This document shows positions 1 through 64,000 of a stretch of DNA of 64,000 nucleotides, piece by piece. Position 1 is the stretch's first letter. The number at the start of each line of letters is the position of its first letter. The position numbers and the translations under genes are program-made. The notes beneath the pieces are model-generated. The model did no database searches, was not told the origin of the DNA, and saw only the letters and a list, made by a program, of their open reading frames with translations. This DNA is from Bacteroidales bacterium (GTDB taxonomy: Bacteria; Bacteroidota; Bacteroidia; Bacteroidales; GWA2-32-17), in contig JABUFC010000005.1 in NCBI GenBank assembly GCA_013314715.1, positions 1 through 64,000 of the forward strand. The letters are read 5' to 3'.

Positions 1-662
1 GCACAGTACGCATGGAAAATCTGACGGTGGCCACGCAAGCTACCAATGCACGCGTTTTACTTATCGATGCACAAGGCAATGTGAGTCAGGCACAGCCAAC
101 GCTTATTGGCGATAACCTTGGCAACCACACTGCTCTGCAAAATATAAAACTTGGTAATTACTGGTTAAGCAACGAAGGAACTATTACAGCTACTTTAACA
201 GAATCGGAGTTGATGGCGAATACACCATTACTAATTACATCAAACCAAAAAATAGGTATAAGAACAACTAATATGAATGCAAATGCCGATTTACAAATAA
301 AAGGTAATACATACATCGAAGATAACTTAGGCATAGGTATTTGTTTAACAGCCAATAATAATCCCAAAGGTTATCGTTTTGCTGTAAACGGCACTATGGG
401 AGCCAAAGATATATTTATTGAAGTGGACGAAACACCTTGGCCCGATTATGTATTTGATGAACATTATAAACTTATGCCTTTGCCCGAATTAGAAACATAC
501 TTAACTAAAAACAAACACCTGCCCGATATGCCAACAGCAAACAACATAAAAGAAAATGGATTATCTTTGGCTGAAATAAATGCCCAACTTGTAAAAAAAA
601 TAGAAGAACTAACCCTATATATTATTGAACTGAATAAAAAAATAGAGAAATATGAGAAGTAA
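1..662 (+). CDS. C-terminal part of a tail-fiber-like surface protein (5' partial)
   Basis: The reading frame is open to the window edge, with no stop before the first ATG at base 12, so this is the C-terminal part of a longer protein. The visible part has a short Asn/Thr-rich region, then GYRFAVNGTMGAKDIFIEVD and WPDYVF, KHLPDMP and a final amphipathic helix (IEELTLYIIELNKKIEKYEK). This GY-x-LAVNG / WPDYVF / KHLPD arrangement is the recurrent C-terminal module of Bacteroidota surface and phage tail-fiber-like proteins; the terminal helix probably forms a trimeric coiled coil, by analogy with fiber chaperone domains. It overlaps the next gene by 11 bases, suggesting translational coupling. 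The family assignment comes from remembered motif similarity; no enzymatic role is implied. Confidence 0.75.
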   Translation, partial: TVRMENLTVATQATNARVLLIDAQGNVSQAQPTLIGDNLGNHTALQNIKLGNYWLSNEGTITATLTESELMANTPLLITSNQKIGIRTTNMNANADLQIKGNTYIEDNLGIGICLTANNNPKGYRFAVNGTMGAKDIFIEVDETPWPDYVFDEHYKLMPLPELETYLTKNKHLPDMPTANNIKENGLSLAEINAQLVKKIEELTLYIIELNKKIEKYEK

Positions 663-1290
663 TATATTATTATTATGTTTTATCTTTATTTTATCAATAA
701 TTAAAGCAAATGATAGTTTAAAGTTTTCATTGGGGTATGGAACATTATATGGTGGAGGTTTGGGTATTAAATTTGAAAAACCAATAATAAACTATAGAAT
801 AAATTTACATTTAGGCATTTCTGGTGCTTTTCTTCCACTTATTTCATTTGAAAGTCTAGAAAATAAAAAGAACTTATTAGTGTTGTACGAAAATATAGAT
901 AAAAGATTGTCTTTTAATACAGAAGGATTAAAAGTCAGTAAAAATAGATTAATAATTCCATTTTCAGTTAATATTTCTTATAAATTTTATAAGAACTTAA
1001 ATGCTTCAACAGGCTTAGGAACTTTTGCAAGAGTTTATTATTTTGATAATGCTAATTTTTTAATGTATCATTATCATTGTCTCGATATTTTCAAGTTATT
1101 TTCATTAAATTTTTCATTTTTATATGAAATTAAAAATTCATTTTTTTCTATTACTTTTTCAAGAGGATTATTTCCTTTAAGCTATCATGAATACAGGGAT
1201 AGATTCAGTTATGAGCGTAAAGAAGTTGTTAAAAATTCTTATTTTATAAGTTTTAGTACGGGATATTATTTATCGTTCAGAAAAAAATAA
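652..1290 (+). CDS. Hypothetical exported protein, probably a small outer-membrane beta-barrel
   Basis: I do not recognise the family. The first 20 residues are a signal peptide (short basic start, then LLLCFIFILSIIKA). The rest alternates hydrophobic and polar residues with frequent aromatics and glycine (FSLGYGTLYGGGLGIKFEKP near the N-terminus; YFISFSTGYYLSF near the C-terminus). This fits an 8- to 10-stranded barrel ending in an aromatic-rich last strand. It overlaps the preceding fiber-like gene and is followed 4 bases later by a GH16 gene, so these are probably one transcript. Composition is very AT-rich, like the next three genes. Function unknown. Confidence 0.6.
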   Translation: MRSNILLLCFIFILSIIKANDSLKFSLGYGTLYGGGLGIKFEKPIINYRINLHLGISGAFLPLISFESLENKKNLLVLYENIDKRLSFNTEGLKVSKNRLIIPFSVNISYKFYKNLNASTGLGTFARVYYFDNANFLMYHYHCLDIFKLFSLNFSFLYEIKNSFFSITFSRGLFPLSYHEYRDRFSYERKEVVKNSYFISFSTGYYLSFRKK

Positions 1291-1294
1291 ACTT

Positions 1295-2638
1295 ATGTTG
1301 GTCAAAATTAGAATATTATTGTTGATTTCTTTTATGTTAGATTGTTTTTCGTTGGTAGGACAGTGGATTGTTGTTTTTGAAGATCATTTTAATGGAAATA
1401 CTTTAAATACTGCTTATTGGTACAATAAACGCAAATGGGGAGATTTTCCACCGAATGTCGAACCTGTAATATATTTAACAGAAAATGTTTTTTTGCAAAA
1501 CGGTTATTTACATTTAATTCTTAAAAACGATAATAGATGGCATTATGTTCCAAATTTAAACACAATACATTTTTACCCGTACAGTGGAGGTATGATATGG
1601 TCAAAAAAATATTTTCGATATGGTATTTTTGAAGCAAAAATTAAGCTTCCTAATGAAAAGAAATTGTGGAGTGCGTTTTGGTTATATGGTAGTGCTACTT
1701 ATGGTGATGAAATTGATATATTTGAACAATATTGGACTAATAAAAAAGTTAATTTAAAATCAACTATTCATCATTCAGGTGAACAAATATCTGATAATAA
1801 TAAATATAATACAAGCTTTCTTGATAATTGGCATACATACACTTTAAGCTGGGATGATAAGAACTTAAATAATGCATGTATAAAAGTTCATATTGATGGG
1901 AATAAAGTTTCTGACTTTAAAAAAAATAATAATGATAGATTGTATAATACATATTTGGGGAACATTGTTGGTGAAACTGTCGATTATCCTGAAAAAGGGC
2001 AGAACATTATTTTTAACTTATTTTTACATGATAATACTCCGAGTTTACCACAGACAATGCTGGTAGATTATATAAAAGTCTGGCAAAAACAAAATTGTAA
2101 TGATATTGTAACTATTTGTAATTATGATGCTAAATTTGATAATAATATATTTACTGGTAGAATAATTAAATCGGGTGATAATTGTAATGTAATTGTTAAT
2201 GAAAACGAACATTTAGACTTACTGGCGACTAAAGAAATTCATTTAAAACCTGGCTTTAGTGTAAAAAAAGGTGGTTATTTTTTGGGAAAAATCATACCAT
2301 GTTCTTCTTACAAGTTAGACGAAGAAAACGTATATATTGATACTACTGATGAAAACATAAATATTGATACAAATATTATTAAATTTAAAGAAATTTATAA
2401 TAATTATGTTGGGTATAGAATATTTCCCAATCCTTTTAGTGAACACCTTAATATTTCATTGAAACAGATTGAAAATTCGTATTTTGTGATATACGACATA
2501 TTAGGTAATATCAAACATTACGAAAAATTTTACAACAACAATCAAGAAATTAACCTGATAAATTTAGAAAATGGTGTTTATCTTAGTAAATTATTTATTA
2601 ATCAAAAATCATATTATGAGAAAGTTATTAAAATATAA
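1295..2638 (+). CDS. Secreted glycoside hydrolase family 16 protein with T9SS sorting domain
   Basis: A probable endo-beta-glucanase or galactanase of the GH16 fold, exported and then passed through the type IX secretion system. After a signal peptide (about residues 1-22) comes a GH16 domain to about residue 265. It contains the catalytic signature GDEIDIFEQ, in which the first Glu is the nucleophile and the second the acid/base, and a Trp-rich strand (LWSAFWLYG). A 'three-coathanger stack' segment follows (HLDLLATKEIHLKPGFSVKK), typical between catalytic and sorting domains in this phylum. The C-terminus is a type A sorting domain starting YRIFPNPFSEHLNISL and ending in Lys-Ile. Substrate (laminarin, mixed-linkage glucan or another beta-glycan) cannot be read from the sequence. 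No SusC/SusD pair is nearby. Confidence 0.88.
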   Translation: MLVKIRILLLISFMLDCFSLVGQWIVVFEDHFNGNTLNTAYWYNKRKWGDFPPNVEPVIYLTENVFLQNGYLHLILKNDNRWHYVPNLNTIHFYPYSGGMIWSKKYFRYGIFEAKIKLPNEKKLWSAFWLYGSATYGDEIDIFEQYWTNKKVNLKSTIHHSGEQISDNNKYNTSFLDNWHTYTLSWDDKNLNNACIKVHIDGNKVSDFKKNNNDRLYNTYLGNIVGETVDYPEKGQNIIFNLFLHDNTPSLPQTMLVDYIKVWQKQNCNDIVTICNYDAKFDNNIFTGRIIKSGDNCNVIVNENEHLDLLATKEIHLKPGFSVKKGGYFLGKIIPCSSYKLDEENVYIDTTDENINIDTNIIKFKEIYNNYVGYRIFPNPFSEHLNISLKQIENSYFVIYDILGNIKHYEKFYNNNQEINLINLENGVYLSKLFINQKSYYEKVIKI

Positions 2639-3170
2639 AGCATTATTGCTTTTAATGTTTATAAGTTTTATTGCTTGTAAAAAAGTTATAATAGAATTCC
2701 CTAAATGTAAAGAAACTATAGCTGGTTTATTTCCAAAAAGTAGTATATTAACTAATAACGAAATTATATTTAAAAACGATATTTCTATTGCTTCCGATAC
2801 GTTTATTTTATTATTATATCCAAAGGTAAAATTATACTATGAACATCCATGCGATTCTTTTATAGTTGACAATTATATTCAAGATTTTAGCATATATACT
2901 GTTTCATCTTCAGATACAATAAAATTAGATGATACATACTTTAACTATTTGTTAAAAGATACTTTTACAGATATTAAATTTTCAGATTTCATAAATACAA
3001 AACAAGAAATATTAGATAAAAAACCACAAACAAAGATTTTATGTTTGCTAAAAAATAATACATACGTGCCAAATAACAATTATTTTAGATTTATGATTAT
3101 ATCAAAACTATATCAAAATACGATTGATACAATTTTTACAGATGAAATTATATTTACAGGTGTTAAATAA
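2616..3170 (+). CDS. Hypothetical lipoprotein
   Basis: I do not recognise the family. A longer frame opens at 2571, but the ATG at 2616 is preferred because it gives a normal lipoprotein signal: MRKLLKYKALLLLMFISFIA followed by Cys-Lys-Lys, with the Cys as lipidation site. The start lies inside the end of the GH16 gene (23-base overlap), indicating translational coupling. The mature part (about 165 residues) is rich in Asp, Thr, Ile and Lys, has no transmembrane segment and looks like a small beta-rich periplasmic or surface lipoprotein. Its position suggests co-expression with the GH16 enzyme; no more specific role can be inferred. Confidence 0.6.
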   Translation: MRKLLKYKALLLLMFISFIACKKVIIEFPKCKETIAGLFPKSSILTNNEIIFKNDISIASDTFILLLYPKVKLYYEHPCDSFIVDNYIQDFSIYTVSSSDTIKLDDTYFNYLLKDTFTDIKFSDFINTKQEILDKKPQTKILCLLKNNTYVPNNNYFRFMIISKLYQNTIDTIFTDEIIFTGVK

Positions 3171-3511
3171 CTTATTATGAACTATATATTTTTCAATGCT
3201 GTCCAGAATAATTTAAAAATAAAATTATGCTATTGATAATCAATAATATATGTTTCAAAAACAATGATTTTTAAATTCAAGTTATCCAGAAAATAATGAT
3301 AATGTGGGTCGTAATTTTTTTTAGTTTTAACAAATGGCTGATTTAACCATTGCCATAAATCAATTTTTTCAAAAATATTTCTCGGAAGTATATTTATTAT
3401 TTGAGAAAATATATTTACCTTTACCATAGGAGTTGGTTTTATTGACAACATAAAATTACTTCATTTTTGAAGTGTTACCAACTCCTACTTTTTTAATTTT
3501 TAAAAATTATT
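3171..3511. other. AT-rich gap with an interrupted inverted repeat
   Basis: No convincing gene. A 73-codon minus-strand frame (3230-3451) has no recognisable motif, and its start lies inside an inverted repeat. The notable structure is at 3428-3486: AGGAGTTGGT (3428-3437) is repeated in inverse as ACCAACTCCT (3477-3486), and a smaller hairpin, ACTTCA-TTTT-TGAAGT, sits between the arms. The gap separates an intact gene from a barrel gene lacking its signal peptide, so it may include the lost 5' part of that gene. Confidence 0.5.
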
Positions 3512-4177
3512 TTGGACGGACGTGACCCCAAGTCAAATAATGTTTTAAATTATTCGAAAAGTTTTAAAACAAATTCCTACATTTCATATTACAACAACTC
3601 TTATAATATGTATTTTTTCATAAGTGGTCCATCTTTTTTTGATGGTTCGTATATTTCATTTATTCCAAAAGTTTCATATAGTTACATTAGAAAAAATTTC
3701 AGCATATCAGTTGGAGGTGGTATAGGATATTACTTGTCAAATTTTTATAAATACACACGTAATAATACTATCGAAAAAAATTATGAAAATGATATTTTAC
3801 AATTCAAACTAATAGTAAATGGACAATCGTTATATCAGTTTACCGAAGAATACTATACAACAAACGTCAATATTAAAATAAGTCTTGCTATGTATAAAAA
3901 TATAAATATTTTTTTAGAAGCTAACACCAATCTCTATAAAATACAGCATCCACTTAATTCTAAAATTGTTTATTTTAAGTATTATCAAGAAGTTTATTAT
4001 AGTTATAGTGATCCTCAAACAACAATCATAGATTTTGATGAAAGAAACATTAAATTAAAAGCAAAATATATTGCTGATGATAATTTAGATGTATATAAAG
4101 CGTCTGATTTATCAAAGCTTGTTTTTACTCAAATAGGCATTCGCTATACATTTAGCAAAAAAGAGAAAAAAGAATAA
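3512..4177 (+). pseudogene. N-terminally truncated outer-membrane beta-barrel protein
   Basis: The frame begins only at a TTG codon, without a signal peptide, and the in-frame stop lies just upstream (3494). The translated part has many alternating aromatic/polar strands (ISFIPKVSYSYIRKNFSISV, GGGIGYYLSNFY) and ends LVFTQIGIRYTFSK plus a Lys/Glu tail, which looks like the last barrel strand of a PorT-like or OmpA-like barrel. A barrel without a signal peptide cannot reach the outer membrane, so this is probably the 3' remnant of a larger gene. A functional cytoplasmic protein is a less likely alternative. It lies beside decayed mobile DNA, which fits local erosion. Confidence 0.5.
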
Positions 4178-4239
4178 GTTAAACCAGTCTATTAACTTAA
4201 CGAATATTCCCTTATTAAACTCAAATGAATATTCAGAAA

Positions 4240-4279
4240 TCTCGTTCTTAGTTACAAAGAGACGGACTATTTGATTTAG
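4240..4279. repeat. Degenerate TCTCGTT palindrome repeat
   Basis: TCTCGTT (4240-4246) faces AAGAGA (4257-4262) as an imperfect palindrome. CTATTTGATTTAG (4267-4279) follows. A better preserved copy of the same two-part arrangement (palindrome, then CTACTTGATTTAG) is at 6897-6943, on the other side of the purF gene. It is non-coding and its function is unknown. Confidence 0.45.
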
Positions 4280-4440
4280 CGAGACCTTTGCAAAATTATT
4301 TCAATTTTTCGATAATTTAAAAATATTTGCTTAAAAATTGATTTTTTTAAGGTAATGATTCAAATTACTGGACGATTTTATTCAAAAAAACACCTTTTTT
4401 AAAGTCAAAGAACCTTATTTTTTATCTATTAGCCCTTATT

Positions 4441-4680
4441 TTAGGCTTTAGTTCGCACATGGGCACACTTCGCCCATCTAAATAAGTGATACGGCACTTT
4501 TCAAATTATACGCTATGGCCTGCAATACATGCTGAGTATGAACTTTAGCTAAGCCTTTATAACGAGCAACATCACCATTAAACCAACGTTTTATACTACC
4601 AAATGTCCGTTCTTTCTACTAAATAACGATAGTGTCTCATATAAGCTTAAAAAATGTCAAGTTTGCTGATTTTTCTAATT
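4441..4680 (-). pseudogene. Remnant of a DDE transposase (IS5/IS1182-like), C-terminal part
   Basis: Read on the minus strand, one frame gives AYMRHYRYLVERT. After a shift of about 4 bases near 4609-4616, a second frame gives RTFGSIKRWF, NGDVARYKGLAK and VHTQHVLQAIAYNLK before a stop at 4441. This is the well-known C-terminal block (LVERTFGSIKRWF ... YRGLAKTHTQHVLEAMAYNL) around the last catalytic Glu of IS5/IS1182-type transposases. An in-frame stop further upstream (just before AYMRH) and the frameshift show that the gene is dead. The N-terminal DDE domain is gone. Family naming is from the remembered motif only. Confidence 0.75.
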
Positions 4681-4770
4681 TCATAACGCTAAAATAACCA
4701 TTATTTCTGGAATTAAAAATAAAAATATGAATAAGTCATTAACAATTAAATATTTACATGCAAATAGAGA

Positions 4771-4901
4771 CCTTTACAAAACTTCTTTTTAGTCATTGCG
4801 ATTCTTCTAATATGTAGAAGAAGCAATCTATAAATTATTGAAAATAAGATTGATTTAATAATCACAATAACGAATGCAGTTGTTTTTTAGTTTTGCAAAG
4901 G
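4771..4901. mobile_element. MITE-like element, copy 1
   Basis: A 131-base non-coding unit bounded by CCTTTACAAAACT at the left and AGTTTTGCAAAGG at the right, which are inverted repeats with one mismatch. The interior shares the blocks GCGATT, AATAAGATTGATTT and CAATAACGAAT, in order, with a 122-base unit at 58832-58953 bounded by the same ends. Two diverged copies 54 kb apart with matching ends indicate a miniature inverted-repeat element. The adjacent transposase remnant, with a similar end at 4285, is a plausible source of its mobility. Confidence 0.65.
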
Positions 4902-4911
4902 CTTTATATTT

Positions 4912-6813
4912 TTAATATGCCCTTGTATTTACACCCTCAATGTAGTTTATAAAAGAGTTGTTTACAACCTTATTTCCGCCGGGCGTGGGATAATCGCCTG
5001 TAAAATACCAATCGCCAAGATTCTGAGGACAAGCCGTGTGCAAGTTTTCAATGCTATTATATATAATAGCAACTTCGGCTTTAATATCACTTGGAGTTAC
5101 AAGTTGAGCTATTTTTTTTGATATTTCGTCGGCAGTAAAAGGCTTATATATAAGTTTTACATAGTTTACCATATCTTCTTTGGCGTAGTATTGTTGTTCT
5201 TTACATTTTTTATACACGGTATCGATGATATGTTCCTTTTTAGTATCTTTAAGTAATTCGATAGCAGCTTGGAATGCAATAAAATCGCTCAATTTCGCCA
5301 TATCAATGCCATAACAATCGGGATATCGGATTTGAGGTGCCGACGAAACAATGATGATTTTTTTAGGTCTTAAGCGGTCGAGCATTCGAAGAATACTTTG
5401 TTTAAGTGTTGTGCCACGAACTATAGAGTCGTCCACAATGACAAGGGTGTCTTCGTAATCTTTTACAATGCCATAAGTAACATCGTAAACGTGAGCTACG
5501 AGGTCGTTACGTCCGTCGTCTTGTGAAATAAAAGTGCGAAGTTTCAGGTCTTTAACAGCAAGTTTTTCGATACGTGGACATAAAAACATAAATTCGTCGA
5601 GCTTATCAGCACTAAGCTGATTACCAAGCCCAAGTATTTTTTTCTTTTTAACTTGGTTGCAATGTTGATTTATTTCTTCTACGAGACCGTAAAATGCATC
5701 AGCAGCAGTATTGGGAATATACGAAAATACGGTATTCTTTATGTCGTAGTTAATGGTTTCGAGTACTTTGGGAGCAATAAGTTTACCCAGATTTTTTCGT
5801 TCGGTATAAATATCGCGATCGGTTCCACGAGAAAAATAAATACGTTCGAAAGAGCAACTTTTCTTTTTATATGGTTCAATAATACGTTCTATACAGATTT
5901 CGTTAAAATGCCTAATAATAATAGCATAACCAGGGTCGAGTTCTTGAATCTCTTCAAAGGGAGCATTAAATACGGTTTGAATAACAGGGCGTTCACTAGT
6001 TACAACTGCTATTTCATCGTTATAATAATAATATGCAGGTCGAATTCCCCATGGATCTCGAAAAACAAAAGCATCGCCTGTGCCAATCATTCCAGCTATT
6101 GCATAGCCACCATCCCAACGCCACGAAGCATTATTTAATATTCGTTTAATGTCTAATTCTTTCGATATGTGTTCAGTAATTTCGGCATTACTTAAGCCCA
6201 TATCTTTATATTTTCTAAACAGTGATTCAACTTGATCGTCGAGAAAATGCCCAATTTTTTCGAGCATAGTTACGGTATCGGTATAGGCTTTAGGATGTTG
6301 TCCCAGTTCAATTAAATGTTCGAAAAGCTCTTGAACGTTAGTGAGATTAAAATTACCAGCAAGCACTAAATTTCGAGTTTTCCAATTATTTTCGCGTAAT
6401 ACGGGATGTACAAATTCTATATCGTTTCGTCCAAAAGTACCATATCGTAGGTGTCCTAAAAACAATTCTCCAGCAAAAGGAACATTCTCTTTTGCCCAGT
6501 AAGGGTCTAAAAGGCGATCGTGGTGTTTTTGTTCTATGGTATCAAATTGATTACGAAGTTGTTCAAAAATATCAAGTAATGGTTGTTGAGAGTTGGAGCG
6601 AAGTCGGTCAATATAGGGTTTACCGGGTTTAGGATTGATTTTAATGGTAGCAAAACCGGCACCATCTTGGCCACGGTTATGTTGTTTCTCCATTAAAAGA
6701 TAAAGTTTGTTTAATCCATACATCCATGTGCCATAATGTGTGGCATAGTATTCTAATGGTTTTCGCAATCGTAATAAGGCAAAACCACACTCATGTTTTA
6801 TTGCTTCACTCAT
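4912..6813 (-). CDS. purF: Amidophosphoribosyltransferase, long Bacteroidota form
   Basis: Probably transfers the glutamine amide nitrogen to PRPP to make phosphoribosylamine, the first step of purine synthesis, in the cytosol. The N-terminal Ntn-glutaminase half starts MSEAIKHECG; Cys9 would become the catalytic N-terminal residue after an eight-residue propeptide is removed. QHNRGQDGAG and GHLRYGTFG follow. The phosphoribosyltransferase half has the PRPP loop VIVDDSIVRGTT near residue 460. At 633 residues it is longer than the E. coli enzyme (about 505), as is usual for this Bacteroidota subfamily, with extra segments in the N-terminal half and at the C-terminus. A longer TTG start at 6831 is rejected because it lies inside the promoter. 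A role other than purine synthesis cannot be excluded for this divergent form. Confidence 0.88.
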   Translation of the reverse strand: MSEAIKHECGFALLRLRKPLEYYATHYGTWMYGLNKLYLLMEKQHNRGQDGAGFATIKINPKPGKPYIDRLRSNSQQPLLDIFEQLRNQFDTIEQKHHDRLLDPYWAKENVPFAGELFLGHLRYGTFGRNDIEFVHPVLRENNWKTRNLVLAGNFNLTNVQELFEHLIELGQHPKAYTDTVTMLEKIGHFLDDQVESLFRKYKDMGLSNAEITEHISKELDIKRILNNASWRWDGGYAIAGMIGTGDAFVFRDPWGIRPAYYYYNDEIAVVTSERPVIQTVFNAPFEEIQELDPGYAIIIRHFNEICIERIIEPYKKKSCSFERIYFSRGTDRDIYTERKNLGKLIAPKVLETINYDIKNTVFSYIPNTAADAFYGLVEEINQHCNQVKKKKILGLGNQLSADKLDEFMFLCPRIEKLAVKDLKLRTFISQDDGRNDLVAHVYDVTYGIVKDYEDTLVIVDDSIVRGTTLKQSILRMLDRLRPKKIIIVSSAPQIRYPDCYGIDMAKLSDFIAFQAAIELLKDTKKEHIIDTVYKKCKEQQYYAKEDMVNYVKLIYKPFTADEISKKIAQLVTPSDIKAEVAIIYNSIENLHTACPQNLGDWYFTGDYPTPGGNKVVNNSFINYIEGVNTRAY

Positions 6814-6828
6814 AGCAGAGTTTTGGGA

Positions 6829-6836
6829 CAAAGATA
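6829..6836 (-). promoter_or_regulatory. Bacteroidota -7 promoter element of purF
   Basis: On the minus strand this reads TATCTTTG, matching the TAnnTTTG consensus, 15 bases before the ATG at 6813. It excludes the upstream TTG as start codon. Confidence 0.65.
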
Positions 6837-6896
6837 ATCTTATTTTTTTAAAGGAAAGAGTTAAATTTTATCCCAAATTAATCAATAGGAGGGTCG

Positions 6897-6943
6897 TCTC
6901 GTTATTAAACTAATAACGAGATGAGCTGAACTACTTGATTTAG
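6897..6943. repeat. TCTCGTT palindrome plus conserved tail
   Basis: A perfect palindrome with 11-base arms, TCTCGTTATTA (6897-6907) and TAATAACGAGA (6911-6921), and a three-base loop. It is followed by CTACTTGATTTAG (6931-6943). The same pair of elements occurs in decayed form at 4240-4279, and arms of the same type occur twice inside a broken tRNA copy at 26278-26327. Lack of a U tract argues against a simple terminator. Confidence 0.6.
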
Positions 6944-6961
6944 TTGCGATAACCCCGATTT

Positions 6962-7004
6962 AGTGATGATTCAATTCCATTTTTTGGAATTGATTACAAT
7001 CACT
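6962..7004. repeat. Long interrupted inverted repeat
   Basis: AGTGAT ... TCAATTCCA (6962-6979) is mirrored by TGGAATTGA ... ATCACT (6984-7004) around a five-base T loop. The inner nine pairs are perfect and a mismatch leads to the outer six. It lies between the 5' end of purF and the 3' end of the helix-hairpin-helix barrel gene, both on the minus strand. It could act as a terminator or RNA-stability hairpin for the latter operon, although no clear T run follows. Confidence 0.45.
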
Positions 7005-7051
7005 TTATCGTTTAAGCATTTCTAATGCATAATCTGGGTTTATATTCAGAG

Positions 7052-9139
7052 TTAGAATAAAATTCTAACTTGTGCTTTAATTTCTGATTTTTTATTGCCG
7101 TTGATTTGAGTTAAGCCAGAACTAATAATATCTTGATTGGCGTAGTAGGTTTCGCCATATCTCAGCCAAATATCGATATTTTTATTTATAGAATACTTTA
7201 TTGTAAGGTACATGCGGTTGCCTTTGTAATAAACTGCAGGTACCGAAAAAGCATATAAAACATCGTTTTCGTAAGCATAAATACGAGAATCGTAACTATC
7301 GGTATCGAATATTCCGTATCTAAAAGCTATTTGCAATGGTAGTTTCTGATGTTTGTAAATTACATCTTGATAGAAGTAAATTCCTTGGTCAGTTTTTTGG
7401 TCGGTTTTATATTCTAACCATTCGATGCGGTTACGAAGCTCGAGCGATTTATTGATTTTATAGGCAATATGGAAACGTACTCGCTGTGTATTTACATCTT
7501 GAATTCCATTTATAACTTGTGGAATAGAAGAGGGGATATTGGTAGGTTTGTTTTTTTGGCGGTAACGAATATACATGCTGATTTTTCGGTTGGGAGTAAA
7601 ACCTACTTCGGCAAGATAATCGTGTCCTTTGGTGGGAGCATAGGTTTCATATTTAAGCCATGGAAAAGAGAAAATGTCGTAATAAGCCGATATTCTCCAA
7701 CGGGAGTAGGGCAGAATGGTAGTTCCAATATACATCCCATCTTCGTTTTGAATGTTTGAATTTTCGCCAAAAGTTTGTGCATAAAGAGCTTGATAATTTC
7801 TTTCGTAATGGCGATGAAGAATAGCCATGCTTGTTTGTGGCGAAAGGCTAAAAAGCATCGAATTTAAAAAGGCCTTTCCTCCATTTTGCGACATAGCAGC
7901 TTCGCCAAAAAGTGTAACATTTTTAATATTAAATTGGTAGTCTAAACCAACGTTGGAGTTTTGTTTTCCCGAAAAATCGTATTGATTATAAACCGTAGGA
8001 GTTTTAGACAATGGAACTGAATACGAGTAAGTTAATCCGGTAAGCCCCAACCTAAAAAAATTGGAGTTAAATGATATATTTCCACCAAAAATGGTTTCCC
8101 CTAAGGCTTTTCGGTCTTGCATTTCGCCAGGAGTTGTATGTAATCCGCTGGTTTGAAGGCTACTAACTTCTTCTGCCTCGCCTGTTATAGAATCAACAAC
8201 CGACATATTGGCATCGATTTTTTTGTACGAAGCAAAAGTGGTAAAATCGAGATTTTTGTACCTGAGTGTAATGCCTCCACCTCGTAAGAATAGATTTTCG
8301 TCGGAGCTACTGTATTTTTTAAGTCCTTGTGCACGTTTTCGGGTATTGGTAACCATCGACGATTTTCCAAACGTATAACCCGACCACATTACTAATCCTT
8401 GACCAAATTGAGCGTAATAATCGCCTAGTACTATGGTTTTAATGGGACCAATATCTTTAACCATTAAATGTGCCGAATAAAAATCGAAACCTTGTTTTTG
8501 TGTGCCTTTAAAAAATTCTTCGCCGGGGTCCTTGTCGGCAGTAATGCCCCACGATACTTTATTTTTATAAGTATAGTTGTAACGAACATAATAATGCATG
8601 GGGTCGCCTAAATAACGGGAGTTGGGACTTGCAGCAAGAGCCGAATCACTAATAGGACTATATCCTTGTTGTTGCTGGAGTACACGTTGAGTGCGTATAA
8701 ATACTTTATGTCGGCCATATTTGATTGCTTTTTTAGGGTCGTAACTGAGAAATGGTTCTACTTTTTGAACGGTTATAAAAGGCAGTATGAGTCGAACATA
8801 TTCTTCGTTAAAACCATTGACATTGAGTAGTTCGTAAACACTAAATAGTTGTCCAAAGTCTTTTATATATTGTAATAGTGAATTGATTTGAAAATCACTT
8901 AAAAGTTGAAGTTTCTCCAATTCTTCTTTTGAAGCTATATTAATGTTAAGTGGTTCGTTTAAATAAAATGTTAAATCTTCATAAAGAGTAGTTAAATCTA
9001 ATTCTTTGTCGGTGTTGGCAGATATTTCTTCAATATAATTTTCAATAATTTCTTCCGACGTTTGATTTGGTTTTTGTTCTTGTGCAGTTACAATCAACGT
9101 AAATAGCAAAAATATTCCTATGCTTAAAATGCGAACCAT
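7052..9139 (-). CDS. Outer-membrane barrel protein with N-terminal helix-hairpin-helix domain
   Basis: The signal peptide (MVRILSIGIFLLFTLIVTAQ) is followed by an acidic stretch and, at about residues 55-125, a ComEA/helix-hairpin-helix-like region (LNINIASKEELEKLQLLSDF ... YELLNVNGFNEEYVRLILPF). The remaining 550 residues are long alternating strands rich in Tyr, Arg and Gly and end EIKAQVRILF, a typical terminal strand of a large outer-membrane barrel. Helix-hairpin-helix domains usually bind DNA non-specifically, so a periplasmic DNA-binding or protein-protein role is possible, but the domain may be structural here. It overlaps the PorV-like gene by one base. This combination is known in Bacteroidota genomes as an uncharacterised family. 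Confidence 0.75.
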   Translation of the reverse strand: MVRILSIGIFLLFTLIVTAQEQKPNQTSEEIIENYIEEISANTDKELDLTTLYEDLTFYLNEPLNINIASKEELEKLQLLSDFQINSLLQYIKDFGQLFSVYELLNVNGFNEEYVRLILPFITVQKVEPFLSYDPKKAIKYGRHKVFIRTQRVLQQQQGYSPISDSALAASPNSRYLGDPMHYYVRYNYTYKNKVSWGITADKDPGEEFFKGTQKQGFDFYSAHLMVKDIGPIKTIVLGDYYAQFGQGLVMWSGYTFGKSSMVTNTRKRAQGLKKYSSSDENLFLRGGGITLRYKNLDFTTFASYKKIDANMSVVDSITGEAEEVSSLQTSGLHTTPGEMQDRKALGETIFGGNISFNSNFFRLGLTGLTYSYSVPLSKTPTVYNQYDFSGKQNSNVGLDYQFNIKNVTLFGEAAMSQNGGKAFLNSMLFSLSPQTSMAILHRHYERNYQALYAQTFGENSNIQNEDGMYIGTTILPYSRWRISAYYDIFSFPWLKYETYAPTKGHDYLAEVGFTPNRKISMYIRYRQKNKPTNIPSSIPQVINGIQDVNTQRVRFHIAYKINKSLELRNRIEWLEYKTDQKTDQGIYFYQDVIYKHQKLPLQIAFRYGIFDTDSYDSRIYAYENDVLYAFSVPAVYYKGNRMYLTIKYSINKNIDIWLRYGETYYANQDIISSGLTQINGNKKSEIKAQVRILF

Positions 9140-9981
9140 TATTCGGTAATATTAGCTGTTGTTTCGTATTTGAAATTGTATGTAATACCTACATGTGGAG
9201 TAATTCCTAAAATCTGATGATATGAAAATGATACATCGGCTTTAATCTTTTTTAATACATAACCTAAACCAAAGGTTAATTGGTCGGGTGAGGTAGTAGC
9301 TCCAGCTCGCATATATAAATTATTCATGAAGCGGTAATCGAGCCCGATTTTATATATCATTTTTGTTGTAAATGTTTTTTCAATTTCTGTTGCCATATAA
9401 AGCTTTTCTGTAAATCTATATCCTAAACCAAGACTAAGAATAGAAGGGATTCTCTCATCATCGTATACAGCAAGTTTTGTTCGGCTTAAATTATATATAT
9501 GACCGCCTATAAATAGGTGTTCAACGGGTTCTGCTAAGAAGCCAAGTTCGGCAATGACGTGACCTTTATTTCCATACATTTCGGCGAAATGGGTATTCAG
9601 GTAATCGACTTTTGCTCCAATCGAAAAATGATGGCCAATCATCATAGCATAAGCTAAGCCAACTTTTATTTCATTATATTTTTCGTAACCAAAATAACTT
9701 AAATCAGCTGCAAAAACACCTGCTTCGTTGGTAGGTAAAGCAAAACTCAATGCCTTAAGGCTTGTGGTGGGTAATAGAAAGCGGTTTTCGTTATACACAC
9801 TAATTACTGGAATATTTAGACGTGCTAAACCTGCTTGATTATGAGATGAACTCCATACATCACTTAGTGTTACACCCGTAAAACCCATACCAGCTTGTTT
9901 GCTACCCAACGACCAATTTTCGTTTCCAGAATAGGTGTATAAAGCTGTGAATAAAAACAAAAATATGAATGAAGCTCTCAT
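9139..9981 (-). CDS. PorV/PorQ-like outer-membrane beta-barrel protein
   Basis: The signal peptide ends near residue 18 (LFTALYTYSG). The mature protein has the features of the FadL-like PorV/PorQ family: the N-terminal ... GSKQAGMGFTGVTLSDVWSS and HNQAGLARL segment (the 'GGAG..A...A....NPAGLA' pattern of PorV proteins), then about 12 strands such as FSIGAKVDYLNTHFAEMYG, LSLGLGYRFTEKLYMATEIE and RAGATTSPDQLTFGLGYVLK. PorV shuttles T9SS cargo and PorQ helps attach it; this paralogue may have either role or none. Start and stop overlap or abut both neighbours (1-base overlap downstream, 1-base gap to purE), so it belongs to a three-gene operon. Confidence 0.7.
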   Translation of the reverse strand: MRASFIFLFLFTALYTYSGNENWSLGSKQAGMGFTGVTLSDVWSSSHNQAGLARLNIPVISVYNENRFLLPTTSLKALSFALPTNEAGVFAADLSYFGYEKYNEIKVGLAYAMMIGHHFSIGAKVDYLNTHFAEMYGNKGHVIAELGFLAEPVEHLFIGGHIYNLSRTKLAVYDDERIPSILSLGLGYRFTEKLYMATEIEKTFTTKMIYKIGLDYRFMNNLYMRAGATTSPDQLTFGLGYVLKKIKADVSFSYHQILGITPHVGITYNFKYETTANITE

Positions 9982-9982
9982 G

Positions 9983-10495
9983 TTAATTTGTTTTGAATGG
10001 ATATTTATATTGTGCTAATTCAGCATTGGCTTTTACGACTTTATCGCCTAATTTGTTTTTATATTCTAGCAATTTTTTTAAAATATTTGAATCTGAAGTT
10101 GCTAAAATTTGTATTGCTAAGATAGCGGCATTTTGTGATGCATCTAGTCCAACAGTAGCAACGGGAATTCCCGGAGGCATTTGCAAAATAGATAATATGC
10201 TATCCCAACCATCGATAGATATATTGCTGCGACAGGGGACACCAATAACAGGAAGTGGAGTAAAGGCAGCAATTACACCGGGTAAATGAGCGGCTCCACC
10301 AGCTCCTGCAATTATAACTTTAATACCTTTTTTATGTGCTTGGGTAGCAAATTCTTCGACCATTTGTGGGGTTCTATGTGCAGATAAAGCATTAACTTCA
10401 AAAGGAATTTCAAAATCGTTTAATAGCTTTGCTGCTTGTTCCATAATAGGCCAATCGCTTGTACTGCCCATTATTATGCTAACTAAGGGTATCAT
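9983..10495 (-). CDS. purE: 5-(carboxyamino)imidazole ribonucleotide mutase
   Basis: Catalyses conversion of N5-CAIR to CAIR in purine synthesis, as a cytosolic octamer. The class I PurE signature is clear: MGSTSDWPIME at the N-terminus, ALSAHRTP with the catalytic His, then AGAGGAAHLPG and GVPC. Length (170) is normal for the family. It is first in a minus-strand operon with two outer-membrane protein genes, an unexpected grouping given the different compartments. A TATATTTG promoter lies 20 bases upstream, back to back with the promoter of the divergent aminotransferase gene. Confidence 0.96.
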   Translation of the reverse strand: MIPLVSIIMGSTSDWPIMEQAAKLLNDFEIPFEVNALSAHRTPQMVEEFATQAHKKGIKVIIAGAGGAAHLPGVIAAFTPLPVIGVPCRSNISIDGWDSILSILQMPPGIPVATVGLDASQNAAILAIQILATSDSNILKKLLEYKNKLGDKVVKANAELAQYKYPFKTN

Positions 10496-10514
10496 AGTTG
10501 TTAATTTTAAATGA

Positions 10515-10522
10515 CAAATATA
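10515..10522 (-). promoter_or_regulatory. -7 promoter element of the purE operon
   Basis: TATATTTG on the minus strand, 20 bases before the purE ATG; exact match to TAnnTTTG. Confidence 0.6.
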
Positions 10523-10556
10523 CAGATTTTTTAGTTTAATAAACAGCTACAAATTG

Positions 10557-10564
10557 TATCTTTG
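10557..10564 (+). promoter_or_regulatory. -7 promoter element of the aminotransferase gene
   Basis: TATCTTTG, 14 bases before the ATG at 10578. It overlaps the region where a longer frame would start (10554) and therefore argues for the inner ATG. Confidence 0.6.
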
Positions 10565-10577
10565 CAATAAAAAAGTC

Positions 10578-11726
10578 ATGAATGTAGAAAGAATAAGAGA
10601 CTATTTTCCTGTAACTAAAAAATATCATTATTTTCAAAGTGCCGGAATGAGTCCTATGCCAATACCCGTATATGAAAAAGTAGTACATGGGTATCGATCG
10701 TTGTTAGAAAATGGCGATATTTATTGGCATAACGACATGCAACAATTACAAAAGCTATATGAAAAAATTGCAAAAATTGTTAATTGTAAACCTAACGATA
10801 TTGTTTTTTTAGACAGTAATTCAATGGCCATGTCGTTGGTGGGTATTTCATTAAAAAATAAACATACTAATTTTAATATTGTTAGTATGGAAGAAGAATT
10901 CCCATCAAACTCAGTGCCTTTTGAATATTTAGGAATTAAAATGAAATATGTAAACCATTTAAATCATCGTTACGATATTGACCAGATTTTAAATGTATGC
11001 GACGATAAAACACTGGCTGTAGTAACTTCGTATGTACAATATTGCACAGGTTTTAGACAATCGTTATTGAAACTTGGTAATCGGTTAAAACAACGAAATA
11101 TTTTATTAATTGTGAATGCTACGCAAGCTTTTCCATTTTTTCCTATTGATATGCAAGCTATGAACATAAGTGTTTTGACTTGTTCGGTTCATAAATGGGG
11201 TTTTTGTGGTCATATTGGAACGATTTTTATCACGCAAGAAATATTCAGAAAGAAATACCCGAGTCCTATAGCGGGGTGGCTTTCAGTAGATGTTTCGAAG
11301 TCAAATGATTTTATTCATACTGCCAAAGGTGTACCATTTGAAATATGGCAATCAGCACAACAATATCAGTATGGCAGCACCAACCTTAAAAGCCGTCTTG
11401 CACTTGATGCATCTCTTGATTTTTTAACTTCATACCATATAAATACACTTTGTCAGCATTTATTTAATATTTCTAGTTATTTAATTGAACAATTAAAAAG
11501 TATAGATGTTGAAATAATAAGCCCTTCAGATCATTTAGATGAACGCTCTGCTATTGTTTCTTTTACATTAAAGAAAAAAGCTAATGAAGATTTAGTAAGA
11601 TATTTAGAGCAAAAAAATATAATGGTATCATTACGCAATGGTTTTATTAGGGTATCGGTAAATATTTTTAATAATAAAGCGGATGTAGATGCCTTAATTA
11701 ACGCAATTCAAAGTTTTATATCATAA
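10578..11726 (+). CDS. Class V aminotransferase / cysteine desulfurase-like PLP enzyme
   Basis: A fold-type I PLP enzyme of the class V group, 382 residues. The cofactor lysine is in SVHKWGFCGHIGTIF (about residue 210). An aspartate is expected before it to hold the pyridine nitrogen, but the equivalent stretch reads LIVNATQAFPFF, with Asn/Gln-Ala where many family members have D-(A/G)-x-Q. DIVFLDSNSMAMSLVG is the phosphate-binding loop region and YGSTNLKSRL the C-terminal active-site segment. No Cys-containing catalytic loop of IscS/SufS type is evident, so a kynureninase- or aminotransferase-like activity is as likely as desulfurase activity. The substrate is unknown. Transcribed alone, divergently from purE. 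Confidence 0.8.
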   Translation: MNVERIRDYFPVTKKYHYFQSAGMSPMPIPVYEKVVHGYRSLLENGDIYWHNDMQQLQKLYEKIAKIVNCKPNDIVFLDSNSMAMSLVGISLKNKHTNFNIVSMEEEFPSNSVPFEYLGIKMKYVNHLNHRYDIDQILNVCDDKTLAVVTSYVQYCTGFRQSLLKLGNRLKQRNILLIVNATQAFPFFPIDMQAMNISVLTCSVHKWGFCGHIGTIFITQEIFRKKYPSPIAGWLSVDVSKSNDFIHTAKGVPFEIWQSAQQYQYGSTNLKSRLALDASLDFLTSYHINTLCQHLFNISSYLIEQLKSIDVEIISPSDHLDERSAIVSFTLKKKANEDLVRYLEQKNIMVSLRNGFIRVSVNIFNNKADVDALINAIQSFIS

Positions 11727-11771
11727 ACTTAGTTGTCGAATAGCCTTTAATTTTAGTACAAAAAAAATATG

Positions 11772-11779
11772 TATCTTTA
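11772..11779 (+). promoter_or_regulatory. -7-like promoter element upstream of hpt
   Basis: TATCTTTA, one mismatch from TAnnTTTG, 40 bases before the hpt ATG. It probably drives hpt-adk-obg. Confidence 0.4.
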
Positions 11780-11819
11780 CATAAATTTTTAAAGTTTAAT
11801 TATATAAATAGGTGTTTGA

Positions 11820-12365
11820 ATGACAAAAACAGTACAGATATTAGATAAAACATTTGCTTTAAGCATTAATGCCGAGCAAATTTCAAAAGCTGTAGATCTA
11901 TTAGCCTATAAACTTAATAAAGATTTGGGCAACGCAGATAAAGAAGTTGTTTTTATAGGTATTTTAAATGGTTCTTTCATGTTTGCAGCCGATTTATTTA
12001 GGCGTATAACTTTTCCTTGTCGAATCACTTTTTTAAAGTTAGCTTCTTATTCTGGCACACAATCTACCGGTGTTGTAAAAAGTTTAATAGGGATAAACGA
12101 AAACCTAAAAAATAAAATTGTTATTGTTTTAGAAGATATTGTTGATAGTGGCGAAACCTTAGAAAATATTATTTGCCAGCTTAGAGGCTTTGAACCATAT
12201 GATATAAAATTAGTTACCTTTTTATTTAAACCCGAAGCTTATAAAAAAGACATTCAATTAGATTATGTTGGAATGGAAATTCCTAATGATTTTATTGTTG
12301 GGTATGGATTAGATTACGACGGATATGGACGTAACCTTCCGGAGATTTATTCGTTAATAAAGTAA
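11820..12365 (+). CDS. hpt: Hypoxanthine phosphoribosyltransferase
   Basis: Salvages hypoxanthine and guanine to IMP and GMP with PRPP. The phosphoribosyltransferase fold is marked by FIGILNGSFMFAADL, the PRPP-binding loop VIVLEDIVDSGETL (about residues 100-113) and a C-terminal NDFIVGYGLDYDGYGRNLP, diagnostic of hypoxanthine/guanine enzymes. Length of 181 is typical. It heads a closely spaced operon (11-base gap to adk), joining nucleotide salvage with nucleotide-monophosphate phosphorylation. Confidence 0.95.
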   Translation: MTKTVQILDKTFALSINAEQISKAVDLLAYKLNKDLGNADKEVVFIGILNGSFMFAADLFRRITFPCRITFLKLASYSGTQSTGVVKSLIGINENLKNKIVIVLEDIVDSGETLENIICQLRGFEPYDIKLVTFLFKPEAYKKDIQLDYVGMEIPNDFIVGYGLDYDGYGRNLPEIYSLIK

Positions 12366-12376
12366 AATTCGATTAT

Positions 12377-12955
12377 ATGCTTAATATTTTGTTATTTGGT
12401 CCCCCAGGTTCTGGTAAGGGGACTCAATCAAAGCGTTTAATTCAACATTATGGATTAAAGCATTTATCAACAGGTGATATACTTCGCAAAGAAATTGCTG
12501 AGCAAACTCCTCTCGGTCGTATAGCACAACATTATATTGATAAAGGCGAACTTGTTCCCGATGAAGTAGTAATTAGCATTATTGAAGAAATGTTTGCTGA
12601 AAAAAATCTTAAAGGTTTTGTTTTTGACGGTTTCCCGAGAACTGTTGCCCAGGCAAAGGCTTTAGACTCTATGCTTTCGGGTATTAAAAGAACTATTTGT
12701 ATAATGATTGTATTGCAAGTTAGCGAAAAAGAGCTAATAAAACGACTGTTGAATAGAGCAAAAATTGAAGGTCGCAAAGATGATGAACTTCATATTATCG
12801 AAAACCGAATAAAAGTTTATCAAAATCAAACAGCTCCTGTTCTTGAATATTATAAATCTCAAGGGAAGGCTTATATAGTAAATGGAATGCAGCCAGAAGA
12901 AGTTGTTTTTAAAGATATTTGCTATAATGTAGATAACTTTTCTCAGTGTAAATAA
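12377..12955 (+). CDS. adk: Adenylate kinase, short-LID form
   Basis: Interconverts ATP + AMP and 2 ADP. The P-loop LLFGPPGSGKGTQSKRL is at the N-terminus, followed by the AMP-binding STGDILR and FDGFPRTVAQA. The LID region is short (LLNRAKIEGRKDDELHIIEN), as in the Bacteroidota and eukaryotic cytosolic form, without a zinc knuckle. 192 residues is normal. It sits between hpt and obg with gaps of 11 and 5 bases, so the three are co-transcribed. Confidence 0.96.
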   Translation: MLNILLFGPPGSGKGTQSKRLIQHYGLKHLSTGDILRKEIAEQTPLGRIAQHYIDKGELVPDEVVISIIEEMFAEKNLKGFVFDGFPRTVAQAKALDSMLSGIKRTICIMIVLQVSEKELIKRLLNRAKIEGRKDDELHIIENRIKVYQNQTAPVLEYYKSQGKAYIVNGMQPEEVVFKDICYNVDNFSQCK

Positions 12956-12960
12956 TTAAA

Positions 12961-13959
12961 ATGAGCGAAAATAATTTTATTGATTTTATAAAAATATTCG
13001 TTAAGTCAGGAAAAGGTGGAAGCGGAAGTGTTCATTTTCATAGAGATAAAAGAACCATAAAAGGTGGACCTGATGGCGGCGATGGAGGAAGAGGTGGACA
13101 CATTATTTTAAAAGGGAATCGTAATCTATGGACTTTATTGCATCTTCGTTATCATAAACATTTTATTGCTCAAAATGGTGGTAATGGTGCATCCAATAAC
13201 CGATTTGGAGCCGATGCTGACGATATATACATTGAAGTACCTCTTGGTACACAAGTTAAGAATGCCGAAACCAATGAAATATTGGCAGAAGTTACAGAAC
13301 ATAATCAAGAGGTTATATTATTGCAAGGTGGTAGGGGTGGTAAGGGGAATGCTTTTTTTAAGTCGGCAACTATGCAAACACCTCGATTTGCTCAACAAGG
13401 AGAAGACGGCAAAGAATTATGGGTGTATCTTGAACTTAAAATTCTTGCCGATGTGGGATTAGTAGGATTTCCTAATGCTGGCAAAAGTACATTACTTGCA
13501 TCGGTATCAGCTGCTAAACCAAAGATAGCCGACTATCCGTTTACTACACTTGTTCCTAATGTCGGAATTGTCAGAGTAAACGATATTTATTCGTTTGTAA
13601 TGGCTGATATTCCTGGAATTATTGAAGGAGCACACGAGGGTAGAGGGTTGGGGTTAAAATTTTTACGACATATTGAACGTAATTCTATTTTATTGTTCTT
13701 AATTCCTGCCAACTCTGAAAATATTTTAGCTGAATATAAAACTTTACTGCGAGAATTGGAACTTTATAATAAAGAACTTGTAAGCAAAACAAGAATTGTA
13801 GCCATATCAAAAGCCGATTTATTGACGCCCGAAGAAGAAATAAAAATAAAACGACAATTAACAAAATTAAAAGAACCTACCATTATTTTTTCGTCTGTAT
13901 CTCAAAAAAACTTAAAAAAATTGGTAGAACTTGTATGGACAAAATTAAATGAAATCTGA
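12961..13959 (+). CDS. obgE: Obg/CgtA GTPase
   Basis: An essential GTPase associated with 50S maturation and stress signalling. The glycine-rich Obg fold occupies residues 1-160 (KSGKGGSGSVHFHRDKRTIK, GGDGGRGGHI, GGRGGKGNAFF). The G domain follows: P-loop VGFPNAGKSTLL (about 167-178), ADYPFTTLVPN, DIPGIIEGAHEGRGLG, SKADL and a final SSVS. Length of 332 means no extra C-terminal domain, as is common in this phylum. Third gene of the hpt-adk-obg operon. Confidence 0.97.
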   Translation: MSENNFIDFIKIFVKSGKGGSGSVHFHRDKRTIKGGPDGGDGGRGGHIILKGNRNLWTLLHLRYHKHFIAQNGGNGASNNRFGADADDIYIEVPLGTQVKNAETNEILAEVTEHNQEVILLQGGRGGKGNAFFKSATMQTPRFAQQGEDGKELWVYLELKILADVGLVGFPNAGKSTLLASVSAAKPKIADYPFTTLVPNVGIVRVNDIYSFVMADIPGIIEGAHEGRGLGLKFLRHIERNSILLFLIPANSENILAEYKTLLRELELYNKELVSKTRIVAISKADLLTPEEEIKIKRQLTKLKEPTIIFSSVSQKNLKKLVELVWTKLNEI

Positions 13960-14022
13960 CAGATTGTCTGTTTTATATAATGGCAAAACTTTTGTAAAAT
14001 GCAACAGCAAAATTTATACATT

Positions 14023-14613
14023 ATGAGTGAAAATGAAGTAAAAGAAAACCAAGGAGTTAATATTGAGAATGTAACAAATGTTTCAGAACAAATACAACCA
14101 AACAACGAATCTACATCAAAAAAGAAAAAAAAGAAAGACGATAAAGAAATAGAAAAATTAAAAGAAGAACTAAAAATCTTGTCAGATAAATATAATGAAC
14201 TAAATGATAGGTATTTACGTTTAGCTGCCGAATTTGATAATTATAAAAAACGTACTTTAAAAGAAAAATCAGATTTATTGAAATATGGAGGCGAAACGGT
14301 ACTTACCAATTTGCTTTCGATATTAGATGATTTTGAACGGGCACAAAATTCTATTAAAAACAGCACCGATATAGAAGGTATTAAACAAGGTATTGATCTA
14401 ATTAACAATAAATTTCAAGAATTTATGAAACAACAAGGAATTAAAGAAATAGATGCTCAAAATGTCGAGTTTAATACCGATTACCATGAGGCTGTTACTC
14501 GATTTGCTGCACCTACCGAAGATATGAAAGGAAAAGTAATTGATGTAATTCAAAAAGGTTATATGCTACACGATAAAGTTATTCGTTATGCAAAAGTTGT
14601 TGTAGGAGAATAA
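14023..14613 (+). CDS. grpE: GrpE nucleotide exchange factor
   Basis: Releases ADP from DnaK in the Hsp70 cycle, as a cytosolic dimer. A Lys/Glu-rich disordered N-terminus leads into a long coiled coil (about residues 45-85, KLKEELKILSDKYNELNDRY) and the conserved LRLAAEFDNYKKRTLKEK. The C-terminal beta domain contains GIKEIDAQNVEFNTDYHEAV and ends VIRYAKVVVGE. Two ATGs are possible; 14023 (MSENEVKENQ) is chosen because the upstream one (13999) adds only MQQQNLYI, but this is not decisive. Three bases separate it from dnaJ. Confidence 0.93.
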   Translation: MSENEVKENQGVNIENVTNVSEQIQPNNESTSKKKKKKDDKEIEKLKEELKILSDKYNELNDRYLRLAAEFDNYKKRTLKEKSDLLKYGGETVLTNLLSILDDFERAQNSIKNSTDIEGIKQGIDLINNKFQEFMKQQGIKEIDAQNVEFNTDYHEAVTRFAAPTEDMKGKVIDVIQKGYMLHDKVIRYAKVVVGE

Positions 14614-14616
14614 GTT

Positions 14617-15771
14617 ATGACTAAACGAGATTATTATGAAATATTAGAAGTTCCTAAAAATGCTTCCAAAGAAGAGATAAAGAAAGCTTATCGCAAAAAA
14701 GCTTTACAATATCATCCAGACCGTAACCCTGGCGACAAAGAGGCAGAAGAAAAATTTAAGGAAGCAGCCGAGGCTTATGATGTTTTAAGCGATGACGAAA
14801 AACGTCGTCGCTACGATCAATTTGGACACGCTGGTGTAGGTAGTGCTGCTGGTGGTGGAGGATTTGAAGGATTTGATATAGAAGATATTTTTAGCAGATT
14901 TGGTGATATATTTGGCGATTTTGGTTTTGGAGGTTTTGGAGGCTTTGGACGTAGTGGAGGTTCGCGTCAACGTGTGAATAAAGGCACTAACCTACGGATA
15001 AAAGTTAAACTTACGTTGCAAGAAATAGCAACCGGTGTTGAGAAAAAAATTAAAGTTCGAAAATTAGTTCAATGCCCTGTTTGTAATGGTACAGGTGCTA
15101 AAGATAGTCATTCATATCGCGAATGCCATACTTGTAACGGGCAAGGTTATGTAACTCGTGTTACAAGAACTATATTAGGTCACATGCAATCGACCTCTCC
15201 TTGTCCAACATGCCAAGGTGAAGGACGAATAATTACGAATAAATGTTCAAAATGTTCGGGCGAAGGAGTTGTACACGACGAAGAAGTAATTTCGATAAAC
15301 ATACCTGCTGGAGTTGCCGAAGGAATGCAACTTTCAATGACAGGCAAAGGAAATGCCGCTAGACATGGTGGTATACCTGGCGATTTAATAATATTGATTG
15401 AAGAGGAAAAGCATCCGGATTATATCCGCGAAGACAATAATTTAATATATAATTTAATTGTATCTATTCCTCAGGCAATTTTAGGAAGCACGGTCGAAAT
15501 TCCTTTAATAGAAGGTGGAAAAGTAAAAATGAAAATTGATCCGGGAACTACGTCCGGAAAGCTTTTGCGAATAAGAGGCAAAGGACTGCCCGAAGTGCAA
15601 GGATACGGACGCGGTGATTTAATAGTTAGAGTAATTGTTTATATTCCTACAAATATTTCTAAAGAAGAACGAAAAATATTAGAAAAATTAGAAGAATCGG
15701 AAAGCTTTAAGCCCGAAAATGCAAAAAAAGACAAAAATTTCTTTGAGCATTTTAAGAAATATTTTTCTTAA
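14617..15771 (+). CDS. dnaJ: Chaperone DnaJ (Hsp40, type I)
   Basis: Stimulates DnaK ATPase and delivers substrates. The J domain (1-70) carries the HPD motif at residues 33-35; a Gly/Phe-rich linker follows ([13 protein letters not shown]). Four zinc-binding repeats are intact: [24 protein letters not shown] and CSKCSGEG. The C-terminal substrate domains end with [10 protein letters not shown]. The last 75 bases, from TCGGAAAGCTTT to the stop codon, are repeated almost exactly (one mismatch) 2.9 kb downstream at 18653-18727, marking an insertion junction. Confidence 0.97.
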
Positions 15772-15777
15772 TTTGAT

Positions 15778-15785
15778 TACATTTG
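15778..15785 (+). promoter_or_regulatory. -7 promoter element of the GT-C-like gene
   Basis: TACATTTG, exact match to TAnnTTTG, starting 7 bases after the dnaJ stop and 29 bases before the ATG at 15814. The first cassette therefore has its own promoter. Confidence 0.55.
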
Positions 15786-15813
15786 CGTTGTATTAACGCA
15801 TATGTAATTTATA

Positions 15814-18529
15814 ATGTCTAAAAAAAAACGTACAGGGTTTATTCAACAATATTGAGTTATCTCTCAAAACTTATATTGTAATAACTATTATTTTATCAAT
15901 AATTATTACAACTTTTTTTTATCCAAGAGCTGTATTCACACCAAATAAATATTTATTTAGTACAACGGGTGATGGTTTAAAAAATTATTATACCTATGCT
16001 TATCTTATTAAAAACGACACCTCTTTTATTAACTCAAAATGTGTCAATTATCCATTCGGTGAGCATTTTGGTTATTTAGATTGTCAACCTACTTTAGCAT
16101 TTCCAATCAAAGCTTTAGCTTATTTTTTTCCAGGAATTAGCAATTATAGTGTTGGTATATTAAATTTTTTATTAGTTTTATCTATTGTTTTTACTGCTGT
16201 TATTATTCTTTTACTTTTTAGGGAGTTTAATGTTAATGGAATATTTGCTATATTATCATCTCTTGCAGTAACTTTTCTTTCACCGCAGTTTTATAGGCTA
16301 TTAGGACATTATGGCTTGTTTTATCCGTTTGCCATTCCTTTAATATGGTTGCTTGTAATTAAGTATTACAAGACCTTGCAACCAAAGTATTCCATCATGA
16401 TTTTAGCATCACTTCTTTTTATTTTTTACACACATGCCTATTTAGGAATAATTTCAGCATTATTTGCCTTATTGTCTTACTTCTTTTTATTTTTCTTTAA
16501 AAAAGAAATTAGAAAAATTAAATACCTTGTTCATATATTATTACAAGTATTTATTCCTATTCTAATATTTCTTATTTTGAATAATCTTACAGATTTTCAT
16601 ACTAATAGATCTGATTGTCCTGCAGGTACTTATGAGTATGTGTCTAACTTAAATACCATTTTTTTACCTTATGATACTCTTTTACAAAAAATATATTTGT
16701 CTTTTGTAAATATTGGTTTTCAGCAATGGGAGGGAGTAAATTACATTGGTTTAGTCTCTAATGGAGTTATAGTTGCCATGTTCTTTGTTTTTATAGTTGG
16801 CATGATTAAAAGTAGAAATTTAAAAACTTTTAATGATATATTCCCTGCAATGATATGGGCATTTTTTATTGCTTCGATTATCTTATTAATCATATCAATG
16901 GCAACTCCCATAAAGTTTATTATTGATTTTTTATTTGAAAAAATAAAAGAACTTCGACAATTTAGAGCATTAGGAAGATTTGCATGGCCATTTTACTACG
17001 TTATCGGAATTATATCCATGATTTTTATTTATAACTTATACAGAAAGTATTCTTTAATGAATAAAAAAATTCTTAGTACACTTTTATTTATTGTTCCTTT
17101 ATTTATCTTTCTTTCCGAAGCTTTTGTTTTTCAGCTTAGTTATAGTAAAACTGCTTTAAACTCACCTAATTATTTGAATGAAAACTATATCCCAGCTGGA
17201 ATGAAAAAATCAATGGAATCTTTTGACAAAGACAGCTTTCAGGCAATAATCCCATTGCCGTTTTATCATTATGGTTCTGAAGATTTTATGATTGCTTCAA
17301 ATGTTTCTGATAAGTCAATTATTTATTCACAGATTTTTGCTTATAATAAAAATATGTCAATGATGTCTTCAAATTCACCAAGAACATCTGTTGATGAAGC
17401 AAAAAAGATTATTCAAATATTAATGCCGGAATTTTATAGCAAGAGTATTAAAACCCAATTGCCAAATCGTAAACCATTCTTGATTTTATATACAAAAGAC
17501 ATCCTATCTCCTTATGAAGAACGCATATTAAATCTATCAGAAAAGTTTTATGAGGATAATCAAGTGATTTTGGCAAAATTGGATTTTGAAAAATTATTTT
17601 ATGAAACCCAAAATGAAATATTAAAACGTTATATTAACATAGATGATGATAAGTATAGAAAAAATGATTTTTATGTTTCTGATAGCAATGCTTTTATTTA
17701 TTATGATGGTTTTAATATAGATGAATGTGGCATAAAACATAGTGGTTCTAGTTGTTTTAGAAATATTAAAAATGCCTTTAGCTCTCTTGCTGAAATAAGT
17801 GCGAAAGATTTAGATTTAAATACTGAATATGAGGCTAGTTTTTGGTTCTATAATAAAGGTCATGGAAGAACAGCAGGATTAATTGCCATTGATGAGATGG
17901 ATAAAGATCAGGGGAGTAGCTCTTGGATAGGATTAACAGATGCCAGATTTTCATATGTTATTGATGGAGAATGGTCGTTGGTTCAAACCAGGTTTAAACC
18001 TAAATCGAAGAATTGTCATTATAAAATATTTCTTGCTCCTTCAGAAAACTGGATAGATTCTATTTATGTAGATGATATTTTAATTAAACCTGTTAATGTG
18101 GATGTTTTTAAAGTATTTCGCGGAGAAAACAATAAGGGAATATTATTCTATAATAATTATTTTATTAAAACTGATATTGATTATTCGATATTAAGTTGCA
18201 AAAAGTCGCAATTAATAGAATATTATATAAATAAAATTAAAAACTCGGTTAGTTGGTATAATACATTAAAATCTGAGGCTAAAAATAAAAGTATTGCTTT
18301 AGATAAATATATTTATGATAATGCAGAGTATATGGTGCTATATTCCCCATTTAAGATAGAAGATAATAAGCTTTTAAAAATTATTTACTATAAGGATTTG
18401 ATAAAGAGTAATAAAGAATGGTTAAATAAAATTATTTTAGAAAATAAAGCAAAAGAATCATTAGATTCAATCATAATGCATAATGCATTATATATGATAG
18501 ATTTAGAAGAAAAATCGCAAAAAAAATAG
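15814..18529 (+). pseudogene. GT-C-like multi-pass membrane glycosyltransferase, frameshifted at an A9 tract
   Basis: An ATG at 15814 reads MSKKKRTGFIQQY and stops. The long frame (LKTYIVITIILSIIIT ... to 18529) has no start codon for its first 500 bases. Reading eight instead of nine A in the tract at 15820-15828 joins them into a protein of about 904 residues. The N-terminal half has about 10 membrane spans. After the first comes TTGDGLKNYYTYAYLIKND, with an acidic pair and then NYPFGEHFG, resembling the luminal catalytic loop of GT-C enzymes; RALGRFAWPFYYVIG marks a later span. The C-terminal half is soluble, with a jelly-roll-like segment (about 610-770) and two copies of a W...LD...A.YM tail motif. 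Neighbouring MBOAT and AlgX-like genes suggest surface-polysaccharide assembly. The frameshift may be phase variation, transcriptional slippage or error; the function is inferred. Confidence 0.6.
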
Positions 18530-18539
18530 ATAATGTTGC

Positions 18540-18578
18540 CTTCCAGTTTTCAATATCCTAAAAGCCATTCAAAAAATC
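18540..18578 (-). pseudogene. Remnant of an fmt 3' end
   Basis: This 39-base stretch matches the last part of the intact fmt gene (21481-21519) at 35 of 39 positions. On the minus strand it reads DFLNGF, stop, DIENWK, against DFLNGFKDIEDWK in fmt. It sits 11 bases after the stop of the GT-C-like gene, just as the intact fmt end sits immediately after the AlgX-like gene. It is the trace of a second, diverged fmt copy. Confidence 0.75.
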
Positions 18579-18652
18579 ATAACAATTAAAGTTCTGTTAA
18601 AAGTTAAAAAAAAGAACTTACTTGTTGAGAAATTAAATTCACCGCACTAAAG

Positions 18653-18727
18653 TCGGAAAGCTTTAAGCCCGAAAATGCAAAAAAAGACAAAAATTTCTTT
18701 GAGCATTTTAAGAAATACTTTTCTTAA
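18653..18727 (+). repeat. Duplicate of the dnaJ 3' end
   Basis: Seventy-five bases are identical, with one mismatch, to 15697-15771. The homology runs exactly to the dnaJ stop codon and stops there. There is no dnaJ body upstream. With the fmt remnant just before it, this marks the joint between two tandem cassettes in the dnaJ-fmt interval. Confidence 0.92.
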
Positions 18728-18734
18728 AAATACT

Positions 18735-18742
18735 TAGCTTTG
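18735..18742 (+). promoter_or_regulatory. -7 promoter element of the MBOAT gene
   Basis: TAGCTTTG, exact match to TAnnTTTG, 15 bases before the ATG at 18758 and directly after the dnaJ-end duplicate. The second cassette also starts with its own promoter. Confidence 0.55.
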
Positions 18743-18757
18743 CTGCAAAATTAAAAT

Positions 18758-20187
18758 ATGGTTTTTAGCAGCATTGTTTTTTTGTTATATTTTCTACCTG
18801 CATTTTTACTTACATATTATTTGGTAGATAAGAAATACAAGAATATTGTAATCTTATTATTTAGCATTTTTTTTATAGTTGGGGTGCCTCACGCTTTATT
18901 TTTGTTATTTTAGGTACAACCTTCATTGACTTCCATTTAGTAAAGTGGATGTCGAGCTTGAATGATAAAACAAAACGGCGGTTGCTTCTTGCTTTTTCTG
19001 TTTCAATGAATCTCGGATTGCTTTTTTATTTTAAGTATTCCAATTTTTTTATTGAAAATGTAAATGCCTTGCTCGGACTTTTGGGTATTAATGCTATAAA
19101 ATGGACAAAGCTTATTTTACCCATTGGAATTTCTTTTTATACATTTGAGACGATAACTTATGTGGTTGACGTATACAGAGGAGTACACAAACCGCTAAAA
19201 AATTTTTGGGACTACCAGTTATACATCATTTTGTTTCCGAAACTTATTTCAGGCCCCATTATTCGTTATCACGATTTAGCCGACCAGATTACCGACCGAA
19301 GTCAGAATGATACTTTAGATAACCGCTTGATAGGTTTTTATCGTTTTATATTAGGACTTTCGAAGAAAGTTCTTATAGCCAATCAAATGGGACAACAAGC
19401 CGATGCAATTTTTGCTTTAAATGTTCATGATTTAGGTACTGGTACTGCATGGGTAGGAATTCTATCTTATACTTTTCAAATATATTTCGATTTTTCTGGT
19501 TATTCTGATATGGCTATAGGTTTGGGTAAAATGATGGGTTTTGTATTTCCCGAAAACTTTAATAATCCCTATGTTTCGCAAAGTATTACAGAATTTTGGC
19601 GTAGGTGGCATATATCCTTGGGTAGTTGGATGCGCAATTATTTATACATTCCTTTAGGTGGCAATAGAGTAAAATCAAAATATCGCTTATATTTTAACTT
19701 GTGGTTTGTGTTTTTAGCATCAGGGTTGTGGCATGGAGCTTCGTGGAGTTTTGTTCTTTGGGGGGCATATCATGGTTTATTCTTAGTTTTAGAGCGAGCG
19801 TTTCTGTTGAAATTAACTGAAAATATTGGCAAAATTCCACGTGTGATTTTTACATTTTTTGTTGTTGTTATTGGTTGGGTCTTTTTTAGAATTGAAAATA
19901 TATCGGAAGCTTTTGTTTTTTTGAAAAAGATGTTTGTCTTTAAAATGGATGGTTTAACTAATGTAAAACTGGATATTGAGTACTGGTTTTATTTCGTTTT
20001 AGCTATTGTACTTTCATTTTTTGTATTGGTTGATAAAGGTCAAAAAATACAAGATGAAGTTTATTTCAAGCCTTATACAACTAATAAGCACCATGTTATG
20101 TTTTCAACTGCTTTTATACTTTTTATTTTATGTATTTCATCTATAACAGCTTTTGGTTTTAATCCATTTATTTATTTTAGATTTTAA
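18758..20187 (+). pseudogene. MBOAT family O-acyltransferase (AlgI/DltB-like), frameshifted at a T8 tract
   Basis: A membrane-bound O-acyltransferase that would acetylate an exported polysaccharide. The ATG at 18758 gives the normal family start MVFSSIVFLLYFLPAFLLTY but ends after 58 codons. The rest is in another frame from YSWGASRFIFVILGTTFIDF onward, open to 20187. One extra T in the run at 18867-18874 restores 476 residues, the usual family length. The body has the conserved FPKLISGPIIRY, FWRRWHISLGSWMRNYLYIP and SGLWHGASWSF, whose His is the catalytic residue. Six bases separate it from the AlgX-like gene, its usual partner. All conserved residues are intact, so a recent or reversible frameshift, or an assembly error, is likely. 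Confidence 0.85.
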
Positions 20188-20192
20188 AAGTT

Positions 20193-21479
20193 ATGAAGGC
20201 TCGCGTTATATATTTTAATTTGATGTTTGTAATACTATTGTTGCCTTATTTACAAACAGTATTACATTTTACTGAAGTAAAACCTTTGCAGGGAGCTGTT
20301 GTACTTAGTGAGGATACCGTATTTACATTTAAGGAATGGTTTTCGGGTCATTATCAAGAAAAAAAAGAAAAATATTTAAACGAAAATTTTGGTTTTCGAA
20401 ACATTTTTGTTCGTTTAAATAATCAATTGGCATTTTGGATGTTTAATAAGCCCAAAGCTAATGGTATAGTTATAGGTAAAGAGAATTATTTATATGAGAT
20501 GTCGTATATCGATGGATATACTGGCAGAACATTTATCGGCGAAAAAGCTTGGCGTGAAAGAATGGAAAAAATAAAATATATTCAAGATGCTTTGCAAGAA
20601 ATGGGAAAAACCTTAATTTTAATATTAGCCCCTGGAAAAGCCTCGTTTTACCCAGAATATATTCCTCCAAAATTGTTAAAAGGTAAAGATACAACAAATT
20701 ATGAATGTGCTATTAAATTAGCCAAAGAAATGAATATAAACTGCATCGATTTTAACGATTATTTTAATAAGAAAAAAGGAAAAACCGAATATCCTTTATA
20801 TCCTCGCTTAGGAGTGCACTGGTCGTATTATGGTTATACCATTGCTTCCGATTCTATTATTAAGTATATTGAAAAGAAAAGAAACATACGAATGCCCCAT
20901 TTGTATTGGAAAGAAGTAGAATTTGATTATCCAAGAGAAAAAGACGATGATGCAGCTGAAGCAATGAATTTATTATTTGAAATTCCAACTGAAAAATTAG
21001 CATACCCTAAAGTCCTATTTGAATCAGATTCAAATAAAACTAAGCCTAATGTTCTTGCTGTTTCTGATAGTTATTATTGGGGACCTTATAGTTTAAGTAT
21101 TTCAAATGCATTCGGATTAAGTCATTTTTGGTTTTATTATAGAGAAGCTTATCCTGAAAGTTATACCACAAAAACTGACCCTACTACTTTTAATTTGAAA
21201 GACGAAATTGATAAGCACGATGTTTTTATTTTAATGGCAACAGAGGCAACATTGGACAAATTGGGTTGGAATTTTATTGAAAATGTTTACGATTTACTTA
21301 AAATATCTAAAAATAATCAATATGATATGAGTTTTTGGGATAAAGTAATAAAGATTAAAGATAAAATGAGATCAGACCAAAAATGGAAAGATTATTTGAT
21401 TCAAAAAGCCAAAGAAAAAAACATTTCACTCGATTCTATGATGACCATTGATGCTATTTGGATGATTCAAAATCAATAA
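20193..21479 (+). CDS. AlgX/AlgJ-like SGNH-fold acetyltransferase partner of MBOAT
   Basis: A type II membrane-anchored periplasmic protein: a single N-terminal span (VIYFNLMFVILLLPYLQTVL) followed by an AlgX/AlgJ (DHHW-like) SGNH domain. Recognisable are ENFGFRNIFVRLNNQLAFWM, the GKENYLYE strand, ILILAPGKASFYPEYIPP, GVHWSYYGYTIASD with a likely catalytic His, and NVLAVSDSYYWGPYS carrying the probable catalytic Ser. It would accept acyl groups passed across the membrane by the MBOAT protein and place them on a polysaccharide. The C-terminal 35 residues share a W...A...SLDSM...DA.WM motif with the GT-C-like protein of the first cassette. The 3' end overlaps the convergent fmt gene by 26 bases. 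Confidence 0.8.
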   Translation: MKARVIYFNLMFVILLLPYLQTVLHFTEVKPLQGAVVLSEDTVFTFKEWFSGHYQEKKEKYLNENFGFRNIFVRLNNQLAFWMFNKPKANGIVIGKENYLYEMSYIDGYTGRTFIGEKAWRERMEKIKYIQDALQEMGKTLILILAPGKASFYPEYIPPKLLKGKDTTNYECAIKLAKEMNINCIDFNDYFNKKKGKTEYPLYPRLGVHWSYYGYTIASDSIIKYIEKKRNIRMPHLYWKEVEFDYPREKDDDAAEAMNLLFEIPTEKLAYPKVLFESDSNKTKPNVLAVSDSYYWGPYSLSISNAFGLSHFWFYYREAYPESYTTKTDPTTFNLKDEIDKHDVFILMATEATLDKLGWNFIENVYDLLKISKNNQYDMSFWDKVIKIKDKMRSDQKWKDYLIQKAKEKNISLDSMMTIDAIWMIQNQ

Positions 21480-22431
21480 TTTTCCAATCTTCAATATCCT
21501 TAAAGCCATTCAAAAAATCTTTTATCGTCATTCGTTTTTTGCCTTCGGGTTGGCATTCGTTTATCTGAAGTATGCCACCATCGGCTGTGATATAAAGATA
21601 ATTTTTTTTATCTGTAATAATAGTTCCACATGGACTTTCGTGCTTACCATCAATTATTTCTGAACTGAATATTTTTAAATGTAAGGTTTTATTGTTTTTG
21701 AGGTTGATAAGTGTTGTGAATGCAGCTGGGTAAGGACTTAAGCCTCGTATTAAATTATGAATTTGTTCAATTTTTAACGACCAGTTTATTTTGCATAATT
21801 CGGGTGTAATTTTTGGAGCTGATTTTAATTCTTGTTCTTGAATTATAAAGCTACTTTGTTCAATGGGCTCAATCTCATTAAATTCAATTGATGGTAATGT
21901 TGAGATAAGCAATTGAGCCCCTTCCTGCATTAAAACATCATGGAGCATACCGGCATTATAGTGTGGCAAAATAGGAACTTCTTTAAAATTAATAATTTTT
22001 CCGCAGTCAATTTGTTCGTTAATAAAGAAAAGAGTTACGCCTGTAGTTTTTTCTCCGTTAATAATTGCCCAATTGATAGGTGCAGCACCTCTGTATTGTG
22101 GTAATAAAGAGGCGTGTATGTTGATTGTTCCTTTGGGAGGTATTGACCATACTTCTTTGGGTAACATGCGAAAGGCAACAACAACAAATAAATCGGCTTG
22201 GTATGATTTTAACGAAGCAATAAATGATTCGTCTTTTAACCGCTCAGGTTGTAATAAGGGTATTTGATGTTCAAGGGCAATTTGTTTAACTTCGCTTTGT
22301 TTAAGTTTTAGACCTCTTCCAGCTGGCTTGTCGGGAACAGTAACAACTGCAACGATTTGATGTTGGCTTTTTAATAATTCTTTTAATGTATAAGCCGCAA
22401 ATTGCGGTGTCCCCATAAAAACAATCTTCAT
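21454..22431 (-). CDS. fmt: Methionyl-tRNA formyltransferase
   Basis: Formylates initiator Met-tRNA with 10-formyl-THF. The N-terminal MKIVFMGTPQFAAYTLKELL and the catalytic block INIHASLLPQYRGAAPINWA (Asn/His of the HxSLLP site) are intact, followed by GVTLFFINEQIDCG. The C-terminal OB-like domain ends DFLNGFKDIEDWKIIDFESSK. Length of 325 is normal. A diverged duplicate of its 3' end lies at 18540-18578. Nineteen bases separate it from the helicase gene upstream, so the two are probably co-transcribed. Confidence 0.97.
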   Translation of the reverse strand: MKIVFMGTPQFAAYTLKELLKSQHQIVAVVTVPDKPAGRGLKLKQSEVKQIALEHQIPLLQPERLKDESFIASLKSYQADLFVVVAFRMLPKEVWSIPPKGTINIHASLLPQYRGAAPINWAIINGEKTTGVTLFFINEQIDCGKIINFKEVPILPHYNAGMLHDVLMQEGAQLLISTLPSIEFNEIEPIEQSSFIIQEQELKSAPKITPELCKINWSLKIEQIHNLIRGLSPYPAAFTTLINLKNNKTLHLKIFSSEIIDGKHESPCGTIITDKKNYLYITADGGILQINECQPEGKKRMTIKDFLNGFKDIEDWKIIDFESSK

Positions 22432-22449
22432 CTTTTTTTGGGAGCTAAG

Positions 22450-23868
22450 TTAACTTTTTTTGATATGGTTCGCAAACTTTTGAGGCAAGTCTATTATATA
22501 CACTTTTTCGGTTGCCCGAGTTATTGCAGTATATAGCCATTTTAATTGTTCAATGCCAAATTCGGTATAGTTTAAAAATGAAAGGTCGATATAAACATGT
22601 TTCCATTGTCCACCTTGCGATTTGTGGGCGGTTATGGCATAAGCATATTTTATTTGTAAGGCATTAAAATACGGATTTTCGCGTATTAAAGTTAAGCGTT
22701 TTTTCTTTGATTTAACATCTTCGTAGTCGATGGCGATTTGCTGAAAAAGTGTTTCTTGTCTTTCACGCGATAGGTTTGCCTGCTCAGAGAACATGGTTTC
22801 TTCGAGCAATAAACACTCTATTTCGATACCCGGAGCTGAGCTAAGTTCGGCAAGTACTTTTTTGAATTTAAAGCCGTAAATTTCCTCATTGCGTAATATT
22901 TTGCGTACATAAATCATTTCGCCATTGGCAATAAAGTTAAAAGGAATATCTTTGGGTAAAGGCATGTAATTGTTTTTTACTACCATGAGTAATTCGCCAT
23001 TGACCATTTCGTTTTCGTAATAAAATATTCTATTTCGAATGGCTTTGTTTACCTGTAAAGCTCGTTTATTTGAATAACAAAGTATTACGGTTTCGTCTAG
23101 GCCTACATGGTCATAAGAGGAGGCAATATACTCGAGCGAGTCTGCAGATGATAAAAAAATAAAGTCGTTTGAAGATGTATAAAAAATTGGCAATTGGTGT
23201 AGGTTTTCTTCAATTTTTTTACGAAGTAGCGTAGCATTTTGATAAATCAATGAGCTTTGTTGCTGTCGGACTACTTCTTGTAATTCGGCATAAATACAAT
23301 TAAACCCTTTTTGTTTAAAGGTTTCTATTTGAAGTGCAGGATGATTGATAGAACCAACTGGAGGCAACTGAGCTGCGTCGCCAATAAAAACAAGCTTGTT
23401 TTTAGGGTGTTGAAATACAAATTCAAGTAGATCTTCTAATAAATATCCACTACCAAATATATTAAAATCGCTCCCTTCGTTCGAGATTAACGAAGATTCA
23501 TCGATAAAAAATACACCTTCTTTTATGCTATTATAATTTAATACAAACCTAAAATCATCGGCCGATAATTGCCTATAAATAAATTTATGAATAGTATATG
23601 CGATTTGTTGACAATAATTGGATAAAACTTTTGCAGCTCTGCCCGTAGGTGCTAGCAATACAAAAGGATATTTTATGTTTAAAAAAGTTTTTGTAATAGA
23701 TTTTATAAGAGTAGTTTTTCCAGTTCCTGCATATCCGTTAAGAATAAAAATATGTTGGTTGGGCGAAAAAATGAACTCTGCAAATAATTCTAAAGCTTTT
23801 TTTTGATCATTAGTTGGTTCATAATCAAGGTTTTTAAGGATTTCACTAAAAAAAAATTGATGAAGCAT
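22450..23868 (-). CDS. RecD-like SF1B DNA helicase
   Basis: A superfamily 1B ATP-dependent DNA helicase of the short RecD-like type (472 residues), lacking the N-terminal domain of RecD/RecD2. Motif I is ILNGYAGTGKTTLIKSI (about residue 42), motif Ia APTGRAAKVL, motif II VFFIDESSLIS, motif III VFIGDAAQLPPVG and the C-terminal motifs V/VI AYAITAHKSQGGQWKHVYID and LYTAITRATEKVY. The PPxG turn of motif III and the final UvrD_C_2 segment are as expected. No RecB or RecC is nearby, so it probably acts alone in repair or replication restart. Confidence 0.9.
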   Translation of the reverse strand: MLHQFFFSEILKNLDYEPTNDQKKALELFAEFIFSPNQHIFILNGYAGTGKTTLIKSITKTFLNIKYPFVLLAPTGRAAKVLSNYCQQIAYTIHKFIYRQLSADDFRFVLNYNSIKEGVFFIDESSLISNEGSDFNIFGSGYLLEDLLEFVFQHPKNKLVFIGDAAQLPPVGSINHPALQIETFKQKGFNCIYAELQEVVRQQQSSLIYQNATLLRKKIEENLHQLPIFYTSSNDFIFLSSADSLEYIASSYDHVGLDETVILCYSNKRALQVNKAIRNRIFYYENEMVNGELLMVVKNNYMPLPKDIPFNFIANGEMIYVRKILRNEEIYGFKFKKVLAELSSAPGIEIECLLLEETMFSEQANLSRERQETLFQQIAIDYEDVKSKKKRLTLIRENPYFNALQIKYAYAITAHKSQGGQWKHVYIDLSFLNYTEFGIEQLKWLYTAITRATEKVYIIDLPQKFANHIKKS

Positions 23869-23909
23869 AAAAAAATAATTTTATTGAAATAACTTGTTCA
23901 AAAAAAAAC

Positions 23910-23917
23910 TAACTTTG
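23910..23917 (+). promoter_or_regulatory. -7 promoter element of the DUF3822/rsmD operon
   Basis: TAACTTTG, exact match to TAnnTTTG, 24 bases before the ATG at 23942, with a TTG about 23 bases upstream. It excludes the TTG codon at 23894 as the gene start. Confidence 0.55.
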
Positions 23918-23941
23918 CCAGCAAAACTAAACTTTTTTTTC

Positions 23942-24496
23942 ATGGTAAACAAAATTATTCAAGGAGTTTTAGTAGTAGCTATCGTGGTACTTTCTTATTT
24001 GATTTATGATAGCATCCGTAAACCTATTCGCTTTCAAGAAGAACGCGACAAAAGGTATGCAAAAATTATAGAACGATTAAAAGATATTCGAACTGCTGAA
24101 TTAGGTTTTTATGAAAAATATGGACGTTACACTGCCAATTTTGATAGTCTTATTCAGTTTATTAAAACAGACTCTATGCCTATAGTAAAAGCTATTGGAA
24201 CTGTACCCGATACACTTACAGAAGAACAAGCCATTAAAATGAAGTTGGTTTATCGTGATACCATTAACATAGCAATTAAAGATACTTTGTTCCCTAAAGG
24301 TTTTATTGCCGATTCATTAAAATATGTGCCTTTTTCGAATGGTTTAATTTTTAAGCTTCAAGCAGGTGAAATTGTTACAGGTTCAAAAATAAAAGTTAAA
24401 GTTTTTGAAGCTGCCGATCCGCAGCCATTCGATCCTACTTTTCAGTTGAAAGTTGGCAGTATGACGGAAGCTTCAACTTCTGGAAACTGGGAATAA
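23942..24496 (+). CDS. Hypothetical single-span membrane protein
   Basis: I do not recognise a named family. From the ATG chosen here the protein is 184 residues: one N-terminal transmembrane span (IIQGVLVVAIVVLSYLIYDS), a charged amphipathic helix (EERDKRYAKIIERLKDIRTA), then ELGFYEKYGRYTANFDSLIQ and a beta-rich C-terminal part with FDPTFQLKVGSM. The helix plus EL-x-FYEKYGRYT resembles the neck of a pseudopilin-like protein with the bulk outside the membrane, but there is no prepilin cleavage motif. It is followed 2 bases later by DUF3822 and then rsmD, an arrangement I recall from other Bacteroidota. Confidence 0.7.
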   Translation: MVNKIIQGVLVVAIVVLSYLIYDSIRKPIRFQEERDKRYAKIIERLKDIRTAELGFYEKYGRYTANFDSLIQFIKTDSMPIVKAIGTVPDTLTEEQAIKMKLVYRDTINIAIKDTLFPKGFIADSLKYVPFSNGLIFKLQAGEIVTGSKIKVKVFEAADPQPFDPTFQLKVGSMTEASTSGNWE

Positions 24497-24498
24497 TT

Positions 24499-25323
24499 AT
24501 GATGCAAAAACCTATTGTTTTGTCTGATGAAACTTTTCATCAGACTTTTTTTTCTTCATATAAAAGCTATGTTGTTATAGATAAATTTTATGTTAATGTT
24601 GCTCATTTAGATACTGTTCGAAAAAAATTTGTTTATTTTTCGTTACAACGCTCTGATGATGAAATTGATGCTCAAATGCTCTCAACAATCTTAGAACAAC
24701 ACTTTGTAACAGAGCATCAGCAGCAAATTAATTTTTACATGGTTACACCTCAGGTACATATTTTTCCTGAGTCATTTTTTAAAGAAGAAAATACTCAACA
24801 TATATTTGACTTTGCAAATGGTAACGATTTACATAAGCAAATTGTATCACAAAAAGCACACTATAACACAATTGTACAATTTAATGTACCAGATTTATGC
24901 ATAAATATTTTAAATTTTTCAAATAGTAATATTTATCATCATGCTCATTTATTATTAAATTTATCTGAGTGGATGATACGTAAATATAATTATAAGTCGT
25001 CGGTTTTTTTACACTTTCACGATTATTTATTTGAAGTAGTTGTAATTCAGAACAACCAACTAATTCTTTTTAATACTTACCATTTTCAACATACCGATGA
25101 TATTCTTTATTATTTGCATTGGATGATTAAAAGCATTGAACTAGATATCAAACAAAATATTTTTGTTTTGTCGGGGTGGGTTGATAAAAAAGGTGAACTA
25201 ATAAAAAAGATGAAAGAATTTGATTTTAGAATAGAATGGGCTAAATTTAATCCTCAATACATTTATAGCTATCGCTTTAATGAATTGCAATCGCATCAAT
25301 TTGCAACTCTATTTTGTGTTTGA
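24499..25323 (+). CDS. DUF3822 family protein
   Basis: A 274-residue cytosolic protein of the uncharacterised DUF3822 family, restricted to Bacteroidota. It begins KPIVLSDETFHQTFFSSYKS and contains FHDYLFEVVVIQNNQLILFN and a downstream HTDDILYYLHWMIKSIELD, all typical. The fold resembles ASKHA ATPases or PilM-like proteins (known of the family, not verifiable here). A single-span protein with a pseudopilin-like neck upstream would suit a PilM-like role, but that is speculation. The gene ends 1 base before rsmD. Confidence 0.8.
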   Translation: MMQKPIVLSDETFHQTFFSSYKSYVVIDKFYVNVAHLDTVRKKFVYFSLQRSDDEIDAQMLSTILEQHFVTEHQQQINFYMVTPQVHIFPESFFKEENTQHIFDFANGNDLHKQIVSQKAHYNTIVQFNVPDLCINILNFSNSNIYHHAHLLLNLSEWMIRKYNYKSSVFLHFHDYLFEVVVIQNNQLILFNTYHFQHTDDILYYLHWMIKSIELDIKQNIFVLSGWVDKKGELIKKMKEFDFRIEWAKFNPQYIYSYRFNELQSHQFATLFCV

Positions 25324-25324
25324 T

Positions 25325-25879
25325 ATGAGAATCATTAGTGGTAAATATAAAGGTCGAAAAATTATTCCTCCAGCAAATATGAAAGCACGTCCAACAACCG
25401 ATTTTGCCAAGGAGGGTTTATTTGATATGTTAGCACATCGAATTGAATTAGAAGGCTTAAGTGTATTAGATTTATTCAGTGGAACGGGTTTTATAAGCTA
25501 TGAGTTTGCATCGCGTGGTGCTTCATCGGTTACGGCTGTTGAAATAAATCCAATTCACATAACTTTTATTCGAAAAACAGCTAAGGAATTGCAAATGCCT
25601 TTATACGTAGTTGAAGCAGATGTATTTCGATACATTGAAAAAGTTCAAGCTTCGTTTGATATAATTTTTTGCGATCCACCTTTTGATTTAGACGGATTGG
25701 ATCGTTTACCTAAGCTAATTTTTGAACATGAAATTTTAAGCGAAAGTGGTTTGCTCATTATAGAACATAGTAAAAAGAATGCTTTTGTTGATTATCCATA
25801 TTTTTTACATCAACGAAGCTATGGTAAAGTTCAATTTAGTTTTTTTTCAAAAAATGCACAAAAATATTTTTTCAAATGA
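25325..25879 (+). CDS. rsmD: 16S rRNA (guanine(966)-N(2))-methyltransferase
   Basis: Methylates G966 of 16S rRNA with SAM. The ATG at 25325 gives the canonical start MRIISGKYKGRKI. The Rossmann motif I is LDLFSGTGFISYEFASRGA and the catalytic motif is FDIIFCDPPFD (N/D-PPY/F type). PTTDFAKEGLFDML is the conserved substrate-side motif. Length of 184 is standard. Last gene of the operon starting at 23942, immediately followed by tRNA-Asp. Confidence 0.95.
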   Translation: MRIISGKYKGRKIIPPANMKARPTTDFAKEGLFDMLAHRIELEGLSVLDLFSGTGFISYEFASRGASSVTAVEINPIHITFIRKTAKELQMPLYVVEADVFRYIEKVQASFDIIFCDPPFDLDGLDRLPKLIFEHEILSESGLLIIEHSKKNAFVDYPYFLHQRSYGKVQFSFFSKNAQKYFFK

Positions 25880-25890
25880 AAAAAAATGTT

Positions 25891-25898
25891 TACCTTTG
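25891..25898 (+). promoter_or_regulatory. -7 promoter element of tRNA-Asp
   Basis: TACCTTTG, exact match to TAnnTTTG, 17 bases before the mature tRNA 5' end. Confidence 0.6.
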
Positions 25899-25915
25899 CA
25901 GCTGCATTTTAACAG

Positions 25916-25992
25916 GGTGTGGTAGTTCAGCTGGTTAGAATGCCGGCCTGTCACGCCGGAGGTCGCGGGTTCGAGTCCCGTCCACACCGCCA
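25916..25992 (+). tRNA. tRNA-Asp (anticodon GTC), CCA encoded
   Basis: The acceptor stem GGTGTGG pairs with CCACACC, then discriminator G and an encoded CCA. The D arm contains AGCTGGTTA, the anticodon stem CCGGC/GCCGG flanks the loop CTGTCAC with anticodon GTC, and the T arm is GCGGG-TTCGAGT-CCCGT with the invariant TTCGA. All stems close. The 3' half is duplicated in broken form at 26264-26337 and again in part at 26609. Confidence 0.97.
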
Positions 25993-26020
25993 ACCGCTCA
26001 AAAAAAGGGCGGTTTTTTTT
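25992..26020 (+). terminator. Intrinsic terminator of tRNA-Asp
   Basis: The stem AACCGC/GCGGTT around a short A-rich loop is followed by a run of T (26013-26020). It begins at the last base of the encoded CCA. The GIY-YIG start codon lies 2 bases after the T run. Confidence 0.85.
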
Positions 26021-26022
26021 AT

Positions 26023-26262
26023 ATGTATTGGGTTTACATCATAGAAAATCCTGAAGGTCTTTACTATAAAGGCTACACTCAGAATGTTGAAAAACGTCTT
26101 TACGAGCATAATGCTGGCGAAAGTCGTTATACATCAGGCAAGGGACCTTGGAAATTAGTTTATAAGCGTTCATATTTGACTAAAACAGAAGCATTGAAAG
26201 AAGAACGTCGTTTAAAACGTTTAAATTCAAACTCGATAAAGAAGTTAATTGAACAAGATTAG
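26023..26262 (+). CDS. Small GIY-YIG nuclease-domain protein, copy 1
   Basis: A 79-residue single-domain member of the GIY-YIG superfamily (UvrC/I-TevI catalytic fold). YWVYIIENPEGLYYKGYTQN carries the two Tyr elements (YVYII and YKGYT), followed by the conserved Arg (VEKRLYEHN), TSGKGPWKLVYKR, and the metal-binding Glu in TKTEALKEERRLKRL. Such small proteins are common and uncharacterised in Bacteroidota, often next to tRNA or rRNA genes. Because it starts 2 bases after the tRNA-Asp terminator, expression would need read-through or a start within the terminator. The next copy at 26368 differs by one residue. Confidence 0.88.
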   Translation: MYWVYIIENPEGLYYKGYTQNVEKRLYEHNAGESRYTSGKGPWKLVYKRSYLTKTEALKEERRLKRLNSNSIKKLIEQD

Positions 26263-26277
26263 CATGCCGGCCTGTCA

Positions 26278-26298
26278 TCTCGTTGTTACACAACGAGA
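26278..26298. repeat. TCTCGTT palindrome inside tRNA remnant, first
   Basis: Arms TCTCGTTG and CAACGAGA around the loop TTACA. It stands in the place of 12 bases of the tRNA-Asp sequence. Same arm type as the repeat at 6897. The third unit repeats the first arm (26622) but is then truncated. Confidence 0.8.
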
Positions 26299-26307
26299 CG
26301 GGTTCGA

Positions 26308-26327
26308 TCTCGTTAAGATTAACGAGA
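26308..26327. repeat. TCTCGTT palindrome inside tRNA remnant, second
   Basis: Arms TCTCGTTAA and TTAACGAGA around a two-base GA loop. It replaces 8 bases of the T-stem 3' side. Together with the first palindrome it leaves the tRNA segments between and around them unchanged. Confidence 0.8.
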
Positions 26328-26336
26328 CACACCGCC

Positions 26337-26365
26337 AACCGCTCAAAAAAAGGGCGGTTTTTTTT
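26337..26365 (+). terminator. Duplicated tRNA-Asp terminator
   Basis: Identical to the terminator after tRNA-Asp (AACCGC/GCGGTT stem and T run). It follows the broken tRNA copy and immediately precedes the second GIY-YIG gene. Confidence 0.75.
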
Positions 26366-26367
26366 AT

Positions 26368-26607
26368 ATGTATTGGGTTTACATCATAGAAAATCCTGAA
26401 GGTCTTTACTATAAAGGCTACACTCAGAATGTTGAAAAACGTCTTTACGAGCATAATGCTGGCGAAAGTCGTTATACATCAGGCAAGGGACCTTGGAAAT
26501 TAGTTTATAAGCGTTCATATTTGACTAAAACAGAAGCATTGAAAGAAGAACGTCGTTTAAAACGTTTAAATTCAAACTCGATAAAGAAGTTAATTGAACA
26601 AGGTTAG
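26368..26607 (+). CDS. Small GIY-YIG nuclease-domain protein, copy 2
   Basis: Identical to the copy at 26023 apart from the last residue (Gly instead of Asp, a single base change). All GIY-YIG residues are preserved: YWVYII, YYKGYT, the Arg in EKRLYEHN and the Glu in EALKEERR. The near-perfect identity implies a very recent duplication; whether both are expressed is unknown. A third copy of the repeat start follows directly after the stop. Confidence 0.85.
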   Translation: MYWVYIIENPEGLYYKGYTQNVEKRLYEHNAGESRYTSGKGPWKLVYKRSYLTKTEALKEERRLKRLNSNSIKKLIEQG

Positions 26608-26668
26608 CATGCCGGCCTGTTATCTCGTTGTTCACAATTTTTTTGTATAGATAGGGTTTAGCCTGCCT

Positions 26669-26676
26669 TAGTTTTG
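26669..26676 (+). promoter_or_regulatory. Possible -7 promoter element of the GH75-like gene
   Basis: TAGTTTTG, exact match to TAnnTTTG, 106 bases before the ATG at 26783, which would give a leader of about 100 bases. Confidence 0.4.
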
Positions 26677-26782
26677 TGAAATTACCAACAAGATCGTAGT
26701 AGAAAATTCTTAGCAGTCGTAAAAAATTGAGAGGGAATTAATAAGCCTATCCAAAAAATTATTATATTTAAAGCAAAAAAAG

Positions 26783-29002
26783 ATGAAATTACTGTTTTTC
26801 TCCTTTTTTATTTTTGCTTCCTTTTTTGCTTGGGGGCAAGTTTCGGTCGATTGTGATTTGACTTTAATTACTACCATTGAAAATTTTAATGTATATCGCC
26901 ATAATCCATCGGGCGTTATTATGTATAAAGCCAAAATGTACATCGATGCTGATGGTAGTCCGCGTGCCTATGGTCCTAATAATAGTGGCTTAGATTGGAC
27001 TGCCAATGCTGGATATCCAGGTAATTGGTGGGGAGTTGTTACCGATAGCAATGGTGATCCCATTATTCAAGGACCTGGCGATCCATATCCTGGAATGTAT
27101 GTCTCTACCACTTCGTTGGTTAATTCAGCTTATTCAGTAACTAATCCATTACGCTATACTAATTCTGAAACAGTGCCATACTATGTTTTGCCATCGGCTT
27201 TGGTTTCATTGGGAGGAATTCGTATTGGTGATGTTGCTTATGTTTATAATACACAAACCGGTCAAGGATGCTTTGCCATATATGCTGACACCGGACCAGC
27301 TGGAAAATTAGGCGAAGGTTCTATTTATCTGGCACAGCAAATTGGAATAAACTCCGACCCTCGAACAGGTGGAACCAGTTTAGGAATTATCGATTATATT
27401 GTGTTTCCTATGTCTGGATATGGGCAGGGAACCATACCGTCTATTGCTCAGATTGATAGTATTGGAGCTTTAAAAATTGCAGCCATTGGAGGCACCGGAA
27501 TTACTCAATGCTTAGAACCTATGCCGGCAGACCATACATCGCCAACTACGCAAATTAATATGGCTTCGCAATGGGTTACAAGCGATTTTGTGGCTCAGTT
27601 TTCCGACTCGGATAATGTTGGAGGAAGTGGAATAGAAAAACGATTTTATAATGTGTCCGATTTTCATAGCAACGAATGGAGAGCCAATTATTTGCATGGC
27701 TTTTTCTGCGATAATTTTAATCAAAATACGATTCACCCCGACTGGACTATTGTAAGTGGTACATGGACCATCAATACCAATAATAAATTACAACAATCGA
27801 ACGAAGCCTTGTCTAATACCAATATTTATGCTCCTTTGACACAAAATTTATCAAACCGTTATTTGTATCACTTTAAAGCCACTATGGGTGGTACAGGAAC
27901 TTCTCGAAGAGCTGGATTCCATTTTTTTGCCGATCAACCCGATTCATCGAATAGAGGGAATTCATATTTTGTTTGGTTTCGTTTAGATGACGATAAAATT
28001 CAAATCTATAAAGTTGTGAATAATTCATGGGGTTCAAGTCCTGTTAAGGATACTGCTTATAATTTTACCGCTAACCAAGAATTCGATGTAAAAATAATAT
28101 ATGATAGAATTACTGGGCTTATTCGGGTTTATATAAATAATGTGCTTTCAGCTCAGTGGGTGGATACTACACCCATACAAAATGGTAGTTATGTCTCTTT
28201 TAGGAGTGCCAATTGTAATTATCAAATTGATGATTTTGATGTTTATCGGTCGCGATACCCTACAGCAAATATTAGCATTGGTAGCGGGAATATGAATGAT
28301 ATTCGTTACCAGAATGATTCTCCAGCAATGCCTTCGGGGCGAATAAAATCTGTTGTATCTGATAATGCCGGCAATCTTAGCAATATTGTTGAGCAATTGG
28401 TAAATGTAGATTGGACACCACCTACTTCGGTAATAGTGAGCGATGGTGTATCGAATGATATTGATACTATAAGCAATATGATAATTCAAGCGAATTGGTT
28501 ACCTTCCAATGATTCCAATTCGGGAATAGAACGTTATGAAATAGCCATAGGTACAACTCCCTTCGGTAATGATGTGCTCGATTGGACGGATAATTTACAT
28601 AATTTATCGGTCAGTGTTAATACATTAACATTAAGTATTGGACAAACCTATTATGTGATCGTGAGAGCAAAAAACAATGCAGGCTTGTATGCTGAGATAT
28701 CATCTTCAGATGGGCAAATTTATTTAACTTCTCAGCAAATTCAACATTTGGATTTGAATGGCATAGAGGTATATCCCAATCCATGTAATGATAAGTTGCA
28801 TATTTCGCTTAATCCTTCAACCGTAAGTCAGGCGAATGTTTTAATTATCGATGCACAAGGCCAAATATTAAGGATTATACCATGGCAAATGCAACAATCA
28901 TTTGCTGAAGTTCAAATATCCGATTTGAATGAAGGAACTTATTTTATTTGGTTCGTTTCGAAAGAATCTTATTATGTTAAGAAGCTTAGAATTAAACATT
29001 AA
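26783..29002 (+). CDS. Secreted GH75-type chitosanase-like protein with T9SS sorting domain
   Basis: The signal peptide (MKLLFFSFFIFASFFAWGQ) is followed at about residues 40-245 by a domain matching the fungal-type chitosanase family GH75: MYIDADGSPRAYGPNNSGLD, WWGVVTD, PGMYVSTTSL, VAYVYNTQTGQGCFAIYAD and DTGPAGKLGEGSIYLA, where the Asp and the Glu of GEGS correspond to the family's catalytic pair. Then come an Ig-like 'DHTSPTT' segment, a concanavalin-like sandwich (about 310-490, FCDNFNQNTIHPDWTIVSGT), a fibronectin-like region and the C-terminal sorting domain VYPNPCNDKLHISLNPS ... YYVKKLRIKH. Probably a cell-surface or secreted endo-chitosanase. The family call comes from motif recall and is good but not proven. 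No related gene is adjacent. Confidence 0.75.
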   Translation: MKLLFFSFFIFASFFAWGQVSVDCDLTLITTIENFNVYRHNPSGVIMYKAKMYIDADGSPRAYGPNNSGLDWTANAGYPGNWWGVVTDSNGDPIIQGPGDPYPGMYVSTTSLVNSAYSVTNPLRYTNSETVPYYVLPSALVSLGGIRIGDVAYVYNTQTGQGCFAIYADTGPAGKLGEGSIYLAQQIGINSDPRTGGTSLGIIDYIVFPMSGYGQGTIPSIAQIDSIGALKIAAIGGTGITQCLEPMPADHTSPTTQINMASQWVTSDFVAQFSDSDNVGGSGIEKRFYNVSDFHSNEWRANYLHGFFCDNFNQNTIHPDWTIVSGTWTINTNNKLQQSNEALSNTNIYAPLTQNLSNRYLYHFKATMGGTGTSRRAGFHFFADQPDSSNRGNSYFVWFRLDDDKIQIYKVVNNSWGSSPVKDTAYNFTANQEFDVKIIYDRITGLIRVYINNVLSAQWVDTTPIQNGSYVSFRSANCNYQIDDFDVYRSRYPTANISIGSGNMNDIRYQNDSPAMPSGRIKSVVSDNAGNLSNIVEQLVNVDWTPPTSVIVSDGVSNDIDTISNMIIQANWLPSNDSNSGIERYEIAIGTTPFGNDVLDWTDNLHNLSVSVNTLTLSIGQTYYVIVRAKNNAGLYAEISSSDGQIYLTSQQIQHLDLNGIEVYPNPCNDKLHISLNPSTVSQANVLIIDAQGQILRIIPWQMQQSFAEVQISDLNEGTYFIWFVSKESYYVKKLRIKH

Positions 29003-29075
29003 TATAACAACCATAATTTTGTAACATTTTTAGCTAATTCTAATTTTGTCGCCATCGAATTCCGAAATCTTCATG

Positions 29076-29083
29076 TATATTTG
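29076..29083 (+). promoter_or_regulatory. -7 promoter element of the heptose kinase gene
   Basis: TATATTTG, exact match to TAnnTTTG, 18 bases before the ATG. A second match, TAATTTTG, lies at 29041-29048. Confidence 0.55.
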
Positions 29084-29101
29084 CAATGAATTATCATTAT
29101 T

Positions 29102-30082
29102 ATGGGCAACATAAATCATGTTATTGAATCGTTTAAAAATCTATCTGTGCTTGTTATTGGCGATGTTATGATAGATGAATATATGTGGGGTAAGGTAGAA
29201 CGTATTTCACCCGAAGCTCCTATTCCCATTGTGGCTATTGAGCGTAGAGAAGAGCGTTTAGGAGGAGCCGCCAACGTTGCATTAAACATAAAAAGCCTTG
29301 GTGCTAAACCTATTATAATAAGCATTATCGGAAATGATGCACGTGCTGACCGTTTTAAACAGCTATGTCGTAACGAAAAAATGGAAACCATTGGCTTAGT
29401 AGAAAGTAAGTTGCGTCCGACTACTACCAAAACCCGAGTAATAGGGCATAATCAGCATCTGTTGAGAGTAGATGAAGAAATAACAACTCCATTATCGCAC
29501 GATGAAGAAAAATTATTCATCGATAAAATAAACGAACTATTTTCATCGCAAAAGATTGATGCTGTTGTATTTGAAGATTATGATAAAGGCTGTATTACTA
29601 AAAAAGTTATTGATGCTGTAACCAAAAAAGCTCAGCAATTGGCAATTCCTGTTACAGTTGATCCCAAGCATCGTAATTTTATGATCTATAAAGGTGTGGA
29701 CCTGTTTAAGCCCAATTTAAAAGAGCTTGCGATAGGTCTGAAAACAGATATTCACAAAGATAATTTAATGCAACAACTGCCTGTATTATGTCAAGAATTT
29801 ATGCAACGTCAGCATCATAAAGCTATGATGGTAACCCTTTCGGAGTTGGGCATGTTTATTATGAATGAGCAGGAGCAACACCATATTCCAACGCGAGTTC
29901 GCGATTTAGCCGATGTGTCTGGAGCGGGCGATACGGTTATAGCTACGGCTACCTTGTGTTTAGCTAAGGGAATGACGCTTTTCGATATTGCCAACATCGC
30001 TAATATTGCTGCTGGTGTTGTTTGCGAGCGAGTGGGAGTAGTACCTATCGAAAAAGAAGAGTTGCTTAAAAGATTGGCTTAA
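29102..30082 (+). CDS. rfaE1: D-glycero-beta-D-manno-heptose-7-phosphate kinase (RfaE domain I)
   Basis: A PfkB-family kinase that phosphorylates heptose-7-phosphate at C1, for the ADP-heptose used in LPS core or glycan synthesis. VLVIGDVMIDEYMWGKVERI and SPEAPIPI begin the RfaE domain I; LGGAANVALNI binds the sugar, and the ATP/catalytic loop is DVSGAGDTVIATATL. At 326 residues it has no C-terminal cytidylyltransferase domain, so the nucleotidyl step must be encoded elsewhere, as is usual in this phylum. The last four bases overlap the convergent transporter gene. Confidence 0.93.
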   Translation: MGNINHVIESFKNLSVLVIGDVMIDEYMWGKVERISPEAPIPIVAIERREERLGGAANVALNIKSLGAKPIIISIIGNDARADRFKQLCRNEKMETIGLVESKLRPTTTKTRVIGHNQHLLRVDEEITTPLSHDEEKLFIDKINELFSSQKIDAVVFEDYDKGCITKKVIDAVTKKAQQLAIPVTVDPKHRNFMIYKGVDLFKPNLKELAIGLKTDIHKDNLMQQLPVLCQEFMQRQHHKAMMVTLSELGMFIMNEQEQHHIPTRVRDLADVSGAGDTVIATATLCLAKGMTLFDIANIANIAAGVVCERVGVVPIEKEELLKRLA

Positions 30083-31671
30083 AATCCGTTGAAACTCCAA
30101 TACATAGGGGGTAACAACAAAAACCATCCAATTAAAATTAACAAAAGAATAAAAGGCAATATCCACTTAAACCAAATGGTATATGGAATTTTTGCCATAG
30201 AAAGTGCACCCAGCAATACGCCACTTGTTGGGGTTATCATATTAGTAAAACCATCGCCAAACTGAAATGCCAATACGGTGAGCTGCCTCGATATACCAAT
30301 TAAATCAGAAAATTGTGCCATAATGGGCATGGTAAGAGCTGCTTTTGCAGAACCTGAGGGTATTATAATATTTAATCCATTCTGAAACAGATACATCATA
30401 CTTACAGAGCCTATTTCTCCAGTATTTTTAAGCGACTGGGCTATATGATACAAAATGGTATCGATTATTTTGCCATCGTTGAGTAAAACAATAATGCCAC
30501 CGGCTAATCCTACTACCAGAGCTGCCGATAAAATATCTTTGGCACCATCGAGAAATTGTTTTACGGTTTCGTTGGCAGAGTAACCAAATACTATAGCTGT
30601 TGTAATGCCTAAGCCTAAAAATAACGAAGCTATTTCTTTAATGTACCATTCGTAGCCAAGTACGCCAAGAATTAAAATAAAAATGGTAGTAATGAGCAAA
30701 TTTAAAATAAAGTATCGCAACGATTTGCGGATAGCCCAGAATGAAGAAATGCTAAAATAAGCTGTAATTATGGCTATGAAATTAAACGAAAGCAAAGAAT
30801 TACCTATTTGTATGGTAGTTTTAGAAAACGAAAACGATAAATAAATGCCTGTCAATACGAGCAAAATATAAACAATCCATGATTTAGCAGTAGCTCTAAG
30901 GTGGCTAATATCCATAGAGGCACTGTGATTGTTTCTCCAGCTCTTGTCTAATTCGTACATGGGTGAGCGTTGGGGATTCTTTTTTATCCGATGGGCATAC
31001 CAAAGCACAAAAGCAATGGCTATACTGTTAATTATAAGCCAGCAAATAAAACGATATTCGATGCCGGAAAAAAGCGGGAGTTGTGCAATACCTTGAGCAA
31101 TACCAATGGTAAATGGGTTCATCATGGCAGCTGCAAAACCTACATGGGCGGCTAAGTATGTCATAGAAATGCCCACAATTGAATCATAACCCATAGAAAT
31201 AGCCAAGGGGACAAAAATTACGATAAAAGCAATGGTTTCTTCGCTCATTCCAAAAACAGCCCCGAACAGACTGAATATAAGCATGATAAATACAATAGCT
31301 ACATTGTCCGAACCAAGGATGCGAATCATTTTAAGCTGATTTGCCGCATGAATTTTTTTGACCAATGCCTGAATACCAACATCTATAGATTGTGTGGAGT
31401 TGATAACCCAAAAAGTGCCACCAATGATTAAAATAAAGACAATAATACCTGCCTGATTGACAAAACCCTGAAAAAATGCTCCGAAGATTTCCCAAATCTG
31501 TGGTTGGTTAGGAACATACTTAAAACTTTGAGCGTCAATAACTACTCGTTCGTGTCCATTGGCAACGATGGTTTTTCGCTCGAATTCACCTCCCGGGATA
31601 ATCCAAGTAAGCGCAGCTACTGCAACAATAATAGCAAAAACGATAACATAGGTATGTGGAAAATGCTTCAT
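30079..31671 (-). CDS. YfcC family (DcuC-like) inner-membrane transporter
   Basis: A 530-residue transporter with about 12 spans. It begins HTYVIVFAIIVAVAALTWII-PGGEF, the signature of the YfcC/C4-dicarboxylate anaerobic carrier family; FGMSEETIAFIVIFVPLAIS, FAAAMMNPFTIGIAQGIAQL and the mirrored NGLNIIIPSGSAKAALTMP mark the two inverted half-sites. The family includes putative arginine/ornithine or C4-dicarboxylate transporters; the substrate here is not deducible. It is monocistronic, with a TATTTTTG promoter 18 bases upstream. Confidence 0.87.
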   Translation of the reverse strand: MKHFPHTYVIVFAIIVAVAALTWIIPGGEFERKTIVANGHERVVIDAQSFKYVPNQPQIWEIFGAFFQGFVNQAGIIVFILIIGGTFWVINSTQSIDVGIQALVKKIHAANQLKMIRILGSDNVAIVFIMLIFSLFGAVFGMSEETIAFIVIFVPLAISMGYDSIVGISMTYLAAHVGFAAAMMNPFTIGIAQGIAQLPLFSGIEYRFICWLIINSIAIAFVLWYAHRIKKNPQRSPMYELDKSWRNNHSASMDISHLRATAKSWIVYILLVLTGIYLSFSFSKTTIQIGNSLLSFNFIAIITAYFSISSFWAIRKSLRYFILNLLITTIFILILGVLGYEWYIKEIASLFLGLGITTAIVFGYSANETVKQFLDGAKDILSAALVVGLAGGIIVLLNDGKIIDTILYHIAQSLKNTGEIGSVSMMYLFQNGLNIIIPSGSAKAALTMPIMAQFSDLIGISRQLTVLAFQFGDGFTNMITPTSGVLLGALSMAKIPYTIWFKWILPFILLLILIGWFLLLPPMYWSFNGF

Positions 31672-31689
31672 AATTCAGATTTTGTTTTG

Positions 31690-31697
31690 CAAAAATA
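31690..31697 (-). promoter_or_regulatory. -7 promoter element of the YfcC-like gene
   Basis: TATTTTTG on the minus strand, exact match to TAnnTTTG, 18 bases before the start codon. Confidence 0.5.
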
Positions 31698-31784
31698 GTA
31701 AAATAAAAGTAAAACGGTATTTATAGAAATATAAAGCTTGTATTTAAAAGCAAGTGTTTTGTAGTAAAAAAAGGAATATATTTA

Positions 31785-32864
31785 TTATTGTTTACTTATA
31801 GCCAGTGCTTCGTTAATGCTAATTTTTTTACCATTGTTGTAAGCAACAACAAAGCATTGTAAGCCTTTTTGTTTTACGACCGAGGTATATTTATTAGCTT
31901 CTTTCAGTGTTTGAAATTTACCCACCGAATATTTATACATATTATCGATTATTAATACATCTACGGGTTGGTCAAATTGATATTTGTCGTAATATCCATT
32001 GGGTAATGGTTTGGGCGATGCTCCCAATTGTACTGTGTAATAAAAGCCCGATGGTGTTGATACCGAAGTGGGAGTTGTTGTTTTGGTAGTGGTTTTATGG
32101 GTATTGACCGGTGGTAGTTCGGTTACATTTTGTTTTTCAGTTTTTACAGGTTCTGCAGTGTTTTTTATGGGCTCAACTACAGGTTTGGGTTCGACTTGTG
32201 TTTGAACGGGGGTTTTATTTTCAGCAACTTGCGTTTTTATAGGCTCATCTTTTACGTTGGTTCTTACAATAGGCTTTGGTTTCGGTGCTGTATTAGTATC
32301 GGGTATAGTATTTGAAGGGGGTGTAGTTTTGGGAACTTCGGTCATGGTGATGTTGCTGCTTTGAACGGTTGCAGGGGCATTAGAGCCCGGTTCGTATGGC
32401 GGAATGCTTTTAATCCTTGAAATTACGTTGCTATTCGTTGTAAAATCGCGTTGTTCAACACTTACGTATTTAATTCCAGTTTCGCTCAAAAACGAAACAT
32501 TACCATTGATGTTAACAGCTTCGTTTAAAGCAGTGGGTGAGGTTATTTCGTATTTAACAATGAAAAGTTCGCTTTTAGGAAGTACCGACCAAACAAAAAG
32601 AACAGAATTTTCTGCAACAGCATTAGTGCTGCCATAACCTTCTTTTACTTTGCATTGAAAACCGGTTGGAAATTTTTCTTTAATTTTTAGAGTTTTTTCG
32701 CGTTCAAGTCCGGCAGTATTTACTAATAGGGTAACATTAATTATATTGTTTTGTTTGTCAATTTGGCGATAGCAAAATACTTTCTGCAGATCGATATCTG
32801 TTTCTTGAGCTTTTAATAATAAAACAAATGAAAACATCCATAAAAACAAAAATACTTTTTTCAT
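31785..32864 (-). CDS. Exported protein with Pro/Thr-rich linker and C-terminal SPOR-like domain
   Basis: The signal peptide (MKKVFLFLWMFSFVLLLKAQ) is followed by a beta-sandwich-like domain to about residue 145 (NIINVTLLVNTAGLEREKTL, FVWSVLPKSELFIVKYEITS), a linker of about 120 residues rich in Pro, Thr, Lys and Val, and a C-terminal SPOR-like segment from about 270 (FYYTVQLGASPKPLP ... YKYSVGKFQTLKEANKYTSV). SPOR domains bind denuded peptidoglycan glycan strands, so this is probably a cell-wall-associated periplasmic protein. The N-terminal domain family is not recognised. A TATCTTTG promoter lies upstream. Confidence 0.75.
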   Translation of the reverse strand: MKKVFLFLWMFSFVLLLKAQETDIDLQKVFCYRQIDKQNNIINVTLLVNTAGLEREKTLKIKEKFPTGFQCKVKEGYGSTNAVAENSVLFVWSVLPKSELFIVKYEITSPTALNEAVNINGNVSFLSETGIKYVSVEQRDFTTNSNVISRIKSIPPYEPGSNAPATVQSSNITMTEVPKTTPPSNTIPDTNTAPKPKPIVRTNVKDEPIKTQVAENKTPVQTQVEPKPVVEPIKNTAEPVKTEKQNVTELPPVNTHKTTTKTTTPTSVSTPSGFYYTVQLGASPKPLPNGYYDKYQFDQPVDVLIIDNMYKYSVGKFQTLKEANKYTSVVKQKGLQCFVVAYNNGKKISINEALAISKQ

Positions 32865-32891
32865 AAAATCTCACTAACTTGGTTTCTTAAG

Positions 32892-32899
32892 CAAAGATA
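32892..32899 (-). promoter_or_regulatory. -7 promoter element of the SPOR-linker gene
   Basis: TATCTTTG on the minus strand, exact match to TAnnTTTG, 27 bases before the ATG. Confidence 0.55.
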
Positions 32900-33078
32900 G
32901 AATAAATTTGAATATAAAAAAATTAATTATTAAAAAAATTAGTAACTAGAATTGTTTAATAACTTTTTACTTTGGAAAAATATATATAGTTTAAATATTT
33001 GATAAGATTTTAAACAATTGTGTATTTTTAAGCATATAAAGCATGAAATAATTCTGATATTTTTATCAATTTTGCTGA

Positions 33079-34452
33079 ATGAAAGATATGACTGTAGGAA
33101 AAGAATCCAAACTCATTTTGCAGTTTGCGATTCCTATGCTTTTAGGTAATGTTTTTCAGCAATTATATAATGTTGTTGATAGCATTATTGTTGGTCAATT
33201 TATAGGAAAGGCGGCCTTAGCGGCTGTAGGTGTTACCATGCCTTTAATTTTTACACTGATATCGTTAATAGTTGGTTTATCTATAGGTTTCAATGTTATT
33301 ATTGCCCAATATTTTGGAGCTAAAGATTACAAGAATGTGCAACGAACCGTCGATACGATGAATATTATTTTATTTGCTTCATCTGCTCTATTTACCATTG
33401 TGGGTTTATGGGTGATGGATGATGTATTGACGTTGATAAAAACACCCGCTGAAATTCATGTTCAAGCCATTCATTACCTGCGTATTTATTTATTGGGATT
33501 GGTTTTCTTTTTTGGTTATAATGGTAATGCAGCCATATACAGAGGGATGGGCGATTCAAAAACTCCTTTATATTTTATAATATTTTCTACTATTATAAAT
33601 ATAGGGTTAGATTTATTGTTTGTAGCTGTTTTTAAATGGGGAATAGAGGGGGCAGCATGGGCCACCATTATTTCTCAGGCTTTGGCATTTTTTGCTTCGA
33701 TTATTTATATCAATAAATTTCATAATTTTTTGAAATTTAAAATTTGGAGGCTCCAGTTTGATAAGTATATTTTTAAGAAATCGCTGCAAATAGGTTTACC
33801 GACTGCTTTACAGCAATCTTTTGTAGCTCTTGGAATGGTGGCTTTATTGAGTGTGGTAAATCTTTTCGGAACCGATGTGGTGGCGGCTTATTCTATTGCA
33901 ACCCGTATTGAGTCGTTTATTGCTTTACCTGCCATGAATTTTGCTGCTGCACTTTCTACGTTTGTAGGGCAAAATATAGGTGCACAAAAGATTGATAGAG
34001 TTAAAAGCGGTTATTTTGCAACATTAAAAATGACATTAATTATTACTATTGTTTCTACCTTGCTTATATTAATATTTTCGTATCCTTTAACTCGTTTATT
34101 CACGAACGATTTATCGGTCATAAATATTAGTCGTGGGTATTTAAATATTGTATCCTTTTTCTTTATTTTTTTTACAACGATGTTTGTAAATAATGGAGTA
34201 TTGAGAGGTGCAGGAGATACATTAATACCGATGTTCATAACTTTGTTTTCGTTATGGATTGTTCGTATTCCGTTAGCTTATTTATTATCTAAAACATACA
34301 ATTTTATAGGTATTTGGTGGGCAATTCCCATAGCTTGGTTTTTTGGCATGACACTTTCGTATATATATTATAGAACAGGTCGATGGAAAAGCAAGTCGGT
34401 AGTTAAAAAATATGTACCTACCGATGAGGTTGATGTAATTGCTGAACCATAA
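33079..34452 (+). CDS. MATE family efflux transporter
   Basis: A 457-residue, 12-span cation-coupled multidrug/toxin exporter. The N-lobe has QFAIPMLLGNVFQQLYNVVD and SIIVGQFIGKAALAAVG, the usual MATE start; the C-lobe repeats the theme with LQIGLPTALQQSFVALG and the conserved GVLRGAGDTLIPM. The subfamily resembles DinF/NorM-like bacterial exporters. A short cytosolic tail ends the protein. Transcribed alone; substrates unknown. Confidence 0.93.
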   Translation: MKDMTVGKESKLILQFAIPMLLGNVFQQLYNVVDSIIVGQFIGKAALAAVGVTMPLIFTLISLIVGLSIGFNVIIAQYFGAKDYKNVQRTVDTMNIILFASSALFTIVGLWVMDDVLTLIKTPAEIHVQAIHYLRIYLLGLVFFFGYNGNAAIYRGMGDSKTPLYFIIFSTIINIGLDLLFVAVFKWGIEGAAWATIISQALAFFASIIYINKFHNFLKFKIWRLQFDKYIFKKSLQIGLPTALQQSFVALGMVALLSVVNLFGTDVVAAYSIATRIESFIALPAMNFAAALSTFVGQNIGAQKIDRVKSGYFATLKMTLIITIVSTLLILIFSYPLTRLFTNDLSVINISRGYLNIVSFFFIFFTTMFVNNGVLRGAGDTLIPMFITLFSLWIVRIPLAYLLSKTYNFIGIWWAIPIAWFFGMTLSYIYYRTGRWKSKSVVKKYVPTDEVDVIAEP

Positions 34453-34525
34453 ATATTTTTAATGCCAAGTTGAATTATTCAATTGACTTAGTTTTTAGAA
34501 TACGGACAATCGTTGTCAATTATTT

Positions 34526-35797
34526 TTAATCAATCGTGGTAAAACCTGTATAAGGAATTAAGGCTTCAGGAATGAGGATACCATTTGGGGTTTGATAGTT
34601 TTCTAAAATAGCAGCTAAAATTCGTGGGAGTGCTAAGGCACTTCCATTAAGTGTATGACATAAAACGTTTTTCTTGGTTTGGCTATCTTTATAACGTAGT
34701 TTGAGTCGATTGGCCTGAAATGATTCAAAATTTGATACGGAGCTTACTTCGAGCCAGCGTTGTTGAGCCATACTAAAAACTTCAAAATCGTAAGTGAGGG
34801 CAGAAGTAAAACTCATATCGCCACCACATAATTTAACAATACGATAGGGGAGTCCGAGTAATGCAACCAAATTTTCTACGTGTTTTACCATTTGTTCTAA
34901 TTGCTCATATGAACGTTCGGGGTGTTCAATGACTACAATCTCTACTTTATCGAATTGGTGCAGTCGGTTAAGACCACGCACGTCTTTGCCATAGGAACCC
35001 GCTTCGCGGCGGAAACACGGAGTATAAGCAGTATATTTAATGGGTAAATCGTTTTCATTTACAATAACATCTCTAAAAATATTGGTAACTGGAACTTCAG
35101 CTGTTGGTACTAAAAAGAAATTATCGAGTGTAATGTGATACATTTGACCTTCTTTATCGGGCAACTGGCCAGTACCAAATCCTGAAGCTTCGTTAACTAT
35201 AAAAGGAGGAATAACTTCGTTGAATCCTGTTTCGATAGCTTTATCTAGAAAAAAGCTTATTAGTGCTCGTTGTAGTTTGGCACCTTTGCCTTTATAAACA
35301 GGAAAGCCGGCACCTGTAATTTTATTGCCAAGTTCAAAGTCGATAATATCGTATTTTTTTGCTAAATCCCAGTGTGGTAAGCCATTATTTGCAGTAGCAG
35401 ATGGACCACCGCTTCGTACAATAACATTATCTTCAGCTGTTTTGCCGAGTGGTACTGTTGGGTGAGGCATATTGGGGAGGGTTACAATTAATTGATCTAT
35501 TTGCTCTTCTATTTGTTGGTATTTTTGTTGCAATTCTTGAGCTTTTATTTTGAGCGTATTGGTTTGTAACTTTGCCTCTTCGGCTTTTTCTTTTAAGCCT
35601 TGTTTTATATAATTTCCAATTTCTTTTGCTATGCGATTAAGTTCGGCTTGAGTGTCGTCGGCATCTTTTTGGTTTTTACGACGTTGTGAATCGAGCTCAA
35701 TAATTTTTTCAATAGTTTCGGTGGCATCGATATTTTTAATTTTTAGACGCTCAATAACTTCATTTTTTTGCTCTAAAATGGTTTTTAACTGTATCAT
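34526..35797 (-). CDS. serS: Seryl-tRNA synthetase
   Basis: Charges tRNA-Ser and the selenocysteine tRNA if present. The N-terminal coiled-coil arm spans about residues 30-105 (DADDTQAELNRIAKEIGNYI). The class II core has motif 2 FRREAGSYGKDVRGLNRLHQ and motif 3 NGSALALPRILAAILE, plus the serine-pocket TAEVPVTN and FQANRLKLRY. Length of 423 is standard. It lies downstream of rplU-rpmA, separated by a strong terminator. Confidence 0.97.
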   Translation of the reverse strand: MIQLKTILEQKNEVIERLKIKNIDATETIEKIIELDSQRRKNQKDADDTQAELNRIAKEIGNYIKQGLKEKAEEAKLQTNTLKIKAQELQQKYQQIEEQIDQLIVTLPNMPHPTVPLGKTAEDNVIVRSGGPSATANNGLPHWDLAKKYDIIDFELGNKITGAGFPVYKGKGAKLQRALISFFLDKAIETGFNEVIPPFIVNEASGFGTGQLPDKEGQMYHITLDNFFLVPTAEVPVTNIFRDVIVNENDLPIKYTAYTPCFRREAGSYGKDVRGLNRLHQFDKVEIVVIEHPERSYEQLEQMVKHVENLVALLGLPYRIVKLCGGDMSFTSALTYDFEVFSMAQQRWLEVSSVSNFESFQANRLKLRYKDSQTKKNVLCHTLNGSALALPRILAAILENYQTPNGILIPEALIPYTGFTTID

Positions 35798-35806
35798 AAT
35801 TTTTTG

Positions 35807-35850
35807 TAAAAAAAAACTCCTTAGTTATCTAGCAAGATAAGCTAAGGAGT
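35807..35850 (-). terminator. Intrinsic terminator of rplU-rpmA
   Basis: On the minus strand, a stem of 15 pairs with one bulged base (arms ACTCCTTAG and AGATAA, loop of four) is followed by nine T. It sits 22 bases after the rpmA stop and 10 bases before the serS start, so it separates the two units, or attenuates serS. Confidence 0.85.
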
Positions 35851-35871
35851 GAATTTATTAATCTTAATAAC

Positions 35872-36135
35872 TTATTGAATATTAACAGGCTCAACGGAAA
35901 CGTATGATTTGTTGTCTTTTTTTCTTTTGAAAACAACTTTACCATCGACCAATGCAAAAAGTGTATGGTCTTTTCCCATTCCTACGTTAAGGCTGGGATA
36001 ATGTACGGTTCCGCGTTGACGTACGATAATATTGCCTGCTTTAGCAAATTGTCCGCCATATATTTTAACACCTAATCGCTTACTGTGCGATTCGCGACCA
36101 TTGGTTGAACTACCTGCTCCTTTCTTATGTGCCAT
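35872..36135 (-). CDS. rpmA: 50S ribosomal protein L27
   Basis: The N-terminus [20 protein letters not shown] is diagnostic; the tail reaches the peptidyl-transferase centre. [20 protein letters not shown] and the C-terminal beta barrel are normal. There is no Firmicutes-type cleavable N-terminal extension. Length 87. Eleven bases after rplU, its standard partner. Confidence 0.98.
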
Positions 36136-36146
36136 AATTCTTTATT

Positions 36147-36458
36147 TTAGAGTTGAATATTTTCGATTTCTATTTGCGAGAAGAATTGACGATGCCCGTT
36201 TAATTTACGATAACCATTACGTCTTTTCTTTTTAAATACTAAAACTTTATCGCCTTTTAAATGTTTAATAATTCTAGCAGAAATTTTAGCTCCATTTATG
36301 TAGGGAGCACCTACCGTTATTTTTCCGTCGTTATCGGCTAATAATATTTTAGAAAATTCAACTGAAGCGCCTTCTTCGGCACTCAAACGGTGTACGAAAA
36401 ATTTCTTTCCTTTTTCAACTTTAAATTGCTGTCCAGCAATATCTACAATAGCATACAT
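36147..36458 (-). CDS. rplU: 50S ribosomal protein L21
   Basis: Starting at the ATG at 36458 gives the canonical [21 protein letters not shown] longer frame to 36512 adds 18 residues lying inside the promoter region and is rejected. The C-terminal [20 protein letters not shown] is the rRNA-binding tail. Operon with rpmA; TATCTTTG promoter upstream. Confidence 0.97.
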
Positions 36459-36489
36459 GATGATATCAAATAGGTTTTGTTTTGGACTG

Positions 36490-36497
36490 CAAAGATA
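36490..36497 (-). promoter_or_regulatory. -7 promoter element of rplU-rpmA
   Basis: TATCTTTG on the minus strand, exact match to TAnnTTTG, 31 bases before the rplU ATG. Confidence 0.6.
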
Positions 36498-36601
36498 TAA
36501 AGTTTTTTTCAATCTTCAACTCTTTTTTATGAAAAAAATAATTAACGACAATTTTTTTATAAAAAAATGTACGAAAGCTTATTTATACGAAATGATTTTC
36601 T

Positions 36602-36609
36602 TATTTTTG
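36602..36609 (+). promoter_or_regulatory. -7 promoter element of the bifunctional nuclease gene
   Basis: TATTTTTG, exact match to TAnnTTTG, 23 bases before the ATG at 36633. Confidence 0.5.
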
Positions 36610-36632
36610 TTCAAAAGTAATGGTACGAATAA

Positions 36633-37223
36633 ATGAAGAAGATTAAGTTAAACGTAGTTGGTTTATCATATAGCGAAACTCATTCGGGGGCTTATGCTTT
36701 AGTGTTGCAAGAAGAAAATGGAAGTAGGCGAATACCCATTATTATAGGTTCGTTCGAAGCACAAGCCATAGCTATTCAATTAGAAAAATTAAAACCACCA
36801 CGTCCTCTTACTCATGATTTATTTGTAATGTTTGCTTCGGCATTTAAGGTTGATTTGCTTGAGGTTAATATATATAAATTAGAAGAAGGTATTTTTTATT
36901 CGAATTTGATTTTGCAAAAAGACGATGAACAAGTTGAGATAGATAGCCGTACCTCTGATGCTATTGCGTTGGCACTTCGTTTTGAATGTCCCATATATAC
37001 AACTCAAGATATTTTAGATAAAGCTGGCATTTTACTTACATTTGAAGAAGAAAAAGATGAAGAAAATCAGATTGCCGAGAATGATAATAATAGACCATCG
37101 TTTTATTCAAAATATACCATTGATGAGTTAGAAGAAATGCTTAATAAGGCTATTGAAAATGAAGAATACGAAAAAGCATCGTCTATTAGAGATGAGTTAG
37201 CACGTCGTAAGAAAGATTTTTAA
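36633..37223 (+). CDS. Bifunctional nuclease (DUF151) with C-terminal UVR motif
   Basis: The N-terminal DUF151/BFN domain (1-130) has HSGAYALVLQEENGSRRIPI, IGSFEAQAIAIQLEKLKPPR and RTSDAIALALRFECPIY. It is followed by an acidic linker and a UvrB/UvrC-type hairpin (YTIDELEEMLNKAIENEEYE, KASSIRDELARR). BFN proteins show RNase and DNase activity in plants and occur widely in bacteria; the UVR tail is typical of the Bacteroidota form. Its cellular role is unsettled. Twenty-four bases precede a nucleoside permease gene on the same strand. Confidence 0.88.
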   Translation: MKKIKLNVVGLSYSETHSGAYALVLQEENGSRRIPIIIGSFEAQAIAIQLEKLKPPRPLTHDLFVMFASAFKVDLLEVNIYKLEEGIFYSNLILQKDDEQVEIDSRTSDAIALALRFECPIYTTQDILDKAGILLTFEEEKDEENQIAENDNNRPSFYSKYTIDELEEMLNKAIENEEYEKASSIRDELARRKKDF

Positions 37224-37247
37224 TTAATAGAATTTAAATAAAGTTAT

Positions 37248-38510
37248 ATGAGTCTAAAATTTAGATTAATTGTGATGAATTTTCTCCAATTTTTTGTTTG
37301 GGGTGCTTGGCTTATTACTATTGCAAATTATTGGTTTGGAACTAAACAATGGGGGAGCGAAGAATTTGGTGCCGTATTTTTAACATTGGGTATTGCTTCA
37401 CTTTTTATGCCCACTCTTACGGGTATTATTGCCGATAAATGGATGAATGCTGAAAAATTATATGGCATACTTCATCTTTTGAGCGGGGCTACTGTTTTTT
37501 GTTTTCCACTTATTAACGATCCATCTACTTTTTTTTGGTTTATGCTGTTGGCTATGTGTTTTTATATGCCTACTATTGCACTTACCAATACGGTTGGATA
37601 CAATGCTTTAAAAACTCATGGTTACGATGTAGTAAAAGATTTTCCACCCATTCGTGTATTTGGAACTATTGGTTTTATTGTTGCTATGTGGATTACTAAC
37701 CTTACGGGAAACAAAGCTACTGAGATACAATTTTATATTTCGGCATTTGCTTCTTTTGTATTGGGTATATATTCTTTTACTTTACCTAAATGTCCTCCAC
37801 AATTAAAATCTTCGGGAAGTTCTTCGTTGGTTAAGCTTTTAGGGTTAGACGCATTTAAGTTATTTGCTAATTACAAAATGGCTTTGTTTTTTATTTTTTC
37901 GATGCTTTTGGGTGCTTCGTTGCAATTAACTAATATGTATGGCGATGTGTTTTTAGATGAATTTAAAAATCTACCACAGTATGCCGATTCGTTTGTGGTT
38001 CGTTATTCTACGATTATCATGTCTATTTCGCAAATGTCCGAAACGCTTTTCATTCTTACTATTCCATTTTTCTTGCGAAAATTTGGCATTAAAAAAGTTA
38101 TGCTTATGAGCATGTTTGCTTGGGTACTACGTTTTGGTTTGTTTGGGTATGGAAATCCTGAAGATGGTTTATGGATGATAATTTTATCATGTATTATATA
38201 TGGTATGGCATTCGACTTTTTTAATATATCGGGAGCATTATTTGTTGAAACCCAATGCGACTCGTCTATTAGAGCAAGTGCACAAGGTTTATTTATGATG
38301 ATGACCAATGGTTTTGGTACCATGATTGGTGCTTTAACAAGTGGTATTATTATTAAAAAATTCTTTATTCTTCCTAATGGTTTTAGAGACTGGCATCATA
38401 TATGGATTACTTTTGCCTTATATGCTTTAGTGGTTGCTCTTTTGTTTGCTCTTTTATTTAAACATAAACATAATCCTAATGATCCTAAGTTACAAAATAT
38501 AGCTCATTGA
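37248..38510 (+). CDS. Nucleoside permease, NupG/XapB-type MFS transporter
   Basis: A 12-span major facilitator of the nucleoside:H+ symporter family. MNFLQFFVWGAWLITIANYW near the N-terminus, IIADKWMNAEKLYGILHLLS, the inner loop FPPIRVFGTIGFIVAMW and the late ETQCDSSIRASAQGLFMMMT are the family's hallmark segments. Length of 420 matches NupG. It lies upstream of thyA, so nucleoside uptake and thymidylate synthesis are neighbours, though a gap of about 145 bases separates them. Confidence 0.9.
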   Translation: MSLKFRLIVMNFLQFFVWGAWLITIANYWFGTKQWGSEEFGAVFLTLGIASLFMPTLTGIIADKWMNAEKLYGILHLLSGATVFCFPLINDPSTFFWFMLLAMCFYMPTIALTNTVGYNALKTHGYDVVKDFPPIRVFGTIGFIVAMWITNLTGNKATEIQFYISAFASFVLGIYSFTLPKCPPQLKSSGSSSLVKLLGLDAFKLFANYKMALFFIFSMLLGASLQLTNMYGDVFLDEFKNLPQYADSFVVRYSTIIMSISQMSETLFILTIPFFLRKFGIKKVMLMSMFAWVLRFGLFGYGNPEDGLWMIILSCIIYGMAFDFFNISGALFVETQCDSSIRASAQGLFMMMTNGFGTMIGALTSGIIIKKFFILPNGFRDWHHIWITFALYALVVALLFALLFKHKHNPNDPKLQNIAH

Positions 38511-38533
38511 TTATTTATTGAAAATTAATAGAG

Positions 38534-38635
38534 ATGAAGATTCTTAATGCTAAATTGTTAATTGTTAGTTTTTTCATACTTATGATTTTGTTAGGCTTAG
38601 AGCGAATCTTTACAACACTTGTAAAAATAGTTTGA
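38534..38635 (+). CDS. Possible 33-residue single-span micropeptide
   Basis: ATG at 38534 opens a 33-codon frame with one hydrophobic span (KLLIVSFFILMILLGL) and a short charged tail. It lies between the permease gene and thyA, 19 bases before the thyA ATG. There is no family support. The composition suits a small membrane protein, but an accidental frame is quite possible. Confidence 0.25.
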   Translation: MKILNAKLLIVSFFILMILLGLERIFTTLVKIV

Positions 38636-38654
38636 AAATTAAAACATTAATAAA

Positions 38655-39449
38655 ATGAAGCCATACTTAGATTTACTTCAGCATGTACTCGATCATGGCA
38701 CCTTAAAGAGCGATAGAACCGGTGTTGGAACAAAGAGTATTTTTGGATATCAGATGCGATTTGACTTACAAAAAGGTTTTCCTTTGGTAACTACTAAAAA
38801 AGTACATTTAAAATCGATTATTTATGAATTGTTATGGTTCTTAAATGGTGATACTAATATTAATTATTTAAAAGATAATGGTGTAAGTATTTGGGATGAG
38901 TGGGCCGATATGAATGGTAATTTAGGACCAGTGTATGGGCATCAATGGCGAAAATGGGAATCGAACGATGGTAAAATAATCGATCAAATTTCGGAAGTGG
39001 TTGAATCTATTAAGCATAATCCCGACTCACGTCGTCATATTGTGAGTGCATGGAATGTGGGCGATTTGGATAAAATGGCATTACCTCCCTGCCATATCTT
39101 GTTCCAATTTTATGTTGCAGATGGAAAACTTTCGTGCCAAATGTATCAGCGTAGTGGCGATTTGTTTTTAGGTGTTCCTTTTAATATAGCTTCGTATTCG
39201 TTATTAACTATGATGATGGCACAGGTTTGTAATTTACAACCTGGTGAATTTATTCACACTTTAGGCGATGCACATATATATACTTTTCATTTTGATCAAG
39301 TAAGAACACAAATACAACGAGAACCACGTCCATTACCCATTATGAAAATAAATCCTCATGTAAAAAATATTTTCTCTTTTAAATATACCGACTTTACGCT
39401 CGAAGGTTACGATCCTCATCCTCCTATCAAAGGACCAGTGGCAGTATAG
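38655..39449 (+). CDS. thyA: Thymidylate synthase
   Basis: Methylates dUMP to dTMP with methylene-THF. All signature parts are present: [38 protein letters not shown], the nucleophile Cys in [31 protein letters not shown] and the C-terminal [10 protein letters not shown]. 264 residues is the E. coli length. Followed by a strong bidirectional terminator. Confidence 0.98.
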
Positions 39450-39454
39450 TAACA

Positions 39455-39480
39455 GAAAAGCCCTGTTTTCAGGGCTTTTC
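39455..39480 (+). terminator. Intrinsic terminator of thyA
   Basis: Perfect 11-pair stem GAAAAGCCCTG/CAGGGCTTTTC with a TTTT loop. It starts 5 bases after the thyA stop codon. Confidence 0.85.
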
Positions 39481-39537
39481 GCCATTTTGCAGCATTGCAA
39501 AAAGGAACTAATTTAAAACTTATATGCTATGAAAAAA

Positions 39538-39717
39538 CTAGTTCAATCGTTCGGCTTTACTCGATTGGGCTATGTCGTAATGAGGAAATATTTTATAAAT
39601 AATAGAGTTATCTTCGTTATATATATTGCTAACAAGTACATATAATACGGGACGTTTAAAGTTTGAATAACGTTTTACGACTTTTACCGTAGGTTCTTTT
39701 TTTGTGTGTTGGTTCAT
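39538..39717 (-). CDS. Small hypothetical protein (59 residues)
   Basis: No recognised family. From the ATG at 39717 it reads MNQHTKKEPTVKVVKRYSNF and ends QSSKAERLN. The middle is a likely beta-hairpin (RPVLYVLVSNIYNEDNSIIY). No signal peptide or membrane span. It is supported as a real gene mainly by an exact TAACTTTG promoter 15 bases upstream of the ATG and by ordinary amino-acid composition. Confidence 0.5.
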   Translation of the reverse strand: MNQHTKKEPTVKVVKRYSNFKRPVLYVLVSNIYNEDNSIIYKIFPHYDIAQSSKAERLN

Positions 39718-39732
39718 GACTGTAATTTTTAG

Positions 39733-39740
39733 CAAAGTTA
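39733..39740 (-). promoter_or_regulatory. -7 promoter element of the 59-residue gene
   Basis: TAACTTTG on the minus strand, exact match to TAnnTTTG, 15 bases before the ATG at 39717. Confidence 0.5.
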
Positions 39741-39854
39741 CAGCCTAAAACCATTTAGTATAAAAAAATTTGATTAAAAGTTAAATAGTGTTGATGAAGA
39801 TATAAAACTTATCTATTTTTTAGATGAACATGAATTTTGAATAGATAAATGAAA

Positions 39855-40451
39855 TTAAAAACTTGACTTTTCACTGGGTTTATTAGATACTAAAACTCCT
39901 ACGCAACCTTTTCCGCTACATTTTTCAGAAGCAGTAACATAAACAATAAGTTCCATGGTAGATGCTGCAGTAAATTCAAAAGAAGTAGAAGGGCGATAAC
40001 GTTTCATTTCTATTTCGTCTTGATATTTCGATATTTCGAGCTTTAAATTATTGATGTTAGCATCGATTTCGATTTTCTTTTTACCACCTTTGATTTTTAC
40101 TTTTTGATTTTCGAGTGATATTAGAAATTGTTTTTTTTGCTCAATTGTTTTGAGCAGTTCTTCATCGATCCCAGTAGAGAAATAAACTTTGCCTGTATTA
40201 TCAGTAACTTTTATACTAACTTCGTTCATTATTTGCGATGAAACAAGAAATGAAATTTTATAATCTTTACCTTCGTTGCATATAATATTTAATTTTGACG
40301 ATTTGCCAGCGAAAAAAACTGCACTTTTCGATTGAATATCATATTTCCATGGATAACGAATGCCGCTTCTTTGAACCGTTAAAAAATCACTGCAATTTTG
40401 CCCCAAACTAAAGATGGGAACGAAAAGTAATAAATATGCTAATTTTTTCAT
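39855..40451 (-). CDS. Hypothetical exported protein
   Basis: Not recognised. The signal peptide (MKKLAYLLLFVPIFSLGQ) precedes a beta-rich domain with NCSDFLTVQRSGIRYPWKYD, then a charged helical segment (about 95-140), and a C-terminal strand region ELIVYVTASEKCSGKGCVGV. Four Cys in the mature part could form two disulfides. It follows a lipoprotein gene by 14 bases on the same strand, so the two probably act together in the periplasm. Confidence 0.6.
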   Translation of the reverse strand: MKKLAYLLLFVPIFSLGQNCSDFLTVQRSGIRYPWKYDIQSKSAVFFAGKSSKLNIICNEGKDYKISFLVSSQIMNEVSIKVTDNTGKVYFSTGIDEELLKTIEQKKQFLISLENQKVKIKGGKKKIEIDANINNLKLEISKYQDEIEMKRYRPSTSFEFTAASTMELIVYVTASEKCSGKGCVGVLVSNKPSEKSSF

Positions 40452-40465
40452 AGTTGTCAGTTTTT

Positions 40466-41341
40466 TTAAGCTTGTTTAATAATTTCGTTTCTTATTTTTT
40501 CAATAGTTTGTTTTAATTGCAAATATGTTTCGTTATCAATTTTGTATATAGTTTTAGCTCCAATAATAATTTTTGTAGTATCTTGTGATATGTTTTTATC
40601 TTCTTCGGTAGTGGCACTAATTTTATCCATTAAATTTTTAATAGATAATAGATCGTTTTTAATATTTTGTGTTGTGCTTTGATCTTTAAGTGATTCTATC
40701 ATTCCAATAAGATTTTGTAAAACTATTTTTTGTGAAGCGATACGTTGTATAATTGGATTTTTTTCATCGTATTTGTTAACCAGTTGAAATGCAATGTACA
40801 TGCTTTCAATCCAACCACCCGTGCTAATTAATGCAAGTGTTATGCCATCGTCGTTTTGTTGCAAGTGGTCAATAACGTTGTAAAAAGAATTGTTGGTAAT
40901 GGCACTGATAGAGTCTACATTGGTAATATTGTTTTCGAGACGGTCAAAAGTAGATTTTTCTATAGCATTGGTTATTCCAATTTGATCGCTCATGCTTTTT
41001 ATTTTGCTAAAATAGCGAACGGTTTCCTGAAATTTACTAAAGGTAGCTAAATAAGCCATATCGGCTGCATATACACCCAGGTTTAATTTTTGTTTGATGG
41101 GATCAATAAAATTTGTTTTTTCGGGAGCTGTTATATTGGCTTTAAACGAGGCTTTTGAATTTTTTAATAATGATATAAACTCATCGGGTGAGGGTACCTG
41201 ATAAATAATTTCTGATTTTATATTTTCGCTACTATCAATAAGGGTATCTGAATTATCAATAGTTTTTGTGTCGTTATTATTACCACACGAAGTAAACAAT
41301 AACGAAACCCAAATTCCAATAAATAGAATCGATTTATTCAT
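40466..41341 (-). CDS. Hypothetical helical lipoprotein
   Basis: Not recognised by name. The lipoprotein signal ends WVSLLFTSC-GNNN, with Cys as the lipidation site. The mature part is almost wholly helical, with YAADMAYLATFSKFQETVRY, LISTGGWIESMYIAFQLVNK and a long final helix (LQLKQTIEKIRNEIIKQA). The WIESMYIAFQ segment recurs in Bacteroidota lipoproteins of unknown function. Paired with the exported protein downstream. Confidence 0.62.
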   Translation of the reverse strand: MNKSILFIGIWVSLLFTSCGNNNDTKTIDNSDTLIDSSENIKSEIIYQVPSPDEFISLLKNSKASFKANITAPEKTNFIDPIKQKLNLGVYAADMAYLATFSKFQETVRYFSKIKSMSDQIGITNAIEKSTFDRLENNITNVDSISAITNNSFYNVIDHLQQNDDGITLALISTGGWIESMYIAFQLVNKYDEKNPIIQRIASQKIVLQNLIGMIESLKDQSTTQNIKNDLLSIKNLMDKISATTEEDKNISQDTTKIIIGAKTIYKIDNETYLQLKQTIEKIRNEIIKQA

Positions 41342-41437
41342 GATAGTTAATTTTAAATTATATGCAAACTTACATTATTTTTTGAAAATGTCAAAAAATG
41401 ATTTGTTTTTGATAATAAATAATAAATGTGTATTCGT

Positions 41438-43213
41438 TTATTGCATTAAAGCTTTATCTATAATCTCAGCCAAATCGATTACCGGTTTTTCGGCTACTTT
41501 TTGAAATGTTTTCTTACATAATGGACAAGAGGTGATAAGCATTTCCGAATGGTTGGTCATTATTTTATCGTAAGCATCTTGTGCAACTTGAACTTTGTCT
41601 TTTTCTTGAAAATAAAAATTTCCCAGACTCCCGCCACAACAAAGCGAATGCTCTTTTTGATAGGCAGTTTCTTGTAAGGTAATAACCTGATTTAATATAT
41701 GGCGTGGAGCATCGTAAACGTGTGAGCCTCTTCCTAAATCGCAAGGATCGTGGTAAGAAGCTTTTATAGGTTGAGCATTGAGTTTAAGCTTGCCTTGCTT
41801 CGACCATAAATCAAATAATTGCGAATGATGCATAACTTTAATCGCTAGTTGATATTCTTCGTTGAAAACTTTGTAACAGATTGGGCACGAAGTTACTAAT
41901 ATTTCGGCTCCTGAAGCAGCAATGATTTCCTTGTTTTTTTGCATAAGTATTTTGGCATCTTCAATTTTGCCCGATAGCTGAAGTGGACGTCCACAACAGA
42001 TGCTTCCGTCTTCGTCAATAAAAGTAAAAGGGGTATGGGTTTTCTCAAAAATAGAAACCATTGCTTTTTTTATGGATGGTGTAAGATGACTCATGCAACC
42101 TGCAAAATAAGCTATTTGAGTTTTAGGAAGTTCTGTTGTAACTTGTCTCAGGTAATCGTATTGTTGATGTTTATGATTAAGTTTTTCGTTTCGCTTAGCT
42201 ACTTTTATGTTTAAAATATTGATATTGACGGGGCATGCTTCTTCGCATCTTCCGCAAATAAGACAATCGTATAAGGCAGGTTTGAGGACTTTTTCATGTC
42301 GAATTTTTTGAAAAAGATAAGCGGGTATCATATTTTGGCGACCTAAAACATCTTGAATCTGACAAGCATCGATACATATACCACAGCTTGAACAGGCATT
42401 GATTTCTAATTGAGAGAATCCGGTAATTTTGTTTTTTGTATAAATGCCGGCTTGCCTAAGTGCAATTAAAACTATTTCGGTGGGAATGTGCATGTAACGA
42501 CTGAAAGGAAGAAAAGCAAAAAATAAAAATAAATCGATGGAATACATCCACCATAGGGGATACATTATCTTTTCTAACGGAAGAAGGTTTGCTAAAAAAC
42601 TGCCAACATGGTTGGTCATAAAACCACCGTTAGCATATATGCCTGCTGTAGAACTTTCGGCTAAAAGGCGTAAGGGAAAAATAAGCCAAAGACTATATAA
42701 TGCAATTTTATCGGTCCAATAAAGACGGGTTGTTTTTTTCATGCCCATAAGGCGTGAATAAAGGCGTTTGGTTAAAGCCAACAATAAACCTGAGAGAATG
42801 TACAACAAGATGGCGTCCATGATGAAAGTAAAAAAAGCATGATGCTCTAAAACCGATGGGTCTCTGTGGAAAAAGCGAAAGAAAATAGGCTCGTATAAGT
42901 GGTTAGCATGGCGACTGTTGGCAAATTCTACTTCGATGGCACCAAACACAATTAGCAAAAACCATCCGAAAGCAAAACTGCTGTGCATGTAGCCAAGTAT
43001 TATATTTTTCTTGAAAATTCTAACATGCAAAAGAGCTTCGCGGAAGACTTCCCAAACAAATGCGAATATTTTTGTAGAAAAAAACGATTTTCTTATTTTT
43101 TTTCGTTCTTCTTTAGGCAATGATAATATCCATCGAACATATTTTAGGGTTAAAAATAAAATTAGTCCGACTAAACCAACTGCAAAAGGAACAACAAACC
43201 AATCGAATTTCAT
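41438..43213 (-). CDS. HdrD/DsrK-like iron-sulfur protein fused to a NarI-like membrane domain
   Basis: A 591-residue membrane-bound oxidoreductase. About six N-terminal spans (to about 235) resemble a cytochrome b (NarI/DsrM-like) domain with several conserved His. Two [4Fe-4S] motifs follow, CSSCGICIDACQIQ and CLICGRCEEACPVN. Two CCG domains then carry CCGRP/TSCPICYKVF and LCCGGS/TSCPLCKKTF, which in HdrB/HdrD bind the non-cubane cluster or catalytic site. It would link quinone in the membrane with soluble flavin subunits. It overlaps the upstream ferredoxin-like gene by 4 bases and is the last gene of the Hdr-like operon. Confidence 0.85.
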   Translation of the reverse strand: MKFDWFVVPFAVGLVGLILFLTLKYVRWILSLPKEERKKIRKSFFSTKIFAFVWEVFREALLHVRIFKKNIILGYMHSSFAFGWFLLIVFGAIEVEFANSRHANHLYEPIFFRFFHRDPSVLEHHAFFTFIMDAILLYILSGLLLALTKRLYSRLMGMKKTTRLYWTDKIALYSLWLIFPLRLLAESSTAGIYANGGFMTNHVGSFLANLLPLEKIMYPLWWMYSIDLFLFFAFLPFSRYMHIPTEIVLIALRQAGIYTKNKITGFSQLEINACSSCGICIDACQIQDVLGRQNMIPAYLFQKIRHEKVLKPALYDCLICGRCEEACPVNINILNIKVAKRNEKLNHKHQQYDYLRQVTTELPKTQIAYFAGCMSHLTPSIKKAMVSIFEKTHTPFTFIDEDGSICCGRPLQLSGKIEDAKILMQKNKEIIAASGAEILVTSCPICYKVFNEEYQLAIKVMHHSQLFDLWSKQGKLKLNAQPIKASYHDPCDLGRGSHVYDAPRHILNQVITLQETAYQKEHSLCCGGSLGNFYFQEKDKVQVAQDAYDKIMTNHSEMLITSCPLCKKTFQKVAEKPVIDLAEIIDKALMQ

Positions 43214-43545
43214 AACTGCGAACTTTGAAGGAATGACAATATTTGTAAAATTACACCGCGAGTATTAACGTTTTTGGGGCAAACAAGTTGACATTTACCG
43301 CAAAGCATACATTGCGTAATTTCTTTGGCAATGTAAACTTTTTCGCCTCGTCGAATGCTCAGCATGATTTTATGAAAGTCGAGCGATGAAAAAGCACCTG
43401 CCGAACATGTAGCTGTACAAGCACCACAGGCTATGCAAAGCGATACCGAAGGTTCAACACGCATAAGATAATAGAATAAAGCACGGTCGTTTTGATCGTA
43501 TTCAATTACTCGGCTTTTGTTAACGCTAAATCCAAAATTTTTCAT
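43210..43545 (-). CDS. HdrC-like 4Fe-4S dicluster protein
   Basis: A small electron-transfer subunit of 111 residues with two cluster motifs, CIACGACTATCSAGAF and CMLCGKCQLVCPKNV. In Hdr, HdrC passes electrons between the flavin subunit and the CCG subunit. One base separates it from the HdrA-like gene and it overlaps the HdrD-like gene by 4 bases, so stoichiometric synthesis is likely. Confidence 0.85.
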   Translation of the reverse strand: MKNFGFSVNKSRVIEYDQNDRALFYYLMRVEPSVSLCIACGACTATCSAGAFSSLDFHKIMLSIRRGEKVYIAKEITQCMLCGKCQLVCPKNVNTRGVILQILSFLQSSQL

Positions 43546-43546
43546 T

Positions 43547-44581
43547 TTACTGAGCTTTTGAATTTAAGAATTCTAATATTTTGACCACAGCTCCCCGTGC
43601 ATCGGCAAGGGTATCGTCTATGCTTTTGGGCGAAGTGGCTGCACCGGCAACAAAAATCCCTGCTTGCGATGTTATATTCGATTGTGTATGATCATCTTTA
43701 GAAGCAATAAAATGACTGCTATTTGTTTCCAAATTTAGCATTTTGATTAAGTTAGATGTGCCTTCGGAAGGGGTCATGCCAACCATAAGTACCAACATAT
43801 CCATGGTCATTTTCATGGGACGTCCGAGCAACGTGTCTTCTACTTTAATAATAATTTTCCCTTCTTTGTTCTCGGCTGCTTCAGATAGTCGTCCTCTAAT
43901 GAAGGTAACACCATATTTTTCTTGTGATTCGTTATAAATTTCCTCGAACGATAAACCGTACATGCGTAAATCCATATAAAAGCAATAAGCTTCGGAGTAA
44001 GGTAGTTTTTGCCTTATTTCAATAGCTTGTTTTACAGCCGTAACGCAACAAACTTTTGAACAGTAAATATTGTTTATTTTTCTGTCGCGAGAACCTACAC
44101 AATGAATAAAACCAATACGTTGCGGTTCTTTGCCTTGCTTGGTAAGGATAGGTTGATTTTCGCGAAATAATTTTTCTAATTCGGCTGAGGTGATAACATT
44201 GTCGTAAATGCCATAACCGTATTCTTCTTTAAGTCGGGCATCGAATAAATCATAGCCGGTAGTTATAAGTATAGCGTCTGTTTCGATGGTTTCGTTATCT
44301 GAGAGGGTTACAACGAAAGACGTGTTTTTCTTTGCGATGTTCAAAACCGTTGTGTTGAGTTGAATTTTTAAGTTCGATGGAATATTAGCTTTTAAAAATT
44401 CGATGACTTCGTCTGATTTTCGTTGGTTGGGGAAAAGTCTGTCCCATTGTGCAACGTGTCCCCCAATATGGTTGCTTTTTTCAATAAGAGTAACATTATA
44501 TTGCATTCTCGAAAGTGTTGATGAGGCTTCTAATCCGGCAATTCCACCACCTATTACGACTATTTTTTGTTTTGCTGTCAT
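43547..44581 (-). CDS. HdrA/QmoA-like FAD protein, short form
   Basis: A flavoprotein of 344 residues. The dinucleotide fold is VVIGGGIAGLEASSTLSRM at the N-terminus, followed by NHIGGHVAQWDRLFP. GFIHCVGSRDRKINNIYCSK and VCCVTAVKQA are the HdrA/QmoA signatures, with Cys residues for one cluster or the flavin site. IFVAGAATSPKSIDDTLADA binds FAD at the C-terminus. It lacks the extra N-terminal and C-terminal ferredoxin domains of methanogen HdrA (about 650 residues), so it looks like the short QmoA type. Middle of the Hdr-like operon. Confidence 0.85.
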   Translation of the reverse strand: MTAKQKIVVIGGGIAGLEASSTLSRMQYNVTLIEKSNHIGGHVAQWDRLFPNQRKSDEVIEFLKANIPSNLKIQLNTTVLNIAKKNTSFVVTLSDNETIETDAILITTGYDLFDARLKEEYGYGIYDNVITSAELEKLFRENQPILTKQGKEPQRIGFIHCVGSRDRKINNIYCSKVCCVTAVKQAIEIRQKLPYSEAYCFYMDLRMYGLSFEEIYNESQEKYGVTFIRGRLSEAAENKEGKIIIKVEDTLLGRPMKMTMDMLVLMVGMTPSEGTSNLIKMLNLETNSSHFIASKDDHTQSNITSQAGIFVAGAATSPKSIDDTLADARGAVVKILEFLNSKAQ

Positions 44582-44614
44582 AGCTTGAATTTATTTTGTA
44601 AAAATAGATATTTG

Positions 44615-45667
44615 TTAATAGTTTAACAATTTAGGTATTTCAGGTCCTTTTGTGCCGAGGTATTTATTTTCTTTAGAATAGTGAATACCTAGTTTATCTA
44701 ACAATGGTTCTACCGGTATTTGATGCATTTGTAAGCCAATTTCCCATGGGTTATAACCTAAAAGGAGTGCTGTTATTTCTTCAAATGTTAAAACAGGTAT
44801 AGCTTTTCCATCAACTCCGAAAAGTTTATGTTCCGATTCAGCAGCTACATATTGCCAGCGATCAAGAAAATAATTGCACCCTGGACAGTTGGTAATAATC
44901 AAATCGACATCGTAAGGTTGCATCGACTCAAATTTTTTTAGCGAATGTGAGTAGCTGTATCCTCTGTTAGCTTTTACCAAATATTGTCTAAATCCGAAAC
45001 CGCAACAATGCCGACGTTCGGGATAGTCAATTAGGTTGCCTCCCCATGCATCTATTAAACCGGCTAATACATAAGGATATTCGGCACCACCTACACCTTT
45101 GTGTGGAAATATTTTAGCATAATGGCAACCAATATGTTCTACCACGTTTAAGGGTTTTCCGGTTTTTGCATGTACAAGTTTATATTTTAGTTGGGGCAAA
45201 AGTTCTATTCTTAGTTTGTAAATTACATCGCTGGCATGAACAAGATTTTTAGGGAGTTCAAACGTCCTGCCTGTTGCTTTGTAAAGATTTTCGCGTGTTT
45301 TTTCAAGAGTTTCGGGGAATTCATGCCAAGTTTCGAGCATCTCAGAATAAATTCCAAACGATGTTACGCATGAACATACAAAATTTTCGTAGCCTAGCTC
45401 ATTCATGAGCGAAAACTGTCGTGCTACAACTGCCATGGTGGTTTCGAGTGGAACAATAGCTGAATGATAACCAATTCCAGTGCAAGTAGTTTGACGTGCA
45501 TCGTCGTATATATCCTTTTGAAGATTATTTCTTAATATTTTTAAAAACATTTCTTCGGCTCCAGGAAAGAAATTTTGTCTTATACAACTGCGTGCGTAAT
45601 AATATTTATCGTCAGCTATTTCTTTTTGATATTGTGCCCAAAGTTGTTTTTTTCCGTCTTGAATCAT
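44615..45667 (-). CDS. HdrB-like CCG-domain protein
   Basis: A 350-residue subunit with Cys-rich CCG-type features: CTGIGYHSAIVPLET, ENFVCSCVTSFGIY, EHIGCHYAKIFP, RRHCCGFGFRQY and TNCPGCNYFLDRW. In HdrB such motifs hold two non-cubane [4Fe-4S] clusters that reduce a disulfide. The substrate in a non-methanogen is not a CoM-CoB disulfide and is unknown. It was probably adjacent to the HdrC-like gene upstream before the IVP cassette came between them. Confidence 0.85.
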   Translation of the reverse strand: MIQDGKKQLWAQYQKEIADDKYYYARSCIRQNFFPGAEEMFLKILRNNLQKDIYDDARQTTCTGIGYHSAIVPLETTMAVVARQFSLMNELGYENFVCSCVTSFGIYSEMLETWHEFPETLEKTRENLYKATGRTFELPKNLVHASDVIYKLRIELLPQLKYKLVHAKTGKPLNVVEHIGCHYAKIFPHKGVGGAEYPYVLAGLIDAWGGNLIDYPERRHCCGFGFRQYLVKANRGYSYSHSLKKFESMQPYDVDLIITNCPGCNYFLDRWQYVAAESEHKLFGVDGKAIPVLTFEEITALLLGYNPWEIGLQMHQIPVEPLLDKLGIHYSKENKYLGTKGPEIPKLLNY

Positions 45668-45676
45668 AGCTTATTA

Positions 45677-45713
45677 ATTTGAAAATTTGGAAATGTGAGA
45701 ATTTGGAAATTCA
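45677..45713. repeat. Flanking repeat of the IVP cassette, left
   Basis: The plus strand contains AATTTGGAAATGTGAG followed by AATTTGGAAAT. The same purine-rich words occur on the opposite strand in the tandem repeat on the other side of the four-helix-bundle gene (46118-46181), so the flanks are inverted relative to each other. Confidence 0.6.
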
Positions 45714-45734
45714 AAGTTACAGAAGCAAATAATA

Positions 45735-46097
45735 TTATTTATCATATTTACGTTTTTTTGTTGAGATAATGATTTTTGAAAGAATCTGCATTATTTCTTG
45801 AATATCAATCAACAATTTTTCTTCAAAAGGATAAGTTGGACTTTCTTTGCAAATTAATAACCAATATTCAGTTTCGCCAGCTTCTTTGGCAGCAATTTTC
45901 AATTTATGTATGAAATCATCAACACTTTCTGCATTTTGAGCTTCTCTAATATTTGCTCCAATAGATGTTCCACTTTTTAATAATTGCCTTGAAACAATAT
46001 TCTTTTTCCTTTCTTCAAGGAGTTCGCAAAAGTTAATAATCTTTAGTGCAAACTGAAAAGATTTATCTACAATTATATTTTTTTTAGCTTCAATCAT
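45735..46097 (-). CDS. Four-helix-bundle protein (23S rRNA intervening-sequence/IVP family)
   Basis: The ATG at 46097 gives a 120-residue all-helical protein with the family motifs SFQFALKIINFCELL, RQLLKSGTSIGANIREAQNA and DFIHKLKIAAKEAGETEYWL. Proteins of this family were first seen inside 23S rRNA intervening sequences; free-standing copies are common in Bacteroidota and resemble bAvd, the accessory protein of diversity-generating retroelements. No reverse transcriptase or variable repeat is nearby. It sits between two Hdr-like genes, flanked by inverted purine-rich repeats, and so looks like an inserted cassette. Confidence 0.88.
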   Translation of the reverse strand: MIEAKKNIIVDKSFQFALKIINFCELLEERKKNIVSRQLLKSGTSIGANIREAQNAESVDDFIHKLKIAAKEAGETEYWLLICKESPTYPFEEKLLIDIQEIMQILSKIIISTKKRKYDK

Positions 46098-46117
46098 TTC
46101 TAAATACTTAAAATAAA

Positions 46118-46181
46118 TTTTCAAATTTCCACATTTTCAAATTTCCTCATTTTCAAATTTCCACATTTTCAAATTTCCACA
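46118..46181. repeat. Four tandem 16-base repeats beside the IVP gene
   Basis: Units of TTTTCAAATTTCCACA start at 46118, 46134, 46150 and 46166; the second has one change (CTCA for CACA). The array ends just at the stop of the HdrC-like gene. Opposite-strand words match the left flank at 45677. Confidence 0.85.
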
Positions 46182-46182
46182 T

Positions 46183-46872
46183 TCACAATTTACTTTCATA
46201 AACATCATAAAAATACTCATCTTTTTCTCCTTTATGGAAAGTTAACCCGAGTTCTTTAGCTTTTTCTTCAGATTTGTTTTCAATCAGTTCAAAAAAGTCT
46301 GCACCGCCTGTTTGTTTAAAAATTGCCTTAAGCTCGTTTATTGATTCTTGGGGTATTTGACGGAGTGATCCACTTCCGCTTCCATGATAATTGGCTCCAA
46401 CAGTTAATGATAAGGTTTTAATGTTTTCTTTGACCCATTCCCAGACAGGTCCTTGTTCGGGAAACATATCCATATCAATTTTATCAATATGAACGCAATA
46501 TCCTTCTTCTAAAATATGTTTACCAATAGTTCTGACTAATGCTAATTGTTGGCGACCTTTTTCCGATTCGGTAAAATAGCCGGTTTTAATAGAAAGTGTT
46601 TTAAGCGATTGAATAATGTAAGCAGGTACATTTTCGCGTGGACAGCGAGTTTTGCACGATAAACACTCACCACACATCCAAATAGAATCGCTTTTTAGCA
46701 ATTGCTCAAGTTCTGATTCTTGTTTGCGTTGAACAATGTTCACTACCATTCGTGGGTCGTATTCATAGTATTGAGCAGCAGGGCAAATAGCGGTGCAAAC
46801 ACCGCAATTGATACAGGCTTTCATACCTTCGATAAATCGAAAATCGGTTTTTAATTGCTCCAGTAGGTTCAT
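46183..46872 (-). CDS. HdrC-like 4Fe-4S protein with unusual C-terminal extension
   Basis: First gene of the Hdr-like operon. Two cluster motifs, CINCGVCTAICPAAQYYEYD and CGECLSCKTRCPRENV, match HdrC. The first 130 residues are ordinary. The C-terminal 100 residues (FPEQGPVWEWVKENIKTLSL, GSLRQIPQESINELKAIFKQ, TGGADFFELIENKSEEKAKE) are a helical extension that seems specific to the Qmo/Hdr-like group and may dock the HdrB-like subunit. A TACCTTTG promoter lies 46 bases upstream. Confidence 0.85.
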   Translation of the reverse strand: MNLLEQLKTDFRFIEGMKACINCGVCTAICPAAQYYEYDPRMVVNIVQRKQESELEQLLKSDSIWMCGECLSCKTRCPRENVPAYIIQSLKTLSIKTGYFTESEKGRQQLALVRTIGKHILEEGYCVHIDKIDMDMFPEQGPVWEWVKENIKTLSLTVGANYHGSGSGSLRQIPQESINELKAIFKQTGGADFFELIENKSEEKAKELGLTFHKGEKDEYFYDVYESKL

Positions 46873-46917
46873 ATATTAGTCTATAAAATCTATATGTTAA
46901 ATAGTAGTGATATTGGG

Positions 46918-46925
46918 CAAAGGTA
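46918..46925 (-). promoter_or_regulatory. -7 promoter element of the Hdr-like operon
   Basis: TACCTTTG on the minus strand, exact match to TAnnTTTG, 45 bases upstream of the first gene. Confidence 0.5.
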
Positions 46926-47057
46926 AAAAAGTTTTATTAATTAATAAAGTCAAAAACTCAATATATTGCTATGTTTTTGAGTACTTGTTGGTAAAAACAG
47001 CAATAGGAACATTAAAATGATGTGTCGATGAATGGATGTGATGATTGTTTATCATTT

Positions 47058-47615
47058 TTATAGCCTTGTATGGAGTAATTGGGTTGTATAATTTTCGTTT
47101 TTAAGCCATTCGAAATATGGTTCTAAATATTTTTGTAGTGTAGGGAAGGCTTTATAAGAATCGTGGAAAACAATAATACGGTTAGGGTGGGTATGTTTTT
47201 GCAATCTGGTAAGAAAATGGCTTTGTTTATCGATGTTTAAATAGTCTTTCGAAAGGTAATCCCAAAAAACGATGTTATATTTTTTTCGCAGTGTTAGCCA
47301 TTGTAGGGGTGATATTTTACCATAAGGAGGGCGAAAAAGCTTAGTTTTCAAAATAGCTGCACCTTTGTCGGCATTGGCAATATAAACCTTGTTTTTTGTT
47401 TTCCATCCGTTTAAATGTTCGTATCCGTGGTTGCCTAAGGTATGTCCACGTTTTTCAATTTGTTTAATAATGTCGCTATGTTGTTGAGCATTTATACCTA
47501 AGCAAAAAAATGTAGCTTTGAATTCGTATTTTTCTAATAAAGCCAACACCCAAGGAGTAACCTCGGGTGTTGGACCGTCATCGAATGTGAGGTATATAAG
47601 TTTTTCAGCGCTCAT
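47058..47615 (-). CDS. Polysaccharide deacetylase (NodB domain)
   Basis: A 185-residue carbohydrate esterase family 4 catalytic domain without signal peptide. LTFDDGPTPEVTPWVL supplies the catalytic base and first metal-binding Asp; TLGNHGYEHLNGW gives the His pair; LFRPPYGKISP and IIVFHDSYKA complete the site. It could de-N-acetylate a glycan precursor or act on peptidoglycan fragments in the cytosol. Its start overlaps the stop of the upstream GT117 gene by one base (TAATG), so the two are translationally coupled. Confidence 0.9.
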   Translation of the reverse strand: MSAEKLIYLTFDDGPTPEVTPWVLALLEKYEFKATFFCLGINAQQHSDIIKQIEKRGHTLGNHGYEHLNGWKTKNKVYIANADKGAAILKTKLFRPPYGKISPLQWLTLRKKYNIVFWDYLSKDYLNIDKQSHFLTRLQKHTHPNRIIVFHDSYKAFPTLQKYLEPYFEWLKNENYTTQLLHTRL

Positions 47616-50600
47616 TATTCTTCCATACCGGAAGCGTTGGTAGCTTCTTGTGGGAATTGTGTAACAAACTTTTCGTAGAATATTTTCATTTGGTCGTCAA
47701 GTTCTTTAGCCAATTTATCCTGGGAGTATGTACGTGCTATTCTAGCCAGTTCGTTATAAACTGTCATTGAACGGCGAGCTTCGAACGAAAGTGTTTGAGC
47801 TTTTTTAGTGTCGAGCGATAAGAAATAATTTAGTTCTTGTTCGGTCATCTTACGCATACCTTGGAAAATATCGAGTGCTTTTTTGCTTTCGCCAGCTTTG
47901 AAGTATGCTTCAATAATGCCGAGTACGAAAACATTATAAGGAACTGTCTTTTCGGGCATTACCTGCATACAATGGTCTAAAACTTTTACGGCAGAATCCC
48001 GTTTACCTTCACGAAGCAACGCATTAGCTAATCGGGCAAATACATTGCGGAAGTTCATGGTCATGCGGAGGTTGTTTTCGTCTAAATAAACATTTTCTTT
48101 ATCTATATTTCCCCACACAAATTTGTTCATCAGTCTATCGTAAAGGATGTCGGTATCAATCCAGCCTGTTTGACCATCGAAATTATCTGATTTTATTGGG
48201 GTAAGTCGGTAGGTAAGACCATCTAAGCGGAAATAATCTTCCATATTTAGATAAGCATCGCCAACGGTAATAGCAAAGTAAATAGGGCGTTTCCATTTGG
48301 TTTGATTCATTATATCGAGTATGGCCAATTCTGATTTAAATACATAATTCTTTTTCACCGTCCACACCATTTCTTTTTCCATTTTCGATGCTTGTTCGGG
48401 TTTTATTAATTTTGATTGAATAACAGCTGCTGAATCGACAGGGAATAAGAAATTGCGGGTTGGAATGTAGTTAATGCTTTCTGTATTTGATACAGGTACT
48501 TTAGCTTCGGGGGCATCGCTTTTAACAAATTCAATAATATCGGCAATGTTATAAGGTTTTTTAATTTGTTCTATGATAGGACAATAAACACGACGTTCGC
48601 CGGCTATTTGGTCGTATGTGAAAGAAATAGGAACAGGATCGGAGTCGTAGGCACGATATTTTATTTGTTCGATGTACCAATCGGTGTTGAGAAGTGATAA
48701 ATTAACTACACGAATATCGGTTCTAATGCCTTCAACTTCTTGAGCGTACCAAAGAGGGAAGGTATCGTTATCGCCATTGGTAAACAATATCGCATTTTTT
48801 TCGCACGATTCTAAATAATTCTTAGCAAAATCGCGTGGTGTATAGCGGTTAGAACGATCATGGTCGTCCCAGTTTTCTTTAGCCATTACATATGGAACGG
48901 TCAATAATCCTATTAAGGTGAGTGCAGAGGCAGTTACAACATGGTTTATTTTTTTGCTTAAAATTTGCCATAATGCTGCAATGCCCAAGCCAATCCAAAT
49001 AGCAAAAGCGTAGAATGAACCAGCGTAAGCATAATCACGTTCGCGAGGTTGATAAGGAGTTTGATTAAGATAAATAACAATGGCAATACCGGTAAAGAAA
49101 AATAACAATAATACTAAGACAAATCCTTTGCTTTCGCGGAGGTAATGGAAGTACATGCCGATCAATCCCAACAAAAGCGGTAACATAAAATATACATTGC
49201 GGGCTTTATTATTTTTTAAATAATCGGGCAATAAATTTTGGTCGCCAAGGCGAGTATTATCAATAAAAGGAATACCGCTTATCCAGTTACCGTACATTAC
49301 ATTTCCATGTCCTTGAATATCATTTTGGCGTCCGGCAAAGTTCCACATAAAATAGCGGAAATACATCCAACCAATTTGATAAGAGAAAAAGAATTTCATA
49401 TTTTCGAAAAAGGTTGGTTTATAAATTTTTTCTACATTGCCATCGTATCCCACCCAATTAACAGGTGTCCCTTTAAAGTCTGTCCATGATTTATAGGCTC
49501 TTATATGGCTATCTTCCGAACTGTACATACGAGGGAAAAGCATATTAAATTCGGAGGCAAAATTTTGTTTTTGTTTTTTGCCAATTTCAACGTATTTCCC
49601 ATCTTTTTGAATGTATATAGGACCTTCTTCTATGTATGGATTTGTTCTGTCGAGGGGTGAGGCAAACGAATGTCCATAAAATAAAGGTCTATCGCCATAT
49701 TGTTCGCGGTTGAGGTACGAAATGAGGGCAAATACATTATCGGGTTTATTTTCGTTGAGGGGGGGATTTTGGTTTGAACGTATTAAAATAAGAGCAAACG
49801 AAGAGTAGCCTATTAAGATCATGGCAATACCCCAAACAATTGCATTAAGATATGGTTTAATAGCTTTAAAAATATTTAATAAAAACCATACTAATGGAAT
49901 GTAAAGAACAATAAAAATTGGTGAAGATATCATTAATGGGATACCAGCAAAAAAGGATGTAAGTGTAACTGCTGATATTTGTAATTTATAGTTTCCATCT
50001 TTTTTGGTAACATGAAGTGAATAAGCAATAAGTGCTATAAGTAACAATATGTGGAAAATAAGTCCTGTATGAAATGGCATTCCGAAGGTGTTTACAAACA
50101 TAAGTTCGAAGAATCCAGCTACTTTAAATAAACCTTGAATAATACCATACATGATAGCTGCGAGTAAAATAACAGAAACAATAGAAGCACTTAACACACC
50201 TTTTTTGGTTATTTTTTCGGCTTTTCTAAAGTATATAACGAATACAATAGCAGGAATTGCAAGTAAGTTTAATAAGTGAACCCCAATAGAAATGCCCATA
50301 AATAGTGCAATGAGTATGATATATTTTATAGAGTCGCTTTTATCGTGATTTTCGTCCCATTTGGTAATGAGCCAAAATACAAGAGCTGTAAACATAGACG
50401 ATGAGGCATAAACTTCGCCTTCGACTGCTGAGAACCAAAATGTATCAGAAAAAGTATAGGCAAGCGAACCAACTAAACCACTTCCTAAAATGGCAATCAT
50501 TTTACCGGTGGTCATTTCTTCACCTTCTTTCAATAACATGCGTTTAGCAAAATAGGTTATTGTCCAGAAAAGGAAGAGAATAGTGAGTGCAGACATGATA

Positions 50601-50845
50601 GCTGATAATGAGTTTACCATAACAGCAACTTTTGTAACATCGCTTGTAAACATAGAAGCAAAACGAGCCATAATCATAAAGAAAGGTGCTCCCGGAGGGT
50701 GCCCCACTTCGTATTTGTAAGAAGTAGCTATAAATTCACCACAATCCCAGAAACTCCCGGTGGGTTCGATGGTAGATAAATACGTAAATGCAGCTATGGC
50801 AAAAGCAAGCCACGCACCAATGTTGTTTAATCGTTTATAATTCAT
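47615..50845 (-). CDS. DUF2723 / GT117 family multi-pass glycosyltransferase-like protein
   Basis: A 1076-residue membrane protein. About 12 spans in the first 650 residues follow [20 protein letters not shown] and [20 protein letters not shown], the characteristic start of the DUF2723 (TMEM260-like, GT117) family, whose human relative is a protein O-mannosyltransferase. Later come [20 protein letters not shown] and [20 protein letters not shown], both strongly conserved, and a C-terminal TPR-like helical region ([20 protein letters not shown]). In Bacteroidota these may O-glycosylate exported proteins; that function is inferred. Followed by the polysaccharide deacetylase. Confidence 0.88.
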   Translation of the reverse strand: [1076 protein letters not shown]

Positions 50846-50919
50846 TGTGAAAAATTTTAAAGCACGAAAATACTATAAATTTTTCTAAACTTAATGAAGT
50901 TGTACTAATTTAACTAAAT

Positions 50920-51570
50920 TTAAAAAATATAATAAACGCATAAAATGCTAAAAAAACTTTCGCAAATTCCTATAATAAAGCCCCATATAACATCGCGATA
51001 ATCATGTGCTTTAAGAATGAGTCGGGCGGTCATGATAAGCCCAGAGACCATAAATAAAAATATAACTATCTCAAAATTAGAAATTAAAATATATTTATAT
51101 CGATAAAATAAAAGTACACCTATAAGTGAACCAAGGCCAAAAGTATGCATACTAACTTTAGGGTATAAAAATATTGTTACAGAGAACAAAGTGCTTACTA
51201 TGGGAACAGTCAGAAAAGCTAAATAAATGTTAGGATGAATATAGATATTGCGAATAGAATAAGTAGCGAAAACATAAAAAATATTCATGGTGAGCGAAAC
51301 GAGTATTCTTTCTTCTTTGCTTTGTAGATAAAAACTTTGTATAAACTTAAAATAATAAAATAGAATTAACACAACTAATGGAATAATAACCGTTAATAAA
51401 AAAAATAGTGTTGTTAATGCTAAAACATAATTAGGATTAAAAATAAAATAACTAGAAAAAAGGCTAAAAGTAAGATAAATGAGTATAGTAGGAATAAAAA
51501 TAGGGTGAAAAATGATTGAAACAAAGTTAAATATAGATTTTTCTAAAGAAGTTACCTTAAAGTCGCTCAT
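50920..51570 (-). CDS. Polytopic membrane protein, PAP2-like
   Basis: 216 residues with about six spans (IIFHPIFIPTILIYLTFSLF, ALTTLFFLLTVIIPLVVLIL and others). The overall span pattern and SMHTFGLGSLIGVLL followed by KAHDYRDVIWGFIIGICESF resemble the PAP2 phosphatase fold, but the catalytic KxxxxxxRP and SGH motifs are absent, so it is probably not an active phosphatase. It overlaps rpoN by 4 bases. Confidence 0.65.
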   Translation of the reverse strand: MSDFKVTSLEKSIFNFVSIIFHPIFIPTILIYLTFSLFSSYFIFNPNYVLALTTLFFLLTVIIPLVVLILFYYFKFIQSFYLQSKEERILVSLTMNIFYVFATYSIRNIYIHPNIYLAFLTVPIVSTLFSVTIFLYPKVSMHTFGLGSLIGVLLFYRYKYILISNFEIVIFLFMVSGLIMTARLILKAHDYRDVIWGFIIGICESFFSILCVYYIF

Positions 51571-53108
51571 TTCAATTCCTTTCTTAAGCGTGCAACCGGT
51601 ATGTTCAGCTGCTCACGATATTTAGCAATGGTTCTTCGGGCAACATTCAGTCCTTCTTTTTTTAATAAATCGGCTAATTCTTCGTCAGTAAGCGGATTTG
51701 ATTTATCTTCGTTAGAAATAAGTTGTTGAATGCGTTCTTTAATTTTGTAAGTAGATATTTCTTCGTCGCTATCGGTAGTCATCGATTCGCTGAAAAACGA
51801 CTTGAGCGGAAAAACACCAAATGGAGTTGCAACATACTTGTTACTTGCTACTCTTGATATCGTACTGATATCAAATCCTGTTACATCGGCAACATCTTTC
51901 AGAATCATAGGTTTTAAAAGCGACTTATCGCCTTCGAGAAAGAAATCTTTTTGTAAATGTACAATAGCTTGCATAGTGGTTAAAAGCGTATCTTGACGCT
52001 GTTTGATGGCATCAATAAACCATCGGGCCGAATCTACTTTCTGACGTGCAAACTGTATAGCATCGCGATGTGATTCTTTTGCTTTTTTCTTTGCCTTTGC
52101 TTGAGCTTCTAAGGTATAGAGCATTTCTTGAAACGATTTGCTAATTCTTAATTCGGGTGAATATCGAGAGTTGATCGAAACTTTTATTTCGCCATCATCA
52201 ATTTCAACAATAAAGTCGGGTATTACCTGATTGATAGCCGTATCGAACCTATCTGCATAAGTATTACCAGGGTTGATATTAAGATTTTGAATTTCAGCAA
52301 TGGCTTCTTTTAGCTCGTCGGTACTCATATTGAGTTTGCGTTGTATCTTATCGTAATGCTTTTTTGTTAATTCTTCAAATGTTTTTTCAATAATTTTAAT
52401 GGCATTTTTAACTGCATCGGTTTGTTTTTTCCGTTTTAATTGAATTAAAAAACATTCGGATATATTTCTAGCTCCAATTCCTGGCGGATCGAGTGTCTGT
52501 ATTTGTTTGAGAACCTCTTCAATTTCGTGAGTACTTGCTTGAATGTTTAAATTAAAAGCTAAGTCGTCTGATAGTTGTTCGATATCTCGTTGTAAATATC
52601 CCTTTTCGTCAATGTTTCCAACAATGTATTCGGCAATGGCTCGTTGTTTAGGTGTGAGATTGAGATAACCTATTTGAATGTTTAGGTTTTCAATAAAAGA
52701 TTCTTGACTTGAAAAAACAAACTCTCTCTCATCATTGTCTTTAGATTGATTATTAGCTTGTAATAAATAATAGGGTATTTCGTCTTGATCTTCTTCGCTT
52801 AAAAAATCTTCGTATGAAAAATCATCTTCTTGACTTTGTTGGGAGGTGTTATCATCTTCATTTATTTGATCGTCGGAGTTTTCGTTTTCTTCATTATCGT
52901 TGTTTTCGTCTATTTGGTTGTCGTCGTCTAACATTTGAATAGGCTCATCGGTTTCTTCTTGACCTTCTTCGAGTGCGGGGTTTTCTTCTAGTTCTTTTTT
53001 TATACGTTGCTCTAATTCCATCATTGGGATTTCGAGCATTTTGATGAGTTGGATTTGTTGAGGCGAAAGTCGTTGAAGTAATTTTTGCTGTAATTTTTGT
53101 TCTAACAT
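51567..53108 (-). CDS. rpoN: RNA polymerase sigma-54 factor
   Basis: Directs polymerase to -24/-12 promoters opened by AAA activators. Region I (residues 1-50) is LQQKLLQRLSPQQIQLIKML and EIPMMELEQRIKKELEENPA; an acidic Asp/Glu-rich region II follows. The core-binding and HTH parts are in the middle (DVTGFDISTISRVASNKYVA with FGVFPLKSFFS), and the C-terminal RpoN box is VARRTIAKYREQ, near residue 490. Length of 513 is normal. Confidence 0.97.
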   Translation of the reverse strand: MLEQKLQQKLLQRLSPQQIQLIKMLEIPMMELEQRIKKELEENPALEEGQEETDEPIQMLDDDNQIDENNDNEENENSDDQINEDDNTSQQSQEDDFSYEDFLSEEDQDEIPYYLLQANNQSKDNDEREFVFSSQESFIENLNIQIGYLNLTPKQRAIAEYIVGNIDEKGYLQRDIEQLSDDLAFNLNIQASTHEIEEVLKQIQTLDPPGIGARNISECFLIQLKRKKQTDAVKNAIKIIEKTFEELTKKHYDKIQRKLNMSTDELKEAIAEIQNLNINPGNTYADRFDTAINQVIPDFIVEIDDGEIKVSINSRYSPELRISKSFQEMLYTLEAQAKAKKKAKESHRDAIQFARQKVDSARWFIDAIKQRQDTLLTTMQAIVHLQKDFFLEGDKSLLKPMILKDVADVTGFDISTISRVASNKYVATPFGVFPLKSFFSESMTTDSDEEISTYKIKERIQQLISNEDKSNPLTDEELADLLKKEGLNVARRTIAKYREQLNIPVARLRKELK

Positions 53109-53162
53109 ATTCTAAATATTTTTCCTTAGAAACGTTTTTTTTTCATAAAAGTTTCAAAAGGA

Positions 53163-54554
53163 TTAAAATTCAGCATTTTTGGGGGTTCTTGGGAATGGTA
53201 TTACATCGCGAATATTAGCCATTCCTGTAATGAAGAGTATTAGACGTTCAAAACCTAATCCAAAGCCGCTGTGAGGTGCTGTTCCAAATTTGCGGGTTTC
53301 TAAATACCACCATACATCTTTTTCGGGTAGGTTGAGTTCTTTTACTCTATTTAAAAGCTTTTCGTAATTTTCTTCACGTTGTGAACCACCAATAATTTCG
53401 CCAATTTTAGGGAACAAAACATCCATTGCACGAACGGTTTTTCCGTCGTCGTTTTGCTTCATGTAAAATGCCTTGATCTCTTTTGGATAATTGGTGAGAA
53501 TAACAGGGCGTTTAAAGTGTTTTTCAACTAAATATCGTTCGTGTTCGGATTGTAAGTCGCAACCCCAATAAACAGGGAATTCGAATTTTTCGCCAGAATT
53601 TTCGAGAATTTCAATAGCTTTTGTGTAGGTTAGACGTTCAAATGGGTTTTCTATAACAAATTCTAAGCGTTGCAATAGTTCTTTATCGTACATTTCGTTT
53701 AGGAATACGAGGTCGTCTTTACAATGTTCAAGTGCATATTTTACAAGATATTTAATAAAATCTTCGGCTAAATCCATGTTATCGTTGATGTCGTAAAATG
53801 CCATTTCTGGTTCAATCATCCAAAATTCTGCCAAATGTCGTGGAGTATTAGAATTTTCGGCTCTGAATGTAGGCCCAAATGTGTATATTTCTGATAATGC
53901 AAGTGCACCAAGTTCGCCCTCGAGTTGACCCGAAACGGTAAGGCTGGTTTCTTTACCGAAAAAATCTTGACTGAAATCAATTTTACCATCTTCGGTTTTT
54001 GGCAAATTATATAGGTCGAGTGTCGTTACTCGAAACATTTGTCCGGCTCCCTCGCAATCGCTGGCTGTAATAATAGGAGTATGTAAATATACAAAGCCTT
54101 TTGAGTTGAAGTAGTTATGAATAGCAAATGCCATATGGTGTCGTATACGAAGTATAGCACCAAAAGTATTGGTACGTGGGCGCAAATGTGCAATGGTTCT
54201 TAAAAATTCAAGACTATGTCCTTTTTTTTGTAATGGATATGTTTCTGGATCGCAAGTGCCATAGATTGTAATTTCTTTGGCTAATATCTCTACTTTTTGA
54301 CCAGAGCCTTGCGAGGGGACTAAGGTACCAAGCACTCTAATACACGAGCCAGTTGTTATGGGTTTTAAAAAATCTTCACTAAAAAGTTTAGTATCAACAA
54401 CAATTTGAATGTTATGTATAATAGAACCATCGTTAAGTGCAATAAAGTGAACGTTTTTATTTCCGCGATGGGTACGTACCCAACCTTCTAAAACATAATC
54501 GGTATTTATATCTTTTTGATTTAGTAGGTCAATAATTTTAGTTCTTTTTATCAT
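53163..54554 (-). CDS. asnS: Asparaginyl-tRNA synthetase
   Basis: Class IIb synthetase. The N-terminal OB fold ([20 protein letters not shown]) binds the anticodon; the catalytic core has motif 2 [20 protein letters not shown] and motif 3 [20 protein letters not shown]. The substrate loop and the AsnRS-type motif 2 residues distinguish it from AspRS. Length of 463 is standard. It follows the RNase E/G gene by 15 bases, so these may be co-transcribed. Confidence 0.96.
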
Positions 54555-54569
54555 AAGTTCTTTTTTTAT

Positions 54570-56120
54570 TTATAATTCTATTTCAAATCCCTGACGGTTA
54601 AATATATGATATTCCAAAAAAGATAATTGGTTTTCGGCAGTAATTTTAATATAACGTTTATATTTAAGCATCCATTTTAATCGAAGCGATAGCCATCCTG
54701 ATTTTAGGTAAGCAGCAACATAGGGGTTAGCTTTGATGTGAAAATAGCGATATGGAGTTTTTTCAAATAGATATTCAAGATAACTTTCAATTTGATTGCT
54801 GATAAGTATAGAGCTTCCCATTTGACCAGTTCCAGAGCAAGTTGGACAGGTTTCAACAGTTATAATATTAAGTTCGGGGCGTACACGTTGACGTGTTATT
54901 TGCATTAAGCCGAATTTGCTCAGGGGTAATATGTTATGTTTTGCTCTGTCTTTTTCCATAAGTTTTTTCATGCGTTCATAGAGCATTTTTTTGTTTTCGG
55001 CTTTGTACATGTCAATAAAATCAATGACAATAATGCCTCCCATATCGCGTAAACGCAATTGTCGTGCAATTTCTTCGGCTGCAATCAGGTTTACTTCTAA
55101 TGCATTTTGTTCTTGATTATTATCGTTTATTTGTCGGTGTCCGCTATTAACATCGATAACATGGAGTGCTTCGGTATGTTCTATAATAAGGTAAATGCCC
55201 GATTTTAGGGTTACTGTTTTTCCAAATAAGGATTTAATTTGTTTGTTTATGCCAAATTGCTCAAATAATGAAGTATTGCTTTGATGATATTTAATAATTT
55301 TTTCTTTTTCGGGTTCTATTGTTTGAATAAATGAGCGCATGGTGTTGGCAATCTGTTTGTCGTTTACATAAATATTGGCAAACGATTCGTTGAGTAAATC
55401 GCGAAGAATGGCGTTTGTTCGTTCGAGCTCACCAAGTATGAGCATGGGAGGCTTTAGTTGATATATCTTTTTAAAGGCGTTTTCCCATTTATCGATAAGT
55501 TCCCTCAGTTCTAGGTTCAGTTCTTGAGCGTGTTTACCTTCTGATACAGTACGAATAATAACTCCATAATTGGAAGGTAGAATGCTTTCTACGATATGTT
55601 TGAGTCGCTGGCGTTCTTCCGATGATTTTATTTTTTGAGAAACAGAAACCTTATTAGAAAAGGGTACTAATACTAGATTTCTACCTGCAATAGAAATTTC
55701 AGAAGTTAAGCGAGGACCTTTTGTTGATATAGGCTCTTTTGCAATTTGAACTACAATAACTTGTCCTGATTTTAATATTTGGTTTATTTTTCCATTCTTA
55801 CTTATTTCAGGACTAGGGTCAAAGACATTTAATGAGGTGTTAGGATTAGGGTTTTGAATACATTGTAACATGTATTTTTGAAGCGAAAGAAAATTGGGAC
55901 CTAAATCGAGGTAATGTAAAAATGCATCTTTTGAGTAGCCAACATCGACAAAAGCTGCGTTTAATCCGGGCATTATTTTTTTTACTCTTCCTAAATAAAT
56001 ATCGCCTACGCTGAATTGAAGATTGTTTTTCTCTTTGTTTAATTCAACTAAGGTTTTATCTTCAAGAAGAGCAATTTTTATTTCATTCGAATCTACTTCT
56101 ACAAATAACTCTCTTGTCAC
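54570..56120 (-). CDS. rng: Ribonuclease E/G family endoribonuclease
   Basis: The N-terminal S1 domain (residues 35-110) is interrupted as usual: VGDIYLGRVKKIMPGLNAAF and VDVGYSKDAFLHYLDLG. The catalytic DNase-I-like part has LIAAEEIARQLRLRDMGGII and VIDFIDM, with the two acidic metal ligands, and the zinc-link CPTCSGTGQM near residue 430. At 516 residues it is RNase G-sized, without the RNase E scaffold tail. It processes rRNA and turns over mRNA. Confidence 0.94.
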   Translation of the reverse strand: MTRELFVEVDSNEIKIALLEDKTLVELNKEKNNLQFSVGDIYLGRVKKIMPGLNAAFVDVGYSKDAFLHYLDLGPNFLSLQKYMLQCIQNPNPNTSLNVFDPSPEISKNGKINQILKSGQVIVVQIAKEPISTKGPRLTSEISIAGRNLVLVPFSNKVSVSQKIKSSEERQRLKHIVESILPSNYGVIIRTVSEGKHAQELNLELRELIDKWENAFKKIYQLKPPMLILGELERTNAILRDLLNESFANIYVNDKQIANTMRSFIQTIEPEKEKIIKYHQSNTSLFEQFGINKQIKSLFGKTVTLKSGIYLIIEHTEALHVIDVNSGHRQINDNNQEQNALEVNLIAAEEIARQLRLRDMGGIIVIDFIDMYKAENKKMLYERMKKLMEKDRAKHNILPLSKFGLMQITRQRVRPELNIITVETCPTCSGTGQMGSSILISNQIESYLEYLFEKTPYRYFHIKANPYVAAYLKSGWLSLRLKWMLKYKRYIKITAENQLSFLEYHIFNRQGFEIEL

Positions 56121-56146
56121 AATATCTGTGTATTAATAAACAGAAA

Positions 56147-56172
56147 AAAACCTATAGCAAGCTATAGGTTTT
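56147..56172 (-). terminator. Intrinsic terminator after the COX24-type gene
   Basis: Perfect 12-pair stem AAAACCTATAGC/GCTATAGGTTTT with a two-base loop, followed on the minus strand by T residues. It lies 17 bases after the small basic gene and 26 bases before the RNase gene. Confidence 0.82.
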
Positions 56173-56189
56173 ACTGATAAATAAAAAAC

Positions 56190-56285
56190 CTAACGGATTT
56201 TCTTTTTATGACGATTTTTTCTTAAACGTTTTTTGCGTTTATGAACCGCCATTTTGTGTCTTTTTCTTTTTTTACCACAAGGCAT
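56190..56285 (-). CDS. Small basic AURKAIP1/COX24-domain protein (31 residues)
   Basis: ATG at 56285 reads MPCGKKRKRHKMAVHKRKKR then LRKNRHKKKIR. This Lys/Arg-rich K-x-HKRKKRLRKNRH pattern is the AURKAIP1/COX24 domain (the mS38 C-terminus in mitochondria), annotated throughout Bacteroidota as a tiny protein that is probably ribosome-associated. It is easily missed because of its size. It lies 18 bases after the HU/IHF gene on the same strand and ends just before a terminator, so it is in a two-gene unit. Confidence 0.85.
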   Translation of the reverse strand: MPCGKKRKRHKMAVHKRKKRLRKNRHKKKIR

Positions 56286-56303
56286 AATTCAAATTTTTTA
56301 AGG

Positions 56304-56591
56304 TTATTTTTTTACTTTTTCTTTAACTTCAGCTACAAAAGTTTTTGCAGGTTTAAAAGCTGGGATAAAATGTTCGGGGATAATTAAGGTTGTGTTTTTG
56401 GAAATATTACGTGCAGTTTTTTTAGCGCGTTTCTTTAAAATAAAACTTCCAAAACCACGAAGGTAAATGTTATTTCCTTTTACCATCGATTCTTTCATGA
56501 TTTCCATGAATGATTCCACAGATTTTTGTACTAAAACCTTCTCAATTCCGGTTTTTTTTGAAATTTCGTTTACAATGTCTGCCTTTGTCAT
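56304..56591 (-). CDS. HU/IHF family nucleoid protein
   Basis: A 95-residue DNA-bending protein that dimerises. MTKADIVNEISKKTGIEKVL is the canonical N-terminus; NNIYLRGFGSFILKKRAKKT is the central beta saddle. RNISKNTTLIIPEHFIPAFK is the DNA-contacting arm, in which the usual conserved Pro of the arm tip (GRNPxTG) is replaced by Ser-Lys-Asn. HU and IHF cannot be separated here. TATATTTG promoter 43 bases upstream. Confidence 0.93.
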   Translation of the reverse strand: MTKADIVNEISKKTGIEKVLVQKSVESFMEIMKESMVKGNNIYLRGFGSFILKKRAKKTARNISKNTTLIIPEHFIPAFKPAKTFVAEVKEKVKK

Positions 56592-56634
56592 ATCTTAAAA
56601 ATTTAATATAATGATTGTCTTATTTTTGAGCTTG

Positions 56635-56642
56635 CAAATATA
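56635..56642 (-). promoter_or_regulatory. -7 promoter element of the HU/IHF gene
   Basis: TATATTTG on the minus strand, exact match to TAnnTTTG, 43 bases before the ATG. Confidence 0.5.
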
Positions 56643-56709
56643 GCTTATTTTTATTTACCAAAAAATAAGTTCATGAAATTTATTGAAAAAAAAAATGCAA
56701 CTTTGTTCC

Positions 56710-57774
56710 ATGATTGAAATAGCAACTATTTTAAACGATTGGTATCATAAAAATAAAAGAATATTGCCTTGGCGTAATACAAAAAATCCCTATTATATTT
56801 GGGTATCTGAAATCATTTTGCAACAAACAAGAGTGGAACAAGGATTACCTTATTATAAAAAGTTTATTGAAAATTTCCCTAACATCAGAAGTTTAGCAGA
56901 AGCAGATGAAAAAGATGTTTTAAATGTTTGGAAAGGATTGGGTTATTATCGAAGAGCACTAAATATGCACCAAGCTGCAAAATATATTATTAGTGAGTGT
57001 GATAGTGTATTTCCAAGCACTTTTAATGATTTATTAAAGTTAAAAGGTGTGGGCGAATATACTGCTGCTGCTATTGCATCTATTGCATTTGGCGAAAAAA
57101 CACCTGTTGTTGATGGTAATGTAGTGCGGGTTTTATGTAGATTGTACGAATTAAAAGGAAATAAAAATAATATTAGCTTCAGGCATCAATTAGTAGATAT
57201 TGTAAAACCAGCAATGGATTATGTAAAACCAGATATTTTAAATCAAGCGATTATGGAGTTAGGAGCCTTGATTTGTTTACCTCAAAACCCTAAATGTTTC
57301 GATTGCCCTATTGCTCAATATTGTAAAGCTTTTGTAAATCGTACCATCGATCAATATCCTATTGTTAAACAAAAATCTAAACAACAAATTCTTTATTTTA
57401 ACTACATTATTGTTATTGAAAAACAGGCTCTTTACATGAATTTTCGCAATAAAGATGCTATTTGGAAAAATATGTATGAGTTTCCCGGTATCGTTTCTAA
57501 TAGATTGTTTAGTCTTGAAGAATTGAAGCAACATAGTGATTATAAACTTTGGTTTGAAAATACTTTAGAATTTTTGAAAGAAACTAATAACTATAAACAT
57601 GTTTTAAGTCACCGTATTATTTATGCAAAAGCATTTATTTTTAGAAAAGTAAATCCAAACTATAAAATAAATTTTAAAAGAATAAGTATAAAAGAACTAA
57701 AAAAAATACCAATGCCTCGTTTAATAGAAAAAATATTAAATGATTATCAAGAATTATTTACAGAAAGTGATTAA
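56710..57774 (+). CDS. mutY: A/G-specific adenine DNA glycosylase
   Basis: Removes adenine mispaired with 8-oxoguanine. After DWYHKNKRILPWRNTKNPYY come the HhH-GPD parts SEIILQQTRVEQGLPYYKKF with the catalytic Glu, LLKLKGVGEYTAAAIASIAF and the catalytic Asp in VVDGNVVRVLCRLY. The [4Fe-4S] cluster loop is CLPQNPKCFDCPIAQYC. The C-terminal NUDIX-like 8-oxoG-recognition domain is present (VIEKQALYMNFRN). A TTG start at 56683 precedes a promoter-like sequence; the ATG at 56710 gives an E. coli-like N-terminus and is preferred. Confidence 0.93.
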   Translation: MIEIATILNDWYHKNKRILPWRNTKNPYYIWVSEIILQQTRVEQGLPYYKKFIENFPNIRSLAEADEKDVLNVWKGLGYYRRALNMHQAAKYIISECDSVFPSTFNDLLKLKGVGEYTAAAIASIAFGEKTPVVDGNVVRVLCRLYELKGNKNNISFRHQLVDIVKPAMDYVKPDILNQAIMELGALICLPQNPKCFDCPIAQYCKAFVNRTIDQYPIVKQKSKQQILYFNYIIVIEKQALYMNFRNKDAIWKNMYEFPGIVSNRLFSLEELKQHSDYKLWFENTLEFLKETNNYKHVLSHRIIYAKAFIFRKVNPNYKINFKRISIKELKKIPMPRLIEKILNDYQELFTESD

Positions 57775-57802
57775 AAAATTTTGAAAGTTCAAAAAATGTT
57801 TA

Positions 57803-57810
57803 TACATTTG
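57803..57810 (+). promoter_or_regulatory. -7 promoter element of the DUF3276 gene
   Basis: TACATTTG, exact match to TAnnTTTG, 25 bases before the ATG. Confidence 0.5.
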
Positions 57811-57835
57811 CTTATATTTTTAATACTTTGGGAAA

Positions 57836-58168
57836 ATGATGGAAGATAACGAAAACTATCAGGAAAACAATCAGAGGAGTAGAGACGAAGTCTATTCTAA
57901 ATCTGTAAGAGCTGGCAAGAGGACGTATTTCTTCGATGTTAAGTCTACAAAAAGTGAAGATTATTATTTAACTATTACCGAAAGCAAAAAAAGATATAGA
58001 CCCGATGGCTCTATTTACTATGAAAAACACAAATTGTTTCTCTACAAAGAAGATTTTGAAAAATTTGCTGAAGGTTTAAATGATGTGGTTCAGTTTATCC
58101 GTAACAACAACATAAAGTTATCGAGCGGTTCTGAAACACACCAAGACGAAAATCAGCAAGAAATTTAG
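57836..58168 (+). CDS. DUF3276 / PUR-alpha-like nucleic-acid-binding protein
   Basis: A 110-residue Bacteroidota protein related to eukaryotic Pur-alpha. The core SKSVRAGKRTYFFDVKSTKS, EDYYLTITESKKRY and YYEKHKLFLYKEDFEKFAEG forms a single PUR repeat (beta-beta-beta-beta-alpha); N- and C-terminal tails are disordered and acidic. PUR domains bind single-stranded DNA or RNA. The biological role in bacteria is open. Two adjacent ATG codons occur and the first is used. Convergent with nadD, one base apart. Confidence 0.9.
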   Translation: MMEDNENYQENNQRSRDEVYSKSVRAGKRTYFFDVKSTKSEDYYLTITESKKRYRPDGSIYYEKHKLFLYKEDFEKFAEGLNDVVQFIRNNNIKLSSGSETHQDENQQEI

Positions 58169-58169
58169 A

Positions 58170-58754
58170 TTATTGATAAATATTACAATCGAGAATATAC
58201 TGAAAAACTTTTTCCGGTAGGAAAAAAGGTATATTTTTTTTATCTTTTATTGCATTACGAATAAATGTTGAAGAAATCTCTATAAGAGGAGCATCTATGA
58301 ATTTAATGTGAGCATGTTGAATCATATTTTGTTCAATAAAATCTTTTCGAGGATATACATATATATTATAGTCTCGCAAAATGATTTCATAGTTTTTCCA
58401 TTTATGGAACGTAAGCAAGTTATCACTACCCATAATGAGCGAAAACTGATAATGGGGATATTTATCGCATAAGTGTATAAGTGTATCGATGGTGTACGAC
58501 GGTTTGGGCATATTAAATTCTATATTACTTGCTTTAAATTTATCAAAATCGCCAATAGCAAGATTTACCATTTCGAGGCGATGGTATTCGTCGGCTAAAA
58601 TCTTTTTATTTTTAAGTGGATTTTGTGGCGAAACTACAAACCATACTTCATCAAATGGAGCAAAACATAAAAAGTAATTGGCAATCATTAAATGACCATG
58701 ATGAATAGGATTGAATGAACCAAAAAATAAACCGATTTCTTTTTTAGAGGGCAT
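58170..58754 (-). CDS. nadD: Nicotinate-nucleotide adenylyltransferase
   Basis: Adenylates NaMN to NaAD in NAD synthesis. The nucleotidyltransferase motif GLFFGSFNPIHHGHLMIANY is at the N-terminus, followed by EVWFVVSPQNPLK, SLIMGSDNLLTFHKWKNYE and the C-terminal ISSTFIR (ISST/S-x-IR) site. 194 residues is typical. Confidence 0.95.
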   Translation of the reverse strand: MPSKKEIGLFFGSFNPIHHGHLMIANYFLCFAPFDEVWFVVSPQNPLKNKKILADEYHRLEMVNLAIGDFDKFKASNIEFNMPKPSYTIDTLIHLCDKYPHYQFSLIMGSDNLLTFHKWKNYEIILRDYNIYVYPRKDFIEQNMIQHAHIKFIDAPLIEISSTFIRNAIKDKKNIPFFLPEKVFQYILDCNIYQ

Positions 58755-58831
58755 AGTATGTTTTTATTGCGGTTCAAATTTAATGAAAATAATCTAGCTA
58801 ATAATTTTTACGAATAAATATATAAGTTAGG

Positions 58832-58953
58832 CCTTTGCAAAACTCTTTTTTGTAATGGCGATTATTCTCATGTAATTGAGAAGAAAACATAAATAAGATT
58901 GATTTTTTAATTGCAATAACGAATAATGTAGTTTTATCTTAGTTTTGCAAAGG
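58832..58953. mobile_element. MITE-like element, copy 2
   Basis: A 122-base unit with terminal inverted repeats CCTTTGCAAAACT and AGTTTTGCAAAGG, which are exact complements (13 bases). Interior blocks GCGATT, AATAAGATTGATTT and CAATAACGAAT match the copy at 4771. No coding capacity. The perfect ends suggest this copy is the younger or better preserved. Confidence 0.7.
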
Positions 58954-59048
58954 TTTTAATTCTTTTAATTTATCCAAATTTTAATGAATAAAAGATTTTT
59001 TTTATCGAGTTCAATCTTTTGTTCTCATTCTAAGCTTATCGAATTCCT

Positions 59049-59131
59049 CGTCATTCTGAGCTTGTCGAAGAAGGACCCCAATGCTCATTTCAATTTGTGA
59101 TTAGTTATACCTCGACAGGCTCGGTATGACG
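59049..59131. repeat. Inverted pair of GTCATTCTGAGC-type intergenic repeat
   Basis: The 22-base segment at 59049-59070 (core GTCATTCTGAGCTTGTCGA) and the segment at 59110-59131 (reverse complement core GTCATACCGAGCCTGTCGA) match at 18 of 22 positions. Such GTCATTC-GAGC-GTCGA words are a widespread intergenic repeat in Bacteroidota. Its orientation would form a long hairpin with a 39-base loop. Confidence 0.7.
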
Positions 59132-59298
59132 GTGGGTGTAGGGTTGACTCCTTTAAAATTTTAATTAGCCTGGTTGTATTTCTTTATTCATGTTACTAGG
59201 TTTGAAATAAGATTGAAATTTTTATCGCAATAAACGAGTAAGTTTTTAAACGGTCTTAAAAAATGATAGATTTAAGTAAAAATGTATTTTTAATTTTC

Positions 59299-59306
59299 TA
59301 CTTTTG
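59299..59306 (+). promoter_or_regulatory. -7 promoter element of the TonB receptor gene
   Basis: TACTTTTG, exact match to TAnnTTTG, 26 bases before the ATG at 59333. It overlaps the GTG at 59306 and excludes it as the start codon. Confidence 0.55.
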
Positions 59307-59332
59307 TGGCAAAATTTTTAAAAAACGTGTTT

Positions 59333-61261
59333 ATGAAGATTAACATTTTTGTAGCTTGTTTGTTTATCGTTTTACAAGTTTATTCTCAAAACGATACCAT
59401 TAAACTTAAAGAAATTGAAGTCAATGCCAATAGAGTTAGTACAACTTATAAAAATAACTTACGTTTAATTCAAATTATTTCTAAACAAGAATTGCAACAA
59501 ATGCCTATTCAATCGCTTACGGATGTACTCGATTATGTTGGGGCTGTTGATGTTCGTCAGCGTGGGGTACATAGTGTACAAGCCGATGTTAGCATTCGTG
59601 GCGGCAATTATGAGCAAACATTGGTAATGATTAACAGCGTTCCGGTTAACGATCCGCAAACAGGACATCATAGTATGAACATACCTATCGATATGACTAT
59701 GATAGAGCGTATAGAGGTTTTGTCGGGTGGCGATGCGCGTCGCTATGGTGCCAATGCTTTTTCGGGAGTGATAAATATTGTAACCAAAGAAGTTACCAAA
59801 AATAACTTAACGGTTGCTTTGGCTGGTGGCGATTTTAAATATTTTGAAGGACAAGTAAACGGTATGTTCAAATTAGGTAATACGGAGCATATTGTTGCTT
59901 TAAGTCGTTATCAAAGCGAGGGCTATCGAAATAATACCGATTTTAATCATAGTCAGTTTAGCTGGCAAGGTTCGCAACATCGCAATCAACATCATTTGCA
60001 AGCATTATTTTCTATTGAAGATAAGGCTTTTGGGGCCAATAGCTTTTATACCCCCAAATATCCTCATCAATATGAGCAAACACACACTCTTTTTTCGTCT
60101 TTAACACATCGCTATTCATGGGATAAGGCTTTTTTAACGACACAAGTTTACTATCGTCAGCATCACGATCGGTTTGAATTGTTCCGCCACGATTTGCCTA
60201 CATTGCAAGTTCCAACATGGTATAAGAATCACAATTATCACTTAACACAAGTATTAGGAGGTCAATCGAATGTTGCTATTCATTCTTCGCTTGGCAAAAC
60301 CACATTGGGTGTCGATTATCGTTACGAACACATATATAGTAATGTTTTAGGCGAACCTATGAACGATACCATAGATGCTCCTTTCGAAACCAATGGCTTT
60401 TTTACTCGAAAAGCTCAAAAAAGTTATACCTCTGTATTTGTAGATCATTCCATTGAATGGCATCGCTTCCATTTTTCAGCCGGTTTAATGGCTACTTATT
60501 TGTCCACAGAACATTTTTATTTTTATCCCGGTGCTGATTTGGGTTATAAGTTAGATTCGTTGTGGACCATTGTTGGTTCGGTTAGTCGTTCGCTCCGCTT
60601 GCCAACTTATACTGAGCTTTACTACAAAGACGCAGCCAATGAAGGCAATATCAACTTAAAGCCCGAGCAAGCAACTAATTACGAGATTGGATTGAAATTT
60701 AATCAAGATGCCTTACAAGTTCAGCTTTCTGGCTTTTATCGTCAGGGCGAAAATATTATTGACTGGGTACGTTTAAATGTTACAGATAAATGGCATACCG
60801 AAAATATAAGTACAGTGAATACGATGGGTGTAGAATTTACTTCTTGTTATAATTTTACTTACCGCTTTCCGAATTTCTTGATAAAAAATATTCGTTTTAA
60901 TTACGCTTACATTGATATCACTAAACAAAGTGGCGACTATTACTCAAAATATGCATTAGATGTATTAAGGCATAAAGTAAGTTTATTGCTCGAACATAAA
61001 ATAACAAAACAATGGAGTGCTTCATGGTCGGTACTATATCATGAGCGTATGGGAACGTATTCGGAGTATCCAAGTGGACTTGAAAAAAGTTACACTCCCT
61101 ATTTGACTGTTGACGGTAGGATAAGTTACCAATTCAGGCAATTTACTTTTTACATGAGTGGCAGCAATTTGTTCGATACTTATTATTATGACATTGCTAA
61201 TATACCGATGCCGGGTCGTTGGGTTAAAGGTGGTTTTATTTGGTCGTTAAGGTCGAACTAA
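59333..61261 (+). CDS. TonB-dependent outer-membrane receptor
   Basis: The ATG at 59333 gives a clean signal peptide (MKINIFVACLFIVLQVYSQ); an upstream GTG (59306) overlaps the promoter and is rejected. The plug domain (about residues 25-150) has the TonB-box-like LKEIEVNANR, LTDVLDYVGAVDVRQRGVHS, VSIRGGNYEQTLVMINSVPV, NDPQTGHHSMNIPIDMTMIE and IEVLSGGDARRYGANAFSGV. The barrel follows with LRLPTYTELYYKDAANEGNI and LKPEQATNYEIGLKF, and a terminal strand ending VKGGFIWSL. The BtuB/cobalamin- or siderophore-like form is most similar, with no carboxypeptidase-like N-terminal domain of the SusC type. Ligand unknown; no SusD nearby. Confidence 0.92.
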   Translation: MKINIFVACLFIVLQVYSQNDTIKLKEIEVNANRVSTTYKNNLRLIQIISKQELQQMPIQSLTDVLDYVGAVDVRQRGVHSVQADVSIRGGNYEQTLVMINSVPVNDPQTGHHSMNIPIDMTMIERIEVLSGGDARRYGANAFSGVINIVTKEVTKNNLTVALAGGDFKYFEGQVNGMFKLGNTEHIVALSRYQSEGYRNNTDFNHSQFSWQGSQHRNQHHLQALFSIEDKAFGANSFYTPKYPHQYEQTHTLFSSLTHRYSWDKAFLTTQVYYRQHHDRFELFRHDLPTLQVPTWYKNHNYHLTQVLGGQSNVAIHSSLGKTTLGVDYRYEHIYSNVLGEPMNDTIDAPFETNGFFTRKAQKSYTSVFVDHSIEWHRFHFSAGLMATYLSTEHFYFYPGADLGYKLDSLWTIVGSVSRSLRLPTYTELYYKDAANEGNINLKPEQATNYEIGLKFNQDALQVQLSGFYRQGENIIDWVRLNVTDKWHTENISTVNTMGVEFTSCYNFTYRFPNFLIKNIRFNYAYIDITKQSGDYYSKYALDVLRHKVSLLLEHKITKQWSASWSVLYHERMGTYSEYPSGLEKSYTPYLTVDGRISYQFRQFTFYMSGSNLFDTYYYDIANIPMPGRWVKGGFIWSLRSN

Positions 61262-61275
61262 AACTTCAATGAGGG

Positions 61276-62226
61276 CTATTTTTTCTTTAATACTTTAATC
61301 ACAGCTTCTACAATGGCTTCGGCATTCATTTTATATTTCGACATTAATTCTTGTGGTTTACCCGATTCACCAAAGCTATTGTTCATACCAACGGGCTCAA
61401 TAGGTATTGGGTAATGAGTAGCAAGTGTTTCGCTTATAGCACTAAAGAGTCCTCCAGTGATTTGATGCTCTTCTGCAGTAACAGCACATTTACATAAGCG
61501 GGCTGTAGATTCGATTGTTTCTATATCTATAGGTTTTAATGAATAAACATTTACAACCGTACAATGAATGCCGTTATTTTTTAAGTGTTCGTTTGCTAAT
61601 AATGCTTCCCAAACCAGATGACCGGTAGCAAATATGACACAATCTTTTCCTTCTGAATAAATATGCGATTTACCAATGTTGAAATTTTCGTCGGAATAAG
61701 TAAAATCGGGCATAGGTTCACGACCATATCTTATATAAACGGGTCCGTTATGTTCGACAGCAGCTTTTACAGCTTTTTCTGTTTGAGTGGCATCAGCAGG
61801 CGATAAAATGGTCATATTGGGTAAAGCTCTAAGTGCCGCAATGTCTTCTAATGCTTGATGTGTAGCACCATCGGGTCCTACCGAAATACCAGCGTGAGCA
61901 CCGCCAATCTTTACATTTAAGTTGTTATAACAAACAGATACTCTTATTTGATCTAAGGTACGCATAGCAATGAAAGTAGCATACGATGCTACAAAAGGAA
62001 TTTTATTGCAAAGAGCCATACCTGCTGCTACTGTAATGGCATTTTGTTCGGCAATGCCTAAACTATAAAAACGTTCAGGAAAGGCTTTGGCAAATTTATC
62101 CATACCCACAGAAGTAGTAATATCGCTTCCGATACCAATGAGATTGGGGTGATTGTGAGCCATTTGTAAAATGCCCTTGCTAAAACCTTCGCGAGTAGAA
62201 ATAAAACCTCTATGTTTGAGTTTCAT
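61276..62226 (-). CDS. Transketolase, C-terminal subunit
   Basis: The pyrimidine-binding and C-terminal halves of transketolase as a separate chain (316 residues). IGSDITTSVGMDKFAKAFPE, FYSLGIAEQNAITVAAGMAL (catalytic Glu), GAHAGISVGPDGATHQALED and LSPADATQTEKAV are typical. The last part (HLVWEALLANEHLKNNGIHC) is the regulatory domain. It overlaps the N-terminal subunit gene by 17 bases. Together they move two-carbon units between sugar phosphates with TPP. Confidence 0.93.
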   Translation of the reverse strand: MKLKHRGFISTREGFSKGILQMAHNHPNLIGIGSDITTSVGMDKFAKAFPERFYSLGIAEQNAITVAAGMALCNKIPFVASYATFIAMRTLDQIRVSVCYNNLNVKIGGAHAGISVGPDGATHQALEDIAALRALPNMTILSPADATQTEKAVKAAVEHNGPVYIRYGREPMPDFTYSDENFNIGKSHIYSEGKDCVIFATGHLVWEALLANEHLKNNGIHCTVVNVYSLKPIDIETIESTARLCKCAVTAEEHQITGGLFSAISETLATHYPIPIEPVGMNNSFGESGKPQELMSKYKMNAEAIVEAVIKVLKKK

Positions 62227-63061
62227 AGTTTATTTTTTGCTCAAGTTCGTTTAGAAATTGTATTGCTTCTTCTTTATTGGGAGCTTTGCCATGCCAATGG
62301 TAGTCGCCTTCTATAGAAGCGATACCTTTACCCATGATGGTTTGTGCTAGTATTACTTTAGGTGTTTCTAAAATTTGTTTGGTTTCGTTAAATGCTTTTA
62401 ATATATCGGGGATATAGTTACCGTTGCAAGTAATGGTATGCCAACCAAAAGCTGCCCATTTAAGCGCTAGTGGTTCTAGAGCCATAACCTGATGAGTAGG
62501 ACCATCAATTTGAACTCCGTTACGGTCAACTATACATATTAAATTATCGAGCTTATAATGTGAGGCGGCCATTGCAGCTTCCCAGATAGAACCTTCTTGC
62601 AACTCACCGTCGCCGCAAATGCAAAAAACACGGGCTTTGTTTTGGTCGTTTTTTAATGCTAAGGCTATTCCTACTGCTACTGATAAACCTTGTCCTAAAC
62701 TACCTGAAGATATTTCTATCCCTGGCAATCCTTTATCTTTTCCAGGATGTCCTTGTAAACGAGAGCCTAATTTGCGTAAAGTATATAATTCTTCGATAGG
62801 GAAATAACCAGCATGAGCAAGAGTTGCATATAAGACCGGTGCTACGTGTCCTATTGACAGAATTAATCGATCGCGTTCTTTCCATTGAGGATTTTGCGGT
62901 TGATGCTTGAGTTCATGAAAATATAACGTTGCAAAAATATCGGCAAGCCCCATTGACCCACCTAAATGACCCGAGCCCGCCTCTGCTAACATTTTTATTA
63001 TATCTTTTCGAATAGCTAGGCTCTTGAGTTTTAATTTATTTATTTGCTCGAAATCAAACAT
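62210..63061 (-). CDS. Transketolase, N-terminal subunit
   Basis: The TPP-diphosphate-binding half (283 residues). MLAEAGSGHLGGSMGLADIF is the start motif; the TPP site is VFCICGDGELQEGSIWEAAM, followed by KLDNLICIVDRNGVQIDGPT and IMGKGIASIEGDYHWHGKAP. It pairs with the C-terminal subunit encoded immediately after it; split transketolases are common in this phylum and archaea. Confidence 0.93.
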   Translation of the reverse strand: MFDFEQINKLKLKSLAIRKDIIKMLAEAGSGHLGGSMGLADIFATLYFHELKHQPQNPQWKERDRLILSIGHVAPVLYATLAHAGYFPIEELYTLRKLGSRLQGHPGKDKGLPGIEISSGSLGQGLSVAVGIALALKNDQNKARVFCICGDGELQEGSIWEAAMAASHYKLDNLICIVDRNGVQIDGPTHQVMALEPLALKWAAFGWHTITCNGNYIPDILKAFNETKQILETPKVILAQTIMGKGIASIEGDYHWHGKAPNKEEAIQFLNELEQKINYETQT

Positions 63062-63063
63062 TT

Positions 63064-63507
63064 TTATAAACTTGGAAATGCAATTAAGTCTTCAACAATA
63101 AAAGCAGATGGATAAACATCTTTAATTTTACAAAATAATTTATAAGCTTCAATTTTTGTTCTAAAATCGCCCATTCGTAATTTAAAAAAAGGTTCTTCGT
63201 AAATGATATAGCAATCGTATTCTGGAAAAGAGTTGCGCAATTCGGTTTTCATTTTGTTTATTTGATTTTTGGCATCGGTTCCAGAAGTAAAATATACCTG
63301 AACACGATACCCTGGAATGCCTTTAGCTTTTTGGTTAATGCTTATATGCTTTGAAATAATATTTTCAGCATTTACTGAAGAAATGAAAGTGAATTTACCC
63401 CAACCTAATTGGTTTGTTTTTAATGAAACAAATATAGGAGCTTGTGAATATCCACTGTTTAATAAGAATAGAATTATACTTGATAATATTAAAAAGTGTC
63501 TTAACAT
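63064..63507 (-). CDS. Exported SPOR-domain protein
   Basis: 147 residues: a signal peptide (MLRHFLILSSIILFLLNSGYSQ), a short N-terminal region, and a SPOR-like domain (GYRVQVYFTSGTDAKNQINK, FPEYDCYIIYEEPFFKLRMG, DFRTKIEAYKLFCKIKDVYP). It probably binds peptidoglycan in the periplasm. It lies directly between the universal stress protein gene and the transketolase pair (2 to 4 bases of spacing), although there is no obvious functional link. Confidence 0.8.
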   Translation of the reverse strand: MLRHFLILSSIILFLLNSGYSQAPIFVSLKTNQLGWGKFTFISSVNAENIISKHISINQKAKGIPGYRVQVYFTSGTDAKNQINKMKTELRNSFPEYDCYIIYEEPFFKLRMGDFRTKIEAYKLFCKIKDVYPSAFIVEDLIAFPSL

Positions 63508-63511
63508 AAAA

Positions 63512-64000
63512 TTAAAAAATTAACGACGAAAAACTCATAACGGGGATAGGTGAATTATTTACAATTTCTTGAGCAGTAGGTCCTAGCCAAAATGCTAATC
63601 GATTAAGCTGTTCGGTCATTATTGTTATTAATTGTGCATCGTTTTTAAGAGCATATTGAATGATGGAATTAGTAATATCGTTGTTCATAATAATTTCTTT
63701 ATGAACATTTAATTTTTTTTCGGAAAGGTAATCTTCAACCTGATTGCAATAAAGTGTAAGTTTTTTCTTTATGTCAACAGAATTGGTATCTGAAACTCCA
63801 AGTACATGAATTTCCGAATTAAAGTTAAGGGCATATTCAGTTACAAAAGGAATTTTTTTGCGGGTTTCTTTCGACATATCGATAGGTAGTATTATTTTTT
63901 TAGGTTCTACAGGATTGAATTTTTGACGTATAGTAATAATGGGACAAGGTGAGTTAACCACAACCCTATAAGCATTAGAACCAATGACTTTTTCTTCAAA
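63512..64000 (-). CDS. Universal stress protein, tandem-domain (5' partial)
   Basis: The frame is open to the window edge: FEEKVIGSNAYRVVVNSPCP precedes the visible part, which is the end of a first Usp domain. A second Usp domain then starts KKIILPIDMSKETRKKIPFV and ends FWLGPTAQEIVNNSPIPVMS. The ATP-binding G-x2-G-x9-G(S/T) loop is degenerate (LGPTAQEIVNNSPIPV), suggesting the non-ATP-binding class. The true start lies beyond the window. Confidence 0.8.
   Translation of the reverse strand, partial: FEEKVIGSNAYRVVVNSPCPIITIRQKFNPVEPKKIILPIDMSKETRKKIPFVTEYALNFNSEIHVLGVSDTNSVDIKKKLTLYCNQVEDYLSEKKLNVHKEIIMNNDITNSIIQYALKNDAQLITIMTEQLNRLAFWLGPTAQEIVNNSPIPVMSFSSLIF

Follow-up and report, generated by a model that had tools for sequence, protein, structure and literature searches.

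In the window (the whole stretch of DNA that was analyzed, 64,000 nucleotides), an intact tRNA-Asp gene is followed by a small GIY-YIG nuclease gene and then by a partial tRNA-Asp copy in which two stretches have been exchanged for perfect palindromes. Because this arrangement recurs at many tRNA genes in many bacteria, it looks like a tRNA-parasitizing mobile gene family rather than a local accident. The explanation that we favor, and that we consider about evenly poised between right and wrong, is that a homing-type GIY-YIG element occupies the tRNA gene, brings a spare part of the tRNA with it, and leaves a copy that has been defaced by mobile palindromes.

The repeated unit at tRNA-Asp

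The features of the locus are given in Table 1. The ATG of the first nuclease gene stands 2 bases past the T run of a terminator-like hairpin, the scarred tRNA copy begins directly behind the stop codon of that gene, and the unit composed of gene and scarred copy is tandemly repeated, with the two nuclease copies identical at 78 of 78 aligned residues. ARAGORN and Rfam both detected the intact tRNA gene alone and made no tRNA call in the scarred copy. The palindromes disrupt the partial copies; the intact tRNA beside the nuclease gene carries none.

Table 1. Positions of the tRNA-Asp unit and of a dispersed-repeat member in the window
Feature	Position	Strand	Evidence
Intact tRNA-Asp (gtc), host gene of the putative element	25916-25992	+	ARAGORN; Rfam tRNA 70.9 bits
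Terminator-like hairpin and T run, first copy	25993-26020	+	Sequence
GIY-YIG nuclease gene copy 1, 79 aa	26023-26262	+	ORF; Pfam PF01541 E=5.4e-15
Partial tRNA-Asp copy (tRNA nt 20-77), two stretches replaced by palindromes	26264-26337	+	Sequence, tRNA mapping
Palindrome 1, TCTCGTTGT-TAC-ACAACGAGA, in place of tRNA 39-50	26278-26298	No strand	Pattern search, mapping
Palindrome 2, TCTCGTTAA-GA-TTAACGAGA, in place of tRNA 60-67	26308-26327	No strand	Pattern search, mapping
Terminator-like hairpin, second copy	26338-26365	+	Sequence
GIY-YIG nuclease gene copy 2	26368-26607	+	ORF
Third partial tRNA-Asp copy, ending inside its own palindrome (TCTCGTTGTTCACAA)	26608-26637	+	Sequence
Dispersed-repeat member with palindrome of the TCTCGTT family	6873-7040	-	Genome matches
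TCTCGTTATTA-AAC-TAATAACGAGA, TCTCGTT family, within the dispersed repeat	6897-6921	No strand	Pattern search

Read from its start, the scarred copy consists of ATGCCGGCCTGTCA (26264-26277), TCTCGTTGTTACACAACGAGA (26278-26298) where the tRNA has CGCCGGAGGTCG, CGGGTTCGA (26299-26307), TCTCGTTAAGATTAACGAGA (26308-26327) where the tRNA has GTCCCGTC, and CACACCGCCA (26328-26337). Both palindromes have perfect arms of 9 bp, with loops of 3 and 2 bases, respectively. The first stands in for the last base of the anticodon loop, the 3′ side of the anticodon stem, the variable loop, and the first base of the T stem; the second stands in for the end of the T loop, the 3′ side of the T stem, and one acceptor base. 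The first-pass annotation had reported that 12 bases gave way to a 21-bp palindrome and 8 bases to a 20-bp palindrome, which direct reading confirmed to the base, and that the 3′ sides of the anticodon and T stems had been replaced, which mapping upheld in essence. Its interpretation of replacements in tRNA stem-loops held, while the adjacent GIY-YIG gene, the third copy, and the intact tRNA alongside had been overlooked. An assembly artifact, which it had named as an outcome that would undo its claim, was excluded because the same arrangement was found in unrelated isolates, including independently sequenced cultured strains such as Flavobacterium and Sediminibacterium.

A profile search placed a GIY-YIG domain in the window nuclease (PF01541; E=5.4e-15), phmmer matched it to the UPF0213 structures 1zg2 (E=3.1e-12) and 1ywl (E=1.8e-7), and the GIY-YIG motif columns looked conserved when the alignment was inspected by eye. 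Judged by these similarities, the protein belongs to the GIY-YIG superfamily as a UPF0213-like member, of a type that we take to be COG2827.

Among the 33 distinct tRNA genes of the same genome, a palindrome-bearing partial copy accompanied 3 of the 3 that have an adjacent GIY-YIG gene and 0 of the 30 others, for which two weak k-mer matches were obtained, neither with a hairpin. At a tRNA-Met gene on contig 19, the GIY-YIG gene is followed by a scarred copy in which TTCTTCTGATTC-ATAACG-GAATCAGAAGAA takes the place of tRNA 37-46, and the locus is a tandem array, as at tRNA-Asp. At tRNA-Met on contig 14, the GIY-YIG gene is accompanied by a scarred copy with TCCCGATTTATCGGGA near the T arm, and the tRNA-Met copy of a congener (L063) bears TTCTTCTCAGTAATGAGAAGAA at the site that matches this scar. 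No GIY-YIG gene was found at tRNA-Asp in three congeners. A separate observation concerns L010 (G000:C38, ~1000-2080), where a tRNA-less GIY-YIG gene is flanked by tandem copies of a repeat in which gtcattcttcgacaagctcagaatgac occurs.

Scarred tRNA copies at GIY-YIG loci across phyla

Loci were gathered by a scan of a genome collection with the window nuclease and by a class-wide scan. GIY-YIG genes were present in 27 of 149 genomes of the class, a patchy distribution. Together, the two scans yielded loci in Flavobacterium, Maribacter, Sediminibacterium, Bacteroidales, and Lentimicrobium and, at greater distance, in Levybacteria, Saccharibacteria, Daviesbacteria, Nitrospirota, Desulfobacteraceae, and others. 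The same plan was seen at tRNA-Asp, Asn, Phe, Ser, Val, Ala, Leu, Arg, Glu, Lys, His, Pro, Met, and Gln, a list that includes some loci that failed the automatic criteria behind the counts. A partial tRNA copy, as defined by a k-mer criterion, was present at 44 of 67 GIY-YIG loci in a sample that was seeded from one tRNA-Asp nuclease, is biased to its relatives, and contains array copies that are not independent. Perfect hairpins with arms of at least 6 bp, one or more per locus, were found in the copies at 40 of these 44 loci, in Bacteroidota, Patescibacteria, and other phyla, and when copies were counted singly, with 20 bases of flank included in the copy segments, a perfect hairpin with an arm of at least 7 bp was present in 59 of 73 partial copies, compared to 3.2 expected from dinucleotide shuffling and 5 of 47 intact tRNA genes. 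Where no tRNA was nearby, the GIY-YIG gene mostly had neither a hairpin nor another Rfam RNA next to it; the link is therefore to tRNA loci.

The ends retained by the copies are those expected if the unit had inserted within the tRNA: copies 5′ of the intact tRNA kept the tRNA 5′ end in 21 of 25 cases and both ends in one more, and copies 3′ of it kept the tRNA 3′ end in 29 of 48. The 10 downstream copies with the tRNA 5′ end belong to Flavobacterium-type arrays, in which they are flanked by an intact tRNA gene on either side. The order is reversed in several genomes of Patescibacteria and of other distant groups, where the nuclease gene precedes the intact tRNA and the scarred copy represents the 5′ part. 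With a partial copy on one or both sides and one intact tRNA at the locus, the nuclease gene lies in its presumed target gene and the function of the target is kept, as at a homing element. It is extremely unlikely, in our view, that the protein is instead a toxin that cleaves tRNA, or a repair nuclease with a housekeeping function, and that the tRNA copies are decoys or accidents. Its closest solved structures are uncharacterized UPF0213 proteins, which would allow such a function, but a DNA-targeting parasite accounts better for the insertion-like split of the copies and for the recurrence at at least 13 tRNA species.

In a tree of 50 nucleases, which was built from 86 columns only and in which many forks were unresolved, 21 tRNA-Asp nucleases formed one clade (support, 98/93), and two Met nucleases of different families grouped at 99/94. 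The tRNA-species labels required 21 changes on this tree compared to 26.5 when shuffled, with none of 200 shuffles as low, near-copies in the sample adding to the clustering. The nuclease lineage tracks the tRNA species, and the combination of patchy distribution and target-specific lineages is that of homing elements.

When 51 palindromes were mapped onto the tRNA, most fell in the anticodon arm (its 3′ side or the whole arm), fewer in the T arm, and a few in the D arm. In the tRNA-Asp lineage, tRNA 39-50 was replaced in almost every genome, and the palindrome at that place varied on both stem sides together (TCTCGTT, TCTCGTC, TCTCGCC, TCCCCAAC, and TCCCCACA). Changes on both sides of the stem would be in keeping with a role of the palindromes in RNA, where they might block tRNA folding or cutting by RNase P or RNase Z in the nuclease transcript or stabilize the mRNA end. 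Also in line with such a role, the scarred copy folds as two strong hairpins with no cloverleaf (z, -3.97), and the arrangement of terminator and start codon implies read-through from the tRNA promoter. We nevertheless regard an action in RNA as distinctly unlikely: many downstream copies are without the tRNA 5′ half and hence are incapable of forming a tRNA anyway, and mismatches in the sense-strand stems comprised 2 T-G and 5 A-C pairs. T-G did not exceed A-C, and there is therefore no sign that wobble pairs are tolerated in RNA.

At four loci (L082, L109, L118, and L126), the intact tRNA is flanked by a scarred copy on either side, and the palindrome occupies the same place in both copies. 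The upstream and downstream copies at these loci share a palindrome-bearing core in the manner of a direct repeat, and this, together with the existence of tandem arrays of units, is what might be expected if the tRNA core and palindrome formed a site-specific recombination site (compare att sites and attC hairpins) and the GIY-YIG gene were a mobile cassette. No recombinase adjoined the loci that were read, however, the arrays contain copies of one gene rather than varied cassettes, and the palindrome sequence at the same place varies between loci, all of which makes a recombination cassette very improbable.

Several other observations were made in the course of the survey. ARAGORN called the scarred copies at L130:1718-1793 and L132:771-851 tRNA-Phe and tRNA-Lys, respectively, amino acids other than the true ones, because the palindrome mimics an anticodon arm; at scarred-copy loci, automatic annotation may yield false tRNA genes, and the arrangement explains odd partial or false tRNA calls beside small GIY-YIG genes. 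In Flavobacterium amnicola (L086:1756-2350), the scarred copy at the GIY-YIG gene (TCTCGTTGTGCCAACGAGA) corresponds to a non-tRNA sequence upstream, possibly another small RNA. At L116, a terminator hairpin 3′ of the scarred tRNA-Val copy has a TCCCGATAGCAATCGGGA palindrome in its loop, so that one hairpin is nested in another.

Palindrome families outside the tRNA copies

Pattern searches for TCTCGTT-N(0-30)-AACGAGA found 3 matches in the window, compared to 0.01 expected from shuffling, and 6 in the 3.0-Mb draft genome, which its relatives and gene content mark as of Bacteroidota type, compared to 0 for a reversed control pattern; a genome-wide enrichment of this kind was the check that the first-pass annotation had proposed. 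No match was found in three congeners. Two of the six lie in the scarred tRNA-Asp copy, one lies in the P12 stem of rnpB, and three lie in a multihairpin dispersed repeat of ~150 bp that has 16 matches in the genome. Five copies of this repeat are filled, that is, contain the palindrome (L026-L029 and L033), and four are empty, with an 8- to 9-bp sequence in its place (L030, L031, L032, and L035). The dispersed-repeat copies show the filled/empty-site pattern by which a mobile palindromic (hairpin) element is recognized.

That the palindromes strike stem-loops, as the first-pass annotation had it, was supported by one additional palindrome in another structured RNA gene: the P12 stem of RNase P RNA in the window genome is a TCTCGTT-family palindrome, and three congeners have different P12 stems. 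In 5 of 15 relatives, P12 contains a hexamer from the tRNA-copy palindromes (0.95 expected from letter shuffling; P of ~0.001), a sharing that is suggestive only, as the hexamer list was compiled after the data were seen. Separately, TTCTTCTCGTAAGCGAGAAGAA, which belongs to the arm family of the tRNA-Met scars, occurs inside the rnpB span of a congener but outside P12 (G002:C22:45823-45844), and TTCTTCTCTTAAAAAAGAGAAGAA is a dispersed perfect palindrome found in the window genome (G000) in at least 10 places (e.g., C5:89496-89519 and C7:33945-33968). At L005 (G000:C21:19000-26000, ~1-3250 and 4207-6582), a repeat array with a 77-bp period and 47-bp repeats was read as a CRISPR array; it adjoins an ORF with HNH-type Cas9-like sequence, and between the two lies a palindrome-bearing dispersed repeat, beside a decayed RAYT-like transposase.

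A palindrome of another sequence, TCCCGAT-N(0-12)-ATCGGGA, was present in 22 to 60 copies in each of four related genomes (control, 0 to 1), in intergenic places and inside other repeats. As a blind check, a TCCCGAT palindrome pair in genome G205 was chosen by sequence alone, regardless of GIY-YIG genes; it proved to lie in a pseudo-tRNA that adjoins an intact tRNA-Met and then a GIY-YIG gene. At L204 (G205:C1:791863-791880), a TCCCGATAGCTATCGGGA palindrome stands in what appears by eye to be a reading frame, possibly as an in-frame insertion. Insertion into existing hairpin loops was rejected as a general rule for TCCCGAT, flanking stems of at least 6 bp having been found at 1 of 44 sites, with 0.9 expected.

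These distributions bear on the origin of the palindromes. The first-pass annotation had proposed targeted insertion or template-switched repair; template switching from local sequence is rejected because the same palindrome families occur in unrelated loci and genomes, and the palindromes are not built from flanking sequence. It is also possible, though on the unlikely side, that the palindromes are independent micro-mobile elements that settle in any nonessential structured sequence, with the tRNA copies serving as a safe harbor and the nuclease taking no part in their arrival. The presence of the same families away from GIY-YIG genes (in the filled/empty repeat, in RNase P P12 stems, and in intergenic places) speaks for such independence, as does L121, where a partial tRNA-Arg copy contains a 19-bp palindrome as a pure insertion, every tRNA base having been kept. 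Against it, the positions in tRNA copies are far from random, with tRNA 39-50 occupied in nearly the whole Asp lineage, and outside the palindromes the copies retain long exact tRNA stretches, unlike a free-drifting pseudogene.

No Y1 transposase above threshold was found in the genus. RAYT transposases are present in most of the related genomes, and the intact genes are flanked by CCACGACCT, CGACCCC, and others; since these differ from the palindromes in the tRNA copies, RAYTs and their REP sequences are not regarded as the movers.

A proposed homing-type element and its relation to known systems

Under the explanation that we favor, the UPF0213/COG2827-type GIY-YIG gene would be a homing-type parasite of tRNA genes. 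The element would sit in a tRNA gene together with a duplicated 3′ (or 5′) part of the tRNA, through which one complete tRNA would always be retained and the host would survive, and the interrupted tRNA copy would remain beside the nuclease gene. In that copy, the junction, usually in the anticodon arm and sometimes in the T arm, is taken up by short perfect palindromes, one or several in number, instead of tRNA sequence, and some of them at least are members of families that are dispersed through this genome or related ones. The palindromes are supposed to lie where the nuclease acts, and their most likely role would be to rid the spare copy of the nuclease target (or of a tRNA fold), with the tRNA sequence on both sides left as homology for repair-driven spread. 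The data show the architecture, its association with the nuclease gene, nuclease lineages that follow the tRNA species, the conserved palindrome position, and dispersed relatives of some palindromes; we infer the cutting of tRNA genes by the protein, its homing or spread by repair, and the protective role of the palindromes from the arrangement described above.

Two observations do not fit easily and count against homing. The intact tRNA is not defaced and hence should be cut too if the nuclease cuts tRNA sequence. In addition, the tRNA stretch that separates the nuclease gene from the palindrome agrees with the host's own tRNA, a match that would not result if the element had simply been transferred from another species and that suggests local duplication or gene conversion. 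Tandem arrays can arise by unequal crossing-over as well. A bolder proposal, which we think unlikely, is that the nuclease and the palindromes together make up a single two-part system, in which small GIY-YIG nucleases make cuts in tRNA genes, and perhaps in other stem-loop genes, that open sites for the copying of micropalindromes and thereby swap RNA stems, including those of RNase P RNA, across many bacterial phyla.

If the homing explanation is true, these loci represent a class of selfish genes that is widespread, resides in bacterial tRNA genes with neither intron nor intein, and survives by carrying part of the host tRNA as a spare. An old puzzle, how very short perfect palindromes arise and move in genomes, would then be tied to a concrete nuclease and a concrete landing site, both open to laboratory tests. 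We found no published description of hairpin-bearing partial tRNA copies beside GIY-YIG genes in the open-access literature, which is weak evidence of novelty.

Parts of the arrangement have counterparts in known systems. Some endonuclease elements of fungal mitochondria include a partial duplicate of the gene that they occupy, as in Allomyces atp6/ORF360. As in the present loci, the nuclease gene lies within a host gene and brings along a spare end by which that gene is restored; unlike the tRNA hosts described here, the hosts of the fungal elements are protein-coding mitochondrial genes, and we know of no report that links palindromes to their junctions. Cyanobacterial short repeats in RNase P P12 and the palindromic elements of Rickettsia are repeats in variable RNA stems or genes; they differ from the present palindromes in sequence and are not known to be linked to a nuclease. 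REP sequences of the RAYT (Y1) system are likewise short palindromes dispersed in bacterial genomes, but there the palindromes flank a cognate RAYT gene, which those described here do not.

Phage T4 SegB is a free-standing GIY-YIG protein and is reported to be an active homing endonuclease that favors the inheritance of its tRNA gene region (PMC2988022). Its gene, like those in our loci, stands free in a region of tRNA genes, but it lies between phage tRNA genes, and neither a partial tRNA duplicate nor junction palindromes are described there (PMC2988022). The present protein, unlike SegB, is a bare catalytic domain of 79 aa encoded on bacterial chromosomes. By analogy, free-standing GIY-YIG homing endonucleases such as SegB are probably the closest functional relatives of the nuclease. 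For the palindromes, the comparison is with the double-hairpin elements, GC clusters, and repetitive hairpin-forming elements of mitochondria, which are short perfect hairpins that are optional between species, are regarded as mobile, and sometimes lie inside RNA genes (PMC7218506, PMC2800124). Those hairpins are organellar and have no tie to a nuclease gene, whereas the present ones are bacterial and are concentrated in partial tRNA copies beside GIY-YIG genes; by the same kind of analogy, the mobile mitochondrial hairpins appear to be the closest relatives of the palindromes.
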